Shown here piece by piece: positions 1 to 64,000 of a DNA stretch of 64,000 bases; positions within the stretch are counted from its first letter, which is position 1; every line of letters starts with the position of its first letter. Below the pieces are notes generated by a model. It had not been told where the DNA came from. It saw only the letters and a list, made by a program, of their open reading frames with translations, and did not search any database. The position numbers and the translations under genes were made by a program. The stretch is from Hyphomonadaceae bacterium (GTDB lineage Bacteria > Pseudomonadota > Alphaproteobacteria > Caulobacterales > Hyphomonadaceae), in contig JAUYPV010000029.1 of NCBI GenBank assembly GCA_030697555.1, positions 24,839 through 88,838 on the forward strand, given 5' to 3'.

Positions 1-1
1 T

Positions 2-205
2 GTTGCCGTACTCGGCCTCATCCTTCCGCCGCTGCTCGTGCCGTCCGAACAAGGCAAGTGCTACCAGGCCGCGCAGTACATAGACGGCAAGACGATCCCT
101 GCGACAGAAGTGCCGTGCGCGGAGGCGAAGCCCCCGGGGCAGCAGACCGACCCGAACGCACCGAAGCCGCCGGCGCCCGTTGCGCCGCGCGACCGGGACG
201 GCTGA
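2..205 (+). CDS. C-terminal end of a small membrane-type protein, possibly DUF6111 (partial)
   Basis: The open frame enters from the left edge and ends at the TGA at 203-205, one base before the cca start, so the two are probably co-transcribed. The visible 67 residues start with a hydrophobic run (VLGLILPPLLV) and continue into a Pro/Ala-rich tail with a YIDGKTIPA stretch. Small DUF6111 proteins located just upstream of cca in alphaproteobacteria end in a similar way (a Y-x-x-x-x-x-DGK segment after a last membrane helix). The family name rests on context plus this short match. The 5' part lies outside the window and no function is known. Confidence 0.5.
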   Translation, partial: VAVLGLILPPLLVPSEQGKCYQAAQYIDGKTIPATEVPCAEAKPPGQQTDPNAPKPPAPVAPRDRDG

Positions 206-206
206 C

Positions 207-1412
207 ATGACCCGGCTGGCGCCCCAGCCATGGATGACCTCTGCACACCGCGTGATGGCCGCGCTCGAAAAAGCGCGGCCCGGCAGCGCGCGGTTCGTCG
301 GCGGCTGCGTGCGAAATGCGTTGCTGGGCGAGCCTGTCTCCGACGTCGACATCGCGACGCAACTGACGCCGGACCTTGTTGAGCAAGTGATGCTCGACGC
401 CCGCATCGCGGTTCATCCGACCGGCATCGAGCACGGCACGCTGACGGTGGTCGCCGACCACCATCCGTTTGAAGTCACCACTCTGCGCCGCGATGTCGAA
501 ACCGATGGTCGCCGCGCGACTGTAGCCTTCACGGAGGACTGGGCCGAAGACGCCCAGCGCCGCGACTTCCGTATGAACGCGCTCTACGCCACCGCGAACG
601 GCGACGTCTTCGACCCAACGGGCGGCGGCCTCGACGACATCGCGCAGCGCCGCGTCGTGTTCGTCGGCGACGCGGAAACGCGCCTGCGCGAAGACTATCT
701 TCGCATCCTTCGTTTCTTTCGCTTCTACGCCTGGTACGGGCAGAGTGCGCCGGACCCAGTGGGGCTTGCGGCGTGCGCAAAGCTCAGGTCCGGCCTGTTG
801 GGCATCTCTGCCGAGCGCATCTGGATGGAGACGAAGAAGCTACTGACCGCGCCCCACCCGATCGCCTCGATCGAGGCGATGGAAAAGGCGGGCGTCTTCG
901 CCACGTTGTTCCCGGAGAGCCGGGGGCTCGATCTTCTGCGAAAAGTCATCGCGGTCGAAACCGCTGACGGCCTTCCATCCGATCCGATGGTGCGCTTCCT
1001 CTCGCTGTTCTGGAAGGATGCAAGCACGATCCGCGACGTCGCCAATCGCCTGAAACTATCGAACGAGGAAAGTCATCGGCTGACCTGGGCGGCGAAAGAC
1101 GCGACGCTGATCGATACGAAGATGAACACGCGCGCCATGCGTCGTGCGCTTTACGCCATCGGCCCCAGTGTGTTCCGCGACAGGGTATTGCTTGAATGGG
1201 CGCAGGACCCGGCGGCGTCTGGCGTGTGGAAGACTCTCTACGACGCCGCCGGCGCCTACGAGCGTCCGGCCATGCCGGTCGCGGGCAATGATCTTCTGGC
1301 GCGCGGCGTGTCGGAAGGTCCCGCGATCGGTGATGCGCTGCGCAAGCTGGAAGCGGCTTGGATTGAGAGTGACTTCAAGCTCGACAGGGACAAGCTGCTG
1401 GCGAAGCTCTAG
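207..1412 (+). CDS. cca: CCA tRNA nucleotidyltransferase / poly(A) polymerase family
   Basis: Adds or repairs the 3' CCA end of tRNAs in the cytoplasm. The 401-residue product has the class II nucleotidyltransferase head: GGCVRN at residues 32-37 and the metal-binding pair D46/D48 (SDVDIA), then the RRDFRMNALY segment near 120 and the EDYLRILRFFRF segment typical of the neck domain. Length fits the short alphaproteobacterial form without an HD phosphohydrolase domain. I chose the ATG at 207; an upstream TTG at 180 in the same frame overlaps the preceding gene and is less likely. Its stop is interlocked with that of the convergent tspO gene in a shared CTAG. Confidence 0.93.
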   Translation: MTRLAPQPWMTSAHRVMAALEKARPGSARFVGGCVRNALLGEPVSDVDIATQLTPDLVEQVMLDARIAVHPTGIEHGTLTVVADHHPFEVTTLRRDVETDGRRATVAFTEDWAEDAQRRDFRMNALYATANGDVFDPTGGGLDDIAQRRVVFVGDAETRLREDYLRILRFFRFYAWYGQSAPDPVGLAACAKLRSGLLGISAERIWMETKKLLTAPHPIASIEAMEKAGVFATLFPESRGLDLLRKVIAVETADGLPSDPMVRFLSLFWKDASTIRDVANRLKLSNEESHRLTWAAKDATLIDTKMNTRAMRRALYAIGPSVFRDRVLLEWAQDPAASGVWKTLYDAAGAYERPAMPVAGNDLLARGVSEGPAIGDALRKLEAAWIESDFKLDRDKLLAKL

Positions 1413-1930
1413 TTCGCGAACGCTACCCAAGCGTTGAGATAGCCGGCGAAGCACAGCCAGACGATGTACGGCGCCTGCATCCAGGCTGCGATGCGGCTGT
1501 GGCGGTGGAACTCGCGCGTCATCATCAGCACGAGCACGAGTAGGGCGGCGAGGTCGATCAGCGCCGGGACCGCGAGGTGGTATTTGAAGAACAGGAGACT
1601 CCACGCAAGGTTGGGGGCGAGCTGCAGGAAGAAGAAGCCGAGGGCTGCCTCCGTCTTCTTGAAGCTGCCCGCCGCGCGCCAGACCATGCACGCGCCGATC
1701 GCCATCAGTGCGTAGAGGATCGGCCAGACAATCCCGAACACGGCCCCTGGCGGATTGCCCGGCGCCTTGTTGAGGGTGGCGTACCAGGGGTCGGCCTCGC
1801 CCGCCGAGACCAGCCCGCCCAGCGCGGCGACCAGCGCGGTCGCCGCGATGATGGCAATGAAGGCGATCACTGTCGTCTCGACCGGCCGCTCGGGCTCGGA
1901 CGGAGCGGAGGATGTGTAAGGGTCGGTCAT
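1409..1930 (-). CDS. tspO: TspO/MBR (tryptophan-rich sensory) membrane protein
   Basis: Five-helix membrane protein of the TspO/peripheral benzodiazepine receptor family, which binds porphyrins and related tetrapyrroles. The diagnostic WYATLNKAPGNPP and VFGIVWPILY segments follow the first helix; the product is 173 residues with a roughly 20-residue polar N-terminal extension before helix 1. It faces cca tail to tail and lies just ahead of hemF on the same strand, in the order tspO after hemF in transcription. The pairing with a haem biosynthesis gene fits a tetrapyrrole-related role, which is an inference from context. Confidence 0.9.
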   Translation of the reverse strand: MTDPYTSSAPSEPERPVETTVIAFIAIIAATALVAALGGLVSAGEADPWYATLNKAPGNPPGAVFGIVWPILYALMAIGACMVWRAAGSFKKTEAALGFFFLQLAPNLAWSLLFFKYHLAVPALIDLAALLVLVLMMTREFHRHSRIAAWMQAPYIVWLCFAGYLNAWVAFAN

Positions 1931-2051
1931 CGGTTTGCTCGCCTGACTGCCATGCCGATTCAGCTAGGGCTGGCCGGCCGGCCGGCGAGTCCGCAAATTA
2001 ATCGGGTCAATTCGGCACGGGCAAACTGTAGGTAGGGCCGGGCTGGGTCGG

Positions 2052-2957
2052 CTAAGGCCACTTCACCACGGGCGGCATGGACGACAGGATGCTGGCGACA
2101 TTGCCGCCGGTCTTGAGCCCGAAAGTGGTGCCGCGATCGTAGAGCAGGTTGAACTCGACATACCGGCCACGGCGCACGAGCTGCTCCTCCCGTTCGGCAT
2201 CCGACCAGCTTTCCGCCATGCGCCGCCGCACGATCTGCGGATAGATGTCCGCGAACGACCTGCCGACGTCCTGCGTAAAGGCGAAGTCCGCTTCCCAGTC
2301 GCCGGTATTATAGCGGTCGTAGAAAATGCCGCCGATGCCGCGAGGCTCGTCGCGATGCGGCAGGTAGAAGTAGTCATCGCAGTGCTTCTTCATGGCCGCG
2401 TAGTCGACACCCGCATGCCTGTCACATGTCAGCTTCAGTGCAGCGTGGAAGTCCTGCGCGTCCGAAAAATTCTGGTCGCGCTGATAAGCGAGCAGCGGCG
2501 TCAGGTCCGCGCCGCCGCCGAACCAGCTCTCCGAGGTGACCAGCATCCGCGTGTTCATGTGAACGGCGGGCGCCTTCGGGGAGTGCATGTGCGCGATGAG
2601 AGAAATGCCGCTCGCCCAGAACCGTCCGCCCGACTTGTCGGCGCCTGGAATGGTGCGCGCGAACTCTGGCGCGAACTCGCCATAGACGCACGACACATGC
2701 ACGCCGACCTTTTCGAACAATCGGCCGCGCAGCACCGCCATCGTTCCGCCGCCGAGATCCTGGCTGCCATCGCCGCGTTGCCAGGGAGTTTTTTCGAATC
2801 GTCCCGCCGCGCCCTTGAACAGCGGCAGCGACGCTGCGTCCTCGAGCGCCTCGAAGCGCGCGATCAGATCGGTCTGCAGAGTTTCGAACCATGCCTTCGC
2901 CCGAGCCTTGCGGTCTTCGAGGTTGGAGGCTTCGTGCGCAGGTTGTGGCTGTCCCAT
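2052..2957 (-). CDS. hemF: Oxygen-dependent coproporphyrinogen III oxidase
   Basis: Catalyses the oxidative decarboxylation of coproporphyrinogen III to protoporphyrinogen IX in haem synthesis, in the cytoplasm. Family motifs are clear: GVHVSCVYGEF, the HMNTRML segment, WFGGGADLTPL, and the signature HRDEPRGIGGIFYD. I placed the start at the ATG at 2957 (MGQPQPAH), giving 301 residues, the usual length; the frame is open for another 28 codons upstream but that extension is basic and low in conservation-like sequence. Followed on the same strand by tspO. No hemN-type radical enzyme is in view, so this gene marks aerobic haem synthesis. Confidence 0.94.
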   Translation of the reverse strand: MGQPQPAHEASNLEDRKARAKAWFETLQTDLIARFEALEDAASLPLFKGAAGRFEKTPWQRGDGSQDLGGGTMAVLRGRLFEKVGVHVSCVYGEFAPEFARTIPGADKSGGRFWASGISLIAHMHSPKAPAVHMNTRMLVTSESWFGGGADLTPLLAYQRDQNFSDAQDFHAALKLTCDRHAGVDYAAMKKHCDDYFYLPHRDEPRGIGGIFYDRYNTGDWEADFAFTQDVGRSFADIYPQIVRRRMAESWSDAEREEQLVRRGRYVEFNLLYDRGTTFGLKTGGNVASILSSMPPVVKWP

Positions 2958-3137
2958 GGGGCTTTGGTAACCAGAGGTTGGCGTGCGCGTCCAGTTGCCC
3001 GAGCGCCGCGAGGGCAGGGCGCGCCGGGTGGAACCGGACAAATCTCTTCCCAGACGCCTTGAAACCTGCCTAGTTTCTGGGCCGGACGGCTAGCGGCGGC
3101 AATCGCGCAGTCGCAAACATACTTGGGGAAGCAAGAT

Positions 3138-3455
3138 ATGATCAGGATCCTGATGGGAGCGGCTGCCGCGGCATTGCTTGCTTCAGCTTGTGGTGCAGTC
3201 GGCGGCGACAAGGCTGCCTTCGTGAATGGCTGCGTGAAGGAAGGCGAGGACAAAAAGACCTGCGATTGCGTTGCGACCGAGTTCGAGAAGTCGATCGACA
3301 AGGACGCGTTCCACGCCATGGCTCTCCAGGCCCAGGGCAAGACCGAGGAAGCCGACAAGATCATGAACGCGCTTCCGATGGACAAGCAGATCGCGATGGC
3401 TACCGTCGCCATGGGCGCGATGATGAAGTGCGCCGCCGGCGCCGCGCCAACCTGA
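3138..3455 (+). CDS. Small Cys-containing lipoprotein, first of a tandem pair
   Basis: Predicted 105-residue lipoprotein of unknown function. The N-terminus is a short hydrophobic leader ending in a lipobox-like LASAC. The mature part has a Cys pattern N-x-C-V-x(2)-G-E-x(4)-C-x-C followed by a helical segment and a final Cys (MMKC). The gene at 3553 has the same layout (RCVAGGEAAEICKC...GC), so the two look like a tandem duplication that has diverged. Start ATG at 3138 chosen because a GGGGAAG ribosome binding site sits about 8 bases upstream; a TTG at 3123 is the alternative. I do not recognise a named family. Confidence 0.72.
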   Translation: MIRILMGAAAAALLASACGAVGGDKAAFVNGCVKEGEDKKTCDCVATEFEKSIDKDAFHAMALQAQGKTEEADKIMNALPMDKQIAMATVAMGAMMKCAAGAAPT

Positions 3456-3481
3456 TCGCGGGCCGAATCTGAGTTTGCAGG

Positions 3482-3516
3482 ACGCCCTGGAGGCTTTGCT
3501 TCCGGGGCGTTGTGTT
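3482..3516 (+). terminator. Stem-loop, probable terminator
   Basis: Ten-pair stem, 3482-3491 against 3501-3510, with one U-G wobble and a nine-base loop, followed by TGTGTTG. It lies between the two paralogous lipoprotein genes. The T-tract is weak, so attenuation rather than full termination is possible. Confidence 0.5.
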
Positions 3517-3552
3517 GAGTCAAAGCGCCCACGCGGCTAGAACGGTTTGGTC

Positions 3553-3873
3553 ATGTCCCGCTGGATGCTCGCCGCAACTGCCTTTGTCCTGCTGGCCGCT
3601 TGCGACCAGAACGGACCCGGCCGCACGGCCATCGCCAACCGCTGCGTCGCGGGCGGCGAGGCGGCTGAAATCTGCAAATGCCTGGCCGACGCCTCATCCA
3701 ACAAACTCGAGCCCGACCTGTTCCAGGTCGTCGTGCTCGGCGCGCAGGGCGAGGAAGCGCAGACCGAAAAGCTTGTGAAAGAGCTGCCGCCCGAGAGCCA
3801 GGCCAAGTTCAGCTCGACGATGCGCGACATCATCCAGGGCTGCGGCGCCGAAGGGTATGTTGCAGCCAACTAG
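3553..3873 (+). CDS. Small Cys-containing lipoprotein, second of a tandem pair
   Basis: Predicted 106-residue lipoprotein with a clear lipobox (LLAAC) after a hydrophobic leader. The mature region repeats the pattern of its upstream neighbour: RCVAGGE, CKCLAD, a predicted helix with LGAQGEEAQTEKLVKELP, and a C-terminal Cys (QGCG). The alignment between the two runs over the whole mature chain, which argues that both are real. Function unknown; the paired Cys residues could form disulphides in the periplasm. Start ATG at 3553; its TAG stop shares a CTAG with the convergent trmL stop. Confidence 0.72.
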   Translation: MSRWMLAATAFVLLAACDQNGPGRTAIANRCVAGGEAAEICKCLADASSNKLEPDLFQVVVLGAQGEEAQTEKLVKELPPESQAKFSSTMRDIIQGCGAEGYVAAN

Positions 3874-4382
3874 GCCAGCGGGAGCTGCCCAGTCTGGCGC
3901 AGCGCCTCCCACAACGCGATTCCTGCCGCCATCGCTACGTTGAACGATCTCGCCTCCGGCCTGAGCGGTATTCGAACGATGGCGTCCGCTGCGGCGTGGA
4001 TCTCTTCCGGCGCACCTGCCGACTCCCGGCCGAAGAGCAGGCAATCGTCGGGCCGGAAGGCAAAGTTTCCAAGGTTCTGGTCGCCACGCGTCGAAAACAG
4101 AACGAGCCGCCCGCCCACGGTTCGATGCGAATCGAGGAAGGAAGCCCATCCGTCGTGACGCAAAACGACGGCCTTTTCGGCGTAGTCTAGGGCCGCCCGG
4201 CGCAGCGCCTTACCCGTTAACGGGAAGCCGCAAGGCTCGATAAGATCGACTGCGACGCCAAGGCACGCCGCTAAACGGAGATTTGCCCCAAGATTCTGGG
4301 GGATGTCCGGTTGATACAGCGCGAGTCGCACTTTAGACGGGTCCGGCAAAACGAGGGGCTTTCTAGCGACATCGCGCCACAT
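3870..4382 (-). CDS. trmL: tRNA (cytidine(34)-2'-O)-methyltransferase, SpoU class
   Basis: SPOUT-fold enzyme that 2'-O-methylates the wobble base of leucine tRNAs with S-adenosylmethionine. Motifs: ALYQPDIPQNLGANLRLAAC near the N-terminus, LLFGRESAGAPEE (motif 2) and RIPLRPEARSFNVAMAAGI (motif 3 with the knot). The product is 170 residues from the ATG at 4382. A GTG at 4331 that starts directly at VRLALYQPD would give the more usual length near 153, so the first 17 residues are uncertain. Divergent from petA with only 62 bases between the start codons, so the promoters must overlap or sit close together. Confidence 0.9.
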   Translation of the reverse strand: MWRDVARKPLVLPDPSKVRLALYQPDIPQNLGANLRLAACLGVAVDLIEPCGFPLTGKALRRAALDYAEKAVVLRHDGWASFLDSHRTVGGRLVLFSTRGDQNLGNFAFRPDDCLLFGRESAGAPEEIHAAADAIVRIPLRPEARSFNVAMAAGIALWEALRQTGQLPLA

Positions 4383-4444
4383 GCGGGGTTCCGCACAGGC
4401 CGGTAATAAGGCGTCCTAAGCCTCGGATACCATAGGAGACTCGT

Positions 4445-5026
4445 GTGTCGGAACACGGTTCGAATGCGACCACGGCAAATGGCGCGCACGCCGGTGAGAC
4501 CCGACGCGACTTCATCCATATTGCGGCCGCCACGGTCGCCGCAGGCGGCGTCGCCGCCGTAGCCTGGCCCTTCATCCAGCAGCTCGCCCCCGCTGCCGAC
4601 ACGCGCGCCCTGTCGAGCTCCGAAGTCGACATCTCCAAGGTTCCGGAAGGCGGCGAGATCCGCGTGCTGATCGGCGGCATGCCGTTCTTTATCCGTCACC
4701 GCACCGCCGCCGAGATCGCCTCGGCCAAGGCGGGTGACACTGCCCAGCTTCGCGATCCGGCGACCGATGCGTCGCGCCTCCGTCCCAAGAAAGACGGCAC
4801 GCTCAATCCGCCCATCCTGATCACCTCGGGCACCTGCACCCACCTCGGCTGCGTTCCGGTAGGCCCCTCGCAAGGCACGGTCGGGGAGTTCGGCGGGTGG
4901 TACTGCCCGTGCCATGGCTCACACTACGATACGTCGGGCCGCATCCGGAAAGGTCCGGCGCCGTCGAACCTGCCAATACCTACGTACGAGTACGTGAGCG
5001 ACACGCTCGTCAAGATTTCGCTCTAG
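4445..5026 (+). CDS. petA: Ubiquinol-cytochrome c reductase Rieske iron-sulphur subunit
   Basis: Rieske [2Fe-2S] subunit of the bc1 complex; takes an electron from ubiquinol and hands it to cytochrome c1. The 193-residue chain starts with a twin-arginine signal anchor (TRRDF at 19-23 followed by an Ala-rich helix), as expected because the folded cluster protein is exported by Tat. Cluster ligands are C131/H133 in CTHLGC and C154/H157 in CPCHGS, with C136 and C156 forming the conserved disulphide. Start is a GTG preceded by AGGAG. First gene of petA-petB-petC; 12 bases separate it from petB. Confidence 0.96.
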
Positions 5027-5038
5027 GGGGATACACAC

Positions 5039-6502
5039 TTGAGCGGACCGTCGACATACGAACCGAAGACCGGCTTCACCAAGTGGCTGGACACACGCTT
5101 GCCCATCGTGCGGCTCGCGTACGACAGCTTCATCGATTTCCCGACGCCGAAGAACCTCAACTACTGGTGGACGTTCGGCGGCATCCTCGCCGTCTGCCTC
5201 GTCATCCAGATCGTAACCGGCATCGTGCTGGCGATGCACTATATCGCCTCGACCAAGGACGCCTTTGCCTCGGTCGAACGCATCATGCGCGATATCGACT
5301 ATGGCTGGCTGATCCGGAACATCCACGCCACGGGCGCCTCGATGTTCTTCCTCGCCGTCTACATCCCCATGTTCCGCGGCATGTACTACGGCTCGTACAA
5401 GCAACCGCGTGAGATGCTCTGGATCCTTGGCGTGGTGATTTACGGCCTGATGATGGCGACGGCGTTCATGGGCTATGTGCTGCCCTGGGGCCAGATGTCG
5501 TTCCACGGCTCGGCCGTCATCACAAACCTGATCGGCGCGATCCCGCTGGTCGGCCCGACCATCAAGACCTACCTGATGGGTGGCCCGGCGATCGGCGATG
5601 CGACCCTCAACCGCTTCTTCTCGCTGCACTACCTGCTGCCGTTTGTGATCGCGGGCGTCGTGATCCTGCACATCTGGGCGCTGCACGTGCCCGGCAATGG
5701 CAACCCGACCGGCGTGTCGGTGAAGGACGCCAAGAAAGACACCGTTCCGTTCCATCCGTACTACACGGTGAAGGACGGCTTCGCGATCGTCGTCTTCCTG
5801 ATCGTGTTCGCGGCCTTCGTATTCTACTTCCCGAACGCGCTCGGCCACGCCGACAACTCGATCGAGGCGAACCCGCTGCAAACACCGGCGCACATCGTGC
5901 CCGAGTGGTATCTGCTGCCGTTCTACGCGATCCTGCGCGCCATCACGTTCGACATCGGACCGATCCCGGCGAAGCTGATCGGCGTCGCGCTGATGTTCGG
6001 CTCGATCCTGATCCTGTTCGTGCTGCCCTGGCTGGATACGTCCAAGGTCCGCTCGATGCGCTACCGCCCATTCGCGCGACAGATGTTCCTCGGATTCGTG
6101 ATCGCCAGCATCGGCCTCGGCTTCTGCGGCGCCAACGATCCGGACACCCTCATCTTCAAGTTCCGCGAAGACAAACTCTCGCTCAACTACACGGCCACGA
6201 CCGGCGCCACGACGAGCGAGATTTTCGACGACTTCGCCGCCGCGCAGGCCAAACTGCAATCGCTGCCGCCGACCGCGGGAGGGGCGATCGAGATTTCCAA
6301 GTCCGGCTTCAAGTGGCTGTGGCTGTCGCAGATCCTGAGTGCGTACTACTTCCTGTATTTCCTGGTGATCCTGCCGGTGCTCGGCGTGATCGAGAAACCG
6401 AAGCCTAGACCGGCTTCAATCGCCGACAGCGTGCGCAAGAAGCACGGCTCGAAGGCCAAGACTGCACCCGCCGGCGCCGCCGCGCCGCAGGCCGCAGAGT
6501 AG
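5039..6502 (+). CDS. petB: Cytochrome b subunit of the bc1 complex
   Basis: Membrane subunit carrying the two b haems and both quinone sites. The chain shows the standard eight-helix pattern and the Qo-site PEWY at residues 288-291. At 487 residues it is longer than the usual 400-430: a polar insert of about 55 residues follows GFCGANDPD, before the last membrane helix, and an Ala/Lys-rich tail is added at the end. The start is a TTG with AGGGGG upstream, overlapping the petA stop region; no ATG lies near it. It is not fused to cytochrome c1, unlike fbcH of Bradyrhizobium. Confidence 0.95.
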
Positions 6503-6513
6503 GGGAGAGCCAG

Positions 6514-7416
6514 ATGCGTCTGAACAAACTCGCTCTCGCAGCCCTCACCGCCCTCGCGGTTGGCGCCGCAGCCCTTCCAGTCATCGCGCAGGAGCACGCT
6601 GCTCCGGCGGCGGGTGGCGAACAGCATGCCGCTGGCGGCCATGAGCTCCTGGCGCCCACAGGCGGCTGGAGCCATGAAGGCTATTTCGGCAGCTACGATA
6701 CCAATTCCGTGCAGCGCGGCGCCAAGGTCTATCGCGAGGTCTGCTCGTCCTGCCACGGCCTCAAGCTGCTGTCGTTCCGCAACCTCGGTGAGCCTGGCGG
6801 TCCGTTCTACGAAGCTCGCTGGCCCAACCCGAATGACAATCTTGTCGTCAAGGAAATCGCCGCGATGTTCCAGATCGACGGCGTCGATCCGGACTCGGGC
6901 GATCCGGGCAAGTTCCCGGGCAAGACGTCTGACCGTTTCCCCAATCCCTATCCGAACGACATCTACGCCCGCGTCGTGAACGGCGGCGCCCTGCCTCCGG
7001 ATCTGTCGGTCATGGCCAAGGCGCGCCATGGCGGTGCCGGCTACATCTACTCGCTGATGCTCGGCTTCGTGCCGCCGCCGGCGGGACTGACGGTTGCTCC
7101 GGGCCAGCACTACAACGCCTACTTCGCTGGCGACACGGCCTCGTCCTGGTCGGGCGATCCGCGCCACAAGCCCCCGGGCGGCTTCTTGGCCATGGCGCCG
7201 CCACTGGCGACTGACGGCCTCGTCACCTTCGACGATGGCACGCCGTCGACGAAGGAGCAGATGGCGCGCGATGTCGCGACCTTTCTCGCCTGGGCGTCGG
7301 ATCCGAAGATGGAAACGCGCAAGAAGATGGGCGTGTCCGTTCTCGCCTATCTCGCCATCCTCGCGCTTCTGGCGTTCGTCTCGTATCGCCGCATCTGGCG
7401 AAACGTCGAGCACTAG
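6514..7416 (+). CDS. petC: Cytochrome c1 subunit of the bc1 complex
   Basis: Covalent haem c subunit, 300 residues. A Sec signal peptide is followed by a His/Ala/Gly-rich spacer (about residues 27-50), then the haem attachment site C77-S-S-C80-H81 (VCSSCHGLK). The segment FPNPYPND and the tail with one membrane anchor (VLAYLAILALLAFVSYRRIW) are typical of c1. Last gene of the pet operon, 11 bases after petB, preceded by a GGGGAG ribosome binding site. It is followed by a 220-base hairpin- and repeat-rich spacer. Confidence 0.95.
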   Translation: MRLNKLALAALTALAVGAAALPVIAQEHAAPAAGGEQHAAGGHELLAPTGGWSHEGYFGSYDTNSVQRGAKVYREVCSSCHGLKLLSFRNLGEPGGPFYEARWPNPNDNLVVKEIAAMFQIDGVDPDSGDPGKFPGKTSDRFPNPYPNDIYARVVNGGALPPDLSVMAKARHGGAGYIYSLMLGFVPPPAGLTVAPGQHYNAYFAGDTASSWSGDPRHKPPGGFLAMAPPLATDGLVTFDDGTPSTKEQMARDVATFLAWASDPKMETRKKMGVSVLAYLAILALLAFVSYRRIWRNVEH

Positions 7417-7424
7417 CATCCAGC

Positions 7425-7612
7425 CAGCCGCGTCATCCCGTCGCGACCTGGTCGCGGCGGAATGAGCCGGGCCTGGCGTTCAATCCCCAGTCTTGGCTTT
7501 CCAGGTCTTGGCCTCCAAGTCTTGGCTCCAGAGCCAGCCATGATACGCCGCAAGGCGTATACCGGGATCCGTTGCAGCCGTCGGGCTGTCGGTCTGCGCG
7601 GATCCCGGTTTA
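7425..7612. repeat. Intergenic repeat block: hairpins and a 14-bp tandem repeat
   Basis: The spacer between petC and the GNAT gene carries several ordered elements. An odd palindrome CGCGACC-T-GGTCGCG lies at 7442-7456. Three imperfect 14-bp direct repeats built on AGTCTTGGCTTTCC lie at 7489-7502, 7503-7516 and 7517-7530. A six-pair stem with a GCAA loop is at 7543-7558 and an 11-bp perfect inverted repeat, ACCGGGATCCG against CGGATCCCGGT, encloses 7561-7609. The CGTCATCCCG...CGGAATGA flank resembles REP-type intergenic repeats. One or more of these hairpins may end the pet transcript; no strong T-tract is present. Confidence 0.65.
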
Positions 7613-7636
7613 CGGCCACCCAGGCGATGCGTGACG

Positions 7637-8134
7637 ATGCAGCTTCCTTCCGGTTTCACTTTGCGGCTGGCGCGCGAGGACGAGGCAGGTCTCCTGCTCG
7701 ACGTGATGCTGCGCTGCTGGACGGGAACCGTCGCGCCCAACTCCACCGCCTATCATGAGACCGAAGAGACAATCGCACGCCAGCTCCAGCGCGGCGGGGC
7801 CGCGATCGCGTTCGAGGGCGACAGGCCGGTCGGGGCGGGGCGCTTCTATCCCGTTCCCGGCCCTGCGGACGATCCGCAGGAATGGGTCGAGATCAAGCGC
7901 GTTGGCGTGCTTCGGGAGTATCGCAAGCACGGCCTCGGCGCTCCCCTAGTGGTCGCGCTGGAAGACGAAGCGCGGCAAAGGGGCTTTCCGGGCGCCCAGC
8001 TCGGCGTTCGCCACGATCAGCCGCGCCTTATCGCATTCTGGGCCTCGCTCGGGTATGCGCCGGCGAGCGACGTCCAGATGCACATCGTCAACCCGCTGAC
8101 GCCGCCGCCTACGACAATGCGGAAGCGCTTCTAG
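7637..8134 (+). CDS. GNAT family N-acetyltransferase
   Basis: Acetyl-CoA dependent N-acyltransferase of unknown substrate, 165 residues from the ATG at 7637 (a GTG two codons earlier is possible). The core reads EIKRVGVLREYRKHGLGAPLVVALEDEARQ, in which V-x(5)-RKHGLG matches the acetyl-CoA binding loop R/Q-x-x-G-x-G/A, followed by the FWASLGYAPASD segment that ends GNAT domains. Overall layout is like ElaA/YjcF-type small GNATs. It stands alone between the pet operon and mtnP. Confidence 0.85.
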   Translation: MQLPSGFTLRLAREDEAGLLLDVMLRCWTGTVAPNSTAYHETEETIARQLQRGGAAIAFEGDRPVGAGRFYPVPGPADDPQEWVEIKRVGVLREYRKHGLGAPLVVALEDEARQRGFPGAQLGVRHDQPRLIAFWASLGYAPASDVQMHIVNPLTPPPTTMRKRF

Positions 8135-8204
8135 GCTGTCCGGACCAGGCCGGGTTGCCATTGCCGCGCTCTGCGGGTTCAGTCGGTCCGGCGAGGGGAG
8201 ACAC

Positions 8205-9080
8205 ATGCCCAACTGGGTGCTCGGCATCATCGGCGGATCGGGACTGTACCAGATTGGCGGGCTGGAAGGCGGCCGGTGGGAGAAGGTCGCATCGCCCTGG
8301 GGCGAGCCGTCGGACGAGATTTTCCGCGCGAGCTTCGCAGGCGTGGACCTCGTCTTCCTGCCACGCCACGGACGCCTGCACCGCATCAGCCCGAGCCATC
8401 TCAACTATCGCGCCAATATCGACGCCCTGAAGCGCGCGGGATGCACCGACCTGCTGTCGATTTCCGCCTGCGGTTCGCTTAAGGAACACATCGCGCCCGG
8501 CGATTTCGTCGCCGTCGACCAGTTCATCGATCGTACGTCAGGCCGGCAGAACAGCTTCTTCGGCGAGGGTATCGTTGCCCACGTATCGCTGGCCCATCCC
8601 GTTTCGTCGCGCCTTGCGGGCATCGCCGCCGACGAGTCCGAGGCGCTGGGCGTCAAGACGCATCGCGGTGGAACCTATATCACCATCGAAGGCCCGCAGT
8701 TCTCGTCGCTGGCGGAATCGAAGCTCTACCGGTCCTGGGGTTGCGACGTCATCGGCATGACCAACATGCCTGAGGCCCGGCTCGCTCGCGAGGCCGAGCT
8801 TCCCTACGCCACGGTGGCCATGGTGACCGACTATGACTGCTGGCACGAGGAGCATGACGCCGTCTCCGTCACGGACGTGCTCAAGGTGCTTCATGCCAAC
8901 GCTGACCGGGCAGGCAATCTCGTGAAGCGCATCGCCGCGCGGCTTTCCAGGGCGCCCCGCACGCCCGATCCGGACGGCATCGATACCTGCCTCGACCATG
9001 CGCTTATCACCGCTCCCTCGGCGCGCGATCCGGCTCTTGTCGCAAGGCTGGACGCGGTGGCCGGAAGAGTGCTCAGGTAG
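8205..9080 (+). CDS. mtnP: S-methyl-5'-thioadenosine phosphorylase
   Basis: Cleaves methylthioadenosine with phosphate to adenine and 5-methylthioribose-1-phosphate, the first step of methionine salvage. The 291-residue chain has the family start GIIGGSGLYQI, the phosphate-binding RHGRLHRISPSHLNYRANI region, and the substrate loop IEGPQFSSLAESKLYRSWG followed by GMTNMPEARLAREAELPYA, which is specific to MTA phosphorylase within the PNP family. The adenine it releases is a substrate of the apt gene 1.4 kb downstream on the same strand, so lysE, GST and apt may belong to the same transcription unit. Confidence 0.93.
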   Translation: MPNWVLGIIGGSGLYQIGGLEGGRWEKVASPWGEPSDEIFRASFAGVDLVFLPRHGRLHRISPSHLNYRANIDALKRAGCTDLLSISACGSLKEHIAPGDFVAVDQFIDRTSGRQNSFFGEGIVAHVSLAHPVSSRLAGIAADESEALGVKTHRGGTYITIEGPQFSSLAESKLYRSWGCDVIGMTNMPEARLAREAELPYATVAMVTDYDCWHEEHDAVSVTDVLKVLHANADRAGNLVKRIAARLSRAPRTPDPDGIDTCLDHALITAPSARDPALVARLDAVAGRVLR

Positions 9081-9103
9081 GCTGGACCGCCTGACGGAGC
9101 GCC

Positions 9104-9736
9104 ATGTTTCCCGACAACTTTATTGCCTTCATCGGGATCACGACGCTGGTGTCTCTCGCGCCCGGCGCCAATACCATGTTTGTCATGTCGCAAGCCGCCC
9201 TGCGAGGCCGCCGCGCCGGCATCATGGCCGGCCTTGGCATCGAGACCGCGAACGTCATCTATTTCCTGCTGGTCGCCTTCGGCCTTGCGACCGTGGTGGC
9301 GACGTCCGAGCTGATTTTCGACATGCTGAAGTGGGGCGGGGCGCTCTACCTCGCAGTCATCGGCGTGCTGGCTTTCGGCCGGTCCTTCCGCGTCGGACAG
9401 CCCGCGCCGGTGGCGGAAGTGCCTGCGGTCCGATCGAGCCACGGCGCCTTCCTCGACGGGCTGATGATCGCGATGGGCAACCCCAAGACGATCATCTGGT
9501 TCCTCACCCTGCTGCCCCAGTTCATCAACAAGGAGCGCGATGTCTTCGCGCAGACAATGACCATTGCCGTCGTTGGCACCATCATCGATGTCGCGGTGCA
9601 ATGGCTCTACGTTTACGCGGGCGGGGCTCTCTCGCGTTTCATGGCGCAGCCTAATATCCGGGCATGGTTCGAGCGCGGGATGGGGGCCATTTTCATGGGA
9701 CTCGCGCTGGTGGTTGCGCTATCTCACCGCTTCTGA
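9104..9736 (+). CDS. LysE/RhtB family exporter
   Basis: Inner-membrane exporter of amino acids or related small molecules; substrate not predictable. The 210-residue protein has six hydrophobic segments and the family hallmark SLAPGANTMFVMSQAALRGRRAGIMAGLGIE near the N-terminus, where PGAN-x(4)-S replaces the usual PGP-x(5)-S. It begins 23 bases after mtnP, with GGAG a few bases upstream, and ends 16 bases before the GST gene, consistent with an operon. Confidence 0.9.
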   Translation: MFPDNFIAFIGITTLVSLAPGANTMFVMSQAALRGRRAGIMAGLGIETANVIYFLLVAFGLATVVATSELIFDMLKWGGALYLAVIGVLAFGRSFRVGQPAPVAEVPAVRSSHGAFLDGLMIAMGNPKTIIWFLTLLPQFINKERDVFAQTMTIAVVGTIIDVAVQWLYVYAGGALSRFMAQPNIRAWFERGMGAIFMGLALVVALSHRF

Positions 9737-9752
9737 GGAAGGATCGAGTTTC

Positions 9753-10397
9753 ATGCCCCAGCCTGTGCTGCATATCGGCGACAAGAACTATTCGTCGTGG
9801 TCGATGCGGCCGTGGCTTGCGCTGAAGCATGGCGGCATCGCATTCGAGGAGAAGCTGCACTCGCTGCCGGAGATTGGCGGCAAGCCGGCCTTCGGCTCGA
9901 TCTCACCCAACGCCCGTGTGCCGGCGCTGGATGTGGACGGCGTCACCATCGCCGAGAGCCTCGCCATCTGTGAATGGGCGGCCGAGCAGCAGCCCTCGCT
10001 GTGGCCGAAGGATTCGACCTCGCGGGCGCTGGCGCGCGCCGCCGCCGCCATTATGCACTCCGGCTTTCCGAATCTGCGTAACGATGCGCCGATGAATATC
10101 CGCCGCCGCACCGATGCCGGCCGCATGACGCCCGATGGCCTCGCCGACGCCGCCAGGGTCGACGAACTCTGGCGGGAGTGGATGAAACGATCGGGCGGGC
10201 CCTTTCTGTTCGGCCAGTGGTCGGTTGCCGATGCGATGTACGCACCCGTGGTGACCCGTTTCATCACCTACTCGATTCCCCGCTCGCCCGAGGCCGACGC
10301 CTATATCCAGAGGATGATTGTCGAGCCGCATATGGCGGCGTGGATTGCAGCGGCGGGCAAGGAAACCCGCCAGCTTCCGCGATCCGACATTGCCTAG
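9753..10397 (+). CDS. Glutathione S-transferase family protein
   Basis: Cytosolic GST-like protein of 214 residues. The thioredoxin-fold N-terminal domain starts LHIGDKNYSSWSMRPWLALK, where the Ser/Tyr cluster supplies the catalytic position, and carries the conserved cis-Pro and ES glutathione motif (VPALDVDGVTIAESLAICEW). The all-helical second domain fills residues 90-205. The start ATG at 9753 has GAGGAAGGA upstream and overlaps no other gene. Substrate unknown; the closest broad group by eye is the one with the NYSSWSMRPW opening found widely in proteobacteria. Confidence 0.9.
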   Translation: MPQPVLHIGDKNYSSWSMRPWLALKHGGIAFEEKLHSLPEIGGKPAFGSISPNARVPALDVDGVTIAESLAICEWAAEQQPSLWPKDSTSRALARAAAAIMHSGFPNLRNDAPMNIRRRTDAGRMTPDGLADAARVDELWREWMKRSGGPFLFGQWSVADAMYAPVVTRFITYSIPRSPEADAYIQRMIVEPHMAAWIAAAGKETRQLPRSDIA

Positions 10398-10439
10398 TCA
10401 CAGACGCGCGGCAAGGATGCGCCCAATGGAAACCGCCCA

Positions 10440-10967
10440 ATGGAACTGAAAGACACCATCCGCACGATCCCGGACTTCCCGAAGAAGGGGATCATGTTCC
10501 GGGACGTCACCACGCTGATGAACAATCCGCGCGCCTTTCGGCAGGCTGTGGATGAACTGGTGCAGCCGTGGGCTGGCTCCAAGATCGACAAGGTCGCCGG
10601 GATCGAGGCACGGGGCTTCATCCTCGGGGGCGCGGTGGCGCACCAGCTTTCGGCCGGCTTCGTGCCCCTGCGCAAGAAGGGGAAGCTGCCCCACAGCGTC
10701 CTCACCGAAAGCTACGAACTGGAATACGGCGCCGATGCCATGGAGATGCATACAGACGCCATCATCCCCGGCGAGCGCGTCCTGCTGGTCGACGACCTGA
10801 TCGCCACGGGCGGAACCGCCATGGCCGCGCTGAAACTCCTCAGGAAAGCCGGGGCCAAGATCGCCGGGGCGGCCTTCCTGGTCTGCTTGCCCGAACTGCA
10901 GGGCGACACAAAGCTCACGAATTCCGGGGTTGAAGTGTCTTATCTGGTCTGGTTCGCCGGGCATTAA
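10440..10967 (+). CDS. apt: Adenine phosphoribosyltransferase
   Basis: Converts adenine and PRPP to AMP in purine salvage. The 175-residue chain has the APRT opening [20 protein letters not shown], the [12 protein letters not shown] segment and the PRPP-binding loop [14 protein letters not shown]. Length and order are standard. It lies downstream of mtnP, whose product adenine it recycles. Confidence 0.95.
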
Positions 10968-11042
10968 CCCTCGGAAATCCACAACCATTGACCCAGGGTG
11001 GCCGGACCGCCACCTATAGCGCTTGGGATTACCGGAGCCTCT

Positions 11043-11654
11043 ATGACGATTCGATTTGACGACGACGACGACGATGACAACACGCCCGAGGCGAAGAAGG
11101 ACGAGTCCCCATCGTCGCTGCTTGAAAAGGCGCTGTTCGAGTCCCGCACGATCCTTCTGACGGGCGAGATCAATGACAAGCAGGCGAAAGGCGTTTCGGC
11201 GCAGCTGCTGGCCTACGCGGCCGTCAGCGACAAGCCGATCTTGCTGGTCTTGTCCTCACCCGGTGGCCACGTCGAAAGCGGCGACATGATCCACGACATG
11301 ATCAAGTTCGTCAGCGCCCCGGTGCGCATTCTCGGCACGGGCTGGTGCGCCTCAGCCGGAGCGCTGATCTATTGCGCCGCCAAGCGCGAGAACCGCTTCG
11401 CGCTACCCAACACCCGCTTCCTGCTCCACGAACCCCGCGGCGGTGTGGGAGGGCAGGCTTCCGACGTCGAGATCCAGGCGCGTGAGATCATCCGGATGCG
11501 CGAGCGCCTGAACAAGATCTTCTCGGAGGCCACTGGCCAGACGGTCGAGCGGATCAAGAAGGACACCGATCGCGACTACTGGATGTCCGCGAAGGAAGCC
11601 CAGGACTACGGTCTTGTGGGCAAGATTGTGACTTCGCAGAAAGAAATCGTGTAG
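11043..11654 (+). CDS. ClpP-type serine peptidase with an acidic N-terminus
   Basis: Member of the ClpP/crotonase fold, 203 residues, but divergent from housekeeping ClpP. The catalytic triad is intact: S104 in [11 protein letters not shown] (canonical ClpP has GQAASMGA), H129 in [11 protein letters not shown]178 in [10 protein letters not shown]. The propeptide and N-terminal loop of canonical ClpP are replaced by a run of seven Asp residues (6-12) and a Lys/Glu/Pro segment. No clpX or clpA is next to it. It could be a second ClpP paralogue that works with a shared unfoldase or one acting alone. Start at the ATG at 11043. Confidence 0.85.
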
Positions 11655-11709
11655 CTCCGGCAAGTTTGACCGCTTCGCCGCGCTTCACGATGCAGGCATA
11701 GTCCGCGTC

Positions 11710-12480
11710 ATGGAGCTGAGGGAGCGCATCGCAAGCTGGGCAGGGTGGCGGGCTTATGGTCCGGCCGCCGGCTCGGCTGCAACCCATGTTGTTCTGGCGC
11801 TGGTGTTCGCATCGATGCTGGCAGCATCGGGCGGCGAGCGCATGCCGCCACTCAAGCCGCCGCAACCACCACCCGCGCTGGACGTGACGCTGGTCTCGGA
11901 AGCGCTGCCGCCGCAAGGAATACGGCCCACGCCGCCGGATCCGCGCCGCGCGCCGCCAAAACCTCCGCCGGAGAAGGCGGCGCCCTTGCCGGAAGCGCCT
12001 CCGGTCCAAAATCGCGACCGCAAGGATGAGAAGCAACAGCAGCGAGCTGCGGCGCCGTCCATCACAGGCGGCGCGGTCAGCGACGACAAGGGCGGCGTCT
12101 ATCTCGGCGATTCAGCTTTGGCGGATTCCGGCGTCCCGCTGGGTCTGCGCGGTCTGCTCGAGGGAGACCCGTGCAATCCGAAATACGGTCCCAAGCGCGC
12201 CGACTGCGGCACGCGGTGGGACCAGAAGATCGGCATGCAGGCTTCGCTGGTTTCTCCCTCGGAGGAGGAACTGAAGCAAATGTATCCGGGCATCGTGCCG
12301 ACCTGTCCGTACAGGACAGGCTGTCAGGAAGGCGAGTGGATATCCAGCATCGGCACACGCAGCGTCGGCCTGAAGAGCCCGATGTCCGGCGGGGCTGGCA
12401 GCCTTGGCGGGGTGCATGACTCTGTCGGTCGGCTGGGTGTCAGCGACCCCTACCACATCGACCCGGGCTTCGGGAACTAA
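11710..12480 (+). CDS. Uncharacterised TonB-like Pro-rich membrane-anchored protein
   Basis: A 256-residue protein I cannot assign to a named family. Residues 22-40 form one membrane anchor, followed by a Pro-rich stretch (about 45-100, with [11 protein letters not shown]) that resembles the periplasmic spacer of TonB. The C-terminal third is not a TonB C-terminal domain: it has two Cys pairs ([14 protein letters not shown] and TCPYRTGC) and ends in a Gly/Ser-rich tail. Topology predicts the Cys-containing part in the periplasm. It precedes the secreted ubiquitin gene by 151 bases on the same strand. Confidence 0.6.
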
Positions 12481-12554
12481 TCGAAGATGTCGAACAGGTC
12501 GAACCCGCCGCGGCGCTTGCGGCCACAACAGGTGCTGCTTGCGCCATCGCTCAC
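12477..12554 (-). CDS. Possible 25-residue micro-protein ending FDLFDIFD (uncertain)
   Basis: Reading from a GTG at 12554 gives a 25-residue peptide with a Ser/Cys head (SSTCC), a basic patch (GRKRRGG) and the amphipathic end FDLFDIFD. Its stop is interlocked with that of the convergent upstream gene in a shared CTAA, as seen for several genuine gene pairs in this window. Against it: no clear ribosome binding site, and the frame stays open upstream without another good start. Treat as a candidate only. Confidence 0.25.
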
Positions 12555-12631
12555 CAGGCAAGTTTCATCAGCGCAAGATGGATGATATGTGCGTGACTGT
12601 AAGCGCCATTTCGCGGCCGCCGGAGGGACCC

Positions 12632-12925
12632 ATGCTGAAGAGATTGATGCTTGCCGCGCTCGTGTCGCTGATGATCGCGAGCCCGGCATTCGCCGAGAAG
12701 CTTCTGGTCAAGACGCTGACCGGTAAGACAATCACGCTGGACGTGAAACTGACCGACACCGTCGAAGCGGTGAAGCAGCAGGTGGCCGACAAGGAAGGCA
12801 TCCCGCCCGACCAGCAACGCCTGATCTACGCCGGCAAGCAGCTTGAAGACGGCCAGACGCTGGCTGACTCCGGAATCACGGACAACGCCACTGTGCATTT
12901 GGTGCTCCGTCTGCGTGGCGGCTGA
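12632..12925 (+). CDS. Secreted ubiquitin homologue: Sec signal peptide plus 76-residue ubiquitin with free Gly-Gly end
   Basis: The 97-residue product is a Sec signal peptide (MLKRL, an Ala/Leu core, SPAFA cleavage site after residue 21) joined to a ubiquitin fold. Cleavage after AFA leaves exactly 76 residues. Aligned by eye with eukaryotic ubiquitin without gaps, 52 of 76 positions are identical, including [11 protein letters not shown] (5-15), [13 protein letters not shown] (32-44), AGKQLEDG (46-53) and HLVLRLRGG (68-76). The Leu8-Ile44-Val70 patch and Lys6, 11, 27, 33 and 48 are kept; Lys29 is Gln and Lys63 is Asp. The chain stops right after Gly76, so no processing would be needed to expose the reactive tail. 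ATG at 12632 has GGAGGG upstream. Codon use is GC-rich like its neighbours, so any transfer is not recent. rlmJ starts 9 bases downstream. No conjugation enzymes lie in the window. Confidence 0.93.
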
Positions 12926-12934
12926 TCACGCACG

Positions 12935-13846
12935 ATGAACTACCGGCATGCCTTTCATGCGGGCAACTTCGCGGACGTGGTGAAGCACGTCGCGCTGGCC
13001 CTATGCCTCGACAGGCTCAACGCCAAGGAAGCGCCGTACCGGTACATCGACACGCACGCGGGCGTGGGTCGATACGACCTGACAAGCGACGAGGCGTTGC
13101 GCAGTCCAGAATGGCGCGATGGCGTTGCCCGCGTGTGGGAAGCGGAGCGCAGCGCGCCGAATGCCGTGCGCGCCGCGCTGGCGCCTTGGCTCAATATAAT
13201 CCGTGGAATGAACTCCGGCGGGCTGCGCGATTATCCTGGCTCGCCCCTGCTGGCTGCGGAGCTCATGCGGCAGCAGGATGCATTGCGCCTGTGCGAGCTC
13301 CACCCGGAAAGCGCCGCGGCCCTGCGCCTCGCGATGGGACGCGACAAGCGCGTGAAGATCGAGGAGCGCGACGGCTACGAGGCGCTGCCTGCCTATCTGC
13401 CGCCACCAGAACGCCGTGGGCTTGTGCTGATCGATCCGCCGTTCGAGGAGGGCACGAGCGTTCGCAAGCTCGACTTCGAATGGATGGCGGGCGCCGCGCT
13501 TAAGGCCGTAAAGCGCTGGCCGGGCGGAACCTACATTTTCTGGCGTCCGATCAAGGATATCGAAGCAGTGGAAGCGTTCGACGGCGAACTTGTCTCCCTG
13601 CTGATCGAGCAGGGCGGCATCGCGCCGGAGAAGCTGCTGGTCGCGGATCTCTGGGTGCGCGAGATCGGGCAGGGCCCACTTTCGGGAGCCGGCGTCGTCA
13701 TCGTCAATCCGCCATTCGGCGTCGCCGACCACCTTCGCGCTGCGTTGCCCTGGCTCTCCAACCTGATGGATCAGACCCCGGATGAGCAGGAGTCGACAGG
13801 CGCCGGCTGGCGGCTGGAGACGCCAGCCCCTGCCGAGCCTTCCTAA
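12935..13846 (+). CDS. rlmJ: 23S rRNA (adenine(2030)-N6)-methyltransferase
   Basis: Methylates A2030 of 23S rRNA with S-adenosylmethionine. The 303-residue chain opens with the family signature MNYRHAFHAGNFADVVKH and has DTHAGVGRYDL as the SAM-binding loop and the catalytic LIDPPFEE (DPPF/Y motif). A FWRPIKD segment and WVREIGQGPLSGAGVVIVNPP near the end complete the domain. It follows the ubiquitin gene by 9 bases, so both are probably on one transcript. Its stop interlocks with that of the convergent GST gene. Confidence 0.93.
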   Translation: MNYRHAFHAGNFADVVKHVALALCLDRLNAKEAPYRYIDTHAGVGRYDLTSDEALRSPEWRDGVARVWEAERSAPNAVRAALAPWLNIIRGMNSGGLRDYPGSPLLAAELMRQQDALRLCELHPESAAALRLAMGRDKRVKIEERDGYEALPAYLPPPERRGLVLIDPPFEEGTSVRKLDFEWMAGAALKAVKRWPGGTYIFWRPIKDIEAVEAFDGELVSLLIEQGGIAPEKLLVADLWVREIGQGPLSGAGVVIVNPPFGVADHLRAALPWLSNLMDQTPDEQESTGAGWRLETPAPAEPS

Positions 13847-14508
13847 TCCGCGAAGTCGTACTTGCCGCCGGTCTTCAGTGCGGCCTGGTAGGCGGGGCGA
13901 GCGTGGATCTTGTCGAGAAATGCTTTCACCATCAGCCGCGATTTGGCGTCGCCCCGCATGGCGCCCGCTTCGAGCGGGAAGCTCATCATGATGTCTGCCG
14001 CCGTGAATGAGTTGCCGGCGAACCATTCGGATTTCGCCAGCTCGGCGTCCCAGTAGTCGACATACATCTTGATGCCAGGATCGGCCACGCGCACCTCGCC
14101 CTGCTTGGCGATATTCTTGACGATGCCTCGGAGAAGCCCCGGTGCATTGAGCGGCATGCGCTGGAACACCAGCTTCAGAAGCAGCGGCGTCATCGCAGAC
14201 CCTTCGGCGTAGTGCAGCCAGTAGGTGAAGCGCAGCCGGTCGTCCGAACCAGCCGGCGGGATCAGCCGGCCATTGCCGTATTTCTCGAGGATGTAGTCGA
14301 TGATCGCCCCGGTCTCGGCGACGGTGCGGCCGTTGTCGGTGATCACGGGCGATTTGCCGAGCGGGTGGATTTTCTTGAGCTCAGGCGGCGCCAGCATTGT
14401 CTTGCTGTCGCGTTCGTATCGCTTCACTTCATAGGGCAGGCCAAGCTCCTCGAGCAGCCAGAGCACGCGCTGCGAGCGCGAATTGTTGAGATGATGCACC
14501 GTGATCAT
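13843..14508 (-). CDS. Glutathione S-transferase family protein
   Basis: A second GST, 221 residues from the ATG at 14508. The thioredoxin-like domain opens ITVHHLNNSRSQRVLWLLEELGLPYEVKRYER with the SRSQR stretch at the glutathione site, followed by HPLGKSPVITDNG and the AETGAIIDYI motif. The helical C-terminal domain contains FTAADIMMSFPLE, the conserved N-capping box of GSTs. It resembles the yeast Gtt1-like/GstB group. Unrelated in detail to the GST at 9753. It stands alone, convergent with rlmJ. Confidence 0.92.
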   Translation of the reverse strand: MITVHHLNNSRSQRVLWLLEELGLPYEVKRYERDSKTMLAPPELKKIHPLGKSPVITDNGRTVAETGAIIDYILEKYGNGRLIPPAGSDDRLRFTYWLHYAEGSAMTPLLLKLVFQRMPLNAPGLLRGIVKNIAKQGEVRVADPGIKMYVDYWDAELAKSEWFAGNSFTAADIMMSFPLEAGAMRGDAKSRLMVKAFLDKIHARPAYQAALKTGGKYDFAD

Positions 14509-14633
14509 GCCGCCAGCCTTCCTCTTTCCCCAACTGAACGAGGCCGCCAACCGCAAGCCAAGTCAACCTGCCGTGGGGACACTTCACGATACACAGAGGC
14601 GCTGATAGCCTTGTGCGTCGGGAGGAAATTGCG

Positions 14634-16883
14634 ATGCGGCTAGCGGCGTTCCTAAGCATCTGCATCGCACTGGGGCTGGGCGCCCAGGCGAGCGGCCAGG
14701 CATCCGGCACATTCTCGCGTGGACAGGCGGCGCGAGGACAGCAGCTTTTCTTTGCGCACTGCTCATCCTGCCACAGCGAGCACCAGGCGTCGCAGCTCAT
14801 GGCCGAACGCGGCAAGGGCCAGCGGCTTGTCGATTATCACGCACGCCTGTCACAGCTCATGCCACCGCAAAGCACAGCGAAGCCAACCGCGCAGGGCTAT
14901 CTCGATATCATCGCGCACCTTTCCACCTTCAACCTCGTCCAGCCCGGCCAGACGGATGCCGTGTTCGAGGAGTCCGGGTGGCGCGAAGCGAAAATTTCGG
15001 TCGGGCCAATCGCGTCCACTGTGCCGGCGACACCTCAGGTTCCCGCCCTCGAATGGACAGCCTATCGTGGCGATATGCGGGGGCAGGGCTATTCATCTGC
15101 ATCGCTCATCGATCGAAAAAATGTCGGGGAGCTGCGCGTCGCGTGGCGATGGAGCGGCGCCAATTTCGGTCCGCAGCCGGAAGTACGCAGCATCACGACG
15201 CCCCTGATGGTCGGCGGCGTGCTCTATGCGACGGCTGGCAACGCACGAAACGTCGTCGCGATCGATGCCGCAACCAGCGAGACGCTGTGGATGTGGCGGC
15301 CACAGGAAGATCCTGCGCGGCTGGAGAACGCGCCTCGCAAGGGCGCCGGGCGTGGCGTGTCCTACTGGAGCAGTGGCAAGGATGCTCGCATTCTTACGGT
15401 GACACCGGGTTTCAATCTCGCGGCGCTGGATGCAAGAACCGGCCGACCTGTTGCCGGCTTCGGCAAGAACGGCGTCGTCGATCTTATGCAAGGCCTGCGC
15501 AATGCGCCGAAGTCAGGCATTCCCGACATCGGCTCGCAGTCGCCGCCGCTCGTGATCGGCAATGTTATTGTTGTCGGCCCTGCACATGCGTTGAGTTTCC
15601 GGCCGCGATCCGCCACGAACGTGAAAGGCGATGTGCGCGGGTTCGATGCGCGCACGGGCAAGCTGCTGTGGACCTTCCGGACGATCCCACAGGCGGGCGA
15701 TCCGGGCTACGAAACCTGGGCGAAGGGTGCGGCGGAGAAGACGGGCAATGGCGGCGTCTGGGCGCCGATCTCGGCTGATCCGGAAACCGGCGCGATCTTT
15801 CTGCCGGTGGAAGCTGGAACATCCGACCTCTTCGGCGGCGCGCGGCTCGGGTCGAACCTCCACACCAGCAGCCTCGTCAGCCTCGATGCAAAGACCGGCA
15901 AGATGCGCTGGGCGCGACAGCTCGTGCACCACGACATATGGGACTGGGACGTGCCTGCCACGCCGATCCTTGCTGATCTCAAACAGGGCGTCGCCACGAA
16001 GAAGGCGGTTCTACAGATCACCAAGCAGGGATTCGTGTTTGCCTTCGACCGCAACACGGGCGAGCCGCTCTGGCCGATAGAGGAGCGAGCGGTTCCGAAG
16101 TCCGACGTTCCGGGGGAAGAGACCAGCCCGACGCAACCCTATCCGACCTTGCCGAAACCTTTCGACCGGCAGGGCCTGAAGGAAGACGACCTGATCGATT
16201 TCACGCCGAAGCTTCGCGCCGAGGCGCTGGCGGCCGTGAAGCCGTACCGCTTCACCGAACTCTACACGCCGCCATCACTTGCCGACGCGCCAGATGGAAC
16301 GCGCGGCATACTTCGGCTGCCGCATCCGGTCGGCGGCGGCAACTGGGAAGGCGGCGCCTTCGATCCCGAGACCGGCATGCTGTATGTCGGCTCGATGACG
16401 CAGGTGCAGGTAACAGCGGTCGCGCCATCGCCACCGGGCACCGAGGTCGCCTATTCCTTTGCGGGTGGCGCTACGCCTACGGTTCGCGGACTGCCGGTGG
16501 TGAAGCCGCCCTGGGGCCGCATCACGGCGATCGACATGAAGACGGGCGAGCACGCCTGGATGATCGCCAACGCCGATACGCCTGCCGCGGTCGCCAATCA
16601 TCCTGATCTGATGGGCCTCGATATTCCACGCACGGGCATCGCCTCCCGCGCCGGCTTGCTGGCGACAAAGACGCTGCTGTTCGCCGGAGAAGGCGAGGGC
16701 GGCTCACCCGTCTTGCGCGCGCATGACAAGGCGACGGGTGAGATACTGGCCGAGATCAAGCTACCCAGTGCGCAGACGGGACTGCCGATGACCTATGTCT
16801 GGGGCGGCCGGCAGTATGTCGTCATGGCCGTAGGCGACGGCAGGAACGCCGCCGAGATCGTCGCGCTAGCGCTTCCCGACTAG
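14634..16883 (+). CDS. PQQ-dependent dehydrogenase with an N-terminal cytochrome c domain
   Basis: Periplasmic or membrane-associated quinoprotein of 749 residues. After a signal peptide comes a cytochrome c domain with haem site C43-S-S-C46-H47, then from about residue 140 an eight-bladed PQQ propeller of the glucose/alcohol dehydrogenase type (repeated blades such as VVAIDAATSETLWMWRP and LVSLDAKTGKMRWARQL, and a HHDIWDWDVPATP segment typical of membrane glucose dehydrogenase-like enzymes). The order haem first, propeller second is the reverse of quinohaemoprotein alcohol dehydrogenases. It lacks the membrane domain of Gcd. No PQQ biosynthesis genes are in view. ATG at 14634 has GGGAGGAA upstream. 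Substrate unknown. Confidence 0.88.
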   Translation: MRLAAFLSICIALGLGAQASGQASGTFSRGQAARGQQLFFAHCSSCHSEHQASQLMAERGKGQRLVDYHARLSQLMPPQSTAKPTAQGYLDIIAHLSTFNLVQPGQTDAVFEESGWREAKISVGPIASTVPATPQVPALEWTAYRGDMRGQGYSSASLIDRKNVGELRVAWRWSGANFGPQPEVRSITTPLMVGGVLYATAGNARNVVAIDAATSETLWMWRPQEDPARLENAPRKGAGRGVSYWSSGKDARILTVTPGFNLAALDARTGRPVAGFGKNGVVDLMQGLRNAPKSGIPDIGSQSPPLVIGNVIVVGPAHALSFRPRSATNVKGDVRGFDARTGKLLWTFRTIPQAGDPGYETWAKGAAEKTGNGGVWAPISADPETGAIFLPVEAGTSDLFGGARLGSNLHTSSLVSLDAKTGKMRWARQLVHHDIWDWDVPATPILADLKQGVATKKAVLQITKQGFVFAFDRNTGEPLWPIEERAVPKSDVPGEETSPTQPYPTLPKPFDRQGLKEDDLIDFTPKLRAEALAAVKPYRFTELYTPPSLADAPDGTRGILRLPHPVGGGNWEGGAFDPETGMLYVGSMTQVQVTAVAPSPPGTEVAYSFAGGATPTVRGLPVVKPPWGRITAIDMKTGEHAWMIANADTPAAVANHPDLMGLDIPRTGIASRAGLLATKTLLFAGEGEGGSPVLRAHDKATGEILAEIKLPSAQTGLPMTYVWGGRQYVVMAVGDGRNAAEIVALALPD

Positions 16884-18130
16884 TGCGCTGTGTGCTGGTG
16901 CGGCTGCATCAGCCTGCCGCGCTCGGTGATGAAGATCGTGATCAGCGCGGCGAGGCCGACGACAAATTGCCCGATGAAGATCGGCGTGATCGAGCCGTCG
17001 AACTGGTGCGCGATAAGTCCCCCGATCGATGCTGAGACAAAGGAGGACGCAAACCCGATCAGCGCCGCGCCTGATCCGGCGAGCGCCCCCAACGGTTCCA
17101 TGGCGATGGCGTTATAGTTCGGTCCCTGGAACCCGATCGCAAAAAACGCGAGAATCACGAGCGTGTAGAACAGGGGGAATGGCACCGGTCCCATCAGCGC
17201 GATCACCGCGTGAATAGCGCTGACAATGACGAAGCCGATCAGCGCCCCATGCGACATGCGCCGCATGCCCAGCCGCTCGACGAGGCGAGAGTTGATCAGG
17301 TTCGATACCGTCATTGCGACGGCGGCGCCTGCGAACCACAGCGCGAACCATTCCCCGGTGTCGTAGACCTCGTGATAGAGCTGCTCCGAGGCCGAGATAT
17401 AGCTCATCAGCCCGCCGAACAGGAATCCGGACGCGATCGTGTAACCGAGCGCCTCCCTCGTACGAATGACCTTCCAGTAGTTGCCGAACATGGTCGGTAT
17501 GTTCAGCGGCACGCGCCGCTCGGGCGGTAGCGTCTCCGGCATGCGGGCCAGCACCCAGGCGAACATGATCAGTCCGAACACCGCTAGCGCCCAGAAGATG
17601 CCGCGCCAGTTCATGACCTTCAGCATCATCTGGCCGAAGAACGGGGCCACGATCGGGGCCGACATGAAGACGATCATCACCAGCGACATGACCTTGGCCA
17701 TCTCGCGTCCGACATAGAGGTCACGTGCGGCGGAGACCGCGATCACCCGGCTGCCGCCGGCGCTCGCGCCCATGAAGACCCGAGCCCAGATGAGAAGCTC
17801 GAAGGTCGGGGCGATGACGCAGAGCGCGGCGGCCAGCGTGTAGAAACCCAGCGAGATGAACAGTACGCTGCGCCTCCCGAAACGGTCGGTCAGGGGGCCA
17901 TAGAAAAGCTGCGACACGCCGAAGCCCAGCATGTAGGAAATGATGATGAGCTGACGGTCATTTTCCTGCGCGACCTGGAAGTCTGCGGCCATCTGCGGCA
18001 AGGCAGGCAGCATGATGTCGATGGCCAGCGCGTTCAGCGCCATCAGCATCGCCGTCAGCGCCACGAACTCGCCAAGCGAGAGCCGGCGAGTAGGCGGTGT
18101 CGATATCGACTGTCGAGTCGAGTCGGGCAC
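16880..18130 (-). CDS. Bcr/CflA-type multidrug efflux MFS transporter
   Basis: Twelve-helix drug:proton antiporter of 416 residues. The motif-A loop FYGPLTDRFGRRSVLF lies between helices 2 and 3, and the RVFMGASAGGSRVIAVSAARDLY segment is characteristic of the Bcr/CflA group (bicyclomycin and related drugs). GTG start at 18130. Convergent with the PQQ dehydrogenase gene, sharing a CTAG at the stops. Confidence 0.9.
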   Translation of the reverse strand: MPDSTRQSISTPPTRRLSLGEFVALTAMLMALNALAIDIMLPALPQMAADFQVAQENDRQLIIISYMLGFGVSQLFYGPLTDRFGRRSVLFISLGFYTLAAALCVIAPTFELLIWARVFMGASAGGSRVIAVSAARDLYVGREMAKVMSLVMIVFMSAPIVAPFFGQMMLKVMNWRGIFWALAVFGLIMFAWVLARMPETLPPERRVPLNIPTMFGNYWKVIRTREALGYTIASGFLFGGLMSYISASEQLYHEVYDTGEWFALWFAGAAVAMTVSNLINSRLVERLGMRRMSHGALIGFVIVSAIHAVIALMGPVPFPLFYTLVILAFFAIGFQGPNYNAIAMEPLGALAGSGAALIGFASSFVSASIGGLIAHQFDGSITPIFIGQFVVGLAALITIFITERGRLMQPHQHTAH

Positions 18131-18210
18131 AGGGCGCTCACGTCTGGAGTTGAGCGGCGGCTTCTAGCGGGGTTTCGCGCTGACGCCTAGGCCGGCCGGA
18201 TGTCCCGGAA

Positions 18211-19308
18211 TCACACATTGAACCGGAAGTGCATGACGTCGCCGTCCTGGACGACGTACTCCTTGCCTTCCTGGCGGGCCTTGCCGGCTTCCTTGGCGCC
18301 GGACTCGCCATTGTATTTGACGTAGTCGTCGTAGGCGATCGTTTCGGCTTTGATGAAGCCCTTCTCAAAATCGCCGTGGATGACGCCGGCTGCCTGCGGC
18401 GCGGTGGTGCCTCGTTTGATCGTCCAGGCGCGCGCTTCCTTCGGACCTACAGTGAAGTACGTCATGAGCCCGAGCAGGTCGTAGCCGGCGCGGATGACGC
18501 GATTGAGGCCGGGCTCTTTGAGGCCGAGGCTTTCAAGGAACTCCCTCTGCTCTTCGTCGGAAAGCACGGCGACTTCGCTCTCGATCTTCGCCGAGATGAC
18601 GACGGCGGCTGAACCTTCCTTCTTCGCGTGAGCGACGACGGCATCTGAGAATTTGTTGCCGTCGCCCGCCGAGGCTTCATCGACATTGCAGATGTAGAAG
18701 ACAGGCTTCGATGTCAGGAGCTGGAGCATTTTCCAGGCTTTCTGGTCTTCGGCCGAAACCACCGCACGGCGCGCGGGCCTGCCGGCTTCCAGGTGTTCGA
18801 GCGCCAGCTTGATCAGCGCAAGCGTCTGGATGGACTCCTTGTCGCCGCCCTTGGCTTTCTTCTCGACGTTCTGCTTGCGCTTTTCGAGCGACTCCATGTC
18901 GGCGAGCATCAGCTCGGTTTCGACGACTTCGAAGTCGGCAAGCGGATCGATCCGGCCGGAAACGTGGGTGATGTCATCATCCTCGAAGCAGCGCAGCACG
19001 TAGGCGACGGCATCCACTTCGCGGATGGTGGCGAGGAACTGGTTGCCGAGGCCTTCGCCCTTGCTCGCGCCTTTCACGAGCCCGGCGATGTCGACAAAGT
19101 TCATGCGCGTCGGAAGGATCTCCTTCGAACCTGCAATCTTCGCCAGCACGTCTAGGCGCGGTTCCGGCATCGCTACGTCGCCGACATTGGGCTCGATGGT
19201 GCAGAATGGATAGTTGGCCGCCTGCGCCGCCGCCGTGCGAGTCAGCGCATTGAAGAGGGTCGACTTGCCGACATTCGGCAGGCCCACGATTCCGGCCTTG
19301 AAGCCCAT
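18211..19308 (-). CDS. ychF: Redox-regulated ATPase YchF (Obg-like)
   Basis: Ribosome-associated P-loop ATPase of the TRAFAC class. The 365-residue chain has G1 [15 protein letters not shown]3 [17 protein letters not shown], the non-standard G4 that gives ATP rather than GTP preference (YICNVDE), and the C-terminal TGS domain with [20 protein letters not shown]. Its ATG overlaps the stop of pth by one base (TGATG), so the two are translated from one message, an arrangement common to many proteobacteria. Confidence 0.96.
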
Positions 19309-19943
19309 CAGGTATTTTCCTTCGGTGGGGGAGGGTTGCGCGGGTCTGCTTTTGGCGCAGGGGCCAGGCGCATCACTTCAGTCTGGTAGCGCTCGTCGAG
19401 GCCGCCCGCGAGGAAGGGCAAGGCGTCGATGCACGCCTTGACCAGGGCATCCACAGCCGGGCGTTCGGCGGGATGGAAATCCCCGAGGACAGTGCGTTTG
19501 ACGTGGCTCTTGTCGCCGGGATGGCCGACGCCGATCCGTCCGCGCCGAACTTCCGTGCTGGCCAGCGCGTAGATGGACCGGATGCCGTTGTGCCCGGCGG
19601 CGCTTCGGCCAACCGCCATGCGGAAACGGCCCAGCGCCATGTCGATCTCGTCGTGAAAGACCACGATGTCGGATGGGGGGAGATAGTGTTTCCGCATGAT
19701 GGCGCCAACCGCACGGCCGCTTTCGTTCATGTAGGTCTGCGGCTTGGCGAGCATCGTTTTCACCGACGAACCATCGGGCATCTTCAGCTGGCCTTCGCAG
19801 ACCTGGGCTTCGAACTTCGAGTTCATCTGCCAAGGAGAGAAGCGGAGCGCAGCCGCAATCTCGTCCACAACACGAAAGCCGATGTTGTGCCGGTTCCCTT
19901 CGTATTGAGGGCCGGGGTTTCCAAGACCCGCGATGAGCAGCAT
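19308..19943 (-). CDS. pth: Peptidyl-tRNA hydrolase
   Basis: Releases peptides from prematurely dropped peptidyl-tRNAs. The N-terminus [20 protein letters not shown] holds the catalytic His and the conserved Asn, and [13 protein letters not shown] and GHNGIRSI complete the active site. At 211 residues it carries a Pro/Ala-rich C-terminal tail of about 20 residues beyond the usual length. Middle gene of rplY-pth-ychF on the minus strand. Confidence 0.95.
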
Positions 19944-19964
19944 GGGAGCTATCCCGGGTAGGCT

Positions 19965-19992
19965 GCCGGCGCATCAGCGGTGACGCGCCGGC
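19965..19992. other. Eight-pair hairpin between rplY and pth
   Basis: GCCGGCGC at 19965-19972 pairs with GCGCCGGC at 19985-19992, loop of 12. It lies in the 56-base gap between rplY and pth and could stabilise or process the joint transcript. No T-tract follows on the minus strand, so it is unlikely to be a terminator. Confidence 0.45.
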
Positions 19993-19999
19993 TCCAGTC

Positions 20000-20743
20000 C
20001 TACTTCTTCTTGTCGCCAGCGGGCTTGGCCGGGGCAGCGCCTTTGGCCGGAGCGGCGCCAGCAGCCGGAGCAGCGCCACCAGCAGCAGGAGCAGCACCTT
20101 CGGCGCCAGCAGCAGCAGCGGCATCGCCCTCGGCAGCGGCAGCGACGGGTTTCTCGTCGACAACCTCGTCCTTGGCGCTACGGCCGGCAATCGTCGCAAC
20201 CGTGAAGTCGCGGCCCAGAATGGTCGGGCGCGTGCCTTCGGGAAGCTTGATGGACGAAATCTTTAAGGCGTCGCCGATGTCCAGTTCGGACACGTCGGCC
20301 ACCAGTTCCTCGGGGATCTGGTCAGCGGGGGCGAGCAGCCACACTTCGTGGCGCACGATGTTGAGGGCGCCGCCGCGTTTGATGCCGGGCGAGACTCCCT
20401 GGCCGGTGAAGCGGACGTGTACGGCCACGCGGATGATCTGGCCTTTTTCGACGCGATAGAGGTCGAGGTGGGTCGGCTCGTCGGTGACCGGGTGGAACTG
20501 GATGTCCTGTGCGAACACGAGCTGGCGCTCGCCTTTGTGTTCCAGTGTCACGGTGTGCGAGATGAATTTGCCGGACTTGAGGGCCTGGGTGATGGTCTTC
20601 TTGTCGATCGAGATCGAGACCGGGGCCTTCTCTCCGCCGTAGAGGACGGCGGGCACCTTGCCGGCGCGGCGGGCTTCACGCGCGCCGCCGCGGCCAGTGC
20701 GCTCGCGCACGTCGACATTGAGTACGATTTCGGGCTTAGCCAT
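20000..20743 (-). CDS. rplY: 50S ribosomal protein L25/general stress protein Ctc
   Basis: Binds 5S rRNA in the large subunit. The 247-residue chain has the N-terminal L25 domain (VRERTGRGGAREARRAGKVPAVLYGG) and the second TL5-type beta domain (about 95-185). Beyond residue 195 it ends in a low-complexity Ala/Pro/Gly tail finishing in a Lys cluster. Such tails occur in alphaproteobacterial L25 and may help to bind RNA, though this tail is mostly uncharged. First gene of rplY-pth-ychF. Confidence 0.94.
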   Translation of the reverse strand: MAKPEIVLNVDVRERTGRGGAREARRAGKVPAVLYGGEKAPVSISIDKKTITQALKSGKFISHTVTLEHKGERQLVFAQDIQFHPVTDEPTHLDLYRVEKGQIIRVAVHVRFTGQGVSPGIKRGGALNIVRHEVWLLAPADQIPEELVADVSELDIGDALKISSIKLPEGTRPTILGRDFTVATIAGRSAKDEVVDEKPVAAAAEGDAAAAAGAEGAAPAAGGAAPAAGAAPAKGAAPAKPAGDKKK

Positions 20744-20851
20744 TTTTCTCTCCGTTTCGTCCTGATGTCCGCCAGCTGACTGGCAACACCCTGACTACAC
20801 AGGCAGCGACAATCGCCGCCTTCGGGAAGCGCGGCTTATAAGGGAAGGCCC

Positions 20852-20907
20852 CTGTCGCGGCAAGCCAGAGCCCGCCGCGACAGAAAAGCCCATTAAATCC
20901 GGGCTTT
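20852..20907 (-). terminator. Double hairpin ending amtB
   Basis: Reading on the minus strand directly after the amtB stop, AAAGCCC (20907-20901) pairs with GGGCTTT (20891-20885), followed by TTCTG. A second perfect ten-pair stem follows: 20883-20874 against 20861-20852 with a 12-base loop. The first has the shape of an intrinsic terminator and overlaps the stop codon; the second may insulate rplY. Confidence 0.65.
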
Positions 20908-22208
20908 CAGCCCGTGTGATAGGCTCGTTCGCCGTGGGCGGACATGTCGAGGCCTTCGATCTCGGCCTCCTGCTTCACGCGGATCGACGTGAACAGGCCC
21001 ATCACTTTTACGATCACAACGGTCATGCCGACCGACCAGGCCACAACGGCAAGCACACCCTGGATCTGCACCCAGGCCTGCTGGCCCATGCTGACTTCGC
21101 CGAGGCCTGGCGCCAGCGCCCCGACGGTTGCGAGGAAGGGGAGCATCAGAGTGCCCAGCACGCCGCCGACACCATGGACTGCGAAGACATCGAGACTGTC
21201 GTCGATCTTGAGGCGGTTACGGATCAGCGCAACGGCGTAGTAGCAGACGATCGCTGCAACCGCGCCGATGATGACGGCGCCCACGGGGCCGACTGAGCCA
21301 GCTGCAGGCGTGATCGTCGCGAGGCCCGCAACAAGGCCGGTAACCGTGCCGACGAGGCCTGGCCTGCCGAACTTGATCCATTCGATGGCCATCCAGACGA
21401 TGGCGGCGGTGGAAGCCGACAGGTGGGTCACCAGCATGGCGTTGCCGGCGGAGGAGCCGGCTGACAGGGCCGAGCCGGCGTTGAAGCCGTACCAGCCGAC
21501 CCAGAGCATGCCGGCGCCGATCATTACGAGAATTGGGCTGTGCGGCGGACGCATTTCGTTCGGGAAATGCTTCCGCTTGCCGACCAGCAGGGCGAAGACG
21601 ATGGCGGAGGTTCCGGCCGTGGCGTGGACAACCAGCCCGCCGGCGAAGTCCCGCACCCCCTGCTCGAACAGCCAGCCGCCCGAACCCCAGACCCAGTGCG
21701 CGACCGGGGCATAGACCAGCAGCATCCAGAGAACCGAGAAGAGCAGGACGGAGAGGAAGGTCGTCCGCTCCGGATAGGCGCCCACAATCAGGGCGGGCGT
21801 GATGATCGCGAAGGTCATCTGGAACATGATGAAGACGGTTTCGGGCAGCGTCCCGACTTCGCTGTCAGCTTCCACCCCGTTGAGGAAGGCCTTGCCCAAG
21901 CCTCCCCAGAAGGCGTTCGCTTCGCCGCCGTCGCCGAAAGCGATCGAGTACCCGACGAAAAACCAAGCCACCGACATCAGGCAGGCGATCACGACGCACT
22001 GGCTAAGTACCGAGAGGACGTTCTTCGACTGCACCAGCCCGCCATAGAACAGGGCCAGCGCCGGCAGGGTCATCATCAGGACGAGGGCGGTGGCGGTCAG
22101 AACCCACGCGGTGTCGCCGGAATTGGTGTCGGCGAAGGCAGCAGGGGCTGCGGCGAGCGCAAACAGCAACGCGACAGCCACGCGGCGGCCGCAGTTCAGG
22201 ATGGTCAT
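20907..22208 (-). CDS. amtB: Ammonium transporter
   Basis: Eleven-helix Amt/Rh channel for ammonium, 433 residues after choosing the ATG at 22208 (GGAGAGGA upstream); the frame is open for 14 further codons. A signal peptide (ending PAAFA) precedes the first helix, as in E. coli AmtB. Landmarks: DTAWVLTATALVLMMTLPALALFYGGLV, the FAGGLVVHATAGTSAIVFALLVG stretch with the first pore His, and AVHGVGGVLGTL with the second. No glnK gene lies beside it, unlike the usual glnK-amtB pair, and I see no sigma-54 promoter upstream. Confidence 0.95.
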   Translation of the reverse strand: MTILNCGRRVAVALLFALAAAPAAFADTNSGDTAWVLTATALVLMMTLPALALFYGGLVQSKNVLSVLSQCVVIACLMSVAWFFVGYSIAFGDGGEANAFWGGLGKAFLNGVEADSEVGTLPETVFIMFQMTFAIITPALIVGAYPERTTFLSVLLFSVLWMLLVYAPVAHWVWGSGGWLFEQGVRDFAGGLVVHATAGTSAIVFALLVGKRKHFPNEMRPPHSPILVMIGAGMLWVGWYGFNAGSALSAGSSAGNAMLVTHLSASTAAIVWMAIEWIKFGRPGLVGTVTGLVAGLATITPAAGSVGPVGAVIIGAVAAIVCYYAVALIRNRLKIDDSLDVFAVHGVGGVLGTLMLPFLATVGALAPGLGEVSMGQQAWVQIQGVLAVVAWSVGMTVVIVKVMGLFTSIRVKQEAEIEGLDMSAHGERAYHTG

Positions 22209-22332
22209 GGGGTCCTCTCCAAGGCTCGCCGGCTTCGCGGCGTTGCCCAACGACTAGGCGGGCAGAAGAGGATTCGCTACGCCGAAGACCTGGGTAGCGT
22301 TCAAATATGCCTGAATAACGAGCGAGATAGTT

Positions 22333-22360
22333 GCGGGAGGCGTTGAGGGACGCCTCCCGC
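22333..22360 (-). terminator. Eleven-pair hairpin downstream of the urcA-like gene
   Basis: GCGGGAGGCGT at 22333-22343 pairs perfectly with ACGCCTCCCGC at 22350-22360, loop TGAGGG. It lies 40 bases past the stop of the gene at 22400 on the minus strand and ahead of amtB. The stem is strong but the following sequence (AACTATCTCG) is not T-rich, so it may act as a 3' stabiliser or a factor-assisted terminator. Confidence 0.5.
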
Positions 22361-22399
22361 GCAGTCACAGCCTGATGTTTCCGGGGTGCACCAGGAGGA

Positions 22400-22735
22400 T
22401 CAGCGCTGCGCCTGTTGCTGGCCGTCGCGCTCGAGGCGCGCGGTTTGTACCGCCTGCCGCACCTCGGATGGGGAGGCGCCGAGGCTTTCTGTGACGGCGG
22501 CGGCGGTGCAGGTCTCGCGGCGGGCCTTCGTGCGTACTCCGGCGCAGAGCTTCGAGGCGGATCTTTCGACCTGGATGAGCAGGGCGGCGCGATCCGCCGG
22601 CTGCGACAGGTCGAGATGGCTGAAACGGATGACGTAGCTGGGACCGACTTTCCAGGCCTGGGCGTGGACGGGCTGGGCAAGCGGCAGGCCGAGGCCGGCG
22701 ACGCAGGCCATAATGACAGCATGTTTGGCGTTCAT
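22400..22735 (-). CDS. UrcA family exported protein
   Basis: Small exported protein of 111 residues with a Sec leader ending PVHAQA. The mature part shows the UrcA pattern: V-x-F-x-x-L-DLSQPADRAALLIQVERSASKLC, then a second Cys in ETCTAAAV about 17 residues on. UrcA proteins are common in Caulobacterales and sphingomonads and have no settled function. The end is Gln/Arg-rich (RDGQQQAQR). Two further members lie at 52198 and 52747. Divergent from the regulator at 22925. Confidence 0.75.
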   Translation of the reverse strand: MNAKHAVIMACVAGLGLPLAQPVHAQAWKVGPSYVIRFSHLDLSQPADRAALLIQVERSASKLCAGVRTKARRETCTAAAVTESLGASPSEVRQAVQTARLERDGQQQAQR

Positions 22736-22924
22736 GGGAGTGCTCCGTTGTCTGGCGGCGCATCGGTGAGCGCCATGGATCGGAGCGTGGGGGTCTCACG
22801 AAAAATTCGTCAGGACCTGCGCCTGATAAAGAGCTGACTTTCTGCCGATGATGAATAAAAACAGGGACATGGGCGCCGCCTGCCAAGCTTGCCGGGCCTG
22901 ACGCCGAGGGCTTACGCCGTAGCT

Positions 22925-25033
22925 ATGAATCTCGCACGCGAAGCAGGTTTCCGACTCGGGGCAATGCAGGTCCGGCCGTCCACCCGGGAAATCGTGTTCG
23001 CCGGAGGCCGGGAAGCGCTGGAGCCGCGCGTGATGGCGGTGCTCGTCCGGCTCGCCAAGTCGAACGGCGAGGTGGTGACCCGGGAGGACCTGACAGAAGC
23101 CTGCTGGGACGGTCGCGTCGTGAGCGATGACGCCATCAACCGGGTGATCTCCCGTATCCGCCGGGTCTCGGAACTGACCCAGGAAAAGGACTTCATCCTC
23201 GAGACCATCACAAAGGTCGGCTACCGCCTGGTCGCCCGGGGCGGCGTGCCAATCGAGGCTGCCACCGGGCAAGCTGCTCGGTCGCCCCAGGTCGCCTTGG
23301 TTCGGGAGCGGCGGTTGCTGATTCCCGTAGCGGTGCTGGCTGCGCTGGTGATCGCGGTTGCCACCGGAGCGTGGTGGCTGGCCGGACGCGAGCCAGAGTG
23401 GAAAGCCGATCCCAACGCCTCGCTGACGGTCGCGGTGTTGCCGTTCGACAACCTCGGCCGTGGCGAGGGCGACGATATTCTCGCGCTCGGCATGTCGCGC
23501 GAGATTCGCAACACGCTGTCGCGTGTGCGTGGGCTCAAGGTGGTGTCCGACAGCTCGTCGTTCGCCGCGGATGTGCAGAATCTCGGCGCCCAGGATATCC
23601 GGAAAAATCTCTGGGCCGACCTGCTGGTGGACGGCAGCCTCACCCGAACGGAGGGGTCGATTAAGCTCAGCGCCGAGCTGGTGGATGCAATCAGCGGCAA
23701 CAATCTCTGGACAGGCTCTCAGGAGGGACAGGCGACGGACCTCAATCGCCTGCAGCAGCTCATGTCTTCGGCAATCTTCGAGCAGATCGTCGCGCGGGTT
23801 GGACCCAGCCGGGTGCAGCAGCTGGCGCCGCCCAGGCCGGAGGACCCACGCGTCTACCGGCTGACGATGGAGTCTTCCGAACTTCTGCTCCAAGCGCACG
23901 ATTTCAATCGACACGGCGAGAAGGAAGCCTCGCTGGACGCGAGCGACAGGGCCTACGCGCTGGCGCAACAGGCGCTCGCGACGGACCCGAAGTCGTCGAC
24001 GGCGCTGGCGCTGGTCGGGTCGATGATCGAGGTTGCTGCAACGCACGAACTCGCCAGCAAAAACATGGCGCCAACCGACAGGTTCAGCCTCGCCGCCGAA
24101 TACATGCGCCGGGCGCTGGCCGTCGATCCGGATAATGCACTGGCGTTGCAGAAGCTGGCGGAACACTACCGGCGCAACGAGTGGCGCTGGGCGGACTCGC
24201 GCGGGCTGTTCGTGCGAGCGCTGGCGCTCAACCCCAACGACACGTTCACGCGCGTCTTCTACTCCTTCTATCTCTCTGGCGCCGGCCGCTGCATCGAGGC
24301 GCTGGAGCATGCGCAGCTCGCGGAGGATCTCGACCCTGTAAACTTCAAGACTGACCTCACCGTCCCGCGCATGCTGAACTGCACCGGGCAGCTAGAGGAA
24401 GCGGATCGACGCTATCGCCAGGTGCTCGACAAGGATCCCTCCAATGTCTTCATGCTGTCGGAGATTTACCTGCGCTTCCTGGCGCGGCGCGGCGCGATGC
24501 TGATGGGCTGAGGGCGCTTGCCAGCCATGTGCGCGACGACCTGTGGCGCGGAGCACCGCCTGCGCCGGTGGGGGCGGTGCTGGAGCGGGTGATGCTGGCG
24601 AGCGAAGCGCTCGAAGGACGGCCAGAGGCGTATCGGGCGCGGTTGTCACGCGAAGTGGACGCCTTCGACCGGGGGCGCCTTCGACAATCCGGTAACGCAG
24701 GGACGTAGGGTGTCGGATGTGCAGTGGACCTACGCGGTGGAGTTTGCGTTCGCGGGCGACACGTCGCGAGCGATCACCCTTTTGCAGGCGGCGGTGAACG
24801 AGGGCTCGCTCTACATACCGGAGACCATGCCTTACGGCTCGACCGAGTTCACGCCGGAAATGCGCGCCGACCCGCGCTATCAGGCGATCTGGCGGAATGA
24901 CCCGCGCCTGGTCGAACTGATGAAGCTGCGGCTTGAGGCGCTGGAGGCCGGGCAGATGGATGGCGTTCTGCCGGATGGTCGGCGATCGACGCCGAGGCCG
25001 GAAATCCTCAAGCCTGTTGACAGCCGTAGCTGA
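22925..25033 (+). pseudogene. Winged-helix/TPR regulator interrupted by two frameshifts
   Basis: CadC-like architecture: an OmpR-type winged helix (residues 1-105; VMAVLVRLAKSNGEVVTREDLTEACW ... NRVISRIRRV ... TKVGYRLVARG), one membrane helix (about 130-150), a TolB-like domain (VAVLPFDNLGRGEGDDILALGMSREI) and TPR repeats. The frame stops at 24509-24511 after 528 codons. Coding continues in the -1 frame from about 24500 (ALASHVRDDLWRG...), then returns to the original frame after a G run near 24670 and ends at 25033 with a plausible C-terminus. That equals a one-base loss and a one-base gain in a gene of about 702 codons. Either a decayed gene or two sequencing errors in GC-rich runs. It lies 44 bases upstream of blaI. 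Confidence 0.75.
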
Positions 25034-25034
25034 T

Positions 25035-25052
25035 ACGCTACAAATGTAGCGT
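25035..25052 (+). promoter_or_regulatory. BlaI-type operator
   Basis: An 18-bp perfect palindrome, ACGCTACA-AA-TGTAGCGT, ends 25 bases before the blaI start. The core CTACA-AA-TGTAG matches the TACA-N2-TGTA half-site arrangement known for BlaI and MecI repressors. It indicates that blaI and the downstream M56 gene are autoregulated. Confidence 0.8.
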
Positions 25053-25077
25053 CACTTAGGTTTCAGCCGAGGACGCC

Positions 25078-25455
25078 ATGTCAGCCACCGCGAACAAGAC
25101 CGAGTTGTCGGTGCTCAAGCAGCTCTGGCCCGATGGGCGGAAGAGCGCCCGTGAAATCCACGATGCGGTGAGCGGGGAGACCGGCTGGAGCTATTCCACC
25201 ACCCGCACGGTCGTGACGCGGATGGAGGAGAAGGGGCTGCTGAAGCGCTCCGAAGTCCACGGCGTCGCGGTTTATTCGCCGGCGCTGACGCGGGTGCAGG
25301 TTCTCGGCGCGATGGCCAAGGAACTCACGCGACAGGTGTTCGACATCAAGGGCGCGCTGCCGGCGTCGATGTTCGCCGACAGCCCGCATCTCACCAAGGA
25401 CGAACTCGCCGAACTCGACACCATCCTCAATGCTGACGAAGGGGACGAGGTATGA
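25078..25455 (+). CDS. blaI: BlaI/MecI/CopY family repressor
   Basis: Winged-helix repressor of 125 residues. The DNA-binding domain reads SVLKQLWPDGRKSAREIHDAVSG and YSTTRTVVTRMEEKGLLKR; the C-terminal dimerisation helices follow from about residue 75. In the classical system the membrane protease BlaR1 triggers cleavage of BlaI. Here the stop overlaps the start of the M56 protease gene (ATGA), so the pair is translationally coupled, and a matching palindromic operator lies upstream. No beta-lactamase gene is adjacent. Confidence 0.92.
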   Translation: MSATANKTELSVLKQLWPDGRKSAREIHDAVSGETGWSYSTTRTVVTRMEEKGLLKRSEVHGVAVYSPALTRVQVLGAMAKELTRQVFDIKGALPASMFADSPHLTKDELAELDTILNADEGDEV

Positions 25456-27146
25456 TCTCTCTCGCATGGCTTGTCGTATCGTCGCTGGTCTGGGGCGCTG
25501 CTTTGTTTGCAGTGGGTTGGTTGCTGCAGAGGAGCAGCGATCTTTCCGGGCGGGCGCGGCAATGGATCTGGCGTGGCTGCGCCTTCTTGCTGGTTGCGCC
25601 GTGGATCGCCGCGCCGCTGGTTTCCGGGTTCGGGCTTGGAATGGCGCCACGGATCGCGCCGGTGATCGGGGCGGTCGCTTCGTTTGAGGCGACCTCTATC
25701 GATGTCGCGCCTGTATTCCTGCCGGTCAGCGATGCGGCCGCCGTGACGCCTGCGCCGTCGCAGGCTTTTGCGCTGCCCGATATCGACTGGGAGGGAACGC
25801 TTCTCGCCCTTCTGATAGTGGGATGGCTGGTGCGCTTTGTCATGGCGCAGTTCGCGGCGCGCCGGCTTGGCGGCGTGGTCGCCAATTCGCGGCCGGTTGA
25901 AGCTGGTGTCGCGATGGATGCGCTGGACGCTTGGTCGGCGCGGCTTGGGCTGAAGAGGAAGCCGGATCTGCGCTTGATCGCGGCGAACGTGTCGCCGTTT
26001 TCGTATGGCGTCGTGCGGCCGGTGATTTGCCTGCCCGAGGGACTGGACGAAAAGCTTGGCCGCGAGCCGTTGCAGCTCGTCGTGGCGCATGAGTGCCTGC
26101 ACGTGGCGCGCGGCGATGGTTGGCTTCGGCCGATCGAGCGAATGGTTGCCGACATCTTCTGGTTCAACCCCTTTGCCTGGGCTGTGCGCCGCGAACTCGA
26201 CATGGCGCGCGAACTTGCGTGCGATGAAGGCGTGGTCGAGTTATCGTCGGCGCGCCACGCGTATGCGCGTACGCTGCGCGATGTCGCCGGGCTGTCTGCG
26301 GGGCTTTCGCCCTCGGCGCCGGCGGCTTCGATGTCGCTGGCTGGCGGCGGGAGAGTTGTGATGCTGCGCGTGAAGCGCACGCTGGCGCTGGCCAAACGCA
26401 AGCCCGCGCGCGCGGCGCTTGTCGCGGCTGCGGTGCTGGGACTGGTCGGCGCGCCGATCGCTGTCGGGCAGGTTGTGCTGACAACACCGCGCCCGCCGGC
26501 CGCTCCCGAAGCGCCCGAGGCCCCTGAAGTTCTTGCGCCGGCTGAGCCCGTTGAAGTCGCAGAGGCGCCGCAGGCGCCGGAAGCACCGCCTGCTCCCGTT
26601 GCGCCGGTGGATGAGCCAGCGTCCGTCGCTGAGCCGAGCCCCGCTGCGGAAGCGACGCCTGAGCCGCGCGTCGCGCCCTTGCCGCCGACGCCCCAGGCTG
26701 CGCCGAGTGTCGGAGTTGCGCCGACGCCACCGTCTACGCCTCGGGCAATGCCAGCGCCGCAGCAGGCGCCTGCGCCGCCGGAGGCGCGGTCGATCGAGCA
26801 GGCGGACAGAAAGACCGAGCTGGTCGCGCTTGGCGGCAAGAGCGTAGACAGAATTCAGCTGCGCTATGACTTCGATGGCGAATGGCTGATCGACACCCAG
26901 AACATTCTGTATCGCGACGACGCTCGCGACTATTATCTGGTGACGCTGAAGGAGGCGTGTGAACAGCTCGAGATCCGCAGCCTGCGCTTCAGATTCTACC
27001 CTTCGTGGTCGTGGCAATTGCGTGCGGACCGCACCTATGACGTGCGCCCGGAGGCCGGGGCGCACTGCGACGTCGCCAAGATCGAGCAGGTCGATCGCGC
27101 CAGAGCGGACGCGCTGCGCGCGGCGTCGCTGCGACGCATATGGTGA
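25452..27146 (+). CDS. M56 (BlaR1-like) membrane metalloprotease with a non-penicillin-binding C-terminal domain
   Basis: Sensor protease of 564 residues. Four or so membrane helices flank the gluzincin site H213-E-C-L-H217, with the third zinc ligand E254 in ELACDEG. The PFSYGVVRPVICLPEGL segment is typical of M56. After a last membrane helix near 315-340 there is a Pro/Ala/Glu-rich linker (about 345-450) and then, in place of the penicillin-binding sensor of BlaR1, a 110-residue domain (454-564) with two Cys and YYLVTLKEACEQL, which resembles DUF6491 proteins. The partner is BlaI encoded just upstream. The inducing signal is unknown. Confidence 0.87.
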   Translation: MISLAWLVVSSLVWGAALFAVGWLLQRSSDLSGRARQWIWRGCAFLLVAPWIAAPLVSGFGLGMAPRIAPVIGAVASFEATSIDVAPVFLPVSDAAAVTPAPSQAFALPDIDWEGTLLALLIVGWLVRFVMAQFAARRLGGVVANSRPVEAGVAMDALDAWSARLGLKRKPDLRLIAANVSPFSYGVVRPVICLPEGLDEKLGREPLQLVVAHECLHVARGDGWLRPIERMVADIFWFNPFAWAVRRELDMARELACDEGVVELSSARHAYARTLRDVAGLSAGLSPSAPAASMSLAGGGRVVMLRVKRTLALAKRKPARAALVAAAVLGLVGAPIAVGQVVLTTPRPPAAPEAPEAPEVLAPAEPVEVAEAPQAPEAPPAPVAPVDEPASVAEPSPAAEATPEPRVAPLPPTPQAAPSVGVAPTPPSTPRAMPAPQQAPAPPEARSIEQADRKTELVALGGKSVDRIQLRYDFDGEWLIDTQNILYRDDARDYYLVTLKEACEQLEIRSLRFRFYPSWSWQLRADRTYDVRPEAGAHCDVAKIEQVDRARADALRAASLRRIW

Positions 27147-27258
27147 TTGCGCCGATGCCGGCCGACTGGGGCCGCGTGTGCATCTTGAGGTCAGGAAGGA
27201 CGGCAAGCCGGCCGGCCCAGAGTGGGTCGAGAGTTTGATGCTGTCCGAACTGCGGTGA

Positions 27259-27684
27259 CTATACAGCGCGCCAGGGTTGCGTCGGCGAGACGGTGGCGCA
27301 TGAGGGCGTGCCGTCCTTGCCGGTTCCATTGAGAGTGGCTTCCAGCACCTTGCCCTTCACGGCCTTGTCGAGTAGCGCCTGCGTGATCTGGTGGATGTCG
27401 ATCTTCATGCGGCGGCTCCAGCAGGAGCCCTTCTGACCGGCCTGTTCGCCGATGGCGATGTAGACGAAGCGGCGTTCGGGGCCTTCGCTGCGCACATGTT
27501 CACCGTAGAATTTCGGGCCGGGGCCGATGCGGATCGCGAAGTCGAAGGTCAGCGGCTTGCCGTCCTTCGAGGTTTTGGTGTCGACTGGATGGCTGTTCTT
27601 GTCCTGCAGGCCGTGCGCGACGCCGGGGACCGGATTGTCGATCACCAGCCGCATCCGGATTTCTGTCTGGTCCTTGCCTGTCAT
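27259..27684 (-). CDS. DUF5990 family protein
   Basis: Protein of 141 residues with no known function. It matches the DUF5990 layout: an N-terminal strand MRLVIDNPVPGVAHGLQDK, the central FAIRIGPGPKFYGEHVRSEGPERRFVYIAIGEQAGQ, the highly conserved CWSRRMKIDI, and the final GTGKDGTPSCATV. No signal peptide, so it is cytoplasmic. It stands alone between the M56 gene and the divergent MBL hydrolase gene. Confidence 0.78.
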   Translation of the reverse strand: MTGKDQTEIRMRLVIDNPVPGVAHGLQDKNSHPVDTKTSKDGKPLTFDFAIRIGPGPKFYGEHVRSEGPERRFVYIAIGEQAGQKGSCWSRRMKIDIHQITQALLDKAVKGKVLEATLNGTGKDGTPSCATVSPTQPWRAV

Positions 27685-27765
27685 GCGGAAATACTAGTTC
27701 ACTGAACCCTCACTCGCAATTCGCGCCGCGTTGGCGTTCAATCGGCGGGAGACGGGAGGATCGCG

Positions 27766-28680
27766 ATGCGGATAGTCACACTTGCGCTGGCGGTTGCGAT
27801 GCTGGCGGCTCCGGTATTGGCGCAGCAGGCGGCTGCGCCTCCCACATCGCTGGTGCGCGAGGGCGTTACCGAGAAGCTGACGGACCATGTCTGGGCCATA
27901 CCGGACGGGTCGGCGTCGCTGGTGCCGAATGTCGGGATCGTCGTAGGCAGCAAGGCCGTTCTGGTAATCGACACTGGCCTGGGAGCGCGCAATGCGCAGA
28001 CCGTACTGAAGGAAGTCGCCAAGGTAGGAGCGGGCAAGCCGATCTATCTGGTGACTACGCATGTGCATCCCGAGCACGATCTTGGCGCGCATGCCTTTCC
28101 GGCGGACTCCAAGCTGATCCGGTCGAAGGACCAGGATGTGGACATCGCAGCGTCGGGGATGAACCTGGCGAACGTGTTCGCTTCGCGCTCGGAGCTGAAC
28201 AAGGAGCTTCTGCAAGGCGCCACTTACCGGAAGGGGGACATTTCCTTCGACAAGGACTATTCGCTCGATCTAGGCGGCGTGACGGCGAAGATCATTGCGG
28301 TAGGGCCGAACCATACGCTCGGCGACACGGTGGTGTTCGTCGACGGCGTACTGTTTTCCGGCGACGACGCGATGCGGCCGCAACCGTCCGTGATGGCGCA
28401 AGGCGCGACACTCACCCACTGGCTGGCGACCCTGGACAAGCTCGATGCGCTGAAGCCGACGCATGTCGTGCCGAGCCACGGACCGCGGGGCGATGCCTCG
28501 ATCATCGCGGGCTATCGCACCTACTTCAAGAAGATCCAGGAGCGCGTCGGCGCGCTGAAGAAGGCCGGCAAGACGCAGGATGACGTTGTGGAGGCCGTAA
28601 CCGACGAGATGGTGACGCAGTATCCGGATCGTGCGCGGCTGGGCGGAGCGATCCGCGCGGCCTACGCGGAGGCGAAATGA
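27766..28680 (+). CDS. Exported MBL-fold metallohydrolase
   Basis: Metallo-beta-lactamase-fold hydrolase of 304 residues with a Sec signal peptide (ending VLAQQA), thus periplasmic. The zinc site reads THVHPEHDLGAHAF, i.e. H-x-H-x-E-H instead of the usual H-x-H-x-D-H, followed by a third His in VGPNHTLGD, the bridging Asp in SGDDA and the last His in PSHGPRG. The substrate cannot be told from sequence. A small acidic protein starts within its stop codon (ATGA). Confidence 0.88.
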   Translation: MRIVTLALAVAMLAAPVLAQQAAAPPTSLVREGVTEKLTDHVWAIPDGSASLVPNVGIVVGSKAVLVIDTGLGARNAQTVLKEVAKVGAGKPIYLVTTHVHPEHDLGAHAFPADSKLIRSKDQDVDIAASGMNLANVFASRSELNKELLQGATYRKGDISFDKDYSLDLGGVTAKIIAVGPNHTLGDTVVFVDGVLFSGDDAMRPQPSVMAQGATLTHWLATLDKLDALKPTHVVPSHGPRGDASIIAGYRTYFKKIQERVGALKKAGKTQDDVVEAVTDEMVTQYPDRARLGGAIRAAYAEAK

Positions 28681-28835
28681 CCGATCCGAAGGACAAGCGC
28701 AGGAAGCTGGACGAGGAGCTGGACAAGGCGTTGGAGGAGAGCTTCCCCGCGTCCGATCCTCCGACGGTGTTCGGAGACACGAGCGACGAGCGCGGCGACG
28801 AGGCGGAAGAAGACGACGGGACGAGGAAGCCCTAG
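28677..28835 (+). CDS. Small acidic protein with SFPASDPP motif
   Basis: A 52-residue protein starting at the ATG that overlaps the stop of the MBL gene by four bases. It reads KRRKLDEELDKALEESFPASDPP, then a run rich in Asp and Glu and a basic end. Short proteins with an L-D-x-A-L-x-x-SFPASDPP core are frequent in alphaproteobacterial genomes but have no known role. No signal peptide or membrane segment. Confidence 0.72.
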   Translation: MTDPKDKRRKLDEELDKALEESFPASDPPTVFGDTSDERGDEAEEDDGTRKP

Positions 28836-28845
28836 CCGCAGACCG

Positions 28846-29778
28846 TCAGTCGAACATCTTCGAGATCGACTCGTCGTTGGCGATGCGGCGGATGGCTTCG
28901 CCGATCATGGGGGCCATGGAGAGCGTGCGGATCTTCTTGGACTTCGTGACGGATTCCGACGGATTGATGGTGTCGGTGATTACCAGCTCCTTGAGCTGGG
29001 ACTTGTCGATGTTGGCTGCGGCGCCGTTGGAGAGGACGCCGTGGGTGACATAGGCGGCGACTTCCTTCGCGCCTTTCTTGAGCAGTGCGTCGGCGGCATT
29101 GATCAGCGTGCCGCCCGAGTCCGTCATGTCATCGACCAGGATGCACTTTCGGCCTTCGACTTCGCCGATGATGTTCATCACTTCGGACTCGCCGGCTTTC
29201 TCGCGGCGCTTGTCGACGATGGCGAGGTCGACTTCGAGGCGTTTGGCCAGGGCGCGGGCGCGGACGACGCCGCCGATGTCCGGAGAGATGACCATCAGGT
29301 CCTTGTGGCCGTACTTCTTGAGGATGTCCTCGGCCATTTCGGGCTGGGCGAAGAGGTTGTCGGTCGGTTTATCGAAGAAGCCCTGGATCTGGGCGGCATG
29401 GAGATCGACTGTGACAACGCGGTCGCAGCCGGCGGTGGTGATGAGGTTGGCGACCAGCTTGGCGGAGATGGGTGTGCGGCCGTCGGTCTTCCGGTCCTGA
29501 CGGGCATAGCCGAAATAGGGGATGACCGCGGTGATGCGGCGGGCGCTGGCGCGGACCAGCGCGTCCATCGTGATCAGCAATTCCATCAGGTGGTCGTTGG
29601 CCGGGGCGGAGGTGGACTGGATCACGTAGACGTCCTGGCCGCGAACGTTCTCGTTCACCTTCACGAAGACTTCCCGGTCCTTGAAGGTGCGGACTTCGGC
29701 GTTGGTCAGCCGCATGTCGAGGTAGGAAGCGATGCGATCTGCGAGTGGTCGGTTGGAATTGCACGAGATCAGTTTCAT
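28846..29778 (-). CDS. prs: Ribose-phosphate pyrophosphokinase
   Basis: Makes PRPP from ribose 5-phosphate and ATP for nucleotide, His and Trp synthesis. The 310-residue chain from the ATG at 29778 shows [21 protein letters not shown], the [13 protein letters not shown]-binding segment, [12 protein letters not shown] and the PRPP loop [14 protein letters not shown]. The frame is open for 29 more codons upstream but the chosen start gives the standard N-terminus ([13 protein letters not shown]). PRPP from this enzyme feeds apt at 10440. Confidence 0.96.
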
Positions 29779-29953
29779 CTGACGCGCTCTCCCATATCGC
29801 CGCCCCGGGTGAGGGCTCGCTTTGGCGTCACGCTTCTGTCGCAGAATCGTGGCGCGGGCAATCACCGGCGAGGCGGATTCCTGCGGATGGCTGCTTGTTG
29901 ATCACGCCGCTGGCGGAAATGCCGCAGCCAGCGGAATTTGCGGGTGTTTCTTT

Positions 29954-30742
29954 TCAGGCCACCAGCACGATCGCTGTCATATTACGCCCGCAGTCGCGGT
30001 CGCCTGCCTTCACCGCCCGGCGATGGCTGAAATACATATCGGGCTGGGTGAGCGTGTCGTCGGCCAGCGCGTCCATGTGGGCGACCCCCAGCCGCGTGAG
30101 TCGGCCTAGGCAATAGCGCTTGAGATCGAAGAACTGGCGATCGCCCATGCCTGCCTGGAACAGGGGTTCGGCCCAGGGCGTGGCGTTGAGAACAGCATCG
30201 ACGAGATCCGGTCCCACCTCGAAGGAAGATTGCGACAGGCACGGGCCGACGCCTGCGGCGGTCTTGCCCGGATCTGCGCCCATAGCGGTCATCACCTCGA
30301 CCGCGCTTTCTATGACGCCGCCGACCGCTCCGCGCCAGCCGGCGTGGATTGCGGCGATGACGCCGTTGTGAGGATCGCACAGCACGATCGGCGCACAGTC
30401 CGCCGCCAGCACGCCGAGGACGAGGCCGGGCGTGCGGGTGACGAGGGCGTCGCATTCCGGGCGTTCGTTGGGGGCGAACGCCCTGTCGGTGGCGACGGCG
30501 CGCGACGAATGGATCTGACGGGGCGAAGCGAGCCGGTCCGTCGTCGCGCCCAGCGCGGCACAGACGCGGCGGCGGTTTTCGCTGACCCTCTCCGGTTCGT
30601 CGCCGGAGCCGGGGCCACAGTTGAGCGACTTGTAAACGCCGTTCGAGACGCCGCCCATGCTGCCGAAGAAACCGTGGCGCACGTGCATGCTGAAGCGCTT
30701 GATGGCGGGGGCTTCTTCGAAGGGCGGGCGCGTGTCGTTCAT
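29954..30742 (-). CDS. pgeF: Peptidoglycan editing factor PgeF / YfiH family
   Basis: Multicopper-oxidase-like YfiH fold, 262 residues. In E. coli the homologue removes wrongly inserted L-Ser from peptidoglycan precursors; other members have purine nucleosidase or laccase activity. Metal-binding His and Cys are in VLAADCAPIVLCD, AIHAGWRGAVGG and GPCLSQSSFEVG. Third gene of lgt-(NDUFAF7-like)-pgeF on the minus strand, a common order in alphaproteobacteria; 16 bases separate it from the preceding gene. Confidence 0.92.
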   Translation of the reverse strand: MNDTRPPFEEAPAIKRFSMHVRHGFFGSMGGVSNGVYKSLNCGPGSGDEPERVSENRRRVCAALGATTDRLASPRQIHSSRAVATDRAFAPNERPECDALVTRTPGLVLGVLAADCAPIVLCDPHNGVIAAIHAGWRGAVGGVIESAVEVMTAMGADPGKTAAGVGPCLSQSSFEVGPDLVDAVLNATPWAEPLFQAGMGDRQFFDLKRYCLGRLTRLGVAHMDALADDTLTQPDMYFSHRRAVKAGDRDCGRNMTAIVLVA

Positions 30743-30758
30743 ATCATTACTACTCAGC

Positions 30759-31805
30759 TCAGAATCCGGGCGGCGTTTCCACCCCGTGCGGGGAGAGGCA
30801 TACCGCCTTGAACCGGGTCCCCATTTCGTCTGGCGCGATCAGCTTGTGCACCGCGGCCGATATCTCGTCGGCGCGGGCGGGATTGGCGCGACCGAGCGAG
30901 CGGGCCCGGTCCGGCGCGCCGAGCCGCGTTAGAAAATAGCCTTGCTGGATGGGTCCATGAACCATCAGCCCTTCGCTTTCGGCGATACGGCGGAGGCGGG
31001 GGAAATCGACGTCTGCGGTGAGGTCAGCGACGCCGGGGTCAGCCAGGGGGTCGACCTGCTGGCCCATGCGATAGGCGCGCATTGTATCTCCGGGCGAACG
31101 GTCGCTCGGGCCATAGTCGATGAAAAGGGCTCGGCCTGGATCGCGGCGGAAGCGGCGGGCAACGCCGTCGATCATCGTCTCGAGCGCAGGAGCGACCTCG
31201 ACGTTGTCGCCGACGGGGATGACGTTGGGGGGCAGGTCCGCGTGCGGGCCGACGCCGAAATGCAACCGCTCGCCGGTAGCAAGACCCACCTGGCGCTCGC
31301 GCCAGCTATTTCCGTCGCGCACGAACTGACGGACCGACATGCAGTCGAGGAATTCGTTGGCGACGATGATCGCGGGGCCGGGCGGCACGTCTTCCAGTTC
31401 GTCGAACGTGCGGGTGGGGCGTGGCTCCAACCGCTCGCGCTGGGCGTGGCGAAGGGCAGGGCTTGCTTCGATGAGAGCAATTTCGGCTGCGTCGGAAAAC
31501 CCTTTCACCGAGTCCGCCGCGCGCAGCATGTCAGCCATCATGGTGGCGCGGCCGGGGCCGAGCTCGATCAGCCAGAACTTGCGCGGCGAGCCCAGCCTCA
31601 TCCATTCGTGCGCCGCCCAGAGGCCAAGCAGTTCACCGAACACCTGGCTGGTTTCGGGCGCCGTCGTGAAGTCGGCGTTGAAGCCGGGGCGCGTGGCGTA
31701 GTAGCCGTCACGAGGGTCGTGCAGGCACATCAGGATGTAGAGCGACACGGGCATGGGCCCGTTGGTGCGGATTGCGTCGGCGATGCGCGACTTGAGTGCG
31801 CTCAC
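30759..31805 (-). CDS. NDUFAF7/MidA-type class I SAM-dependent methyltransferase
   Basis: A 348-residue member of the family whose mitochondrial homologue NDUFAF7 methylates an Arg of complex I subunit NDUFS2. The N-terminus has the family opening GPMPVSLYILMCLHDPRDGYYATRPGFNADFTTAPETSQVFGELLG (split here only by position), motif I IELGPGRATMMADMLR and the IIVANEFLDCMSVRQF segment. The GTG start at 31805 overlaps the lgt stop (GTGA), so the pair is translationally coupled. Role in complex I assembly is an inference from the family. Confidence 0.9.
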   Translation of the reverse strand: MSALKSRIADAIRTNGPMPVSLYILMCLHDPRDGYYATRPGFNADFTTAPETSQVFGELLGLWAAHEWMRLGSPRKFWLIELGPGRATMMADMLRAADSVKGFSDAAEIALIEASPALRHAQRERLEPRPTRTFDELEDVPPGPAIIVANEFLDCMSVRQFVRDGNSWRERQVGLATGERLHFGVGPHADLPPNVIPVGDNVEVAPALETMIDGVARRFRRDPGRALFIDYGPSDRSPGDTMRAYRMGQQVDPLADPGVADLTADVDFPRLRRIAESEGLMVHGPIQQGYFLTRLGAPDRARSLGRANPARADEISAAVHKLIAPDEMGTRFKAVCLSPHGVETPPGF

Positions 31806-32722
31806 GCCGGCTTGGCCTCGCCACCATTGCGATTGGCGTTCCAGATGAGCCAAGCGCCCCCCAGGATCATCGGAACGGACAGCAGCATGCCCATGGTGAG
31901 GAAGCCAGGCAGGCCCTCGACGAAGGAATCCGGCTGGCGGAAATTCTCCACGAATGTGCGGCACAGCGCATAGCCGATCAGGAAGATGCCGGCGACGAGG
32001 CCGGGTTTCCTCAGCGCTTTGAATCTCCAGATCGCGACAGCGAGCACGGCGAAGAGCAACGCGCCTTCGAGCGCCGCTTCGTAGAGCTGGCTGGGATGGA
32101 CGAGCGGCTTGCCGTCGATCGAACCCCACTCGCGCGTAGACCAGTCATAGTCCGGGAAGCGCATGGCCCAGGGCACGGTGGTATCACGGCCATAGAGTTC
32201 GCCGTTGATGAAGTTGGCGATGCGGACAAGGAAGATGCCGATCGGCGCCGCGGCGCATGCGATGTCGCCCAGGCGGATCAGCGATACCTTCCTCGACCAT
32301 GACGTATAGACGACGGCCAGCGTCGCGCCGATCAATCCGCCGTGGAAGGACATGCCGCCCTCCCACATACGCAGGACGAACATCGGGTCGTTGCTGAGTT
32401 TCTCGGGCTCGAAGGGGATGGTGTAGAACAGGATGTAGCCGATGCGGCCCCCGAGCAGGATGCCGATCATCGCCCAGAAGGCGAAGTCGTCGATGTCGGC
32501 CTTGCTGACCGGCGCCTTCTCGGTCTCGCCCCACAGCGCAGGTTTCGACGCGAGGCGGCTCGCATACCACCAGCCCAGCACCAGCCCGAAAATATAGCCC
32601 AAAGCATACCAGCGGATCGGAAACGCCCCCAGATGAATGGGGCCGAGGTCCATATCCGGCAACGGAATGGTGAACGCGGCGGGGTCAATCCGCGGAAAAG
32701 GGATTTCCATAGGCAAGAACAT
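31802..32722 (-). CDS. lgt: Prolipoprotein diacylglyceryl transferase
   Basis: Inner-membrane enzyme that adds diacylglycerol from phosphatidylglycerol to the lipobox Cys; several predicted lipoproteins in this window are its likely substrates. The chain has seven helices and the signatures MSFHGGLIGATLAVV and VRIANFINGELYGRDT, with HPSQLYEA before the last helices. Start at the ATG at 32722 (306 residues) or 12 bases downstream at 32710; neither has a strong ribosome binding site. First gene of lgt-(NDUFAF7-like)-pgeF. Confidence 0.95.
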   Translation of the reverse strand: MFLPMEIPFPRIDPAAFTIPLPDMDLGPIHLGAFPIRWYALGYIFGLVLGWWYASRLASKPALWGETEKAPVSKADIDDFAFWAMIGILLGGRIGYILFYTIPFEPEKLSNDPMFVLRMWEGGMSFHGGLIGATLAVVYTSWSRKVSLIRLGDIACAAAPIGIFLVRIANFINGELYGRDTTVPWAMRFPDYDWSTREWGSIDGKPLVHPSQLYEAALEGALLFAVLAVAIWRFKALRKPGLVAGIFLIGYALCRTFVENFRQPDSFVEGLPGFLTMGMLLSVPMILGGAWLIWNANRNGGEAKPA

Positions 32723-32805
32723 GCAGCGGCCCTGCTTTGAATTCCCGGGGTTACCGGGCCATATAGATACCGGCTCCCGTGACGGGGTCTACCATAGAGG
32801 CGCAG

Positions 32806-33078
32806 ATGCAGACCCGTAACCCTGTTCTGGATGACCTTTCCCGAATGATGCAGGGCGCCACCGGCATGGCGCAGGCTGCAAATGACGAGGCGAAAGCGCT
32901 GTTCCGGTCGATGGCGGAGCGGGTCATCGCCGATATGGACCTAGCTAAGCGCGAGGAAGTGGAAGCGCTCAAGGCGGTGGCGCGTTCTGCTGTGGAAAAG
33001 GCGGAAGCTTTGGAAAAGCGTGTGACCGATCTCGAAGCGCGCCTTTCCGGCGGCGAGTCACGCGGCAATAAGCCCTAA
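32806..33078 (+). CDS. ubiK: Accessory factor UbiK family (BMFP domain) protein
   Basis: Short coiled-coil protein of 90 residues (YqiC/COG2960). In proteobacteria UbiK assists the ubiquinone synthesis complex and binds membranes through an N-terminal amphipathic helix. The N-terminal TRNPVLDDLSRMMQGATGM and the C-terminal heptad region ALEKRVTDLEARL match the family. ATG at 32806 with AGAGG upstream. Divergent from lgt; the 83-base gap must hold both promoters. Confidence 0.88.
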   Translation: MQTRNPVLDDLSRMMQGATGMAQAANDEAKALFRSMAERVIADMDLAKREEVEALKAVARSAVEKAEALEKRVTDLEARLSGGESRGNKP

Positions 33079-33195
33079 GCGCACGATTCGCCTGATCAAC
33101 TCCTTAACAACGCCCGCCATTGTCATCGTCGCCAACGCTCCATAGCGTTCTATTCAACCACCGGGGGTTCGCCCTCGTGATTCTTGGAGGACCAG

Positions 33196-33699
33196 ATGTC
33201 GGCTCTCGAGTCTCTCACTCCAGATTTCCCTGATCGAGCGCTCGATGTCGTCGAGCAGACCCTGCTTGCGGCCGACTGGGCGTGCGAGCGTTCGGATGAG
33301 AACGTCATCCATTGCGCCTCGCAGACCAAGTGGGGCGAGTTCGGCGGCATGTTCGTCTGGCGTGGCGAGCCGGCCTCGCTCAACTTTTCGCTGACGCTCG
33401 ACCTGCGCGCGCCGGCCGCCAAGCACCACGCGATCTCCGACCTGCTGCGCCGGATCAACGAGCGCTTGTGGCTCGGCCATTTCGACTACTGGAACGACGA
33501 AGGCGTCGCGGTTTTCCGCCACGCCATTCCGATGCTCGACCGCATCGCGCCCGATCCGGGCGAGATTGCTGCCGTGCTTGCGGCTGCGCTCGATGCGGCC
33601 GACCAGTTCCTGCCGGCGTTCAACTTCGTCGTGTGGGCAGGCAAGTCCGCCGAAGAAGCCGTCGCGGCCGTGATCTTCGAAACTGCTGGCGAGGCGTGA
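33196..33699 (+). CDS. YbjN domain-containing protein
   Basis: Cytoplasmic protein of 167 residues with one YbjN (type III secretion chaperone-like) domain: ALDVVEQTLLAADWACERSDENVIHC, then FVWRGEPASLNFSLTLDLRAP and LLRRINERLWLGHFDYW. YbjN proteins affect motility and stress responses in enterobacteria by an unknown route. ATG at 33196 with GGAGG upstream. It ends four bases before proC, so the two are likely co-transcribed. Confidence 0.85.
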   Translation: MSALESLTPDFPDRALDVVEQTLLAADWACERSDENVIHCASQTKWGEFGGMFVWRGEPASLNFSLTLDLRAPAAKHHAISDLLRRINERLWLGHFDYWNDEGVAVFRHAIPMLDRIAPDPGEIAAVLAAALDAADQFLPAFNFVVWAGKSAEEAVAAVIFETAGEA

Positions 33700-33703
33700 T
33701 GTC

Positions 33704-34567
33704 ATGCCGCCGGCCTCTGGCCAGTCTGGGGGTAAGTCTGGCGGCGAGCTGAAGCAGGCCGTCCTCCTTGCCGGCGCCGGTCGAATGGGCGCGGCGATGG
33801 CGCGGGGCTGGCTTCGCAATCCCAAGGCCGCAGGCTTCGGCAAGCTTCACGTCATCGAGCCCCAGCCAAGCGAGGAAGTCGCGGACTGGGCCAAGGGCGG
33901 CAAGATCAACCTCAACAGGAAGCCGCAACCCGTGGATATCGCCGTGCTGGCGATGAAACCGCAGGGCTTCGCAAAAGCAGCGTCCGGCGTGGCCGCCTGG
34001 ATCGGGCCGAATACGCTGGTCGTCAGCATCATGGCCGGGGTGACCATGCGGACGATCTCGGCAGCCCTGGGCGTGACGAAGGTCGCGCGCGCCATGCCCA
34101 ACACGCCGGGGGCCATAGGCATGGGTGTCACTGGTTACGCGCTGTCGTCCAAGTGCGGCGAGGCCGAAAAGGCGGCGACCGAGAAACTACTTGCTCCGCT
34201 GGGCGGTGTGGTCGGGCCGCTGGACGAGACAAAGATCGACGCCGTGACGGCGGTATCGGGTTCGGGGCCAGCTTATGTGTTCCTATTGGCGGAGGCGCTG
34301 GAGGCGGCGGCGAAGGCGGCCGGGTTGCCGGACGCGGTCGCGGCGGAACTGGCCCGCAAGACGGTGATTGGCGCGGGCGCGCTGCTCTCGGAAGGCGGCG
34401 ACCCAGCGGACCTGCGCAAGGCCGTGACGTCGCCTGGCGGAACGACGGCGGCGGCGCTGGACGTGCTGATGGCGCCTGGCGCCATGCCGGAGCTGATCCG
34501 CAAGGCGGTGGAAGCTGCTGCGAAGCGCGGCGCGGAACTGTCGCGCGAAGCGGAGAAGAAGAGCTAG
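33704..34567 (+). CDS. proC: Pyrroline-5-carboxylate reductase
   Basis: Last step of proline synthesis, NAD(P)H-dependent. The 287-residue chain has an N-terminal extension of about 17 residues, then the Rossmann motif LLAGAGRMGAAMARGWL, the VARAMPNTPGAIGMGVTGY segment and the family signature VSGSGPAYVFLLAEALEAAA with SPGGTTAAALDVL. Its stop shares a CTAG with the convergent kinase gene. Confidence 0.95.
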   Translation: MPPASGQSGGKSGGELKQAVLLAGAGRMGAAMARGWLRNPKAAGFGKLHVIEPQPSEEVADWAKGGKINLNRKPQPVDIAVLAMKPQGFAKAASGVAAWIGPNTLVVSIMAGVTMRTISAALGVTKVARAMPNTPGAIGMGVTGYALSSKCGEAEKAATEKLLAPLGGVVGPLDETKIDAVTAVSGSGPAYVFLLAEALEAAAKAAGLPDAVAAELARKTVIGAGALLSEGGDPADLRKAVTSPGGTTAAALDVLMAPGAMPELIRKAVEAAAKRGAELSREAEKKS

Positions 34568-35913
34568 GCTTCTATCGTGTCGTCCTCGTCCTGCTCGCGC
34601 GTGCGGCCGTGCGCATCCACGTCGAAGGGCAGGCGGATCACGGCGCGAAGACCGCCGAGGAATGACTTTCCAAGCGTGACGTCACCGCCGTGGGCGCGGG
34701 CAGTGTCGCGGGCGATGGTGAGGCCAAGGCCCACGCCGGAAACGTTCTGGTTGCGCGCGGCATCGAGGCGGCTGAACGGCTTGAAGGCTTCTTCATAAAG
34801 CTCCGGCGGAATCCCCGCCCCGTCGTCCTCGACGATGACGACGGCTTCACCCGCTTCGCGGCTGATTGTGACGCGGACTTTCTTGCCATGATCGGCAGCG
34901 TTATTGCCGAGATTGGCGATGGCGCGCTTCAGGGCGAGGGGACGCAGGCGCATGGTAACGGGGCCGACGCCAACAAACTCGAACTGGGTGCGCTGGGCGA
35001 GATGGCTAGTGGCTTCCTGCGCAATGGCTGTGAGATTGGCCTCGATTGGCTGCTCGCCTTCCTCGCCGCGCGCAAAGGCGAGGTAGCCGTCAAGCATGCG
35101 CTCCATTTCGACGATATCCGCTTTGGCGGCTTTCGCGTCGTGATCCTTCGGCAGCATGGCAAGTTCGAGCTTCAGCCGCGCCAGCGGCGTACGCAGGTCA
35201 TGGCTGACGCCAGCAAGCATCGCCGTGCGCTGGTCGGCGTAGCGCCGGATGCGGTTCTTCATACGGATGAGCGAGCGCGCTGCGCGCCGAACTTCCAGCG
35301 CGCCCGACGGCTTGAAGTCTGGCGCTTCCTCGCCGCGGCCGAATGCGTCGGCCGCCCAGGAAAGCTGGAGGATGGACCGCACCTGGTTGCGCAGGAACAT
35401 GTAGGACGTGACAAGCAGGAGCAGGGAGAAGCCCAGCGACCAGCCGATGAACTGCGGCGCCGTTACGATGACGACGCGTTTGCGGTCGAAGCGCGAGACG
35501 AGCGTTCCGTTGGCTTGCGGCACCCGAACCTCGATCACGTCGGTCTCGGGCAGGAAGGCATAGGAAAAGCTGGGGCCGACGAAATTGTGCAGCTCGCGCC
35601 CCAGTTGTTCGCAACAGGGCTGGCCGGGCGGCGGGTTCTTCAGCGCCGGGTCAGCCGAAAATTCGATCTGCATGATCTGCCTGCGGTTCATCGCGGCGGC
35701 GAAATCAGCCCAGTTTTCCGGGTGGGCGCGGTATTGTTCGGCGGCAAGAGCCAGTTCCTGCGCATAACTGCGGGAAAGCTTGGCGTTCACCTGCTGGACG
35801 TGGGTGTTGAAGAAGAACAGCGTCATCGAGATGACGAACACCATCATCGGCACGATCAGGATCAGGATGTGCCGCGCGTTGTAGCCTCGCGGCGTGTAGT
35901 CGCGCAGCCGCAT
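34564..35913 (-). CDS. EnvZ-like sensor histidine kinase
   Basis: Membrane-bound kinase of 449 residues. Two membrane helices (about 14-36 and 158-180) enclose a periplasmic sensor domain that contains a vicinal Cys pair (GQPCCEQLG), which is unusual. HAMP follows, then the H-box GVSHDLRTPLARLKLEL, N-box, G1 DDGAGIPPELYEEAF and G2 GVGLGLTIARDTARAHGG. The genes marR, ompR-like and this kinase lie in that order with overlaps or a three-base gap, so it is the kinase for the response regulator at 35917. The signal is unknown; the Cys pair hints at redox or metal. Confidence 0.92.
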   Translation of the reverse strand: MRLRDYTPRGYNARHILILIVPMMVFVISMTLFFFNTHVQQVNAKLSRSYAQELALAAEQYRAHPENWADFAAAMNRRQIMQIEFSADPALKNPPPGQPCCEQLGRELHNFVGPSFSYAFLPETDVIEVRVPQANGTLVSRFDRKRVVIVTAPQFIGWSLGFSLLLLVTSYMFLRNQVRSILQLSWAADAFGRGEEAPDFKPSGALEVRRAARSLIRMKNRIRRYADQRTAMLAGVSHDLRTPLARLKLELAMLPKDHDAKAAKADIVEMERMLDGYLAFARGEEGEQPIEANLTAIAQEATSHLAQRTQFEFVGVGPVTMRLRPLALKRAIANLGNNAADHGKKVRVTISREAGEAVVIVEDDGAGIPPELYEEAFKPFSRLDAARNQNVSGVGLGLTIARDTARAHGGDVTLGKSFLGGLRAVIRLPFDVDAHGRTREQDEDDTIEA

Positions 35914-35916
35914 AAC

Positions 35917-36594
35917 CTAGTCCCCGGTCAGTCGGTAGCCGACACCACGTACGGTCTGCAGGTGTACCGGTTCGCGCGGGTCGCGCTCGATCTTGCGGCG
36001 CAGGCGCGTGACCTGGACGTCGACCGTGCGCTCGACGCCGGCGGCTGTGAGCACGGCGAGTTCCTGCCGCGAGATCGCGGCGCCGGCGCGTGCGGCGAGA
36101 ATGGAGAGGAGCTGCGTCTCGCTTTCGGTGAGGCGGACGAGGCGGCCGTCCTTGCGCAGTTCGCCCTTGGCGACGTGAAACACCATGCCGGAGAGGCGGA
36201 TCTCCTCGACCGGTGCTTCCGGCGCCGCGCGCTTCAAGATGGAGCCGATGCGGAGCGTCAGCTCTTCCGGCTCGAACGGTTTTGGCAGATAATCATCGGC
36301 GCCGAGCTTCAATCCCTCGATGCGTTCGCTGGGCTGGCCCCGCGCGGTGAGCAGGATGACAGGCGTGTCGTTGGTTTCGCGGATCGACTTGAGAAGGGAG
36401 AGCCCGTCCTCGCCCGGCATCATTACGTCAAGCACGAGCAGGTCGAACGACATTGTCTGCATCATCCGGCGTGCGGAGGCGGCGTCTCTCACCGAGGTCA
36501 CGTCGTGGCCGTCGCGGGTGAGGTAGCGTTTCAGCAGGTCGCGCAGCCGGTCGTCGTCGTCGACGACAAGGATGTGGCTCTTGTGCTGGCTCAC
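35917..36594 (-). CDS. OmpR-like response regulator
   Basis: REC plus winged-helix regulator of 225 residues. The acidic pocket is VVDDDDR with the phosphorylated Asp in LLVLDVMMPGEDG; Lys in YLPKPFEP. The DNA-binding domain carries VRLTESETQLLSILAARAGAAISRQELA and the recognition region RTVDVQVTRLRRKIERDPREP followed by VRGVGYRL. GTG start overlapping the stop of the upstream marR gene by four bases (GTGA). Cognate kinase immediately downstream. Confidence 0.94.
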   Translation of the reverse strand: MSQHKSHILVVDDDDRLRDLLKRYLTRDGHDVTSVRDAASARRMMQTMSFDLLVLDVMMPGEDGLSLLKSIRETNDTPVILLTARGQPSERIEGLKLGADDYLPKPFEPEELTLRIGSILKRAAPEAPVEEIRLSGMVFHVAKGELRKDGRLVRLTESETQLLSILAARAGAAISRQELAVLTAAGVERTVDVQVTRLRRKIERDPREPVHLQTVRGVGYRLTGD

Positions 36595-37097
36595 GATTCA
36601 CTCCGGACGCGGAGCAGTTCCGACAGCATGCGGCGCGCGCCGGTCACCGCATCGGGACCGGCGGAGAGGAAAGCCTGGCGCAAGGCGGCGCGGCGGCGCT
36701 CGGTTGCTTCGCGGGAGAAAGTCATGCCCTCCGGCGTCAGGGTGACAAGGCGGCGGCGGCGGTCGTTCGGATCGGTTTCCCGCTTGATGAAATTGCGGCC
36801 TTCGAGCTGGTTGAGGTTGCGGGCGAGGGACTGTTTGGGCGCGGAGAGCCGGGCGCGCAGGTCGCCCACATCCATCGGGCCGCGATCGAACACCTCCTGG
36901 AGAATCTCCAGTTCGGGGCCGGAAAGATTCGCGCCGGCGCCCGCCATTTCCACAAGTTGCGCGAGCCGGCGAGCCGCCGCCCGGATGATCGCGGCGCCCT
37001 CGTTCAGGTCCTGATCGCGCAGATACAGGCGGCCGTCAGCCGCAGCCGGGGCGCTGGCTGGCGGTGAAGGAGCTTGCTGGGGTCGGTTGACAGGCAT
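36591..37097 (-). CDS. MarR family transcriptional regulator
   Basis: Winged-helix regulator of 168 residues. After a Pro/Ala-rich N-terminus, the DNA-binding part reads LSGPELEILQEVFDRGPMDVGDLRARLSAPKQSLARNLNQLEGRNFIKRETDPNDRRRRLVTLTPEG (shown here only to locate the helix-turn-helix and the DxRxR wing), which is typical of MarR. Start placed at the ATG at 37097. Divergent from ilvE and the first gene of a unit with the OmpR/EnvZ-like pair, an uncommon partnership. Confidence 0.88.
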   Translation of the reverse strand: MPVNRPQQAPSPPASAPAAADGRLYLRDQDLNEGAAIIRAAARRLAQLVEMAGAGANLSGPELEILQEVFDRGPMDVGDLRARLSAPKQSLARNLNQLEGRNFIKRETDPNDRRRRLVTLTPEGMTFSREATERRRAALRQAFLSAGPDAVTGARRMLSELLRVRSES

Positions 37098-37179
37098 GGC
37101 CACGACCGGACAATGGAAGAGCGAGACGCGAAACTCAAGCTTTGAACCCCACAAACGATCGTCTCTCAAGGACGTAACG

Positions 37180-38097
37180 ATGGCCGCCCCTTCTGCTACT
37201 TTTGTTCCCTATGACGACCGTGATGGCTGGATCTGGCTGGACGGCAAAATGGTGCCGTGGCGGGACGCAAAGATCCACGTATTGACGCACAGCCTGCATT
37301 ACGGGTCATGCGTGTTCGAGGGCGAGCGGGCCTACGACGGCGTCGTATTCCGTAGCAATGATCACTCCAAGCGCCTGCACAAGTCGGCCGAGCTGGTCGG
37401 CTACAAGTGCCCGGTGCCGGTGGCCGAGCTGGACAAGATCAAGCTGGAGCTGATGGAGAAGAACGGCTTCGAGAGCTGCTATGTGCGCGCATTCTCGTGG
37501 CGCGGCTCGGAAATGATGGGTGTAGCGGCGCAGCAGGCCTCGATCCGCACCTGCGTGGCGGTGTGGGAGTGGGGCAATTATTTCTCGGACAAGAACAAGG
37601 GCATCCGCGTGACGATGTCCGAGTGGAAACGTCCGTCGCCGGAAACGATCCCGAGCGCCGCCAAGGCGGCCGGGCTCTACATGATCTGCACCATGTCGAA
37701 GCACAAGGCCGAGGCGGCTGGCTTCGCCGATGCGCTGATGCTCGACTATCGCGGCTATGTGGCCGAACTGACCGGGGCCAACGTGTTCCTGATCCGCGAT
37801 GGCGCAATCCACACGCCGACGCCGGACTGCTTCCTCAACGGGATCACAAGGCAGACCGTGATCGAACTGGCCCGCGCGCGCGGCTTCGAGGTGATCGAAC
37901 GGCACATCACGCCGGAAGAGCTTCCCACCTTCTCGGAATGCTTCATCACCGGATCGGCGGCCGAAGTGACGCCGGTGGCGGAGATGGCGGGCCATACCTA
38001 CCGGCCCGGCAACATCACCGGCACGCTGGCCGACGACTACAGCCAACTCGTGCGCGGCAAGCTCACGATGGACCAGATCAGGGCGAAGGTAGCCTGA
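37180..38097 (+). CDS. ilvE: Branched-chain amino acid aminotransferase
   Basis: Fold-type IV PLP enzyme that makes Leu, Ile and Val from their 2-oxo acids. The 305-residue chain has the N-terminal WIWLDGKMVPWRDAKIHVLTHSLHYGS, the PLP Lys region in MSEWKRPSPETIPSAAKAAG, DALMLDYRGYVAELTGANVF, and the phosphate-binding FITGSAAEVTPV. ATG at 37180 follows AAGGA; 82 bases separate it from the divergent marR gene. Confidence 0.94.
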   Translation: MAAPSATFVPYDDRDGWIWLDGKMVPWRDAKIHVLTHSLHYGSCVFEGERAYDGVVFRSNDHSKRLHKSAELVGYKCPVPVAELDKIKLELMEKNGFESCYVRAFSWRGSEMMGVAAQQASIRTCVAVWEWGNYFSDKNKGIRVTMSEWKRPSPETIPSAAKAAGLYMICTMSKHKAEAAGFADALMLDYRGYVAELTGANVFLIRDGAIHTPTPDCFLNGITRQTVIELARARGFEVIERHITPEELPTFSECFITGSAAEVTPVAEMAGHTYRPGNITGTLADDYSQLVRGKLTMDQIRAKVA

Positions 38098-38109
38098 CGC
38101 TTTCCGGAG

Positions 38110-38550
38110 TTAGTTCTCGAGAGCCCCAGCGATCCGCTTGGCCTGTTCGCGCAGAGTATCTATGTCCGCGGGCTTGCCTTCATGGTGGCGCTGGAGCGGC
38201 AGGTTCTCGTAGCGCGGGATGATGTGGACGTGCAGGTGGAAGATCGTCTGCCCGGCGGGCGCGCCGTTGAACTGGGTGACGATGACGCCGTCCGGGTTCA
38301 GCGCCGATATGATGGCTTTGGTCAGCTTCTGTGTTGCGGCGAACAGGGCGCCCAGGCGCTCCGGCGCAAAGTCGGTGAGGTTGCGGGCCTGAGTGTTCTT
38401 CGGGACTACCAGGCAGTGGCCCTGACTCTGCGGGAAGATGTCCATGAAGGCGATGACTTCGTCGTTCTCGAATATCTTCACGCAGGGCGCTTCGCCGCGC
38501 AGGATTTTCGCGAAGATGTTGTTGCCGTCATAGTCCCCAACAAGGCTCAT
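38110..38550 (-). CDS. HIT family hydrolase
   Basis: Histidine-triad nucleotide hydrolase/phosphoramidase, 146 residues. The triad is HLHVHIIPR near residue 110, and IFENDEVIAFMDIFPQSQGHCLVVPKN is the usual N-terminal strand region. Closest to the Hit/HinT group that acts on AMP-lysine or nucleoside phosphoramidates. Its ATG overlaps the stop of the upstream gene by one base (TGATG). Confidence 0.93.
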   Translation of the reverse strand: MSLVGDYDGNNIFAKILRGEAPCVKIFENDEVIAFMDIFPQSQGHCLVVPKNTQARNLTDFAPERLGALFAATQKLTKAIISALNPDGVIVTQFNGAPAGQTIFHLHVHIIPRYENLPLQRHHEGKPADIDTLREQAKRIAGALEN

Positions 38551-39773
38551 CAGAAACCCTCCTCGTCGTGCTCCTGGCCGTCTGGCCGCTCACCCTTCCG
38601 GAAGGGTGAGTATTCATTGAGCTCTTCAATGCCGGTTTCGACTGCCGCGCGCTCCCTGTCGAGATAGTCCGCGACGGCATGGCGCAAACCGCTGTGAGCG
38701 ATCCAGTGCGCGGAGCGGGTAAGCTGGGGTTCGTAGCCGCGGGCCAGCTTGTGTTCCCCTTGGGCGCCGGCCTCGACGCGGCCGAGGCCGCGTTCGATCG
38801 CGAAGTCGATGGCCTGATAATAGCAGATTTCGAAATGCAGGAAGGGTTTGTCGACACTGCGGCCCCAGTAGCGGCCATAGAGCGTATCCGAACCGATCAT
38901 GTTGAGAGCGCCTGCAATAGGACGTTTGCCATCCATGGCGAGGATCAGCAGGCATCTATCGGCCATGCGCTGGTGCAGCAGGTCGAAGAACTCGCGGTTG
39001 AGATAGGGCGAGCCCCATTTGCGCCCGCCAGTGTCCATGTAGAATTTGAAGAACGCGTCCCAGTGTCTGGACGTCAGATCGGCGCCAGTGACGCGCTCGA
39101 TGGTGAGGCCTTCCTGCGCCTCGCGCCGTTCGCGGCGGAGCATCTTGCGCTTGCGGGAGGAGAGGGCGGCGAGGAAATCCTCAAATGTCTTGTAGCCTCG
39201 GTTGATCCAGTGGAATTGTTGGTCCTCGCGCAACAGCAGCCCATCCTCGCCAAAGGCGCGCCACGTGTCCGCTTCGAGGAAGTTGAAGTGCACTGAAGAA
39301 GCCTTCGATTTGGCGGCAACCTCGATGATGGATTGGGCTAGGGCGCGTTGGATCGATGGAGCGTTCGGTCCCGTCGCCAACAACCTGCGACCGGTGACGG
39401 GCGTGAAGGGTACGGCGCAGAGCATTTTGGGATAGTAGCGCCCGCCGGCGCGATGCAGGGCATCCGCCCAGGAATGATCAAACACAAATTCGCCGCGCGA
39501 GTGGGCTTTCATGTAGAGCGGCGCAGCGCCGACAAGCTTGCCGGTCTGGTCGTGCGCCAGCATATGGCGCGGGGCCCAGCCCGTCTCCGGCGAGGCGCAG
39601 CCGGAAGCTTCACACGCTTCGAGAAAGTCCCAGTCGAGAAAAGGGCCGTAGGGTTCGCCCGGCGGATTGGCGAGCGCGTTCCACGCGATGCGGTCCACCG
39701 CGGCCATGCCTTCGGCGATGGAGAGCGACAGTTCGATCCGGTCTGCGGAATCGTCAGCCAAAACGTGCTCCAA
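38550..39773 (-). CDS. DUF482/COG3146 GNAT-like acyltransferase
   Basis: A 407-residue protein of the COG3146 family, related to the Fem/GNAT fold. Family segments: DWDFLEACEASGCASPETGWAPRH, YPKMLCAVPFTPVTGRRLL, NFLEADTWRAFGEDGLLLREDQQFHW and GRYWGRSVDKPFLHFEICYYQAIDFAIERGL (positions near 30, 105, 170 and 300). Function is not established; a peptidoglycan-related role has been suggested for the family. Only a TTG start is available at 39773 unless translation begins at the ATG 22 codons in. Coupled to the HIT gene. Confidence 0.85.
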   Translation of the reverse strand: MEHVLADDSADRIELSLSIAEGMAAVDRIAWNALANPPGEPYGPFLDWDFLEACEASGCASPETGWAPRHMLAHDQTGKLVGAAPLYMKAHSRGEFVFDHSWADALHRAGGRYYPKMLCAVPFTPVTGRRLLATGPNAPSIQRALAQSIIEVAAKSKASSVHFNFLEADTWRAFGEDGLLLREDQQFHWINRGYKTFEDFLAALSSRKRKMLRRERREAQEGLTIERVTGADLTSRHWDAFFKFYMDTGGRKWGSPYLNREFFDLLHQRMADRCLLILAMDGKRPIAGALNMIGSDTLYGRYWGRSVDKPFLHFEICYYQAIDFAIERGLGRVEAGAQGEHKLARGYEPQLTRSAHWIAHSGLRHAVADYLDRERAAVETGIEELNEYSPFRKGERPDGQEHDEEGF

Positions 39774-39791
39774 ATGCCCGGCCCCAATCGA

Positions 39792-40544
39792 CTATATCGT
39801 GTTTGCGAACGTCTTTGCGAGGTCTGAGCTGAAGCCTTCAAAGATTGGGGCGGCGCGGTCGGCCCGCGCAGCGGTGAGTTCGGGAAGACTGCGCACCGTC
39901 CAGGCGACACGAGGCCGGTGGGGGAACTGGGCAGCGATCGAGGGAAGCACGGAAATATGCGGGGCGAAGTACGTGCACCCGCATTGATCTGCGCGAATAG
40001 CCTTCATGATCGAGAAGCCCGGATCATCGTCGTCCGGCTCGATCAGCATTCCGACTGGACGTTCGTCTGCGAGGTCGGCCAGACGCCAGACGGTGGGTTC
40101 ATCGAAGCTCATCACCGCCGCCGGTGCGTTGGAGAACTTCAGTGCTCCGATCACCGCCGGGACGCCGTTGCGGTTGCGGCTCGTGCCTTCGGATGGTGGA
40201 TCGATCTTGATTTCGATCAGGGTGGGCATTCCCGCCATCGCCTCCAGCGCTTCTTCGAGCGTAGGAATTGGCGACCCGTCCGGCAGCTTCAGCGTCCTGA
40301 CGGTGCGGAACGGCAGCTCGTCCACACGCTCGGGCCGGCTGCACATCCGCTCCAGTGTGGCATCGTGGAAGACAACCAACCGTCCGTCCTGTGTCGCCCG
40401 AACGTCCAGCTCGGCGCCGACCCCGGCTGACGCCGCTGCGTTGAACGCCGCAAGCGAATTCTCCGGAACCTTTCCGCCCCATAGCCCACGATGGGCATAA
40501 GCGAACGCCGACACGTCGAAGAAGGTTTCAGCCGTCTTAGGCAA
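39792..40544 (-). CDS. Glycerophosphodiester phosphodiesterase family protein
   Basis: TIM-barrel phosphodiesterase of 250 residues that releases glycerol 3-phosphate from glycerophosphodiesters. Active-site residues are in AHRGLWGGKVPENSLAAF (His, Arg, Glu-Asn), AELDVRATQDGRLVVFHD (Glu, Asp, His), and the Lys/Glu pair in LIEIKIDPP. No signal peptide, so cytoplasmic like UgpQ. The TTG start at 40544 lies inside the end of ridA (eight-base overlap), which suggests coupled translation. Confidence 0.9.
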   Translation of the reverse strand: MPKTAETFFDVSAFAYAHRGLWGGKVPENSLAAFNAAASAGVGAELDVRATQDGRLVVFHDATLERMCSRPERVDELPFRTVRTLKLPDGSPIPTLEEALEAMAGMPTLIEIKIDPPSEGTSRNRNGVPAVIGALKFSNAPAAVMSFDEPTVWRLADLADERPVGMLIEPDDDDPGFSIMKAIRADQCGCTYFAPHISVLPSIAAQFPHRPRVAWTVRSLPELTAARADRAAPIFEGFSSDLAKTFANTI

Positions 40545-40992
40545 ACTCGATCACCGCATCGACTTCCACGGCGGCCCCCATCGGCAGGACAGGGCAGGCG
40601 ACGGCGGAGCGGGCATGGCGGCCCTTGTCGCCGAAGGCCTCGACCATGAGGTCCGAACAGCCGTTGACCACCTTTGGAATGTCAGTGAAGCCACCCGCCG
40701 CGTTGACGAAGCCGCCGAGTTTGACAACGCGCTTCACGCGCTCGAGGTCGCCCAGCGCGGCTTTCATCTGGGCGATGAGATTGATCGCGCAGATGCGGGC
40801 GGCGTGCTGGCCCTGTTCAAGCGTCATATCCTCGCCAAGGCGGCCCTTGATGAGTCCGTCCGGCGCGGCGCTGACCTGGCCCGAAATGAAGAGCAGGTTT
40901 CCGGTGATGACGAACGGCACATAGTTCGCCACGGGCGAGCGCGGCTCAGGAAGGGTTACGCCGGCGGCTTTCAAACGGTCGAGTACGGACAT
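40537..40992 (-). CDS. RidA family protein (enamine/imine deaminase)
   Basis: Trimeric YjgF/YER057c/UK114 protein of 151 residues. The extended form seen here, opening RLKAAGVTLPEPRSPVANYVPFVITGNLLFISGQV and with a VVKLGGFVNAAGGFTDIPKVVNG segment, belongs to the RidA-like subgroup with HARSAVACPVLPMGAAVEVDAVIE at the end (Arg and Cys of the active site). It removes reactive enamines made by PLP enzymes. Overlaps the GDPD gene. Confidence 0.9.
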   Translation of the reverse strand: MSVLDRLKAAGVTLPEPRSPVANYVPFVITGNLLFISGQVSAAPDGLIKGRLGEDMTLEQGQHAARICAINLIAQMKAALGDLERVKRVVKLGGFVNAAGGFTDIPKVVNGCSDLMVEAFGDKGRHARSAVACPVLPMGAAVEVDAVIEFA

Positions 40993-41065
40993 GCGTGTCT
41001 CCAGGCGCGGATATGGGATCGCGCCCTTGATGAGACCTCCGTCGGGATGCGGTCAAGCCTGGCGT

Positions 41066-42463
41066 CTAGTCCTTTTCCCGCTCTTTCCTGATGCGCGCGC
41101 CTCGTCCGGTCGTGACGGCGTCGTCGCCGAAGCGATCACGCGCCTTGTCGGAAGCGCGTTCGGCCCTCGCGCGTTTGAGCGCCTTGGGATCGGCCAGGTC
41201 TGCCGCATCGGCGCGGGCATCGACCAGTTCGGAAATGCCGATGCCAAGGAGGCGATAGCGGCCGCCACGGGCTTCGCGGGCGAGCATAGTCTTGCCGGTG
41301 CGGAAGAGCACCTGCGCGAGCTGGGTAGCCTCGCCGAGGGAGGCGCGGCGGGTGAGCATGCGGAAGTCGGCAGTCTTGAGTTTCAGCGTCACGACACGGC
41401 CTTCGACGCCGTCATGTTTGGCGCGGTCTGCGACGCGCTGGCATTGCCGCCAGAGGATGTCTTCCAGGACCAGCGGGTCGGAGACGTCCTCGTTGAACGT
41501 GGTTTCGGAGGAGACGCTCTTGCGCTCGCCATCCGGATCGACCTTCCGCTCGTGGCGGCCGAAGGCGCAATTGTGCAGCCAGAGCCCGGTATCGCCATAG
41601 CGGCGGATCAGGGTCTTCACATCGATCTGCTGGATGTCGCCGACCGTCCGGATGCCGTCCGAATTAAGCTTCTTCTCGAACTGTGCGCCGACGCCGCCGA
41701 TCACCCGTACTGTTCTCGGCGCGAGGTATTCCGCCGCCTCCTCGCTGGAGAGGACGAAGAAGCCGCGGGGCTTGTCGGCTTCGGACGCTGTCTTGGCTAG
41801 GAACTTGTTGCTGGCGAGGCCGACGGAAATGGTGAGATTGAGTTCGCTCTCAACTCGCTTCTGAAGCTTCATCAGGCTGACCGCCGGCGGCGCGCCGTGC
41901 AGCGCAGTCGTTCCGGAAAGGTCGAGATACGCCTCGTCAATGGAGACGGGCTCCACCTGGGGCGTGAGCGTTCGCATCATCTCGCGGATCTTCCGGCCTT
42001 CGGCGACATAGATGTCCATCCGTCCCTTCACGACGACGGCGTCGGGGCAGGCTTTCAGCGCCTTGAACATCGGCATGGCCGAGCGCACGCCATAGGTGCG
42101 AGCGATGTAGCAGCAGGTCGAGACGACGCCCCGCTTGCCGCCACCGACGATGACAGGAAGGCCGGCCAGCTCCGGGCGGTCGCGCTTCTCGATCGAGGCG
42201 TAGAAGGCGTCGCAATCGATGTGGCCGATGGTCAGCTCGAATAGGCGTTTGTGGGCGACCAGCCGGACCGATCCGCAGTGCGGACATTTCGCAGGGCGGG
42301 AGTCGAATTGCCGCAGACAATCGCGGCAAGCCGCGGGTAAATTATCTTTGCTGGGGGCATTCTTTTCGTGCAAGATCAAGTTCCGGATGGAATTGCCTGT
42401 AAAGACAGTCCTTTTGTCCTGTGCGGAACTGCAATTCACAGCTCTGCTTCGTCGTGTTGTCAA
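41066..42463 (-). CDS. dinB: DNA polymerase IV with N-terminal Cys4 motif
   Basis: Y-family translesion polymerase. The catalytic palm starts IGHIDCDAFYASIEKRD and includes VSIDEAYLDLSGT with the paired acidic residues; the thumb helix-hairpin region and little finger domain (KSVSSETTFNEDV) follow. About 20 residues before the palm is a zinc-ribbon-like C-R-D-C...C-P-H-C, an addition seen in alphaproteobacterial DinB. The start is uncertain: only TTG codons precede the Cys motif (42463, 42379 and 42373). I see no GTTC-N7-GTTC LexA box in the 77-base gap to divK. Confidence 0.9.
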   Translation of the reverse strand: MTTRRSRAVNCSSAQDKRTVFTGNSIRNLILHEKNAPSKDNLPAACRDCLRQFDSRPAKCPHCGSVRLVAHKRLFELTIGHIDCDAFYASIEKRDRPELAGLPVIVGGGKRGVVSTCCYIARTYGVRSAMPMFKALKACPDAVVVKGRMDIYVAEGRKIREMMRTLTPQVEPVSIDEAYLDLSGTTALHGAPPAVSLMKLQKRVESELNLTISVGLASNKFLAKTASEADKPRGFFVLSSEEAAEYLAPRTVRVIGGVGAQFEKKLNSDGIRTVGDIQQIDVKTLIRRYGDTGLWLHNCAFGRHERKVDPDGERKSVSSETTFNEDVSDPLVLEDILWRQCQRVADRAKHDGVEGRVVTLKLKTADFRMLTRRASLGEATQLAQVLFRTGKTMLAREARGGRYRLLGIGISELVDARADAADLADPKALKRARAERASDKARDRFGDDAVTTGRGARIRKEREKD

Positions 42464-42540
42464 AAGCCAGTTAACACTATCAGGTCTAACAAGAACGCCG
42501 AGGCGGGAATCAACCCGCGCCGTTCAAGCGTGATGTGCTG

Positions 42541-42981
42541 ATGGCGACAGCGCCAGCAAAGAAGGTCCTCGTCGTAGAAGACAACGAGCTCAACATGAAG
42601 CTCTTCTGCGATCTGTTGGACGCTTTCGGCTTCGAGACGGTGGAAAGCCGCGACGGTCTCAAGGCCGTCGACCTTGCGCGCGAGCACAAGCCCGACCTGA
42701 TCATCATGGATATCCAGCTGCCGGAAGTGTCCGGCCTGGACCTGACCCGCTGGATCAAGGACGACACGGCGATCAACAAGATTCCGATCATGGCGGTGAC
42801 GGCGTTCGCCATGCGGCAGGACGAGCGCCTGGTCCGCGAGGCGGGCTGCGAAGCCTACATGTCCAAGCCGATCCAGATGATGCCGTTCATCGACACGGTG
42901 AAAAAGCTGACCTCGCCGCGCTCGGCGACGCCGCCCCCGCCGCGCAGTGCGCCGCCGGGGTCCCGGAGCGCGATGAGATGA
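42541..42981 (+). CDS. divK: DivK-type single-domain response regulator
   Basis: Cell-cycle regulator consisting of one receiver domain, 146 residues. The opening [26 protein letters not shown] is diagnostic of DivK; the phosphorylated Asp is in [13 protein letters not shown] and the conserved Lys in AYMSKPIQ. A Pro/Ser-rich tail of about 20 residues is added. In Caulobacter DivK controls CckA/CtrA signalling through DivL and is phosphorylated by DivJ/PleC. Its stop overlaps the start of pleD (ATGA), the same order as in Caulobacter. Confidence 0.93.
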
Positions 42982-44345
42982 GCGCGCGCGTCCTAGTCGT
43001 CGACGATATCGAACAGAACCGGAAGCTTCTCCAGGACAAGCTGAAGAACGAGTATTTCCACGTCATCACGGCGGTGGACGGACAGGACGCCATCGACAAG
43101 GCGCTGGCGGAGGAGCCGGACGTCATCCTGATGGACGTGATGATGCCCAAGCTGAACGGCGTTGAGGCGTGCCGCCAGCTCAAGATGGATCCGCGCACGG
43201 AGCACATCCCGATCGTGCTGGTGACTGCGCTAAACGAGCGCGAGGATCGCCTGCGCGGCCTGGGCGCCGGCGCCGACGACTTCCTGACCAAGCCGGTCAA
43301 CGACCTTCACCTGCTGTCGCGCGTGCGGGCGCTGACCAAGTACAAGATGGTCGCCGACGAGCTGCGCAAACGCGAAGCCAGCGGCAAGCGCATCGGCGTG
43401 ATCGATGCTGTTACATCAGGCCGGGCATCTGAGCCGGCGCGCATTCTCGTTGTCGACGAAAACGAGCGCCAGGCGCGCCGTATCTGCCGGTATCTCGAGG
43501 GCCTGCACCGGCCGATCTCGCATTCGGAAGCCGCGCAGCTCGGAATTTCCGGCTCGATGGTCGACCTGATGATCGTGTCTCTTTCGAACGAGAAGCTGGA
43601 TGGCCTGCGGCTGTGCGCCTATTTTCGTTCGATGGAATCCACCCGCGACTTGCCGATCATCGTTGTTGCCGAACCGGACGACGAGAAAAAGGCTGTTCGC
43701 GCGCTGGACCTTGGCGCATCCGACATCGTCATCAAGCCGATCGACAGCGAGGAACTGAGCGCCCGGGTGAAGACGCAGGTACGCAAGAAGCGCTATCTCG
43801 ATGCGCTGCGCGCCCGCCTGGACCAGTCGATGGAGCTTGCGGTCACCGACCAGCTCACGGGGCTGCACAACCGGCGCTATATGCGGGTTCAGCTCGAGCA
43901 GTTCGTCAAGCGGGCCAACATGGGCGGCCAGCAGGTTTCCATCCTTCTCGCCGACATCGACCACTTCAAGAAGATCAACGACATCCATGGCCACAGTGCA
44001 GGCGACGATGTGCTGCGCGAGTTCGGCCGACGGCTGCGCGAGAACATCCGCCCAATCGACCTTGCCTGCCGCTACGGCGGGGAAGAGTTCGTGATCATCA
44101 TGCCGGAAACGACGCAGGCGCTGGCCCAGGCGGCGGGCGAGCGGATCCGCCATCTGATCGAGGAAAGCCCTTTCTTGATTGGGCGAGGCGACCATCTCCG
44201 CGTTACCATGAGTGGCGGCGTGGCCACCGTGATCGCACCGGACGACGGGGTCGACGCCCTGATCAAGCGGGCGGACGAGGCGCTGTACCGGGCCAAGGGC
44301 AATGGCCGGAACGCTATCGAAGTCGAAAACATGGGCGTCGGCTGA
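42978..44345 (+). CDS. pleD: Diguanylate cyclase PleD
   Basis: Makes cyclic di-GMP when phosphorylated and dimeric; needed for pole remodelling in Caulobacter. The 455-residue chain is REC1-REC2-GGDEF. REC1 has the phosphorylated Asp ([10 protein letters not shown]); in REC2 the acceptor position reads [10 protein letters not shown], so it is a non-phosphorylated adaptor as in PleD. The active site is GGEEF, and R-P-I-D five residues before it is a complete inhibitory I-site. Overlaps divK by four bases. Confidence 0.95.
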
Positions 44346-44420
44346 CGCCGCCTGTTGGGGCCGGGAAATGAACCGACAGGCTGTCTTAACTTCGCCGCCG
44401 GTTGGGGGCATATATGCGTC

Positions 44421-44642
44421 ATGGACGCATTCACACCCGGCGCCTCGCCTGGCGAGGCCAAGCTCAGATATCTCGACGCGGATTTCGAGGTTCTCAAACC
44501 CGGCCGTTTCGTCGTGTGCGCCGTCACGCGCCGCAAGATCGCGCTTGAGGACCTGCGCTACTGGAGTGTCGATACGCAGGAAGCGTATTTCGACGCCGAA
44601 ACGGCGCTGAAGAGATGGAAGCAGCTCAACGGGAGGGAGTGA
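44421..44642 (+). CDS. DUF2093 family protein
   Basis: A 73-residue protein with the DUF2093 core GEAKLRYLDADFEVLKPGRFVVCAV and IALEDLRYWSVDTQEAY (positions about 12-60). The family is restricted to alphaproteobacteria and has no known function. The last base of its TGA is the first base of the ATG of the M23 lipoprotein gene, so the two are coupled. Confidence 0.88.
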   Translation: MDAFTPGASPGEAKLRYLDADFEVLKPGRFVVCAVTRRKIALEDLRYWSVDTQEAYFDAETALKRWKQLNGRE

Positions 44643-45667
44643 TGCGGTGGGCTTTGCTGGCGGCTGGATTGTTCCTCGCCGCCTGTACGAGCCCCGCATC
44701 GGCAGCTCCTGATCCGGTACAGACGCCGCAGGTTGCTGAAGCCCCGGTTGTCGCGCCGCAAGCACCGCCCGTTGTCGCCCAACCATCCGCTCCGCCTCAG
44801 CCGAGCCTGCCCGCCGCGCCGCCTGCGGCTGACGTGATCAGCTGTACCGGACCCGCAACGCAGGGCGGGGCCATCCTGTGCAGGGCAAATCCCGGCGCGA
44901 CGCTGGCGCTCGACGGAACGCCTACAGCGTTAGCGGACAGCACCGGACTGGCCGTCATCGGGCTGAGGCGCGCGCAGACCTCGCCCGCGACCATCTCCTT
45001 TGTCGATCCGCTGGACCAGCCGGTCTCATATGCGCGCCGCAGCCTCAAGGTTGCTGTCGAAGTCCTGCCGCGCACCGATACGGTCGCGAAGCTCACGATG
45101 GAGTGCAACAAGATCGCCGCGCAGTCGTCCGAGGAAAAGCGGCACGCGGAAGTCTCGTGGGTGAAGAAGGACAACGCCCTGAAGATCTTCTCAGAGCCGG
45201 TGGCGCCGGTTGGCTTGGTGAAGCCAGCCGAGGGTGCGTATTCCAGCCCGTTCGGCGCAACACGGACCTATGTCCCCAAGACCAAGGACTGCGAAGGCTC
45301 CACCAGTGTCCACAACGGCCAGGACATCGCGATCGGTACGGGCACGCCGATCCTCGCGCCCATGGGCGGCACCGTGATCCTTGCCGATCCGGATCTCTAC
45401 TACGAAGGCGGCTGCGTGTTTCTCGACCTCGGCTACGGCCTCGTCTCGGTGACGATGCACATGAGCCGGATCGATGTGAAGCCGGGTGACAAGGTGAGCC
45501 AGGGCCAGATGCTGGGTCTCTCCGGTTCGACAGGCCGCGTGACCGGGCCGCATCTGCACTGGGCGATCAAGTACCGCAATGTGCTGTCCGCTGACCGGGG
45601 CACGGACATCTGGCTCGATCCGGTCTTGATGATGAGCCTGAAGACGCCGAGTGTGGCCGCTCCATAA
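44642..45667 (+). CDS. M23 family peptidoglycan endopeptidase, predicted lipoprotein
   Basis: Lysostaphin-type metallopeptidase of 341 residues. A lipobox (FLAAC) after residue 15 predicts lipid anchoring, then a Pro/Ala-rich linker (about 25-65) and a beta-rich domain of about 140 residues. The catalytic domain starts near 205: PVGLVKPAEGAYSSPFGATR, zinc ligands in HNGQDIAIG (H and D) and the HLHW motif, plus the usual GGTVILAD and HMSRIDVKPGDKVSQGQMLGLSG. Likely an envelope cell-wall hydrolase. Confidence 0.9.
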   Translation: MRWALLAAGLFLAACTSPASAAPDPVQTPQVAEAPVVAPQAPPVVAQPSAPPQPSLPAAPPAADVISCTGPATQGGAILCRANPGATLALDGTPTALADSTGLAVIGLRRAQTSPATISFVDPLDQPVSYARRSLKVAVEVLPRTDTVAKLTMECNKIAAQSSEEKRHAEVSWVKKDNALKIFSEPVAPVGLVKPAEGAYSSPFGATRTYVPKTKDCEGSTSVHNGQDIAIGTGTPILAPMGGTVILADPDLYYEGGCVFLDLGYGLVSVTMHMSRIDVKPGDKVSQGQMLGLSGSTGRVTGPHLHWAIKYRNVLSADRGTDIWLDPVLMMSLKTPSVAAP

Positions 45668-45681
45668 AAGGGGGGCAGGAC

Positions 45682-46134
45682 ATGGCGTACGAACCGAAGA
45701 CCAAGACCACCAAGGTCAGCGTAAAGGACTTCATCGCGAAGGTTCCGAACGAGACGCGGCGCAAGGATGCACAGACGCTGCTCAAGCTGTTCGAGAAGGT
45801 CACCGGCTGGAAGGCGCAGATGTGGGGGCCGACCATCGTCGGGTATGGCAGCTACACGTACATCTACGACAGCGGGCACACGGGAACCATTTGCGTTGTC
45901 GGATTCAGCCCCCGCGCCAGCAGCCTGTCGATCTACGGCGGCATCTACGCTGGCAAGCCGGAGGCCGCCCCCTACCTGAAGGGTCTCGGCAAGTACAAGA
46001 CCGGCAAGGGCTGCCTCTACATCAACAAGCTCGAGGACGTGGACATGGCCGCGTTCGAAAGGCTCATCAAGGCCGGTGTCGCCAACATGAAGAAAGAGGC
46101 GAAGGCCAAAGGCTGGACGATCAGTCCGACCTGA
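45682..46134 (+). CDS. DUF1801 domain-containing protein
   Basis: Small cytoplasmic protein of 150 residues with the DUF1801 (YdhG-like) fold: FIAKVPNETRRKDAQTLLKLFEKVTG, QMWGPTIVGYGSYTY, and LGKYKTGKGCLYINKLEDVD, where the GxGCLYI segment is well conserved. Function unknown. ATG preceded by GGGGGGCAGGA. It ends directly against the stop of the convergent hydrolase gene. Confidence 0.9.
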   Translation: MAYEPKTKTTKVSVKDFIAKVPNETRRKDAQTLLKLFEKVTGWKAQMWGPTIVGYGSYTYIYDSGHTGTICVVGFSPRASSLSIYGGIYAGKPEAAPYLKGLGKYKTGKGCLYINKLEDVDMAAFERLIKAGVANMKKEAKAKGWTISPT

Positions 46135-47331
46135 TCACTGACCCGCGCCGGCCGGAGGCGCGCCCGCCCGCGCGGGCCGCTGCTCGTTGATGGTGACGCC
46201 CCGGCCTGAAGGAGGCTTCGGGCCGCCTTTCATCCAGGCGAGGAGGGCATCGAACGATGCGGCAACTTCTGGCGTCGTTACCGAGCCGTGGCCGTAGTGG
46301 TCGAATATCTGGAACACGACCTTGTCCGCATTCCCCGCGCGGCGGGCGATCGACATGTAGGCTTCGGTGGTGTCGGCCGGCACGATCGGATCGTAGACCG
46401 GGGACATGATGAACAGCGGCTTCTTGAGGTTGCCGGTCGCTGTGTACCACTTCTTGAGATAGGCATCCTTGCCCGGGTCGGCCTTGTAGCGCTTCACACC
46501 CTCGTTCACTTTCGCGATGTCGTCGTCGACGGTGTAGATCGTCGTTTCGTTGGTGAAGGGATTGCCGCCCGAACGCTCCTGCGCCTCGTGGATCAGGTAG
46601 GTGTGGAAGGCGACCGTGCTGGCCACGTCCTCCTTTTTGCGGCCCCAGGCGCGGCGGAAGATCTCGGCCTTCTCCGGATTGGCGTCGAGCGCGGCCTGGA
46701 TCTTCTTGCTCGTGTCGGAGTTGGCGCCGATCGAATAGGCATAGCCGTTCAGCGGACCGACGACGGGCGGCATGATGCCCGGGAAGTAATACTCGAACAG
46801 CGCCAGCAGCTCGAAATTCCAGTTCATGTTCTCGAGCCGCGACTCGAGACCGGAGCAGCAGGTGACGAGCCCGGCGTCGTAGACATCCGGGAACATCTCG
46901 ACCGAAGCGGTGGTGACACTGGCGCCCATTGCGCCGCCGGTGGCGATGACGGGGCTGGGCTTCTTGTTCTTGGCGGTGAAGTGCTTGATGAGCTTGGCGT
47001 TGTCGGTCATCGCCTGCTCGATAGCCCATCCGCCCTTGGAATAGCTCGATTGCGCGACGGCGAACCCGCGGTCTGTGAAGACGCGGATGCGCACGGAGGC
47101 AGGGCCTGCGGCGGGAATGCGAGGCTCAGGCGAATAGCCGTGATTCATGACGATGAGGCCGCCATTCCATTTCGCGGGCATGTCGATGCGATAGCTCGCC
47201 CCGTCGATCACGCCGGTTTCGGTCTTGAGGTCGGTTGCGGTGGTTTCGGTTGCAGGCGCCTGTGCGAGCGCGGCTGGCGCGGCGCAGAGGAGGGCGGCGG
47301 CGAGTACGAACTTTCTGACCACGGAACCCAT
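46135..47331 (-). CDS. Exported alpha/beta-hydrolase-like protein lacking the nucleophile Ser
   Basis: Predicted periplasmic protein of 398 residues; signal peptide ends APAALAQA. The chain reads like an alpha/beta hydrolase: oxyanion region VMNHGYSPEPR, a nucleophile elbow TGGAMGAS, an acid in SPVYDPIVPADTTEAY and a His in FDHYGHGSV. The elbow normally holds Ser (G-x-S-x-G), but here the codon is GCA, Ala at about residue 134. It may thus be a pseudo-enzyme, or Ser140 region may take over. I chose the ATG at 47331, which has GAGGGG at good spacing, over the ATG six bases upstream. Confidence 0.78.
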   Translation of the reverse strand: MGSVVRKFVLAAALLCAAPAALAQAPATETTATDLKTETGVIDGASYRIDMPAKWNGGLIVMNHGYSPEPRIPAAGPASVRIRVFTDRGFAVAQSSYSKGGWAIEQAMTDNAKLIKHFTAKNKKPSPVIATGGAMGASVTTASVEMFPDVYDAGLVTCCSGLESRLENMNWNFELLALFEYYFPGIMPPVVGPLNGYAYSIGANSDTSKKIQAALDANPEKAEIFRRAWGRKKEDVASTVAFHTYLIHEAQERSGGNPFTNETTIYTVDDDIAKVNEGVKRYKADPGKDAYLKKWYTATGNLKKPLFIMSPVYDPIVPADTTEAYMSIARRAGNADKVVFQIFDHYGHGSVTTPEVAASFDALLAWMKGGPKPPSGRGVTINEQRPARAGAPPAGAGQ

Positions 47332-47417
47332 GAGCATTTCCCCTCGAGCTGTGACCGCCGTCGAGGGCGGCCTATCGTTGCAAGGGAGGCTGTCTCAAAC
47401 CTCTAGGGTTGTCGAGA

Positions 47418-48347
47418 TCAAATGGTCAGGCCTGACGGCGCCACATTGGCGAGGGACGCCACGAGTTCCGGTGTTGCGGTCATGATCTTGCGGGTTTCGA
47501 GATTGAGCGCGACGGCGACGGCTTCGGTCGTCGCCCAGGCTTCGCCCGTGTCCGGATCGATCACCCAGTGGATGAAGGAGTGGGTCTTCTCCTTCTGGAA
47601 CCCGCGAGCAGAACGGATGACGAAACGATCGCCGGGCTTGGGCCAGCGGCGATAGACCAGCCTGTACTCGAGCACCGCGCCGCCCATGCGCACGGTCTCG
47701 CCGCGAGCCTGGGCTTCCTTCGCCACCTGCTCGCGCCAGGGGCGCAGCAGCTGGCCGATGGAGTCCGAGACGCGGCCGAGGAACATCTCCGGCATCATCC
47801 TGCCGGTGAGATCGCAATGTGCGGGCTGGACGACGCCCCGGCCGATCACGGGTGCATTGATCTTGTCTGCATCCGCTATCGTGGCTTTGGCGCGCGGAGC
47901 AACGGAAAGGTCCAGCGAACGCGGGGCAGTTTCGACCGGCGCTGTATCCCGCAACTTCTCGAACTCCGCTCGCGTGTGATCCGACCACGGGAAAGCAACG
48001 CCGCTGCCGATGTCGACATGGTCGATCCAGGTGCGATAGGCGGCGCACGATTCGCCCGTGGCGTGGTCGATCTGCTGGTAGAGCAGGAGGGATGTGTCCG
48101 TTACATCCAGCACGCAGGCCTTCATGGCGAAGGGTGTGCCGGCGTGGGCTTCCTTGATGAAGCGGATGTGCTGGTCGCGCGGCACGAGCGTTGAACGCGC
48201 GCCGGGCCGGAATGCGTTGTCGAGCCCGACGACGTGGGCGAACTCGGCGAGGCCTTCCATCATCTTGGCGACGTAGAAGCGCACATTCATGTGCCCCATC
48301 TCGTCGCATTCCCAGGTGTTGATGCTCCCCCGATAGACTTCGAGCAT
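47418..48347 (-). CDS. Acyl-CoA/acyl-ACP thioesterase-like double hotdog protein
   Basis: Protein of 309 residues built of two hotdog domains. The first opens VYRGSINTWECDEMGHMNVRFYVAKM, where WECDEMGHMNVRFY has the Asp/Glu-x-Met-Gly-His-Met-Asn pattern of 4HBT-type thioesterases; the second holds LTGRMMPEMFLGRVSDSIGQLL and a VLEYRLVYRRWPKPGD strand. Substrate unknown. ATG at 48347 chosen; it starts five bases after the zur stop, so it is probably co-transcribed with zur. Confidence 0.83.
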   Translation of the reverse strand: MLEVYRGSINTWECDEMGHMNVRFYVAKMMEGLAEFAHVVGLDNAFRPGARSTLVPRDQHIRFIKEAHAGTPFAMKACVLDVTDTSLLLYQQIDHATGESCAAYRTWIDHVDIGSGVAFPWSDHTRAEFEKLRDTAPVETAPRSLDLSVAPRAKATIADADKINAPVIGRGVVQPAHCDLTGRMMPEMFLGRVSDSIGQLLRPWREQVAKEAQARGETVRMGGAVLEYRLVYRRWPKPGDRFVIRSARGFQKEKTHSFIHWVIDPDTGEAWATTEAVAVALNLETRKIMTATPELVASLANVAPSGLTI

Positions 48348-48352
48348 GGCGC

Positions 48353-48811
48353 TTACGCGCACTCGGGACAGAGACCGCGCACCTCGATGACGGCGCTGCG
48401 CATCTTGAACTTGGTGGATTCGACTTCCTGGGTCAGTTTCTTCACGCTGTCGCCGGCGTGGAGTTCGCCGGCAGAGCCGCAGCTGTCGCAGATCAGGAAG
48501 ACGGCGGCGTGGCCGTGTTTCCAGTGGCCGCAGGCGACGAAGGCATTGAGGCTTTCGATGCGGTGGGCGAGGCCCATTTCAAGAAGGAAATCGAGGGAGC
48601 GATAAACGGTCGGCGGTTTGGCCGCGCCGTCGTCGCCAAGTTGCTGCAGAAGGTCGTAGGCCTTGGCCGGGCCTTCGGATTCCAGGAGCAGGGTCAGCAC
48701 TTTCTTGCGCAGCGGCGTCAGCTTGCCGCCGCGCTGCTCGCACAGGGTCTCCGCTTCGTGCAGAGAGTCCGCGAGGTTCACGGGCGCGCAGGCGAGATGG
48801 GATTGCGACAT
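48353..48811 (-). CDS. zur: Fur family regulator, Zur-like
   Basis: Metal-dependent repressor of 152 residues. DNA-binding half: KLTPLRKKVLTLLLESEGPAKAYDLLQQL and PPTVYRSLDFLLEMGLAHRIESLNAFVACGHWKHGH. The dimer domain has FLICDSCGSAGEL and ends ...EVRGLCPECA, giving the two C-x-x-C structural zinc sites. The RIESLNAFVAC region and the GLC-x-x-C end fit the zinc-uptake regulator Zur better than Fur. ATG at 48811; a 293-base gap separates it from the divergent HU gene. Confidence 0.85.
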   Translation of the reverse strand: MSQSHLACAPVNLADSLHEAETLCEQRGGKLTPLRKKVLTLLLESEGPAKAYDLLQQLGDDGAAKPPTVYRSLDFLLEMGLAHRIESLNAFVACGHWKHGHAAVFLICDSCGSAGELHAGDSVKKLTQEVESTKFKMRSAVIEVRGLCPECA

Positions 48812-49104
48812 GGCCTCAATGTCGGCTTCCTGCGTGCCGCTCGCAAGGCGCCTGTGGCGTTGCGGAGCATCGTGTTCGAGGCACGCGTAAAGCCGCGAAA
48901 AGCCGCGACTCACCGGGTCTCGAGAAAGTCGCCTGGCGGGCGAGAAACCCTGTCGGACAAAGCCTCGCGTAGAGGTTACCCCCTAAAATCGTGGCTTTTT
49001 GCTGTTAAAAGTGAGTTTTACCCTTTAAAAACCACTGTTTTTCGCTTTTGGGCGCTGCAATTACGTGTATTCAGGTCCCGACTAATCAAAGGGAGTCGCG
49101 ACTC
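48812..49104. promoter_or_regulatory. AT-rich divergent regulatory region between zur and the HU gene
   Basis: This 293-base gap is the most AT-rich stretch of the window between about 48980 and 49050 (runs such as CTTTTTGCTGTTAAAAG and CCCTTTAAAAACC). It must carry the promoters of both genes. A 17-bp arm of an inverted repeat lies at 49050-49066. I cannot place a single convincing -35/-10 pair. Confidence 0.5.
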
Positions 49105-49440
49105 ATGGCCACCGCCGCAAAAGCGAAACAGACCACCGTCAGCACGAAACAACTCGCCGCGTCTCTCGCGGAGAGCCACGAAATGCCGAAGAAGCAAGCC
49201 GAGGCGATCATGAGCGATCTGGTCGGCCTGCTCACGAAACACCTCAAGAAAGGCGACCGTATCCGCCTTGTCGGCCTCGGCGTTCTCGTCGTGCGCAAGC
49301 GCGCCGCCCGCATGGGCCGCAACCCGGCGACGGGCGAACCGGTAGCGATCAAGGCTTCGAAGAAAGTTGCCTTCCGCGCCGCGAAAGAACTCAAAGAGTC
49401 GATCTAACGCTCTTTCGGTTTTGACGTAATTGCAGCGCCC
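49050..49440. repeat. Perfect 17-bp inverted repeat bracketing the HU gene
   Basis: GGGCGCTGCAATTACGT at 49050-49066 is the exact reverse complement of 49424-49440. The arms enclose 357 bases holding only the HU gene. Identity stops abruptly outside the 17 bases on both sides. The right arm runs into the terminator stem that starts at 49436. Confidence 0.9.
49105..49407 (+). CDS. HU/IHF family DNA-binding protein
   Basis: Histone-like protein of 100 residues with an Ala/Lys-rich N-terminal extension (MATAAKAKQ) before the HU core: LAASLAESHEMPKKQAEAIMSDLVGLLTKHLKKGDRIRLVGLGVLVV, then the arm RKRAARMGRNPATGEPVAI and the helix FRAAKELKESI. The arm keeps RMGRNPATGE with the Pro that intercalates between base pairs. 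ATG at 49105 with GGGAG upstream. Divergent from zur, and flanked by the inverted repeat described separately. Confidence 0.92.
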   Translation: MATAAKAKQTTVSTKQLAASLAESHEMPKKQAEAIMSDLVGLLTKHLKKGDRIRLVGLGVLVVRKRAARMGRNPATGEPVAIKASKKVAFRAAKELKESI

Positions 49441-49467
49441 GGTCCCAACGGACCGGGCGTTTTGCTT
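49436..49467 (+). terminator. Intrinsic terminator of the HU gene
   Basis: CGCCCGGTCC (49436-49445), loop CAAC, GGACCGGGCG (49450-49459), then TTTTGCTTTT. A perfect ten-pair GC-rich stem with a T-tract. It lies six bases before the stop of the convergent DUF429 gene and may act on both strands. Confidence 0.9.
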
Positions 49468-49472
49468 TTCAG

Positions 49473-50282
49473 CTACTGGTGAATGGCGATCGCGCCTTCG
49501 AGACGCCAAGTGTGCGGGCGCTCGTGCTTGAGCTGGCGGTTGGCGGCGGCGCGGCCAGCGAAGGCGGCGATGACGGCGTCCAATGCATCCGGCGAGGCGA
49601 GCATCTGCTTGCGGTAGGATGGGTGGATGTCCAGGCCGCGATGTTCCAGCGCAGCAATGATCTTCGAGCGGACGGGCTTTTCTTCCGGCAGCGAGTAACC
49701 GGCGTTGGGCAGGTCCCAGGCGCGGAGCTGGGCCGCAGGGAAAGCTTCGACCAACATGCCGGGCGCATCCTTCCATGGCCAGACGGGGCGCTGGGCGCGC
49801 GCCAGCAACGTCAGGCAGGCGGCGGTGAAGGGCGTGCCAGGGCGTGCGCCATGCCAAAGCGTCGAGCGGGCGAGCGCGCCGCAGCGTTTCTCGGTCTCGC
49901 GCCAGATCTTGGTCTTTGGATCGAAGGGCTGGATGGCCTGCGCGTAGTCGTACAGCGTCTGGCCACGGGGGAAGGGTCGGTCGTCGGCGATGGGCATGGC
50001 CGCGACGCTCTTCAGCAGCGCGACGTGTCCGCCGTCGGGCAAGTGTGCTGCCGGCAGGGAGAAGGGCGCATCGATGGCGGCGGCGCGATAGCGGCCTTCG
50101 CGAAGCAGGCTGATCAGCCGATCGAAGGGTGGCTCGTCGCCGGGGAGAGCCTGGACGGGATGAAGCTCGGTGAGGCGGAAGGCTTCGAGCGTGGCGATCC
50201 AGACGGTCGGGCGGCTGCAGGTCGCTTTCCACGGGCTGCTGCCTCCCGAAAAGTCGATGCCAAGGAATCGCGCCTCGCTCAT
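49473..50282 (-). CDS. DUF429 domain-containing protein
   Basis: Protein of 269 residues with a predicted RNase H-like fold. The first strand carries FLGIDFSGGSSPW, with an Asp in the usual first catalytic position; AAIDAPFSLP supplies the second acidic residue and SPDALDAVIAAFAG the last (D-A-x-D-A). DUF429 proteins are predicted nucleases without known function. Start at the ATG at 50282. Divergent from the tetR gene. Confidence 0.87.
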   Translation of the reverse strand: MSEARFLGIDFSGGSSPWKATCSRPTVWIATLEAFRLTELHPVQALPGDEPPFDRLISLLREGRYRAAAIDAPFSLPAAHLPDGGHVALLKSVAAMPIADDRPFPRGQTLYDYAQAIQPFDPKTKIWRETEKRCGALARSTLWHGARPGTPFTAACLTLLARAQRPVWPWKDAPGMLVEAFPAAQLRAWDLPNAGYSLPEEKPVRSKIIAALEHRGLDIHPSYRKQMLASPDALDAVIAAFAGRAAANRQLKHERPHTWRLEGAIAIHQ

Positions 50283-50391
50283 CAGGCGAAGCTGCATCGG
50301 ATCGCGTGCAGGTCCAATCTCTGCGACTAATCGGGCGGTGACTGCCCACAGTCTTGACAGGCGCCGCTGTTAAAGGCGGTCTGCAGGCACG

Positions 50392-50973
50392 ATGAACACA
50401 CCCGCAACCACCGCAGGCGCGGCCACCCGCGAGCGCCTTCTCCGCGCCGCCTCGAAGATCGTGGCGAGCGACGGCATGGAGGCTGCGACTACGGCCGCCA
50501 TCGCGGCGGAGGCGGGCGTCGCCGAGGGCACGCTCTACCGCCACTTCGAAAGCAAGGATAACCTGCTGATAGCGGCGTATCGCCAGATGAAGCAGGAGGT
50601 GTTCGTCGACGCCTTCGCCGGGGTCGACACGGCCGCCCCTCCGCCAGAGCGGCTGAAGCGGACGTGGAAAGCGATCTACCTGGCCTATCGCACCAATCGC
50701 GATGCGTTTGCCTTCGGGCAGCGGTTTGCGGAATCGTCGCTGGCCGAACGCGAGGGCGGCGAGGCGCATCGCGCGATCGGTCGGATGGTGAGCGACCTGC
50801 GGCGCACTGGCATTGCTTCCGGCGACTTCAAGAACTTGCCGACGGATCTGCTGGGCAACCTGTTCCTTGCGCCGATCTCGTATCTGCTGAAGTCCGAGAT
50901 CAAGGGGCGGAAGTGGACAGACGCGGAACTCGATGCGGCAGCGACGGCCGTGCTGGCTGGGTGGAAGAAGTAG
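50392..50973 (+). CDS. TetR/AcrR family regulator
   Basis: Repressor of 193 residues. The helix-turn-helix is TTAAIAAEAGVAEGTLYRHFESKDNLLIAAYRQMK near the N-terminus; the ligand-binding half is not diagnostic. It ends 11 bases from the stop of the convergent quinone oxidoreductase gene. The target is unknown; the neighbouring oxidoreductase is a candidate. Confidence 0.92.
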   Translation: MNTPATTAGAATRERLLRAASKIVASDGMEAATTAAIAAEAGVAEGTLYRHFESKDNLLIAAYRQMKQEVFVDAFAGVDTAAPPPERLKRTWKAIYLAYRTNRDAFAFGQRFAESSLAEREGGEAHRAIGRMVSDLRRTGIASGDFKNLPTDLLGNLFLAPISYLLKSEIKGRKWTDAELDAAATAVLAGWKK

Positions 50974-50984
50974 GCTCGCTGCAC

Positions 50985-51968
50985 CTACGGCCTCAGCACG
51001 ACTTTCCCTACCAGCCTGCGGTCGCGCATCAGCTCGAAGGCTTCGCGCCAGTGGTCGAGCGGCAATTCCGCGAAGACGGTGGGCCGGGTTTTTCCTTCGG
51101 CGGCCCAGGTCCAGATCTGGTCGCGGACCTTGATTCCTTCGGCGGGGAACTGGCGGCAGTATTCGCCGGCCCGGACGCCGACGACGGAGAAGCCTTTGAT
51201 CAGGGGAATGTTGGTGTTGACGCTGGCGATGCGGCCGCCGGCGAAGCCGATGACGAGCAACCGGCCGTTGAAGGCGATGCATCGAGTGGATTCGTCGAAC
51301 ACGTCGCCGCCGACGGGGTCGAAGATGACGTCGGCGCCTTTGCCGTCGGTGAGGGCTTTCACCTGCTCGCGGAAATTGTCGCCGGGCTTGTCGCCGAGAA
51401 CGATGACCTCGTGGGCGCCAGCGTGCTTGAGGGCTTGCGCCTTTTGCGCTGAAGCGGTGGTGGCGATGACTTTCGCGCCGAGGAGGCGGCCGACATCGAG
51501 CGTGGCCATACCGACGCCGCCGGAGGCGCCGTGGACGAGGAGGGTTTCGCCTGCCTTGAGATTTCCACGGATGGCGAGAGACACGTAGGCGGTGGTGTAG
51601 GCGGCGGGATAGGCGGCAGCCAGTGGCGCGGGCATGCCGGCCGGCACGACGTGGAGATTGCTCGCGGGGCAGACAGCGAATTCGGCGAAGGCGCCGGTCT
51701 TGGCGCCGCCCGCGACCGTCTGGCCGGGCTTCAGGGTGACGCCTTCACCGACAGCGTCGACGACGCCGGCGAGATCCATGCCGACGGTGAAGGGCGGGTC
51801 GGGTTTGAACTGGTACTGGCCCTTGAGCATCAGAAGGTCGGGGAAGTTGAGACTGGCGGCCTCCACCTTTATCCGGGCCTCGCCGGGCCCTGGCTGGGGC
51901 AGGGGCACGTCCTTGAGGGCGACGCGGGAGAAGTCCTCCGCCAGCGCCTCGCACACCACGGCCCGCAT
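50985..51968 (-). CDS. NADPH:quinone oxidoreductase family (MDR) protein
   Basis: Medium-chain dehydrogenase/reductase of 327 residues without the catalytic or structural zinc Cys sets, so a quinone oxidoreductase type. The substrate domain opens RAVVCEALAEDFSRVALKDVPLPQPGPGEARIKVEAASLNFPDLLMLKGQYQ; the NADPH site is VHGASGGVGMATLDVGRLLGAKVIATTAS. Family members reduce quinones or enoyl-CoA-like compounds. Convergent with tetR and divergent from the urcA-like gene at 52198. Confidence 0.9.
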   Translation of the reverse strand: MRAVVCEALAEDFSRVALKDVPLPQPGPGEARIKVEAASLNFPDLLMLKGQYQFKPDPPFTVGMDLAGVVDAVGEGVTLKPGQTVAGGAKTGAFAEFAVCPASNLHVVPAGMPAPLAAAYPAAYTTAYVSLAIRGNLKAGETLLVHGASGGVGMATLDVGRLLGAKVIATTASAQKAQALKHAGAHEVIVLGDKPGDNFREQVKALTDGKGADVIFDPVGGDVFDESTRCIAFNGRLLVIGFAGGRIASVNTNIPLIKGFSVVGVRAGEYCRQFPAEGIKVRDQIWTWAAEGKTRPTVFAELPLDHWREAFELMRDRRLVGKVVLRP

Positions 51969-52197
51969 TACGCCAGCTCCCCGAAACGACCATCAACAAG
52001 GCAATGCTGCACGCTGCACCGGCAGGTTTGACCCGTCACCATGCCGTTACGGAAACTTCACGCCGGTTTTGTTGACTTGCTGCGCTGCAACATCATTCTG
52101 TTCGCGACCGCACAACGAACTTGAGTCGCGCGGTCGGGAAACGCTCCAGGGTCGATTTGAATAGTTCAGTCAAACGACAACCCGGAGAACTAGAACC

Positions 52198-52509
52198 ATG
52201 AAACGCTTTGCAATTTTCGCCGTTACGGCAGCTATCGCGACCGCAGGATCAGCCTGGGCCGATACCTCCATCTCGGTGGCGACACCTAAGGACCCTGCTT
52301 CGAAGGAGCAGGCCGCAACCTACATCGCCGAACTCGATCAGGCCGTGAGGCGGGTGTGCGCCAAAACGAACTCGCCCATCGTCGGCGTCAACTTCTACAC
52401 CTATCAGGCCTGCGTGAAGCAGACCCGGATCGATACCGCCAAGAAGGACCCGACCGGGCTCTACGCGGCCCGCGAGTCGGTGAGCGGAACGGTGCTCGCC
52501 GCCCGCTAG
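52198..52509 (+). CDS. UrcA family exported protein
   Basis: Exported protein of 103 residues with a Sec leader ending SAWADT. Mature chain: ISVATPKDPASKEQAATYIAELDQAVRRVCAKT, then YQACVKQT with the second Cys about 20 residues later, the UrcA spacing. Preceded by a long untranslated leader region; TTGACT at 52072-52077 could be the -35 element, but a matching -10 is weak. Followed by a strong terminator. Confidence 0.72.
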   Translation: MKRFAIFAVTAAIATAGSAWADTSISVATPKDPASKEQAATYIAELDQAVRRVCAKTNSPIVGVNFYTYQACVKQTRIDTAKKDPTGLYAARESVSGTVLAAR

Positions 52510-52543
52510 GGCAGCCACGCCTCAAACTATTTTTCTAGGTGAG

Positions 52544-52574
52544 CGCCCCGGAGATCCGTCTTCGGGGCGTTTTC
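52544..52574 (+). terminator. Terminator after the first 52-kb urcA-like gene
   Basis: CGCCCCG (52544-52550) pairs with CGGGGCG (52563-52569), followed by TTTTC. The loop of 12 may fold further. It separates the two urcA-like genes into distinct transcripts. Confidence 0.75.
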
Positions 52575-52632
52575 ATTGGGTTTTTCGCAGATCGGGTGCG
52601 GGCGGCGCCACGATCTTGCCCCAATTGGTTCA

Positions 52633-52660
52633 TTGACACGCCGCATTGTTTATCGATAAA
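52633..52660 (+). promoter_or_regulatory. Sigma-70-like promoter of the second 52-kb urcA-like gene
   Basis: TTGACA at 52633-52638, a 16-base spacer and GATAAA at 52655-52660. The -10 region lies in a 12-bp perfect palindrome TTTATCGATAAA (52649-52660). The start codon is 87 bases downstream. Confidence 0.6.
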
Positions 52661-52746
52661 ACCGTATCGACTTTCGAGAAGGCGGGTCAGGACGTCTCGA
52701 GAGGGCCGATAGCAACAGAGACGTCCAGTCTTTTGGAGAGATAACA

Positions 52747-53100
52747 GTGAAAACACCCTCCACGACCCACCTGATCGCCGCAGCTGTCATCGCCGGAGCA
52801 TTTACCGCCGGCTATCTGACCGGCCCGGCATTCGCCGAGCAAAGCCAGGCAACCGAGGCGCGACCCTTCGACTTCGACTTCGTGTACGCGCCTGAAGAAC
52901 TCTCGAGCACGCCGAAGGCGGAGAAGCTGCTCAAGCGCCTCGAGCGCAAGGTGCGTGCTGAGTGCGGCGGCAACCGCAAGATGTCGGTCAACGAGCACGC
53001 TTTCGTGCAGGCCTGCATCAACGAGACGATGCAGAACTCGATCGCAAAATTCGGCTCTGAGACAGTAGCTCAGGCCTACAGGACGCGCGCTGACGGCTGA
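52747..53100 (+). CDS. UrcA family exported protein
   Basis: Exported protein of 117 residues. The leader is long, with a TGPAFAEQS cleavage region; the mature part reads FDFVYAPEELSSTPKAEKLLKRLERKVRAEC, then ACINETM with the second Cys, in the UrcA arrangement (F-x-Y...EL...K...R...V...C). GTG start at 52747 with AGAG upstream. It is separated from the other urcA-like gene by a terminator and its own promoter, so the two are adjacent but not one operon. Confidence 0.7.
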   Translation: MKTPSTTHLIAAAVIAGAFTAGYLTGPAFAEQSQATEARPFDFDFVYAPEELSSTPKAEKLLKRLERKVRAECGGNRKMSVNEHAFVQACINETMQNSIAKFGSETVAQAYRTRADG

Positions 53101-53128
53101 TCCCCCGATTTCTCTGTCAGCGTGAATG

Positions 53129-53159
53129 GAGGCCGGGCATTTCCGACATGCCCGGCCTC
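53129..53159 (+). terminator. Terminator after the second 52-kb urcA-like gene
   Basis: A perfect 12-pair stem, GAGGCCGGGCAT (53129-53140) with ATGCCCGGCCTC (53148-53159), loop TTCCGAC. The following sequence TCGCCTTTAAG has only a short T run. Confidence 0.75.
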
Positions 53160-53482
53160 TCGCCTTTAAGTGGAGGCTACTCTCTCGCTCTCCCCTCCGT
53201 CTCGCGGCCCACCTCCGCGATCCGGCGCGCAGGCGAGAAACGGCAGGCTGACCGCAATGCCGTTTCTACCAGGACGACTGCGATGGCCGGGCGCCCGCAA
53301 CAGCGGGTGGACGGGGGAGAAGAGTGGTCCGCACGATGCGAAGCATCGGGCGGATGATTTGGTCCGGGGGACCAAATCAAACGATGAGCGCCCCGGCAGG
53401 GGCAGGGTTCCAAGCGCTGGCGCACATCGAGGAAACGCCGCCGCGCGGCGTCTGCCAGGCAGGCGCCTGGCGGTCCCCGGAG
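53160..53482. repeat. Gene-free hairpin-rich spacer between the urcA-like gene and pyrD
   Basis: About 320 bases with no credible gene on either strand. It holds a series of perfect stems: 53236-53245 with 53258-53267 (AGAAACGGCA, ten pairs), 53334-53339 with 53343-53348 (CGATGC-GAA-GCATCG), and 53356-53365 with 53369-53378 (GATTTGGTCC-GGG-GGACCAAATC, ten pairs). A further GCCAGGC/GCCTGGC stem lies close to 53455-53473. On the minus strand this is the 3' region of pyrD. Origin unknown. Confidence 0.6.
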
Positions 53483-54541
53483 TTAGGCCTTCGCGAGTTC
53501 GGCCAGATTGCTCGCGCCGGAGGCTACGAGAAGCTCGACCAGCTCGGCCTTGAGGCGTGTGACGATGCCGGGGCCTTCATAGACCATGGCGGAGTAGAGC
53601 TGCACGGCCTGCGCGCCGGCGCGGAGCTTGGTGACGATGTCGGCGCCGCTGGCGATGCCGCCTGCGCCGATGAGGTCGAGCTTGCCCGCGACCAGCGATG
53701 AAATGGCGGCGAGTGCGGCGGTGGATTTTTCCATCAGCGGCGCGCCGGAGAGGCCGCCGATTTCGCCCTTGTGGCGGCTGAGAAGAGATTCAGGGCGATC
53801 GATGGTGGTGTTGGAGACGATGAGGCCGGAGAGCCAGGTCTGCCGCAGCACGACGTCGGCGATGTCGGCGATGGCTTTGTCGTCGAGGTCGGGAGCGATC
53901 TTGAGGAAGACGGGGCGGTTCTTCACCACCGTGTCCAGTTCGCGCGCGGTCTCGCCGACGCGGCCGAGGAGTTCTTCCAGTGCGCCGCGATCCTGCAGGC
54001 CGCGCAGGCCGGGCGTGTTGGGGGACGAGATGTTGATCGTCAGGTAGGAGCAGTGTGGCCAGACGGCGCGTACGCCGGCGACGTAGTCGTTGATGCGGTT
54101 GTCGCTGTCCTTGTTGGCGCCGACATTGGCGCCGATGACGCCCATGCCGCGCGTGGCGGAGAGGCGGCGGACGAAGGGGCCGATGCCTTCATTGTTGAAG
54201 CCCATGCGGTTGATGACGGCGCGGTCTTCGCTGAGGCGGAAAAGGCGCGGGCGCGGATTGCCGGCCTGCGGACGCGGCGTGACCGTACCGCATTCGACGA
54301 AGCCAAAACCGAAACCGAGCATTGGGGCGATGACTTCGGCGTTCTTGTCGAAGCCTGCGGCGAGGCCGATGGGGTTGGCGAGTTTCAGGCCGGACTTCGG
54401 TAGCGTGACGGCGAGGCGCGGATCGTCGAGGTCCGGTTGCGGCTTTGCGAGGCCGGTCTTCAGCGCGTTGATGGTGAAGCGGTGGGCGGACTCGGCGGGA
54501 AGCAAGCGGACGAGACCGGAGGCGATGTCGAACAGGCTCAC
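53483..54541 (-). CDS. pyrD: Dihydroorotate dehydrogenase (quinone)
   Basis: Class 2, membrane-associated enzyme that oxidises dihydroorotate to orotate with ubiquinone. The 352-residue chain has the N-terminal helical part (FDIASGLVRLLPAESAHRFTINAL) that binds the membrane, the ANPIGLAAGFDKNAEV segment, NRMGFNNEGI, the ISSPNTPGLR loop with the catalytic Ser region, and LIGAGGIASGADIVTKLRAGA. The GTG start at 54541 overlaps the stop of the DUF952 gene (GTGA). Confidence 0.95.
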   Translation of the reverse strand: MSLFDIASGLVRLLPAESAHRFTINALKTGLAKPQPDLDDPRLAVTLPKSGLKLANPIGLAAGFDKNAEVIAPMLGFGFGFVECGTVTPRPQAGNPRPRLFRLSEDRAVINRMGFNNEGIGPFVRRLSATRGMGVIGANVGANKDSDNRINDYVAGVRAVWPHCSYLTINISSPNTPGLRGLQDRGALEELLGRVGETARELDTVVKNRPVFLKIAPDLDDKAIADIADVVLRQTWLSGLIVSNTTIDRPESLLSRHKGEIGGLSGAPLMEKSTAALAAISSLVAGKLDLIGAGGIASGADIVTKLRAGAQAVQLYSAMVYEGPGIVTRLKAELVELLVASGASNLAELAKA

Positions 54542-54897
54542 GACAGGCCTTCTCGCGGGAGATTTGGTGGCGCGAGCGGGGCGTTGTCGACGCCCATGGC
54601 GAGTTGCAGGACGCTGCGGGCCTTGCTGGCGCTGATGCGGCCATAGACGTGCGGGAAGAGATCGCCGTCGCGGGCTGGCTCCCATTTGAGCAGGTCGCCG
54701 AACTCGTCGGCGTCGAAGGCGACGAGGACGCAGCCGGACTGGCCCTTGAACCATTTGGACAGGGTAGCCTGGAGCTGCTCGGCCGTGGAGAAGTGGACGT
54801 AGCCGTCCGTCACGTCGACAGGCGCCTGCACGGGCCCGCCTGCCTGGGCGGCGGCCCATTGTTCCATGGTCAGCACTTTGTAGATGGTTCGGCCCAT
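54538..54897 (-). CDS. DUF952 domain-containing protein
   Basis: Cytoplasmic protein of 119 residues. DUF952 core: IYKVLTMEQWAAAQ at the start, DGYVHFSTAEQLQATLSKWF, and the LKWEPARDGDLFPHVYGRI segment with the conserved FPH-x-Y. Often found beside pyrD in alphaproteobacteria; function unknown. ATG at 54897; coupled to pyrD by a four-base overlap. Confidence 0.9.
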   Translation of the reverse strand: MGRTIYKVLTMEQWAAAQAGGPVQAPVDVTDGYVHFSTAEQLQATLSKWFKGQSGCVLVAFDADEFGDLLKWEPARDGDLFPHVYGRISASKARSVLQLAMGVDNAPLAPPNLPREGLS

Positions 54898-55005
54898 GGG
54901 GCGGACATGTGCCCGGCTTGGCTGCGAGTCGCAAGCGGCAGATATGCCAGTGGATTCGGCGCCGGCGATGATTGTGATACGGTCGGCGCGTATCGGGAGG
55001 GTGCA

Positions 55006-55485
55006 ATGCACTGGCTTTCAGGTATCGGCCTTACGCTTGTTCTCACCGGCAGCGCCATGGCGCAGGCGCCGACGGTCTGGTTTGGCTCGGGAAAAATATC
55101 CGACGAAACTGCCGACGGGTTCCTATCGCATGCGACTTCGATAATAACTTCTGCAATTGATGAAAAAGGTCGATCGCTTAGGCCTCTGACGGCAGAAGAG
55201 GCAGCGAGTCCTTTGCTCGACCGGAAACTTGTCAAGGAGATCATCGATGTCGGGTCAGCGTCCGCCTTCGGGGCGGCTTGCGGCGTAGATTGGGAAAACA
55301 AGAATTACCTGAAGCTGATGGGCCGCGAGCGCGCGCGGGGAGGCAGGACCACGCACCAGATTGCGGCGATTTCTCTCGTGCACGGTCTCACAATGAGCAC
55401 GTTCGACCCGCGCATGGAATGTAGGCCGACGGACAAGATAAAAGCGGAAACCTTCTATCGCCGCAAATGGAATGGAGCAGGCTAA
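55006..55485 (+). CDS. Uncharacterised exported protein
   Basis: Protein of 159 residues with a Sec signal peptide (MHWLSGIGLTLVLTGSAMAQA). The mature part has no family I recognise; it has two Cys (GAACGVDW and MECRPTD) about 40 residues apart that could pair. GGGAGG lies just ahead of the ATG at 55006. Codon use is somewhat less GC-rich in the 55080-55180 stretch than in the neighbours. It is divergent from DUF952/pyrD and 60 bases upstream of queC. Confidence 0.65.
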   Translation: MHWLSGIGLTLVLTGSAMAQAPTVWFGSGKISDETADGFLSHATSIITSAIDEKGRSLRPLTAEEAASPLLDRKLVKEIIDVGSASAFGAACGVDWENKNYLKLMGRERARGGRTTHQIAAISLVHGLTMSTFDPRMECRPTDKIKAETFYRRKWNGAG

Positions 55486-55545
55486 GAACAGCAGGTTTGA
55501 CGGACTGCGCTTGACCGCGGCGTCGCGGGGCTTCATCGGAAGCGC

Positions 55546-56247
55546 ATGACCGAGCCATCCGCTCTTGTTCTCTTTTCCGGCGGGCAGGATTCGACCGTGT
55601 GCCTTGCATGGGCGCTGGCGCGGCATGAGCGGGTCGAGACCATCGGATTCGATTATCGCCAGCGGCACAGCGTAGAGCTGTGGTGCCGGCCGAAGGTGTT
55701 GGCGGAAATCAAGGCGCGGTTTCCGGAGTGGGGGAGGAAGCTGGGCGAGGACCGCGTGCTCGACCTCGGCGTGCTGGGCGAGGTGTCGGATACCGCGCTG
55801 ACGCGGGAGCGCGCGATCGATTTCGAGGCGAGCGGACTGCCGTCGACCTTCGTGCCGGGGCGCAACCTTGTGTTCCTCGCATTTGCGGGGGCGATGGCTT
55901 ACCGGCGCGGCCTGGGGAGCGTTGTCGGTGGAATGTGCGAGACGGACTACTCGGGCTATCCCGATTGTCGGCGCGCGACGATGGATGCGATGGGGCAGGC
56001 GCTGACGCTCGGGCTCGATCGCGACATGCCGGTCGAGACGCCGCTGATGTATCTCGACAAGGCGCAGACCTGGGCGCTGGCGCATGAGCTGGGCGGCGAC
56101 AGGCTTGTCGACCTGATCGTGGAAGAGACGCACACCTGTTATCTCGGCGACCGCTCGCATCGGCATGATTGGGGCTATGGCTGCGGGACGTGCCCGGCAT
56201 GCGACCTGCGCGCCAAGGGCTGGGCGAAGTGGCGGGCGGGGCGATGA
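55546..56247 (+). CDS. queC: 7-cyano-7-deazaguanine synthase
   Basis: ATP-dependent conversion of 7-carboxy-7-deazaguanine to preQ0 in queuosine synthesis. The 233-residue chain has the PP-loop [16 protein letters not shown] at the start, the [16 protein letters not shown] region and the C-terminal zinc site [10 protein letters not shown] together with a Cys in HTCYLGD. Its stop overlaps the queE start (ATGA), so the last-step enzyme is encoded first and the supplier of its substrate second. queD and queF are not in the window. Confidence 0.95.
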
Positions 56248-56876
56248 CGTACTCGGTGAAGGAGTGCTTCTACACACTGCAGGGCGAGGGCGCGCAGACG
56301 GGGCGCGCGGCGGTGTTCCTGCGGTTTGCCGGGTGCAATTTGTGGAGCGGACTGGAGCGCGATCGCGAGACGGCGGTGTGCAAGTTCTGCGATACGGATT
56401 TCGTTGGCGTCGATGGAGACGGCGGCGGCAAGTTCGCGACGGCGGATGATGTGGCCGCGCATGTCGCCGCGCGCTGGAAAGGCGAGCGGGGCAGGCCTTA
56501 CGTGGTCTGCACGGGCGGGGAGCCGTTGCTGCAGCTCGATGACGATCTGATCGGCGCGCTGCATCGCCACGGCTTCGAGGTGGCGGTCGAGACAAATGGG
56601 ACGATCGCGGCGCCGAAGTCGCTGGACTGGGTTTGCGTCAGCCCGAAATCGACGGCGGAGTTGAAGCAGCTTTCGGGCGATGAGCTGAAGCTGGTGTTTC
56701 CGCAGGCCGATGCGCCGCCGGAGAAGTTTGCGTCGCTGGAGTTCCGGAATTTCTTCCTGCAGCCCATGGATGGGCCGATGCGGGAAGAGGCTACGGCTGC
56801 GTGCATCGCTTACTGCCTCGCGCATCCGCAGTGGCGCTTGAGCCTGCAGACCCACAAGGTTACGGGGATTCCGTAG
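56244..56876 (+). CDS. queE: 7-carboxy-7-deazaguanine synthase
   Basis: Radical SAM enzyme that contracts the ring of carboxytetrahydropterin. The 210-residue chain opens [34 protein letters not shown]; the 4Fe-4S ligands are that Cys and the CKFCD pair 14 residues later, i.e. the C-x14-C-x2-C variant known for this QueE subgroup instead of C-x3-C-x2-[14 protein letters not shown] is the SAM-binding GGE motif. Cytoplasmic; forms an operon with queC. Confidence 0.95.
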
Positions 56877-56937
56877 GCGGATTTCGGCTTGCCGGTTCCG
56901 GCCAATTTCGGCACGTTCCTCCGAAACGGGGGACTTC

Positions 56938-57363
56938 ATGACCAATCTGGAAGTGCTGTTCAGTTTTCAGGGACGCATCCGGCGCCTCCAATGGTGGCTT
57001 GGGACGTTTATTGCCGCCGGCATCATCATCGCGATTGTTGTCGGACTGGTTCTCGTGATTAGGGCAACCTATGGCGATGTGGATACTACGCCGCCCGAGC
57101 TACAATTCGTTCTTGGCTCCATTTTCATTGTCTTCTACGGCGTCCTGTTCTGGGTCCAGCTCGCACTCGGCGTGAAGCGGCTGCACGACAGGGATAGCTC
57201 CGGCTGGTGGATGCTCCTGCAGATCGTGCCATTCGGAGGGCTCGTGCTTCTTGTCATGCTCGGCTTCCTGGACGGCACGCAGGGACCGAACAAGTACGGG
57301 CCGTCGCCCAAGGGCATTGGCGGATCCGTAGGTAACAGGGAGCTGGGCGGCGTCTTCTCCTGA
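56938..57363 (+). CDS. DUF805 domain-containing membrane protein
   Basis: Membrane protein of 141 residues with three to four helices. The DUF805 pattern is present: LFSFQGRIRRLQWWLGTF at the start, then a central helix and VKRLHDRDSSGWWMLLQIVPFGGLVLLV, and a tail with DGTQGPNKYGPSP. Function unknown. ATG at 56938 after GGGGGAC. It is followed by a bidirectional terminator shared with the next, convergent gene. Confidence 0.9.
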   Translation: MTNLEVLFSFQGRIRRLQWWLGTFIAAGIIIAIVVGLVLVIRATYGDVDTTPPELQFVLGSIFIVFYGVLFWVQLALGVKRLHDRDSSGWWMLLQIVPFGGLVLLVMLGFLDGTQGPNKYGPSPKGIGGSVGNRELGGVFS

Positions 57364-57372
57364 TGCCCAACG

Positions 57373-57403
57373 AAAAACACCGCCCTCTTTCGAGAGCGGC
57401 GTT
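57373..57403 (-). terminator. Terminator of the gene at 57430-57906
   Basis: On the minus strand AACGCCGCTCT-CGAA-AGAGGGCGGTGTT followed by TTT forms an imperfect stem of about ten pairs with a T run. It can also serve the convergent DUF805 gene. Confidence 0.7.
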
Positions 57404-57429
57404 CGTCGGGGGAGAGCTCGTACTGAAAG

Positions 57430-57906
57430 TTAGCTCAGCTTGTCCGCGAAGCGGCGGGCGAAGCGGTCGAAGGTCGAACGCGCATCGGTCCAGGTGGTAG
57501 CGGCGATGACGTTCGAGAGATCGGTTTCGTACCAGTCATAGTCGAGCTGACCGAGTTCGACGCCGGAGTTGTCGTAGGCGATGCCTTTGACGTGCGCGCC
57601 GCCGATGCTGATCGAACGCATCGGATCCAGGCCGGGCTTGTCGGAGACCTGTTGCCAGGTCGGGCGGTTGGGCTTGGCGTCTTCGATGGTGACGACGACG
57701 CGATCGGCCTTCACGCCCTGCCGGGCGAAGATGGTTTCGATCTTCTTCGTGAGAGCCTCGGTGAGGGTTTTGGCTTCGCGTGTGCCGTAGTCCTTCTCGA
57801 GCTTCGTCTGGAATTCGGGGGAAACCTTCGCTTCGACCGTCAGCGCCGAGGCGGGCGCGGCGGCGATGAGGGCAAGGCCAGCGAGGGCTGCAAGTGCAAG
57901 GCGCAT
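57430..57906 (-). CDS. Uncharacterised exported protein
   Basis: Periplasmic protein of 158 residues; the signal peptide ends ASALTV. Mature segments include VSPEFQTKLEKDYGTREAKTL, VVTIEDAKPNRPTWQQVSD and GIAYDNSGVELGQLDYDWYETDLSNV, an alpha/beta pattern without Cys. I do not recognise the family. It stands alone with its own terminator. Confidence 0.75.
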   Translation of the reverse strand: MRLALAALAGLALIAAAPASALTVEAKVSPEFQTKLEKDYGTREAKTLTEALTKKIETIFARQGVKADRVVVTIEDAKPNRPTWQQVSDKPGLDPMRSISIGGAHVKGIAYDNSGVELGQLDYDWYETDLSNVIAATTWTDARSTFDRFARRFADKLS

Positions 57907-58051
57907 GTTCTGCTCCGTGAATAGTCTTGTCTGGCGCCGGGTTATTCGTGGGGCAGTTCAGCGAAATTTCCGAACCGCCGGCGCCTCGACTTAACTCAGT
58001 CTAACATGAAGCTGGGATGAATGAGAGCGTATTGAAAGGGGAGCTGAGCGT

Positions 58052-58285
58052 TTAGTCCCGCTCATCCTTGTTTTGACGCTTCAATTCCTCATTCTCTTTT
58101 TTCAGGGTCTTGTTGTCTTTCCTCATCTGCTCCTCCTCGGAGGTCGTGACGAGGTCGACCGCGCCGCCGACGACCGCGCCTGTCGCCTTTACAGCGCCGA
58201 CGCCGACGTCGAGCACGAGGCAGCCTGACAGCAGGGGCGCCGCGCAGAGAGTTGCGAGAATCAGTCTGGCCTTGGTGAGGATCAT
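58052..58285 (-). CDS. Small predicted lipoprotein with coiled-coil end
   Basis: Protein of 77 residues: a signal peptide with lipobox LLSGC (Cys at about 22), a Gly/Val-rich middle (DVGVGAVKATGAVVGGAVDLV) and a highly charged helix KTLKKENEELKRQNKDERD that should form a coiled coil. The layout recalls Lpp-like outer membrane lipoproteins that reach the cell wall, but the end is acidic and has no C-terminal Lys. Function unknown. Confidence 0.75.
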   Translation of the reverse strand: MILTKARLILATLCAAPLLSGCLVLDVGVGAVKATGAVVGGAVDLVTTSEEEQMRKDNKTLKKENEELKRQNKDERD

Positions 58286-58418
58286 GATTTCCGTCCCGCC
58301 CGTTGATCTGCCTGTGAAACGACCCCGGCGAGGGTGGCTCGCCAGGGTTTATGCTTCGTGAAGCAGGCTAACCCATGAGCCGTGGCGGAAGTATGTGCGC
58401 CGCGTTCATGTTGCGGGT

Positions 58419-59114
58419 TTAGAGGGTATCCGTCAGCACGATCTCAGCGGGGCCTTCGATGACCTTGAAGACCGCCTTCGTATCCGAGATGGCGACGCCA
58501 TCGCGGGCGCTGAGACGCTGGCCGTTCACTTCGACGATGCCGGTCGCCAGCACCGCGTAGACATGGCGGCCGGGTTCTGCGTCGTAGGCCAGTTCCTGGC
58601 CGGTTTCGATCGTCGCGCCAAGGACGCGGGCGTCGGCGCGGATGCCGAGCGCGCCGTCATCGCCCTTGCCGGACGCGAGGATGGACCAGGCGCCGGAACG
58701 GTCCGACTTCGGGAACTGCTTTGCGCCCCAGCCCGGCGGCTGGCCGTGCTTGTCGGGCTCAATCCAGATCTGGAAGATCGTGGTGGGCTCGTCCTCGAGA
58801 TTGTATTCGGCATGCCGCACGCCCGTGCCGGCCGACATGACCTGGACGTCGCCGGCCGCGGTGCGGCCCTTGTTGCCCATGGAGTCCTGGTGGGTGATCG
58901 CGCCAGTGCGGACATAGGTGATGATTTCCATGTCGCGGTGCGGGTGCGGCGGGAAGCCAGACTTCGGCTGGATGATGTCGTCGTTCCAGACGCGGAGCTT
59001 GCCCCAGCTGGTACGCTTGGGATCGTAGTATTCCGCGAACGAGAAGTGGTGGTGGGCGTCGAGCCAGCCATGGTTGGCGCCGCCGAGGGAGGAGAAAGGC
59101 CGGACTTCGATCAT
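58419..59114 (-). CDS. Pirin family protein
   Basis: Bicupin of 231 residues. The first cupin carries the metal ligands in PPHPHRDMEIITYV and the His/Glu of GVRHAEYN (RPFSSLGGANHGWLDAHHHFSF at the start is the YhaK/YhhW-type opening). Bacterial pirins such as E. coli YhhW act as quercetin dioxygenases. ATG at 59114. A palindromic operator lies within the promoter spacer upstream. Confidence 0.92.
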   Translation of the reverse strand: MIEVRPFSSLGGANHGWLDAHHHFSFAEYYDPKRTSWGKLRVWNDDIIQPKSGFPPHPHRDMEIITYVRTGAITHQDSMGNKGRTAAGDVQVMSAGTGVRHAEYNLEDEPTTIFQIWIEPDKHGQPPGWGAKQFPKSDRSGAWSILASGKGDDGALGIRADARVLGATIETGQELAYDAEPGRHVYAVLATGIVEVNGQRLSARDGVAISDTKAVFKVIEGPAEIVLTDTL

Positions 59115-59144
59115 TGTTGAATCTCCGGAATTGCTGTTGGCAGG

Positions 59145-59173
59145 CATATAGTTGCATATGCAACAAGATGCAA
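59145..59173 (-). promoter_or_regulatory. Promoter with a palindromic operator in its spacer, upstream of pirin
   Basis: On the minus strand TTGCAT (59173-59168), a 17-base spacer and TATATG (59150-59145). The spacer holds the perfect 14-bp palindrome GTTGCATATGCAAC (59151-59164). A dimeric repressor bound there would block RNA polymerase directly. The site resembles operators of MarR-type regulators in size and symmetry. The pirin ATG is 31 bases past the -10 element. Confidence 0.75.
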
Positions 59174-59184
59174 GGGGGCGGTTC

Positions 59185-59280
59185 GGCAGTCGCCAATGGG
59201 CAGTAGGCAGTCGGATTCCAGACAAGCAAACGGCAGCAGACGGGTTGCGTCCACTGCCGATTGCCGATTGCCGATTGGCT
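59185..59280. repeat. Short 7-bp-type repeats in inverted arrangement
   Basis: At 59254-59278 the unit TTGCCGA is repeated (CTGCCGA-TTGCCGA-TTGCCGA-TTGGC). At 59185-59212 a related series on the opposite strand reads GGCAGTC-GCCAATG-GGCAGTA-GGCAGTC. The two blocks flank about 40 bases. They lie in the gap between the NIPSNAP and pirin genes. Confidence 0.55.
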
Positions 59281-59292
59281 GGCGCGCAGCGC

Positions 59293-60117
59293 CTAGTTCA
59301 GCGGCGAATAGTCCGTCGGTTTCATCTGTACCGAGACGACGCCGCCCGGGGAGATGAGGATCGGGCCGGCCTTCTGGCTGTCGGCGGCGACCTTCTTCCA
59401 CTCTTCGTCGGCGCTGAAGGCGGCCCACGAGGCGGTGCGGGCTTCCTGGTTCGGATACGCCATCAGGTAGACCATCTTGTTGTCCATGGTGGGCTGGCCG
59501 CCAGTGGGACGCCAGTAGAGCATGCTGGTCATGCCGTGCTTCTTGAAGATGCGCAGGGTGTGGTCGCGGAAGCGGGTGTGCAGGTCTTCCAGCTTGCCCG
59601 GGTTGGTCGTGTAGGTGCGCAGCTCGAAATGGCGCGGCGGCGAGGCGGACTTGAGATCCAGCGTCGGCGAATAATCGGTCGCGGTGAGGAAAGTATTCTC
59701 GATCTTCGAGGTCAGCGAGCCATTGGCTTGGCTGGCGCGGTAGACGCTGGTCCATTCCGGATCGGAGGCGAAGGCGGTCCAGGCGGTGTCGCGCGCGGCG
59801 CGGTCCTTGTAGCCCATCAGGTAGATCAGGCGGTGATCGTCGGCCTGCACCGGATGGAAGAAGGCGATCGGCGTCATGCCGTGCTTCTTGAACAGCGAGA
59901 TGGTGTGGTCCCGAAAGCGAGCGTCGAGTTCGAGCATCTTGCCTTCGGCGGCGGTGTAGACCCGCAGCTCGTAGAGGCCGATCTGTGGAGGCGGCGGGGT
60001 GCTCTCGCTTTCACCCAGCGTTTCGCAGGCGGCGAGGAGGGCGGTCGCGGCGACGGCGATGATCGCGGCGGCGCGGCGGAAGAACGTACCGGGACGGGTA
60101 GAGGCAAGGGTCGTCAT
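59293..60117 (-). CDS. NIPSNAP family lipoprotein with two tandem domains
   Basis: Predicted lipoprotein of 274 residues (lipobox LLAAC near residue 32) with two NIPSNAP domains. The first has YELRVYTAAEGKMLELDARFRDHTISLFKKHGMTPIAFFHPV, the second FELRTYTTNPGKLEDLHTRFRDHTLRIFKKHGMTSMLYWRP; both are dimeric alpha-beta barrel folds. The close match between the halves indicates internal duplication. Function unknown. Start at the ATG at 60117. Confidence 0.87.
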   Translation of the reverse strand: MTTLASTRPGTFFRRAAAIIAVAATALLAACETLGESESTPPPPQIGLYELRVYTAAEGKMLELDARFRDHTISLFKKHGMTPIAFFHPVQADDHRLIYLMGYKDRAARDTAWTAFASDPEWTSVYRASQANGSLTSKIENTFLTATDYSPTLDLKSASPPRHFELRTYTTNPGKLEDLHTRFRDHTLRIFKKHGMTSMLYWRPTGGQPTMDNKMVYLMAYPNQEARTASWAAFSADEEWKKVAADSQKAGPILISPGGVVSVQMKPTDYSPLN

Positions 60118-60248
60118 GTTTCCCACCTGTTTATGAACCTGTGATGGCCCGGACCGATTGGCCCATTTTCCCATCAGGTAGCGCAACATTTCGCTGAGCA
60201 ACAGGCGTGCCGCGCACAAGCGCTCGTGAGCGGGAAGGCGCAGCTGGG

Positions 60249-61028
60249 TCAGCCGAACGCGAAGGCGTCCATGCGCAGGATGCCGTAGGTGGTGCTGGTG
60301 TGGAGGCGGTTTACCCTGTCCGCGCCGGCGCCCAGGGCGACATAGAGGGGCAGGAGATGCTCCTCGGTCGGGTGGTTGTGGGCGGCCTCGGGGGCGAGCT
60401 GGCGATAGTTAAGCAGGTCGCCGATGCGCCGATCCTTGAGGGCCGAGGACATCCATTCCGCGAAGACATGCACCCAGTCCTGCTCGGGCGCGTCGATGCG
60501 GCCGCCTGAGGAGAAGAAGCTGGCAAGGTCATGGGTGAAGTTGCCCGAGCCGATAATCAGCACGCCCTCGCTGCGCAGGGGAGCGAGGAGCTGGCCGAGG
60601 CGATAATGGTGTTCCGGGCCGAGACGGGTCTGGACCGATAGCTGGATAACCGGAATGTCCGCGTCCGGCCAGGCGAGCATCAGGGGCGCCCAGGCGCCAT
60701 GGTCGAGGCCACGGCGCTGGTCGATGTCGGCGGGCAGGCCGCCGGCGGTGAGGAGTTCGACAGCGCGCTTCGCTAGGTCGGCCGAGGGCGGGGCGGGATA
60801 GCTGAGCTTGTAGAGCGCCTCCGGGAAGCCGCCGAAGTCGTGGATCGTCTCGTGGGCGGGCGGCGCGTTGACGGTGGGGCGCAGGCGCTCCCAGTGGGCC
60901 GAGACCATGAGGATGGCCTTGGGCTTCTCCGGCAGGAGGCTGGGCAGGGTCTTCAGGAAGTCACGCGCCTCCGCATCCTCGATGGCGAGCATGGGAGAGC
61001 CGTGGGAGACGAAGATCGCGGGAAGCAT
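60249..61028 (-). CDS. LigB-type extradiol dioxygenase (4,5-DOPA dioxygenase family)
   Basis: Class III ring-cleavage dioxygenase of 259 residues, YgiD/LigB type. Metal ligands: His in FVSHGSPML, His in SAHWERLRPTV, and DHGAWAPLMLAWPDADIPVIQLS, with GSGNFTHDL further on. In E. coli YgiD cleaves L-DOPA; the natural substrate is unknown. ATG at 61028 is preferred; an open frame runs 17 codons further upstream into the repeat region. Confidence 0.92.
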   Translation of the reverse strand: MLPAIFVSHGSPMLAIEDAEARDFLKTLPSLLPEKPKAILMVSAHWERLRPTVNAPPAHETIHDFGGFPEALYKLSYPAPPSADLAKRAVELLTAGGLPADIDQRRGLDHGAWAPLMLAWPDADIPVIQLSVQTRLGPEHHYRLGQLLAPLRSEGVLIIGSGNFTHDLASFFSSGGRIDAPEQDWVHVFAEWMSSALKDRRIGDLLNYRQLAPEAAHNHPTEEHLLPLYVALGAGADRVNRLHTSTTYGILRMDAFAFG

Positions 61029-61078
61029 GCTGCCAACGTGGCGGCGCTGCGTGCGCAGATCAAGGTCCGGAAAATTCA

Positions 61079-61216
61079 CCTCCCCTTGGAAAGGGGAGGT
61101 CGGAGCAAGCGAAGCTTGCGACGGGTGGGGATCACTTGGATCAGCGGGTGCGGGACAAAACGATCCCCACCCATCTTTTGCTTCGCAAAAGCTGACCTCC
61201 CCTTTCCAAGGGGAGG
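61079..61216. repeat. Two 55-bp structured repeats in inverted orientation
   Basis: Copies at 61079-61133 (plus) and 61162-61216 (minus). Each consists of CCTCCCCTT-GG-AAAGGGGAGG, then a second hairpin with loop CGAAG, then GGGTGGGGATC. The first 23 and last 11 bases are identical. The second stem differs (GCAAG/CTTGC against CTTTTG/CAAAAG) but stays paired in both. They lie between the dioxygenase and MFS genes, both on the minus strand, and together can form one large cruciform. Confidence 0.85.
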
Positions 61217-61224
61217 GGACCTGC

Positions 61225-62673
61225 TCAGCTCTCCATGTCCTTACGGATATAGCGCATCACGAGGAAGAAGCTGGCGATGGAGAGGACGTGCACGGCGGTT
61301 GACCAGTAGATCGTGTTGGTCAGGCCTTCCTTCATTCCCAGGCCGCAGGCTGCGGCTTGCGGCGCATCCCTCGCCACGGATTTGCAGAAGTCGACGTCGA
61401 GTCCGCCGGAGACCTGCGCGAGATGCCAGTTGGAGAAAGCGTCGCTGACCATGCCGAAGAGGGTGGGGCCGGCGCCAAGGCCGATCATGTTGACGACGAA
61501 CAGCAGGATGGCGGAAGTGGTCGCGCGCATCGCGGGCGGGACGAGACCGGGCACGCCACCATAGACGGGGCCATACCAGATCGCGACGCCGATGTTCGGG
61601 ATGATCAGGAGGATCATCGCCAGCAACATGTTGTCGATCGAGCAGAGATACCAGAAGACCGGCAGGCAGATGAAAGGCGCGACAAGCATGGGAACCGCAA
61701 ACTGTCGCAGGTCCTTCGCGCCATAGTGGTCGCACCACCAGCCGCCGAGCCACGAGCCGATGACGCCGCCTATGCCCGCGGCGACGCCCATGCCGATGCC
61801 GAGAAAGGCGATGCCCGGATCGCGGCCGCCGATGCCGAGCACGGCGGCCGCGTTCGCCAGACCTTCAGGCTGCGTCGTATAAAAATACACGCCGAGGAAG
61901 AATGAGTGTGAGTAGGAGACGGACGCGGAAAACGCCGCGCCGAGCGCCATCAGCCAGAAGGTGGGCTTGTTGGTCAGCACCTTCATGACCTGACTGATCG
62001 GCAGGTAGGGCGAGGCGGCGGTGGCGGCTTTCAGCGCTTCGCCTTTCAGCGTGCGGCGCGGTTCGATCAGCGTGAACGCCGCGACGACGGCGAGAAGAAG
62101 TCCGGGCGCGCCGGCGACGAAGAAGGCGACGCGCCAGCCCCAGTTCGCGGCGATGATGCCGCCCAGCGCCATGCCGAGCAGCGTGCCGATGGAGATGCCC
62201 ATCGCGTAGATCGACATCGCCCGGGCGCGGGAGCTCTTCGGGAAATATTCGGCAAGCAGCGAGTGGGCCGTGGGCGTGCAGCCAGCTTCGCCGATGCCGA
62301 CGCCGCAGCGGCTGATCGCTAGCACAACGAAATTCCACGCCATGCCGCCGACCAGAGTAAAGCTGCTCCACACGGCCAGAGACGCCGTCATGATCCAGGT
62401 CCGGTCGCCTTTGTCGGCCCAGCGCGCAATCGGGATACCGAGGATGGTGTAGAGCAGGGCGAACCAGAGGCCGGCCATGGCGCCGACCTCGGTGTTGCTG
62501 AGATTCAGCTCGGCCTGGATCTGCGGGATCAGGATGGTGACGATCTGGCGGTCGAGGAAGTTGACCGTGTAGATCGCGACGAGAAGGCCGAGCGCATAGG
62601 CGCGATAGGATTTCGTGATCTGCCCGGGCGGCGCAACAGCAGCGGGCGCGGCCTCCAACGCGGTGTTGGCCAT
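61225..62673 (-). CDS. MFS transporter, Spinster-like
   Basis: Twelve-helix transporter of 482 residues. YTVNFLDRQIVTILIPQIQAELNLS in helix 1, the motif-A loop PIARWADKGDRTWIM and RCGVGIGEAGCTPTAHSLLAEYFP (motif with GEAG) are typical of the Spinster/ACS-related MFS group found in alphaproteobacteria with many members. A loop near residues 430-460 has two Cys. Start at the ATG at 62673; the frame is open further upstream. Substrate unknown. Confidence 0.88.
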   Translation of the reverse strand: MANTALEAAPAAVAPPGQITKSYRAYALGLLVAIYTVNFLDRQIVTILIPQIQAELNLSNTEVGAMAGLWFALLYTILGIPIARWADKGDRTWIMTASLAVWSSFTLVGGMAWNFVVLAISRCGVGIGEAGCTPTAHSLLAEYFPKSSRARAMSIYAMGISIGTLLGMALGGIIAANWGWRVAFFVAGAPGLLLAVVAAFTLIEPRRTLKGEALKAATAASPYLPISQVMKVLTNKPTFWLMALGAAFSASVSYSHSFFLGVYFYTTQPEGLANAAAVLGIGGRDPGIAFLGIGMGVAAGIGGVIGSWLGGWWCDHYGAKDLRQFAVPMLVAPFICLPVFWYLCSIDNMLLAMILLIIPNIGVAIWYGPVYGGVPGLVPPAMRATTSAILLFVVNMIGLGAGPTLFGMVSDAFSNWHLAQVSGGLDVDFCKSVARDAPQAAACGLGMKEGLTNTIYWSTAVHVLSIASFFLVMRYIRKDMES

Positions 62674-62838
62674 TCGTCGCTTTCCTCCCACCGACTCTTG
62701 CGGTGATAGGTCAGGACTATGACGTGCGCTTCGAGGAAGCCAATGACGAAAGCGTAGCGCGCCTTCGAAAGACGCGCTGCACTGCAATATGAACGCGTTA
62801 CCGGACTATGTGTGCGCAGGCCCGCGCGGTAGCGGGAT

Positions 62839-63237
62839 TCAGACCCGCTCTCCGAGTCGAGCGGATACCAGCTCGGTGTCGAGGTACTCGGTGATCTCGA
62901 TCATCTTTCCGTCCCGCATGCGGATCACGAAGCAGTATTCGTTGTCGTAGCGCTGTCCGTCCTTGAGCTGGTTCTGGCCCTTCGCCTCGACGATGACGAA
63001 GTCGCCGTCGGCATGGATGCGGGAGGGCACGCAGGTGTTGCGTCCGTCAAGTTTCTCGCGAAGACGGCCGAAGATGTCTTCGAGGATCGCAGTCTTGCCG
63101 CGATAGACGCCAGACCAGGAATTGGCGCCGCGGGCGATCCACACAGCGTCGTCGGCGAGCGCCTCGACATAGGGGCGGCCATTGCCCTTCGCGGTTTCAG
63201 CGAAGATGGCGGTGATGATGTCCTTGTTGGTAGGCAT
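62839..63237 (-). CDS. SnoaL-like (NTF2 superfamily) protein
   Basis: Small alpha+beta barrel protein of 132 residues. ITAIFAETAKGNGRPYVEALADDAVWIARGANSWSGVYRGKTAI and DFVIVEAKGQNQLKDGQRYDNEYCFVIRMRDGKMIEITEYLDTELV follow the SnoaL-like/ketosteroid isomerase-like pattern. Such proteins are isomerases, hydratases or ligand binders; the activity is not predictable. It lies between the MFS and aldo/keto reductase genes on the same strand. Confidence 0.88.
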   Translation of the reverse strand: MPTNKDIITAIFAETAKGNGRPYVEALADDAVWIARGANSWSGVYRGKTAILEDIFGRLREKLDGRNTCVPSRIHADGDFVIVEAKGQNQLKDGQRYDNEYCFVIRMRDGKMIEITEYLDTELVSARLGERV

Positions 63238-63301
63238 GCGCAGTCTCCCATTCCGGCCAATGGGCCGGTTCCCAGTTGTTTGTGATCGATAGTTCGGCGG
63301 T

Positions 63302-64000
63302 CTAGCCGGCGACGCTCTTCATCCCGGCTTCGTCATAGCGTTCGCCTTTGACCCTGGCGGCGAGTGCATTGAGTTTCTCCATTGCGGCCGGTGGGATCTT
63401 CACGTCCGCCGCGGCGAGGTTCGACTTGAGGTTGGCGGCCTTGGTTGTCCCCGGAATGACCACGACGTCCGGATCGCGCGCCAGCACCCAGGCGAGTGCG
63501 ACCTGTCCTGCCGTGGCGTTGAGCGTAGCGGCGATGCGGGAGATCTCTTCGACCAGGGCGAGGTTGTTCTCGAGGGCTTCGCCGGAGAAGCGGGGCGCCA
63601 TGCTGGCGCGGAAATCCCAGCCGTTCGGCTTCCAGTCCTTCGTCCAGCCGGCCAGCATGCCGCGGCCGAGCGGGGAGTAGGCGACGAGTGTCGTGCCGGT
63701 TTCCTTGGTAGCCGCGAGAATGCCTTCGTCCTCGACGAAGCGCGTGAAGATGGAGAACTCCGATTGCAGCGCGGCGATGGGATGGACCTTTGCGGCAGCG
63801 CGCAGCGTGTCGGCGGTCACTTCGGAAAGGCCGATGGCCTTCACCTTGCCGGCCTTCACAGCATCCGCCATTGCGCCAACGGTTTCCTCGATGGGGCGGG
63901 TGAAGTCGCGGCGGTGGAGATACCAGAGGTCGACGTGATCGGTCTTGAGGAAGCGAAGAGACTGTTCCAGCGCACGCACTGCGTTCTTGGGCGAGCCATC
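63302..64000 (-). CDS. Aldo/keto reductase (5' end outside the window)
   Basis: NADPH-dependent reductase; 232 codons are visible and the frame runs off the right edge, so the N-terminal part with the catalytic Asp and Tyr is missing. Visible landmarks: [67 protein letters not shown] and [17 protein letters not shown], which fit the AKR13/YakC-like group. An internal GTG at 63979 is a Val codon within the gene, not its start. Confidence 0.9.

Follow-up and report, generated by a model that had tools for sequence, protein, structure and literature searches.

The closest known protein to the one described here, likened to it by description rather than by alignment, is BfUbb, a secreted ubiquitin of Bacteroides fragilis with antibacterial activity that kills sibling strains (PMC5705921). 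According to the accessible part of that report, the bare 76-residue BfUbb inhibits 13 of the 40 sibling strains tested, bovine ubiquitin, complete with its terminal glycines, does not kill, and an immunity protein seems unnecessary for strains that make BfUbb. As described in the accessible portion of PMC3352274, BfUbb is identical to human ubiquitin at 48 of 76 positions, is devoid of the terminal glycines and ends in a cysteine. To this cysteine the authors credit the covalent complex that BfUbb and human E1 form when reducing agents are absent. Another ubiquitin with an added signal peptide that is used on another organism, that of Globodera rostochiensis, differs in stemming from a eukaryotic nematode and in carrying a 12-residue C-terminal extension (PMC5705921, same part). 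Bacterial conjugation operons of the CBASS/Bil and UBact types follow a different layout, with an E1-, E2- or protease-like gene adjoining the gene for the ubiquitin-like protein.

The window analyzed here, i.e. the whole stretch of 64,000 nt, extends from base 24839 to base 88838 on contig 67 in a Hyphomonadaceae assembly (4.98 Mb in 176 contigs, 99.45% complete, 0.41% contaminated). Translation revealed an open reading frame of 97 codons (12632-12925, + strand; termed ub), whose ATG at 12632 is preceded at a distance of 4 nt by GGAGGG (12622-12627, +), a likely ribosome binding site as judged from its position. Eleven database relatives of the same 97-aa length (P0122-P0132), all opening with ML[KN]R, back this start codon. 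The gene and ribosome binding site are as called in the initial annotation. The first 21 codons (12632-12694, +) encode a predicted Sec signal peptide ending in AFA, called by motif, hydropathy and conservation, with a mean hydropathy of 2.69 over its hydrophobic stretch. It is followed by a ubiquitin domain of 76 residues, E1 to G76, that ends in LRLRGG (12695-12922, +) and was assigned by Pfam, alignment and structural modeling; the stop codon lies at 12923-12925, 9 nt before the ATG of rlmJ. The signal-peptidase motif sits directly in front of ubiquitin residue 1, and cleavage there, as predicted from motif and conservation, would leave 76 residues as the mature protein, which closely resembles eukaryotic ubiquitin.

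The encoded protein matched the Pfam ubiquitin family (PF00240) with 104.5 bits (cut-off 25.4), the only such match in the source genome, and was identical to human ubiquitin at exactly the 52 of 76 ungapped positions counted in the initial annotation. An AlphaFold2 model built from 14 sequences had a mean pLDDT of 80.7, with lower values at the leader and the last residues (ten-residue blocks of 56 and 54; final block of 70), and its top PDB match was ubiquitin (4pig chain B, rmsd 1.0 over 75 columns). Apart from the fold, the protein shares with eukaryotic ubiquitin the I44 face, R42, K48 and the LRLRGG tail, i.e. a free R72-x-R74-G75-G76 end. It differs in having E in place of M1, in the loss of K63, and in being a single unit behind a bacterial leader, whereas eukaryotic ubiquitin is made as polyubiquitin or as a ribosomal fusion. 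As far as the accessible parts of the BfUbb reports describe that protein, the two have in common a signal peptide, a mature start at ubiquitin residue 1, a length of 76 residues, sporadic occurrence and a similar identity to human ubiquitin (48/76 for BfUbb, 52/76 here). In contrast, the BfUbb tail is without glycines, as stated correctly in the initial annotation, and ends in Cys (PMC5705921, PMC3352274; accessible parts), while the ub product ends in LRLRGG. Moreover, BfUbb belongs to another phylum, and its toxicity has been demonstrated, whereas that of the ub product is proposed here.

Unlike the conjugation operons mentioned above, ub has no E1-, E2- or protease-like gene beside it; its neighbors encode a ClpP-like protein, a 256-aa protein, RlmJ and a GST. 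A search for E2 proteins in 15 genomes returned no match, and neither did its control anywhere. Two ThiF-family matches were obtained, one of them over the cut-off and on another contig than ub.

Comparison with relatives showed ub to reside in a conserved clpP-rlmJ block. On its left lies the gene for the 256-aa protein (11710-12480, +), which is proline-rich, has no Pfam match and shows a weak likeness to TolA (E 0.2); this gene was found at 13/13 relative loci, upstream of rlmJ in each of these 13 other genus genomes. On its right follows rlmJ (12935-13846, +; PF04378, 205 bits), encoding a 23S rRNA methyltransferase that was found in 14/15 genus genomes and whose named relative P0198, labeled Hyphomonadaceae, is 74% identical. 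ClpP and GST were each seen in 10 of the 13 other genus genomes within 1.5-kb flanks. At the position of ub, relatives carry a zinc-ribbon gene in reverse orientation (12/13; the remaining one, G003, has a 74-bp gap), which in one relative matched PF13453 with 61.2 bits. Judging from the comparison with these loci, the last codons of such a gene, complete in the relatives, persist as a 3′ remnant at 12480-12523 (- strand); a search for the gene elsewhere in the source genome, run without a positive control, gave no match. A further block common to relatives, the leader at 12558-12596, lies there ~25-100 bp before rlmJ and was matched in 6 of 15 relative loci (E ≤0.024); one more locus matched at E 3.5, with the block placed correspondingly. 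Between this native rlmJ leader and rlmJ sits a cassette of ~338 bp (12597-12934), its ends inferred from where the alignment stops and resumes, that has no counterpart in genus relatives and contains little besides ub and its ribosome binding site. Given the 9-nt gap, rlmJ is probably co-transcribed with ub. A promoter scan at ub returned none of the E. coli type, and we infer that the native leader drives the gene. In one member of the genus (G002), a second rlmJ region was observed (L026, L033, L034), with the rlmJ match in two pieces.

The locus could be read in 13 other genomes of the genus, and in none of them does ub separate the 256-aa gene from rlmJ. The initial annotation had named such a lack of the gene in relatives that share the rlmJ surroundings as an outcome that would speak against it. 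The finding refutes an ancestral ub at the site and leaves a genuine gene placed there later unaffected. Since both adjacent genes are also present in genus members that lack ub, neither has the look of a dedicated immunity gene. Contamination or misassembly of the contig can be ruled out from the conserved flanks and the readable junctions; the former exclude the eukaryotic contaminant contig that had been considered at the outset. More broadly, a transferred gene devoid of function, or a eukaryotic contaminant, is a very improbable account of ub. It would gain from the absence of the gene from 13/15 genus genomes and from an internal stop in the ubiquitin copy of a relative (L008). It has to be reconciled, however, with the conserved flanks and readable junctions, with a third-position GC (0.806) and codon score (0.674) inside the range of the 13 neighboring genes at an overall GC (0.609) just under their lowest value (0.613), and with a clade of 14 proteins that keeps both frame and leader.

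PF00240 matches were sparse at every taxonomic level, with 2/15 genomes in the genus, 4/105 in the family, 7/398 in an order sample, 6/131 in another genus of the order, 6/385 in a class sample (five over the cut-off) and 2/398 in a phylum sample; the genus, family, order, class and phylum samples overlap, and each includes the source genome. A pattern scan of genome contigs returned four loci. The ubiquitin genes of two genomes of the same family (G007, G081) lie in other surroundings. Of the genomes with a match, three (G276, G395, G575) are assembled into one contig each, an argument against contamination in these as well. No ubiquitin carried by a phage was found in 50,697 phage records, and a scan of IMG/VR gave eight loci, two of which (L039, L040) look by eye like polyubiquitin of eukaryotic viruses. 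Two PF00240 matches, one FtsH-like and below the cut-off (L017) and one without a leader (L018), were judged irrelevant by eye.

As a database search with full-length ub was swamped by polyubiquitins (best 120 of 7,982 matches), residues 1-44 were used instead, yielding 15 database proteins. Thirteen of these (P0122-P0134), including one labeled Hyphomonadaceae (P0134), have the same anatomy as the ub product and together with it form one side of a branch with an SH-aLRT value of 99 in a tree of 78 rows. These rows comprised the 14 clade members, 19 other bacterial or IMG/VR sequences, and a random selection of 45 out of 95 distinct first domains from eukaryotes or viruses. One clade member (P0123) and an RlmJ (P0175) are both assigned to a contig of 555,941 bases, so that this relative may have retained ub near rlmJ. 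With 76 columns, few forks were resolved (5/75 inner branches strongly supported, 48/75 open), so that the tree shows support for the clade of 14, whereas the origin of this clade is outside its resolution.

Residue conservation was assessed over 16 proteins, namely the clade of 14 plus two free forms of the same family that fall outside it in the tree (L002, L007). No variation occurs at L8, I44, G47, K48, H68, L71, R72, R74 or G75 (16/16); R42 and V70 persist in 15/16, and K63 in one. G76 is kept in 13 proteins and replaced by S, Q or R in the other three. The six tail columns average 95% identity as compared to 83% for residues 1-70; however, 11/71 six-column windows, four of them overlapping the tail, are as conserved as the tail, which argues that constraint likely covers the whole recognition face and not just the tail.

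Beyond the clade, exported ubiquitins appear to recur in bacteria in three forms: free, IPTL-CTERM-anchored, or at the N-terminus of an autotransporter. Free leader-ubiquitins comprise the clade of 14 and L002, L007, L011, L015, L037, L050 and L005. IPTL-CTERM fusions are represented by L009 and L010 (over the NCBIfam cut-off) and P0136 (database label PF18203), and further short proteins of this kind were recognized by eye in IMG/VR (L041-L043) and at L048 and L049. Autotransporters with an N-terminal ubiquitin, their PF03797 matches over the cut-off, are found in two genomes of one genus of the same class (L013, 1405-3021; L016, 160-1821); a further locus (L014) looks similar by eye and is without a barrel match. 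In L013 and L016, ubiquitin would be the surface-displayed passenger. As in the ub product, the leader directly precedes ubiquitin residue 1 in the IPTL-CTERM proteins (L009, L010, L048, L049, P0136) and in the autotransporters; the former differ by their C-terminal sorting motif, absence of a free tail and loss of R-x-R-G, the latter by a linker and beta-barrel domain after the ubiquitin. Over 33 rows, leaving out the short P0135 and the broken L008, a small-residue signal-peptidase motif ends exactly before residue 1 in 29 (strict A-x-A in 17), the exceptions being L003, L004, L006 and L012. Within open-licence full text, no publication with both ubiquitin and IPTL-CTERM was found; titles and abstract openings indicated none on autotransporter ubiquitin among the best 8 of 9 open-licence matches, and titles none on ubiquitin in Hyphomonadaceae among two matches. 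PMC13296761, by its accessible part, has host ubiquitin-like proteins as its subject.

These envelope-tied fusions in other bacteria would be in line with ub encoding a binding module that serves its producer in the periplasm or at the cell surface, for example a small, stable domain by which an envelope protein is held in place or shielded. We deem such a function quite unlikely, as the ub product is free rather than anchored and its sporadic occurrence in the genus argues against a housekeeping role in the envelope.

The architectures also differ in their tails. Among the 21 rows that end with ubiquitin or at most five residues past it, R-x-R-G-x is present in 17 and missing in four (L005 twice, L011, L015), as opposed to 0/7 anchor or barrel fusions; it is likewise lost in L048 and L049, and the free L050 ends in R-P-R-G. 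Retention of this motif in exported forms ending with ubiquitin would suit a protein aimed at eukaryotic neighbors such as grazing protists or algae, in which ubiquitin signaling would be distorted after uptake, be it through charging by the host E1 or through binding by ubiquitin receptors or deubiquitinases. Pointing the same way, the surfaces that eukaryotic enzymes use in their contacts with ubiquitin are those kept here (L8, I44, H68, G47, K48, L71, R72, R74 and G75 throughout; R42 and V70 in all but one), and the producer has one ThiF-family protein over the cut-off and no E2 match, the E2 control likewise giving none. Against this stand the substitutions of G76 in 3/16 and the equal conservation of the 11/71 windows, among which the tail does not stand out. 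Moreover, we know of no route by which the ub product would reach the host cytosol. Overall, we consider a eukaryotic target somewhat unlikely.

Export itself finds support in the leader, which the clade of 14 conserves, and in the junction at residue 1, which recurs; the Sec signal peptide of the initial annotation thereby stands as a prediction, and so does its cleavage. What the protein does after export we can propose tentatively, at somewhat less than an even chance: it may be a factor that diffuses and antagonizes other cells in the manner of BfUbb but has kept the ubiquitin tail. The protein would be exported by Sec and its leader cut exactly at ubiquitin residue 1; the freed 76-residue ubiquitin would leave the periplasm and bind a protein of neighboring cells through the ubiquitin face and tail; competitors carrying the bound target would be harmed; and a dedicated immunity gene would be unneeded, as in BfUbb producers. 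Uptake and target of BfUbb are reportedly addressed in a later paper. We place antagonism before action on eukaryotes because secreted BfUbb alone inhibits siblings and bovine ubiquitin is inactive. The anatomy shared with BfUbb (leader, residue-1 start, 76 residues), the conservation of leader and domain in the clade, and the recurrence of exported forms, some of them surface-anchored, all count for it, and the patchy occurrence (2/15, 4/105 and 7/398 genomes; 0/13 at the rlmJ site) fits a strain-level weapon. However, with BfUbb lacking the glycines and bovine ubiquitin inactive, the BfUbb mechanism leaves the conserved R-x-R-G tail unexplained. Passage of the outer membrane is a second point against antagonism: type II secretion was considered as the way out, yet no GspD over the cut-off was found in the search, its two secretins scoring 118.8 and 110.3 bits (cut-off 351.35). 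The secretin at L046 presumably resembles the pilus secretin CpaC. Of the earlier claim of periplasmic or extracellular action, perhaps on eukaryotes, a site outside the cytoplasm is favored. The target may be bacterial or eukaryotic: the studied relative kills bacteria (PMC5705921, accessible part), while the R-x-R-G tail would suit eukaryotic enzymes.

A bolder proposal, and an unlikely one, is that the free clade form is a conjugation-competent ubiquitin that, after its release, eukaryotic neighbors would take up, charge on their own E1 and incorporate into conjugates. If true, this would amount to cross-kingdom use of ubiquitin by a bacterium seemingly without a ubiquitin system of its own. 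BfUbb, the sole experimentally studied bacterial ubiquitin with a signal peptide in the literature reached, has by the accessible parts of its reports lost the joining tail, whereas the ub clade kept it. Tail-bearing, tail-less and anchored exported ubiquitins may therefore be viewed as a comparative system instead of a single curiosity, one that bears on the role of ubiquitin outside cells and on the entry of bacterial ubiquitin into eukaryotic conjugation.

Several loci outside the clade deserve mention in their own right. Flavobacterium notoginsengisoli carries an adjacent pair of leader-ubiquitins (L005, 7358-7648 and 8001-8294), neither with a glycine tail. An IMG/VR locus (L037, 1613-4276) encodes a free leader-ubiquitin ending in LRLRGG, with phage tail-like genes and a cyclophilin (PF00160) nearby. 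On plasmid pRUMAL01 of Ruminococcus albus 7 (L045, 4992-5732), a leader-ubiquitin continues for ~150 residues and is surrounded by genes for hypothetical proteins, for a protein with a PI-phospholipase C domain and for a dockerin protein. In a Lachnospiraceae assembly (L006, 2357-6787), the ubiquitin domain lies within a 1476-aa surface-type protein. Finally, a 220-aa protein (L012, 1495-2157) consists of a likely leader, ~120 residues of no recognized kind and a C-terminal ubiquitin.
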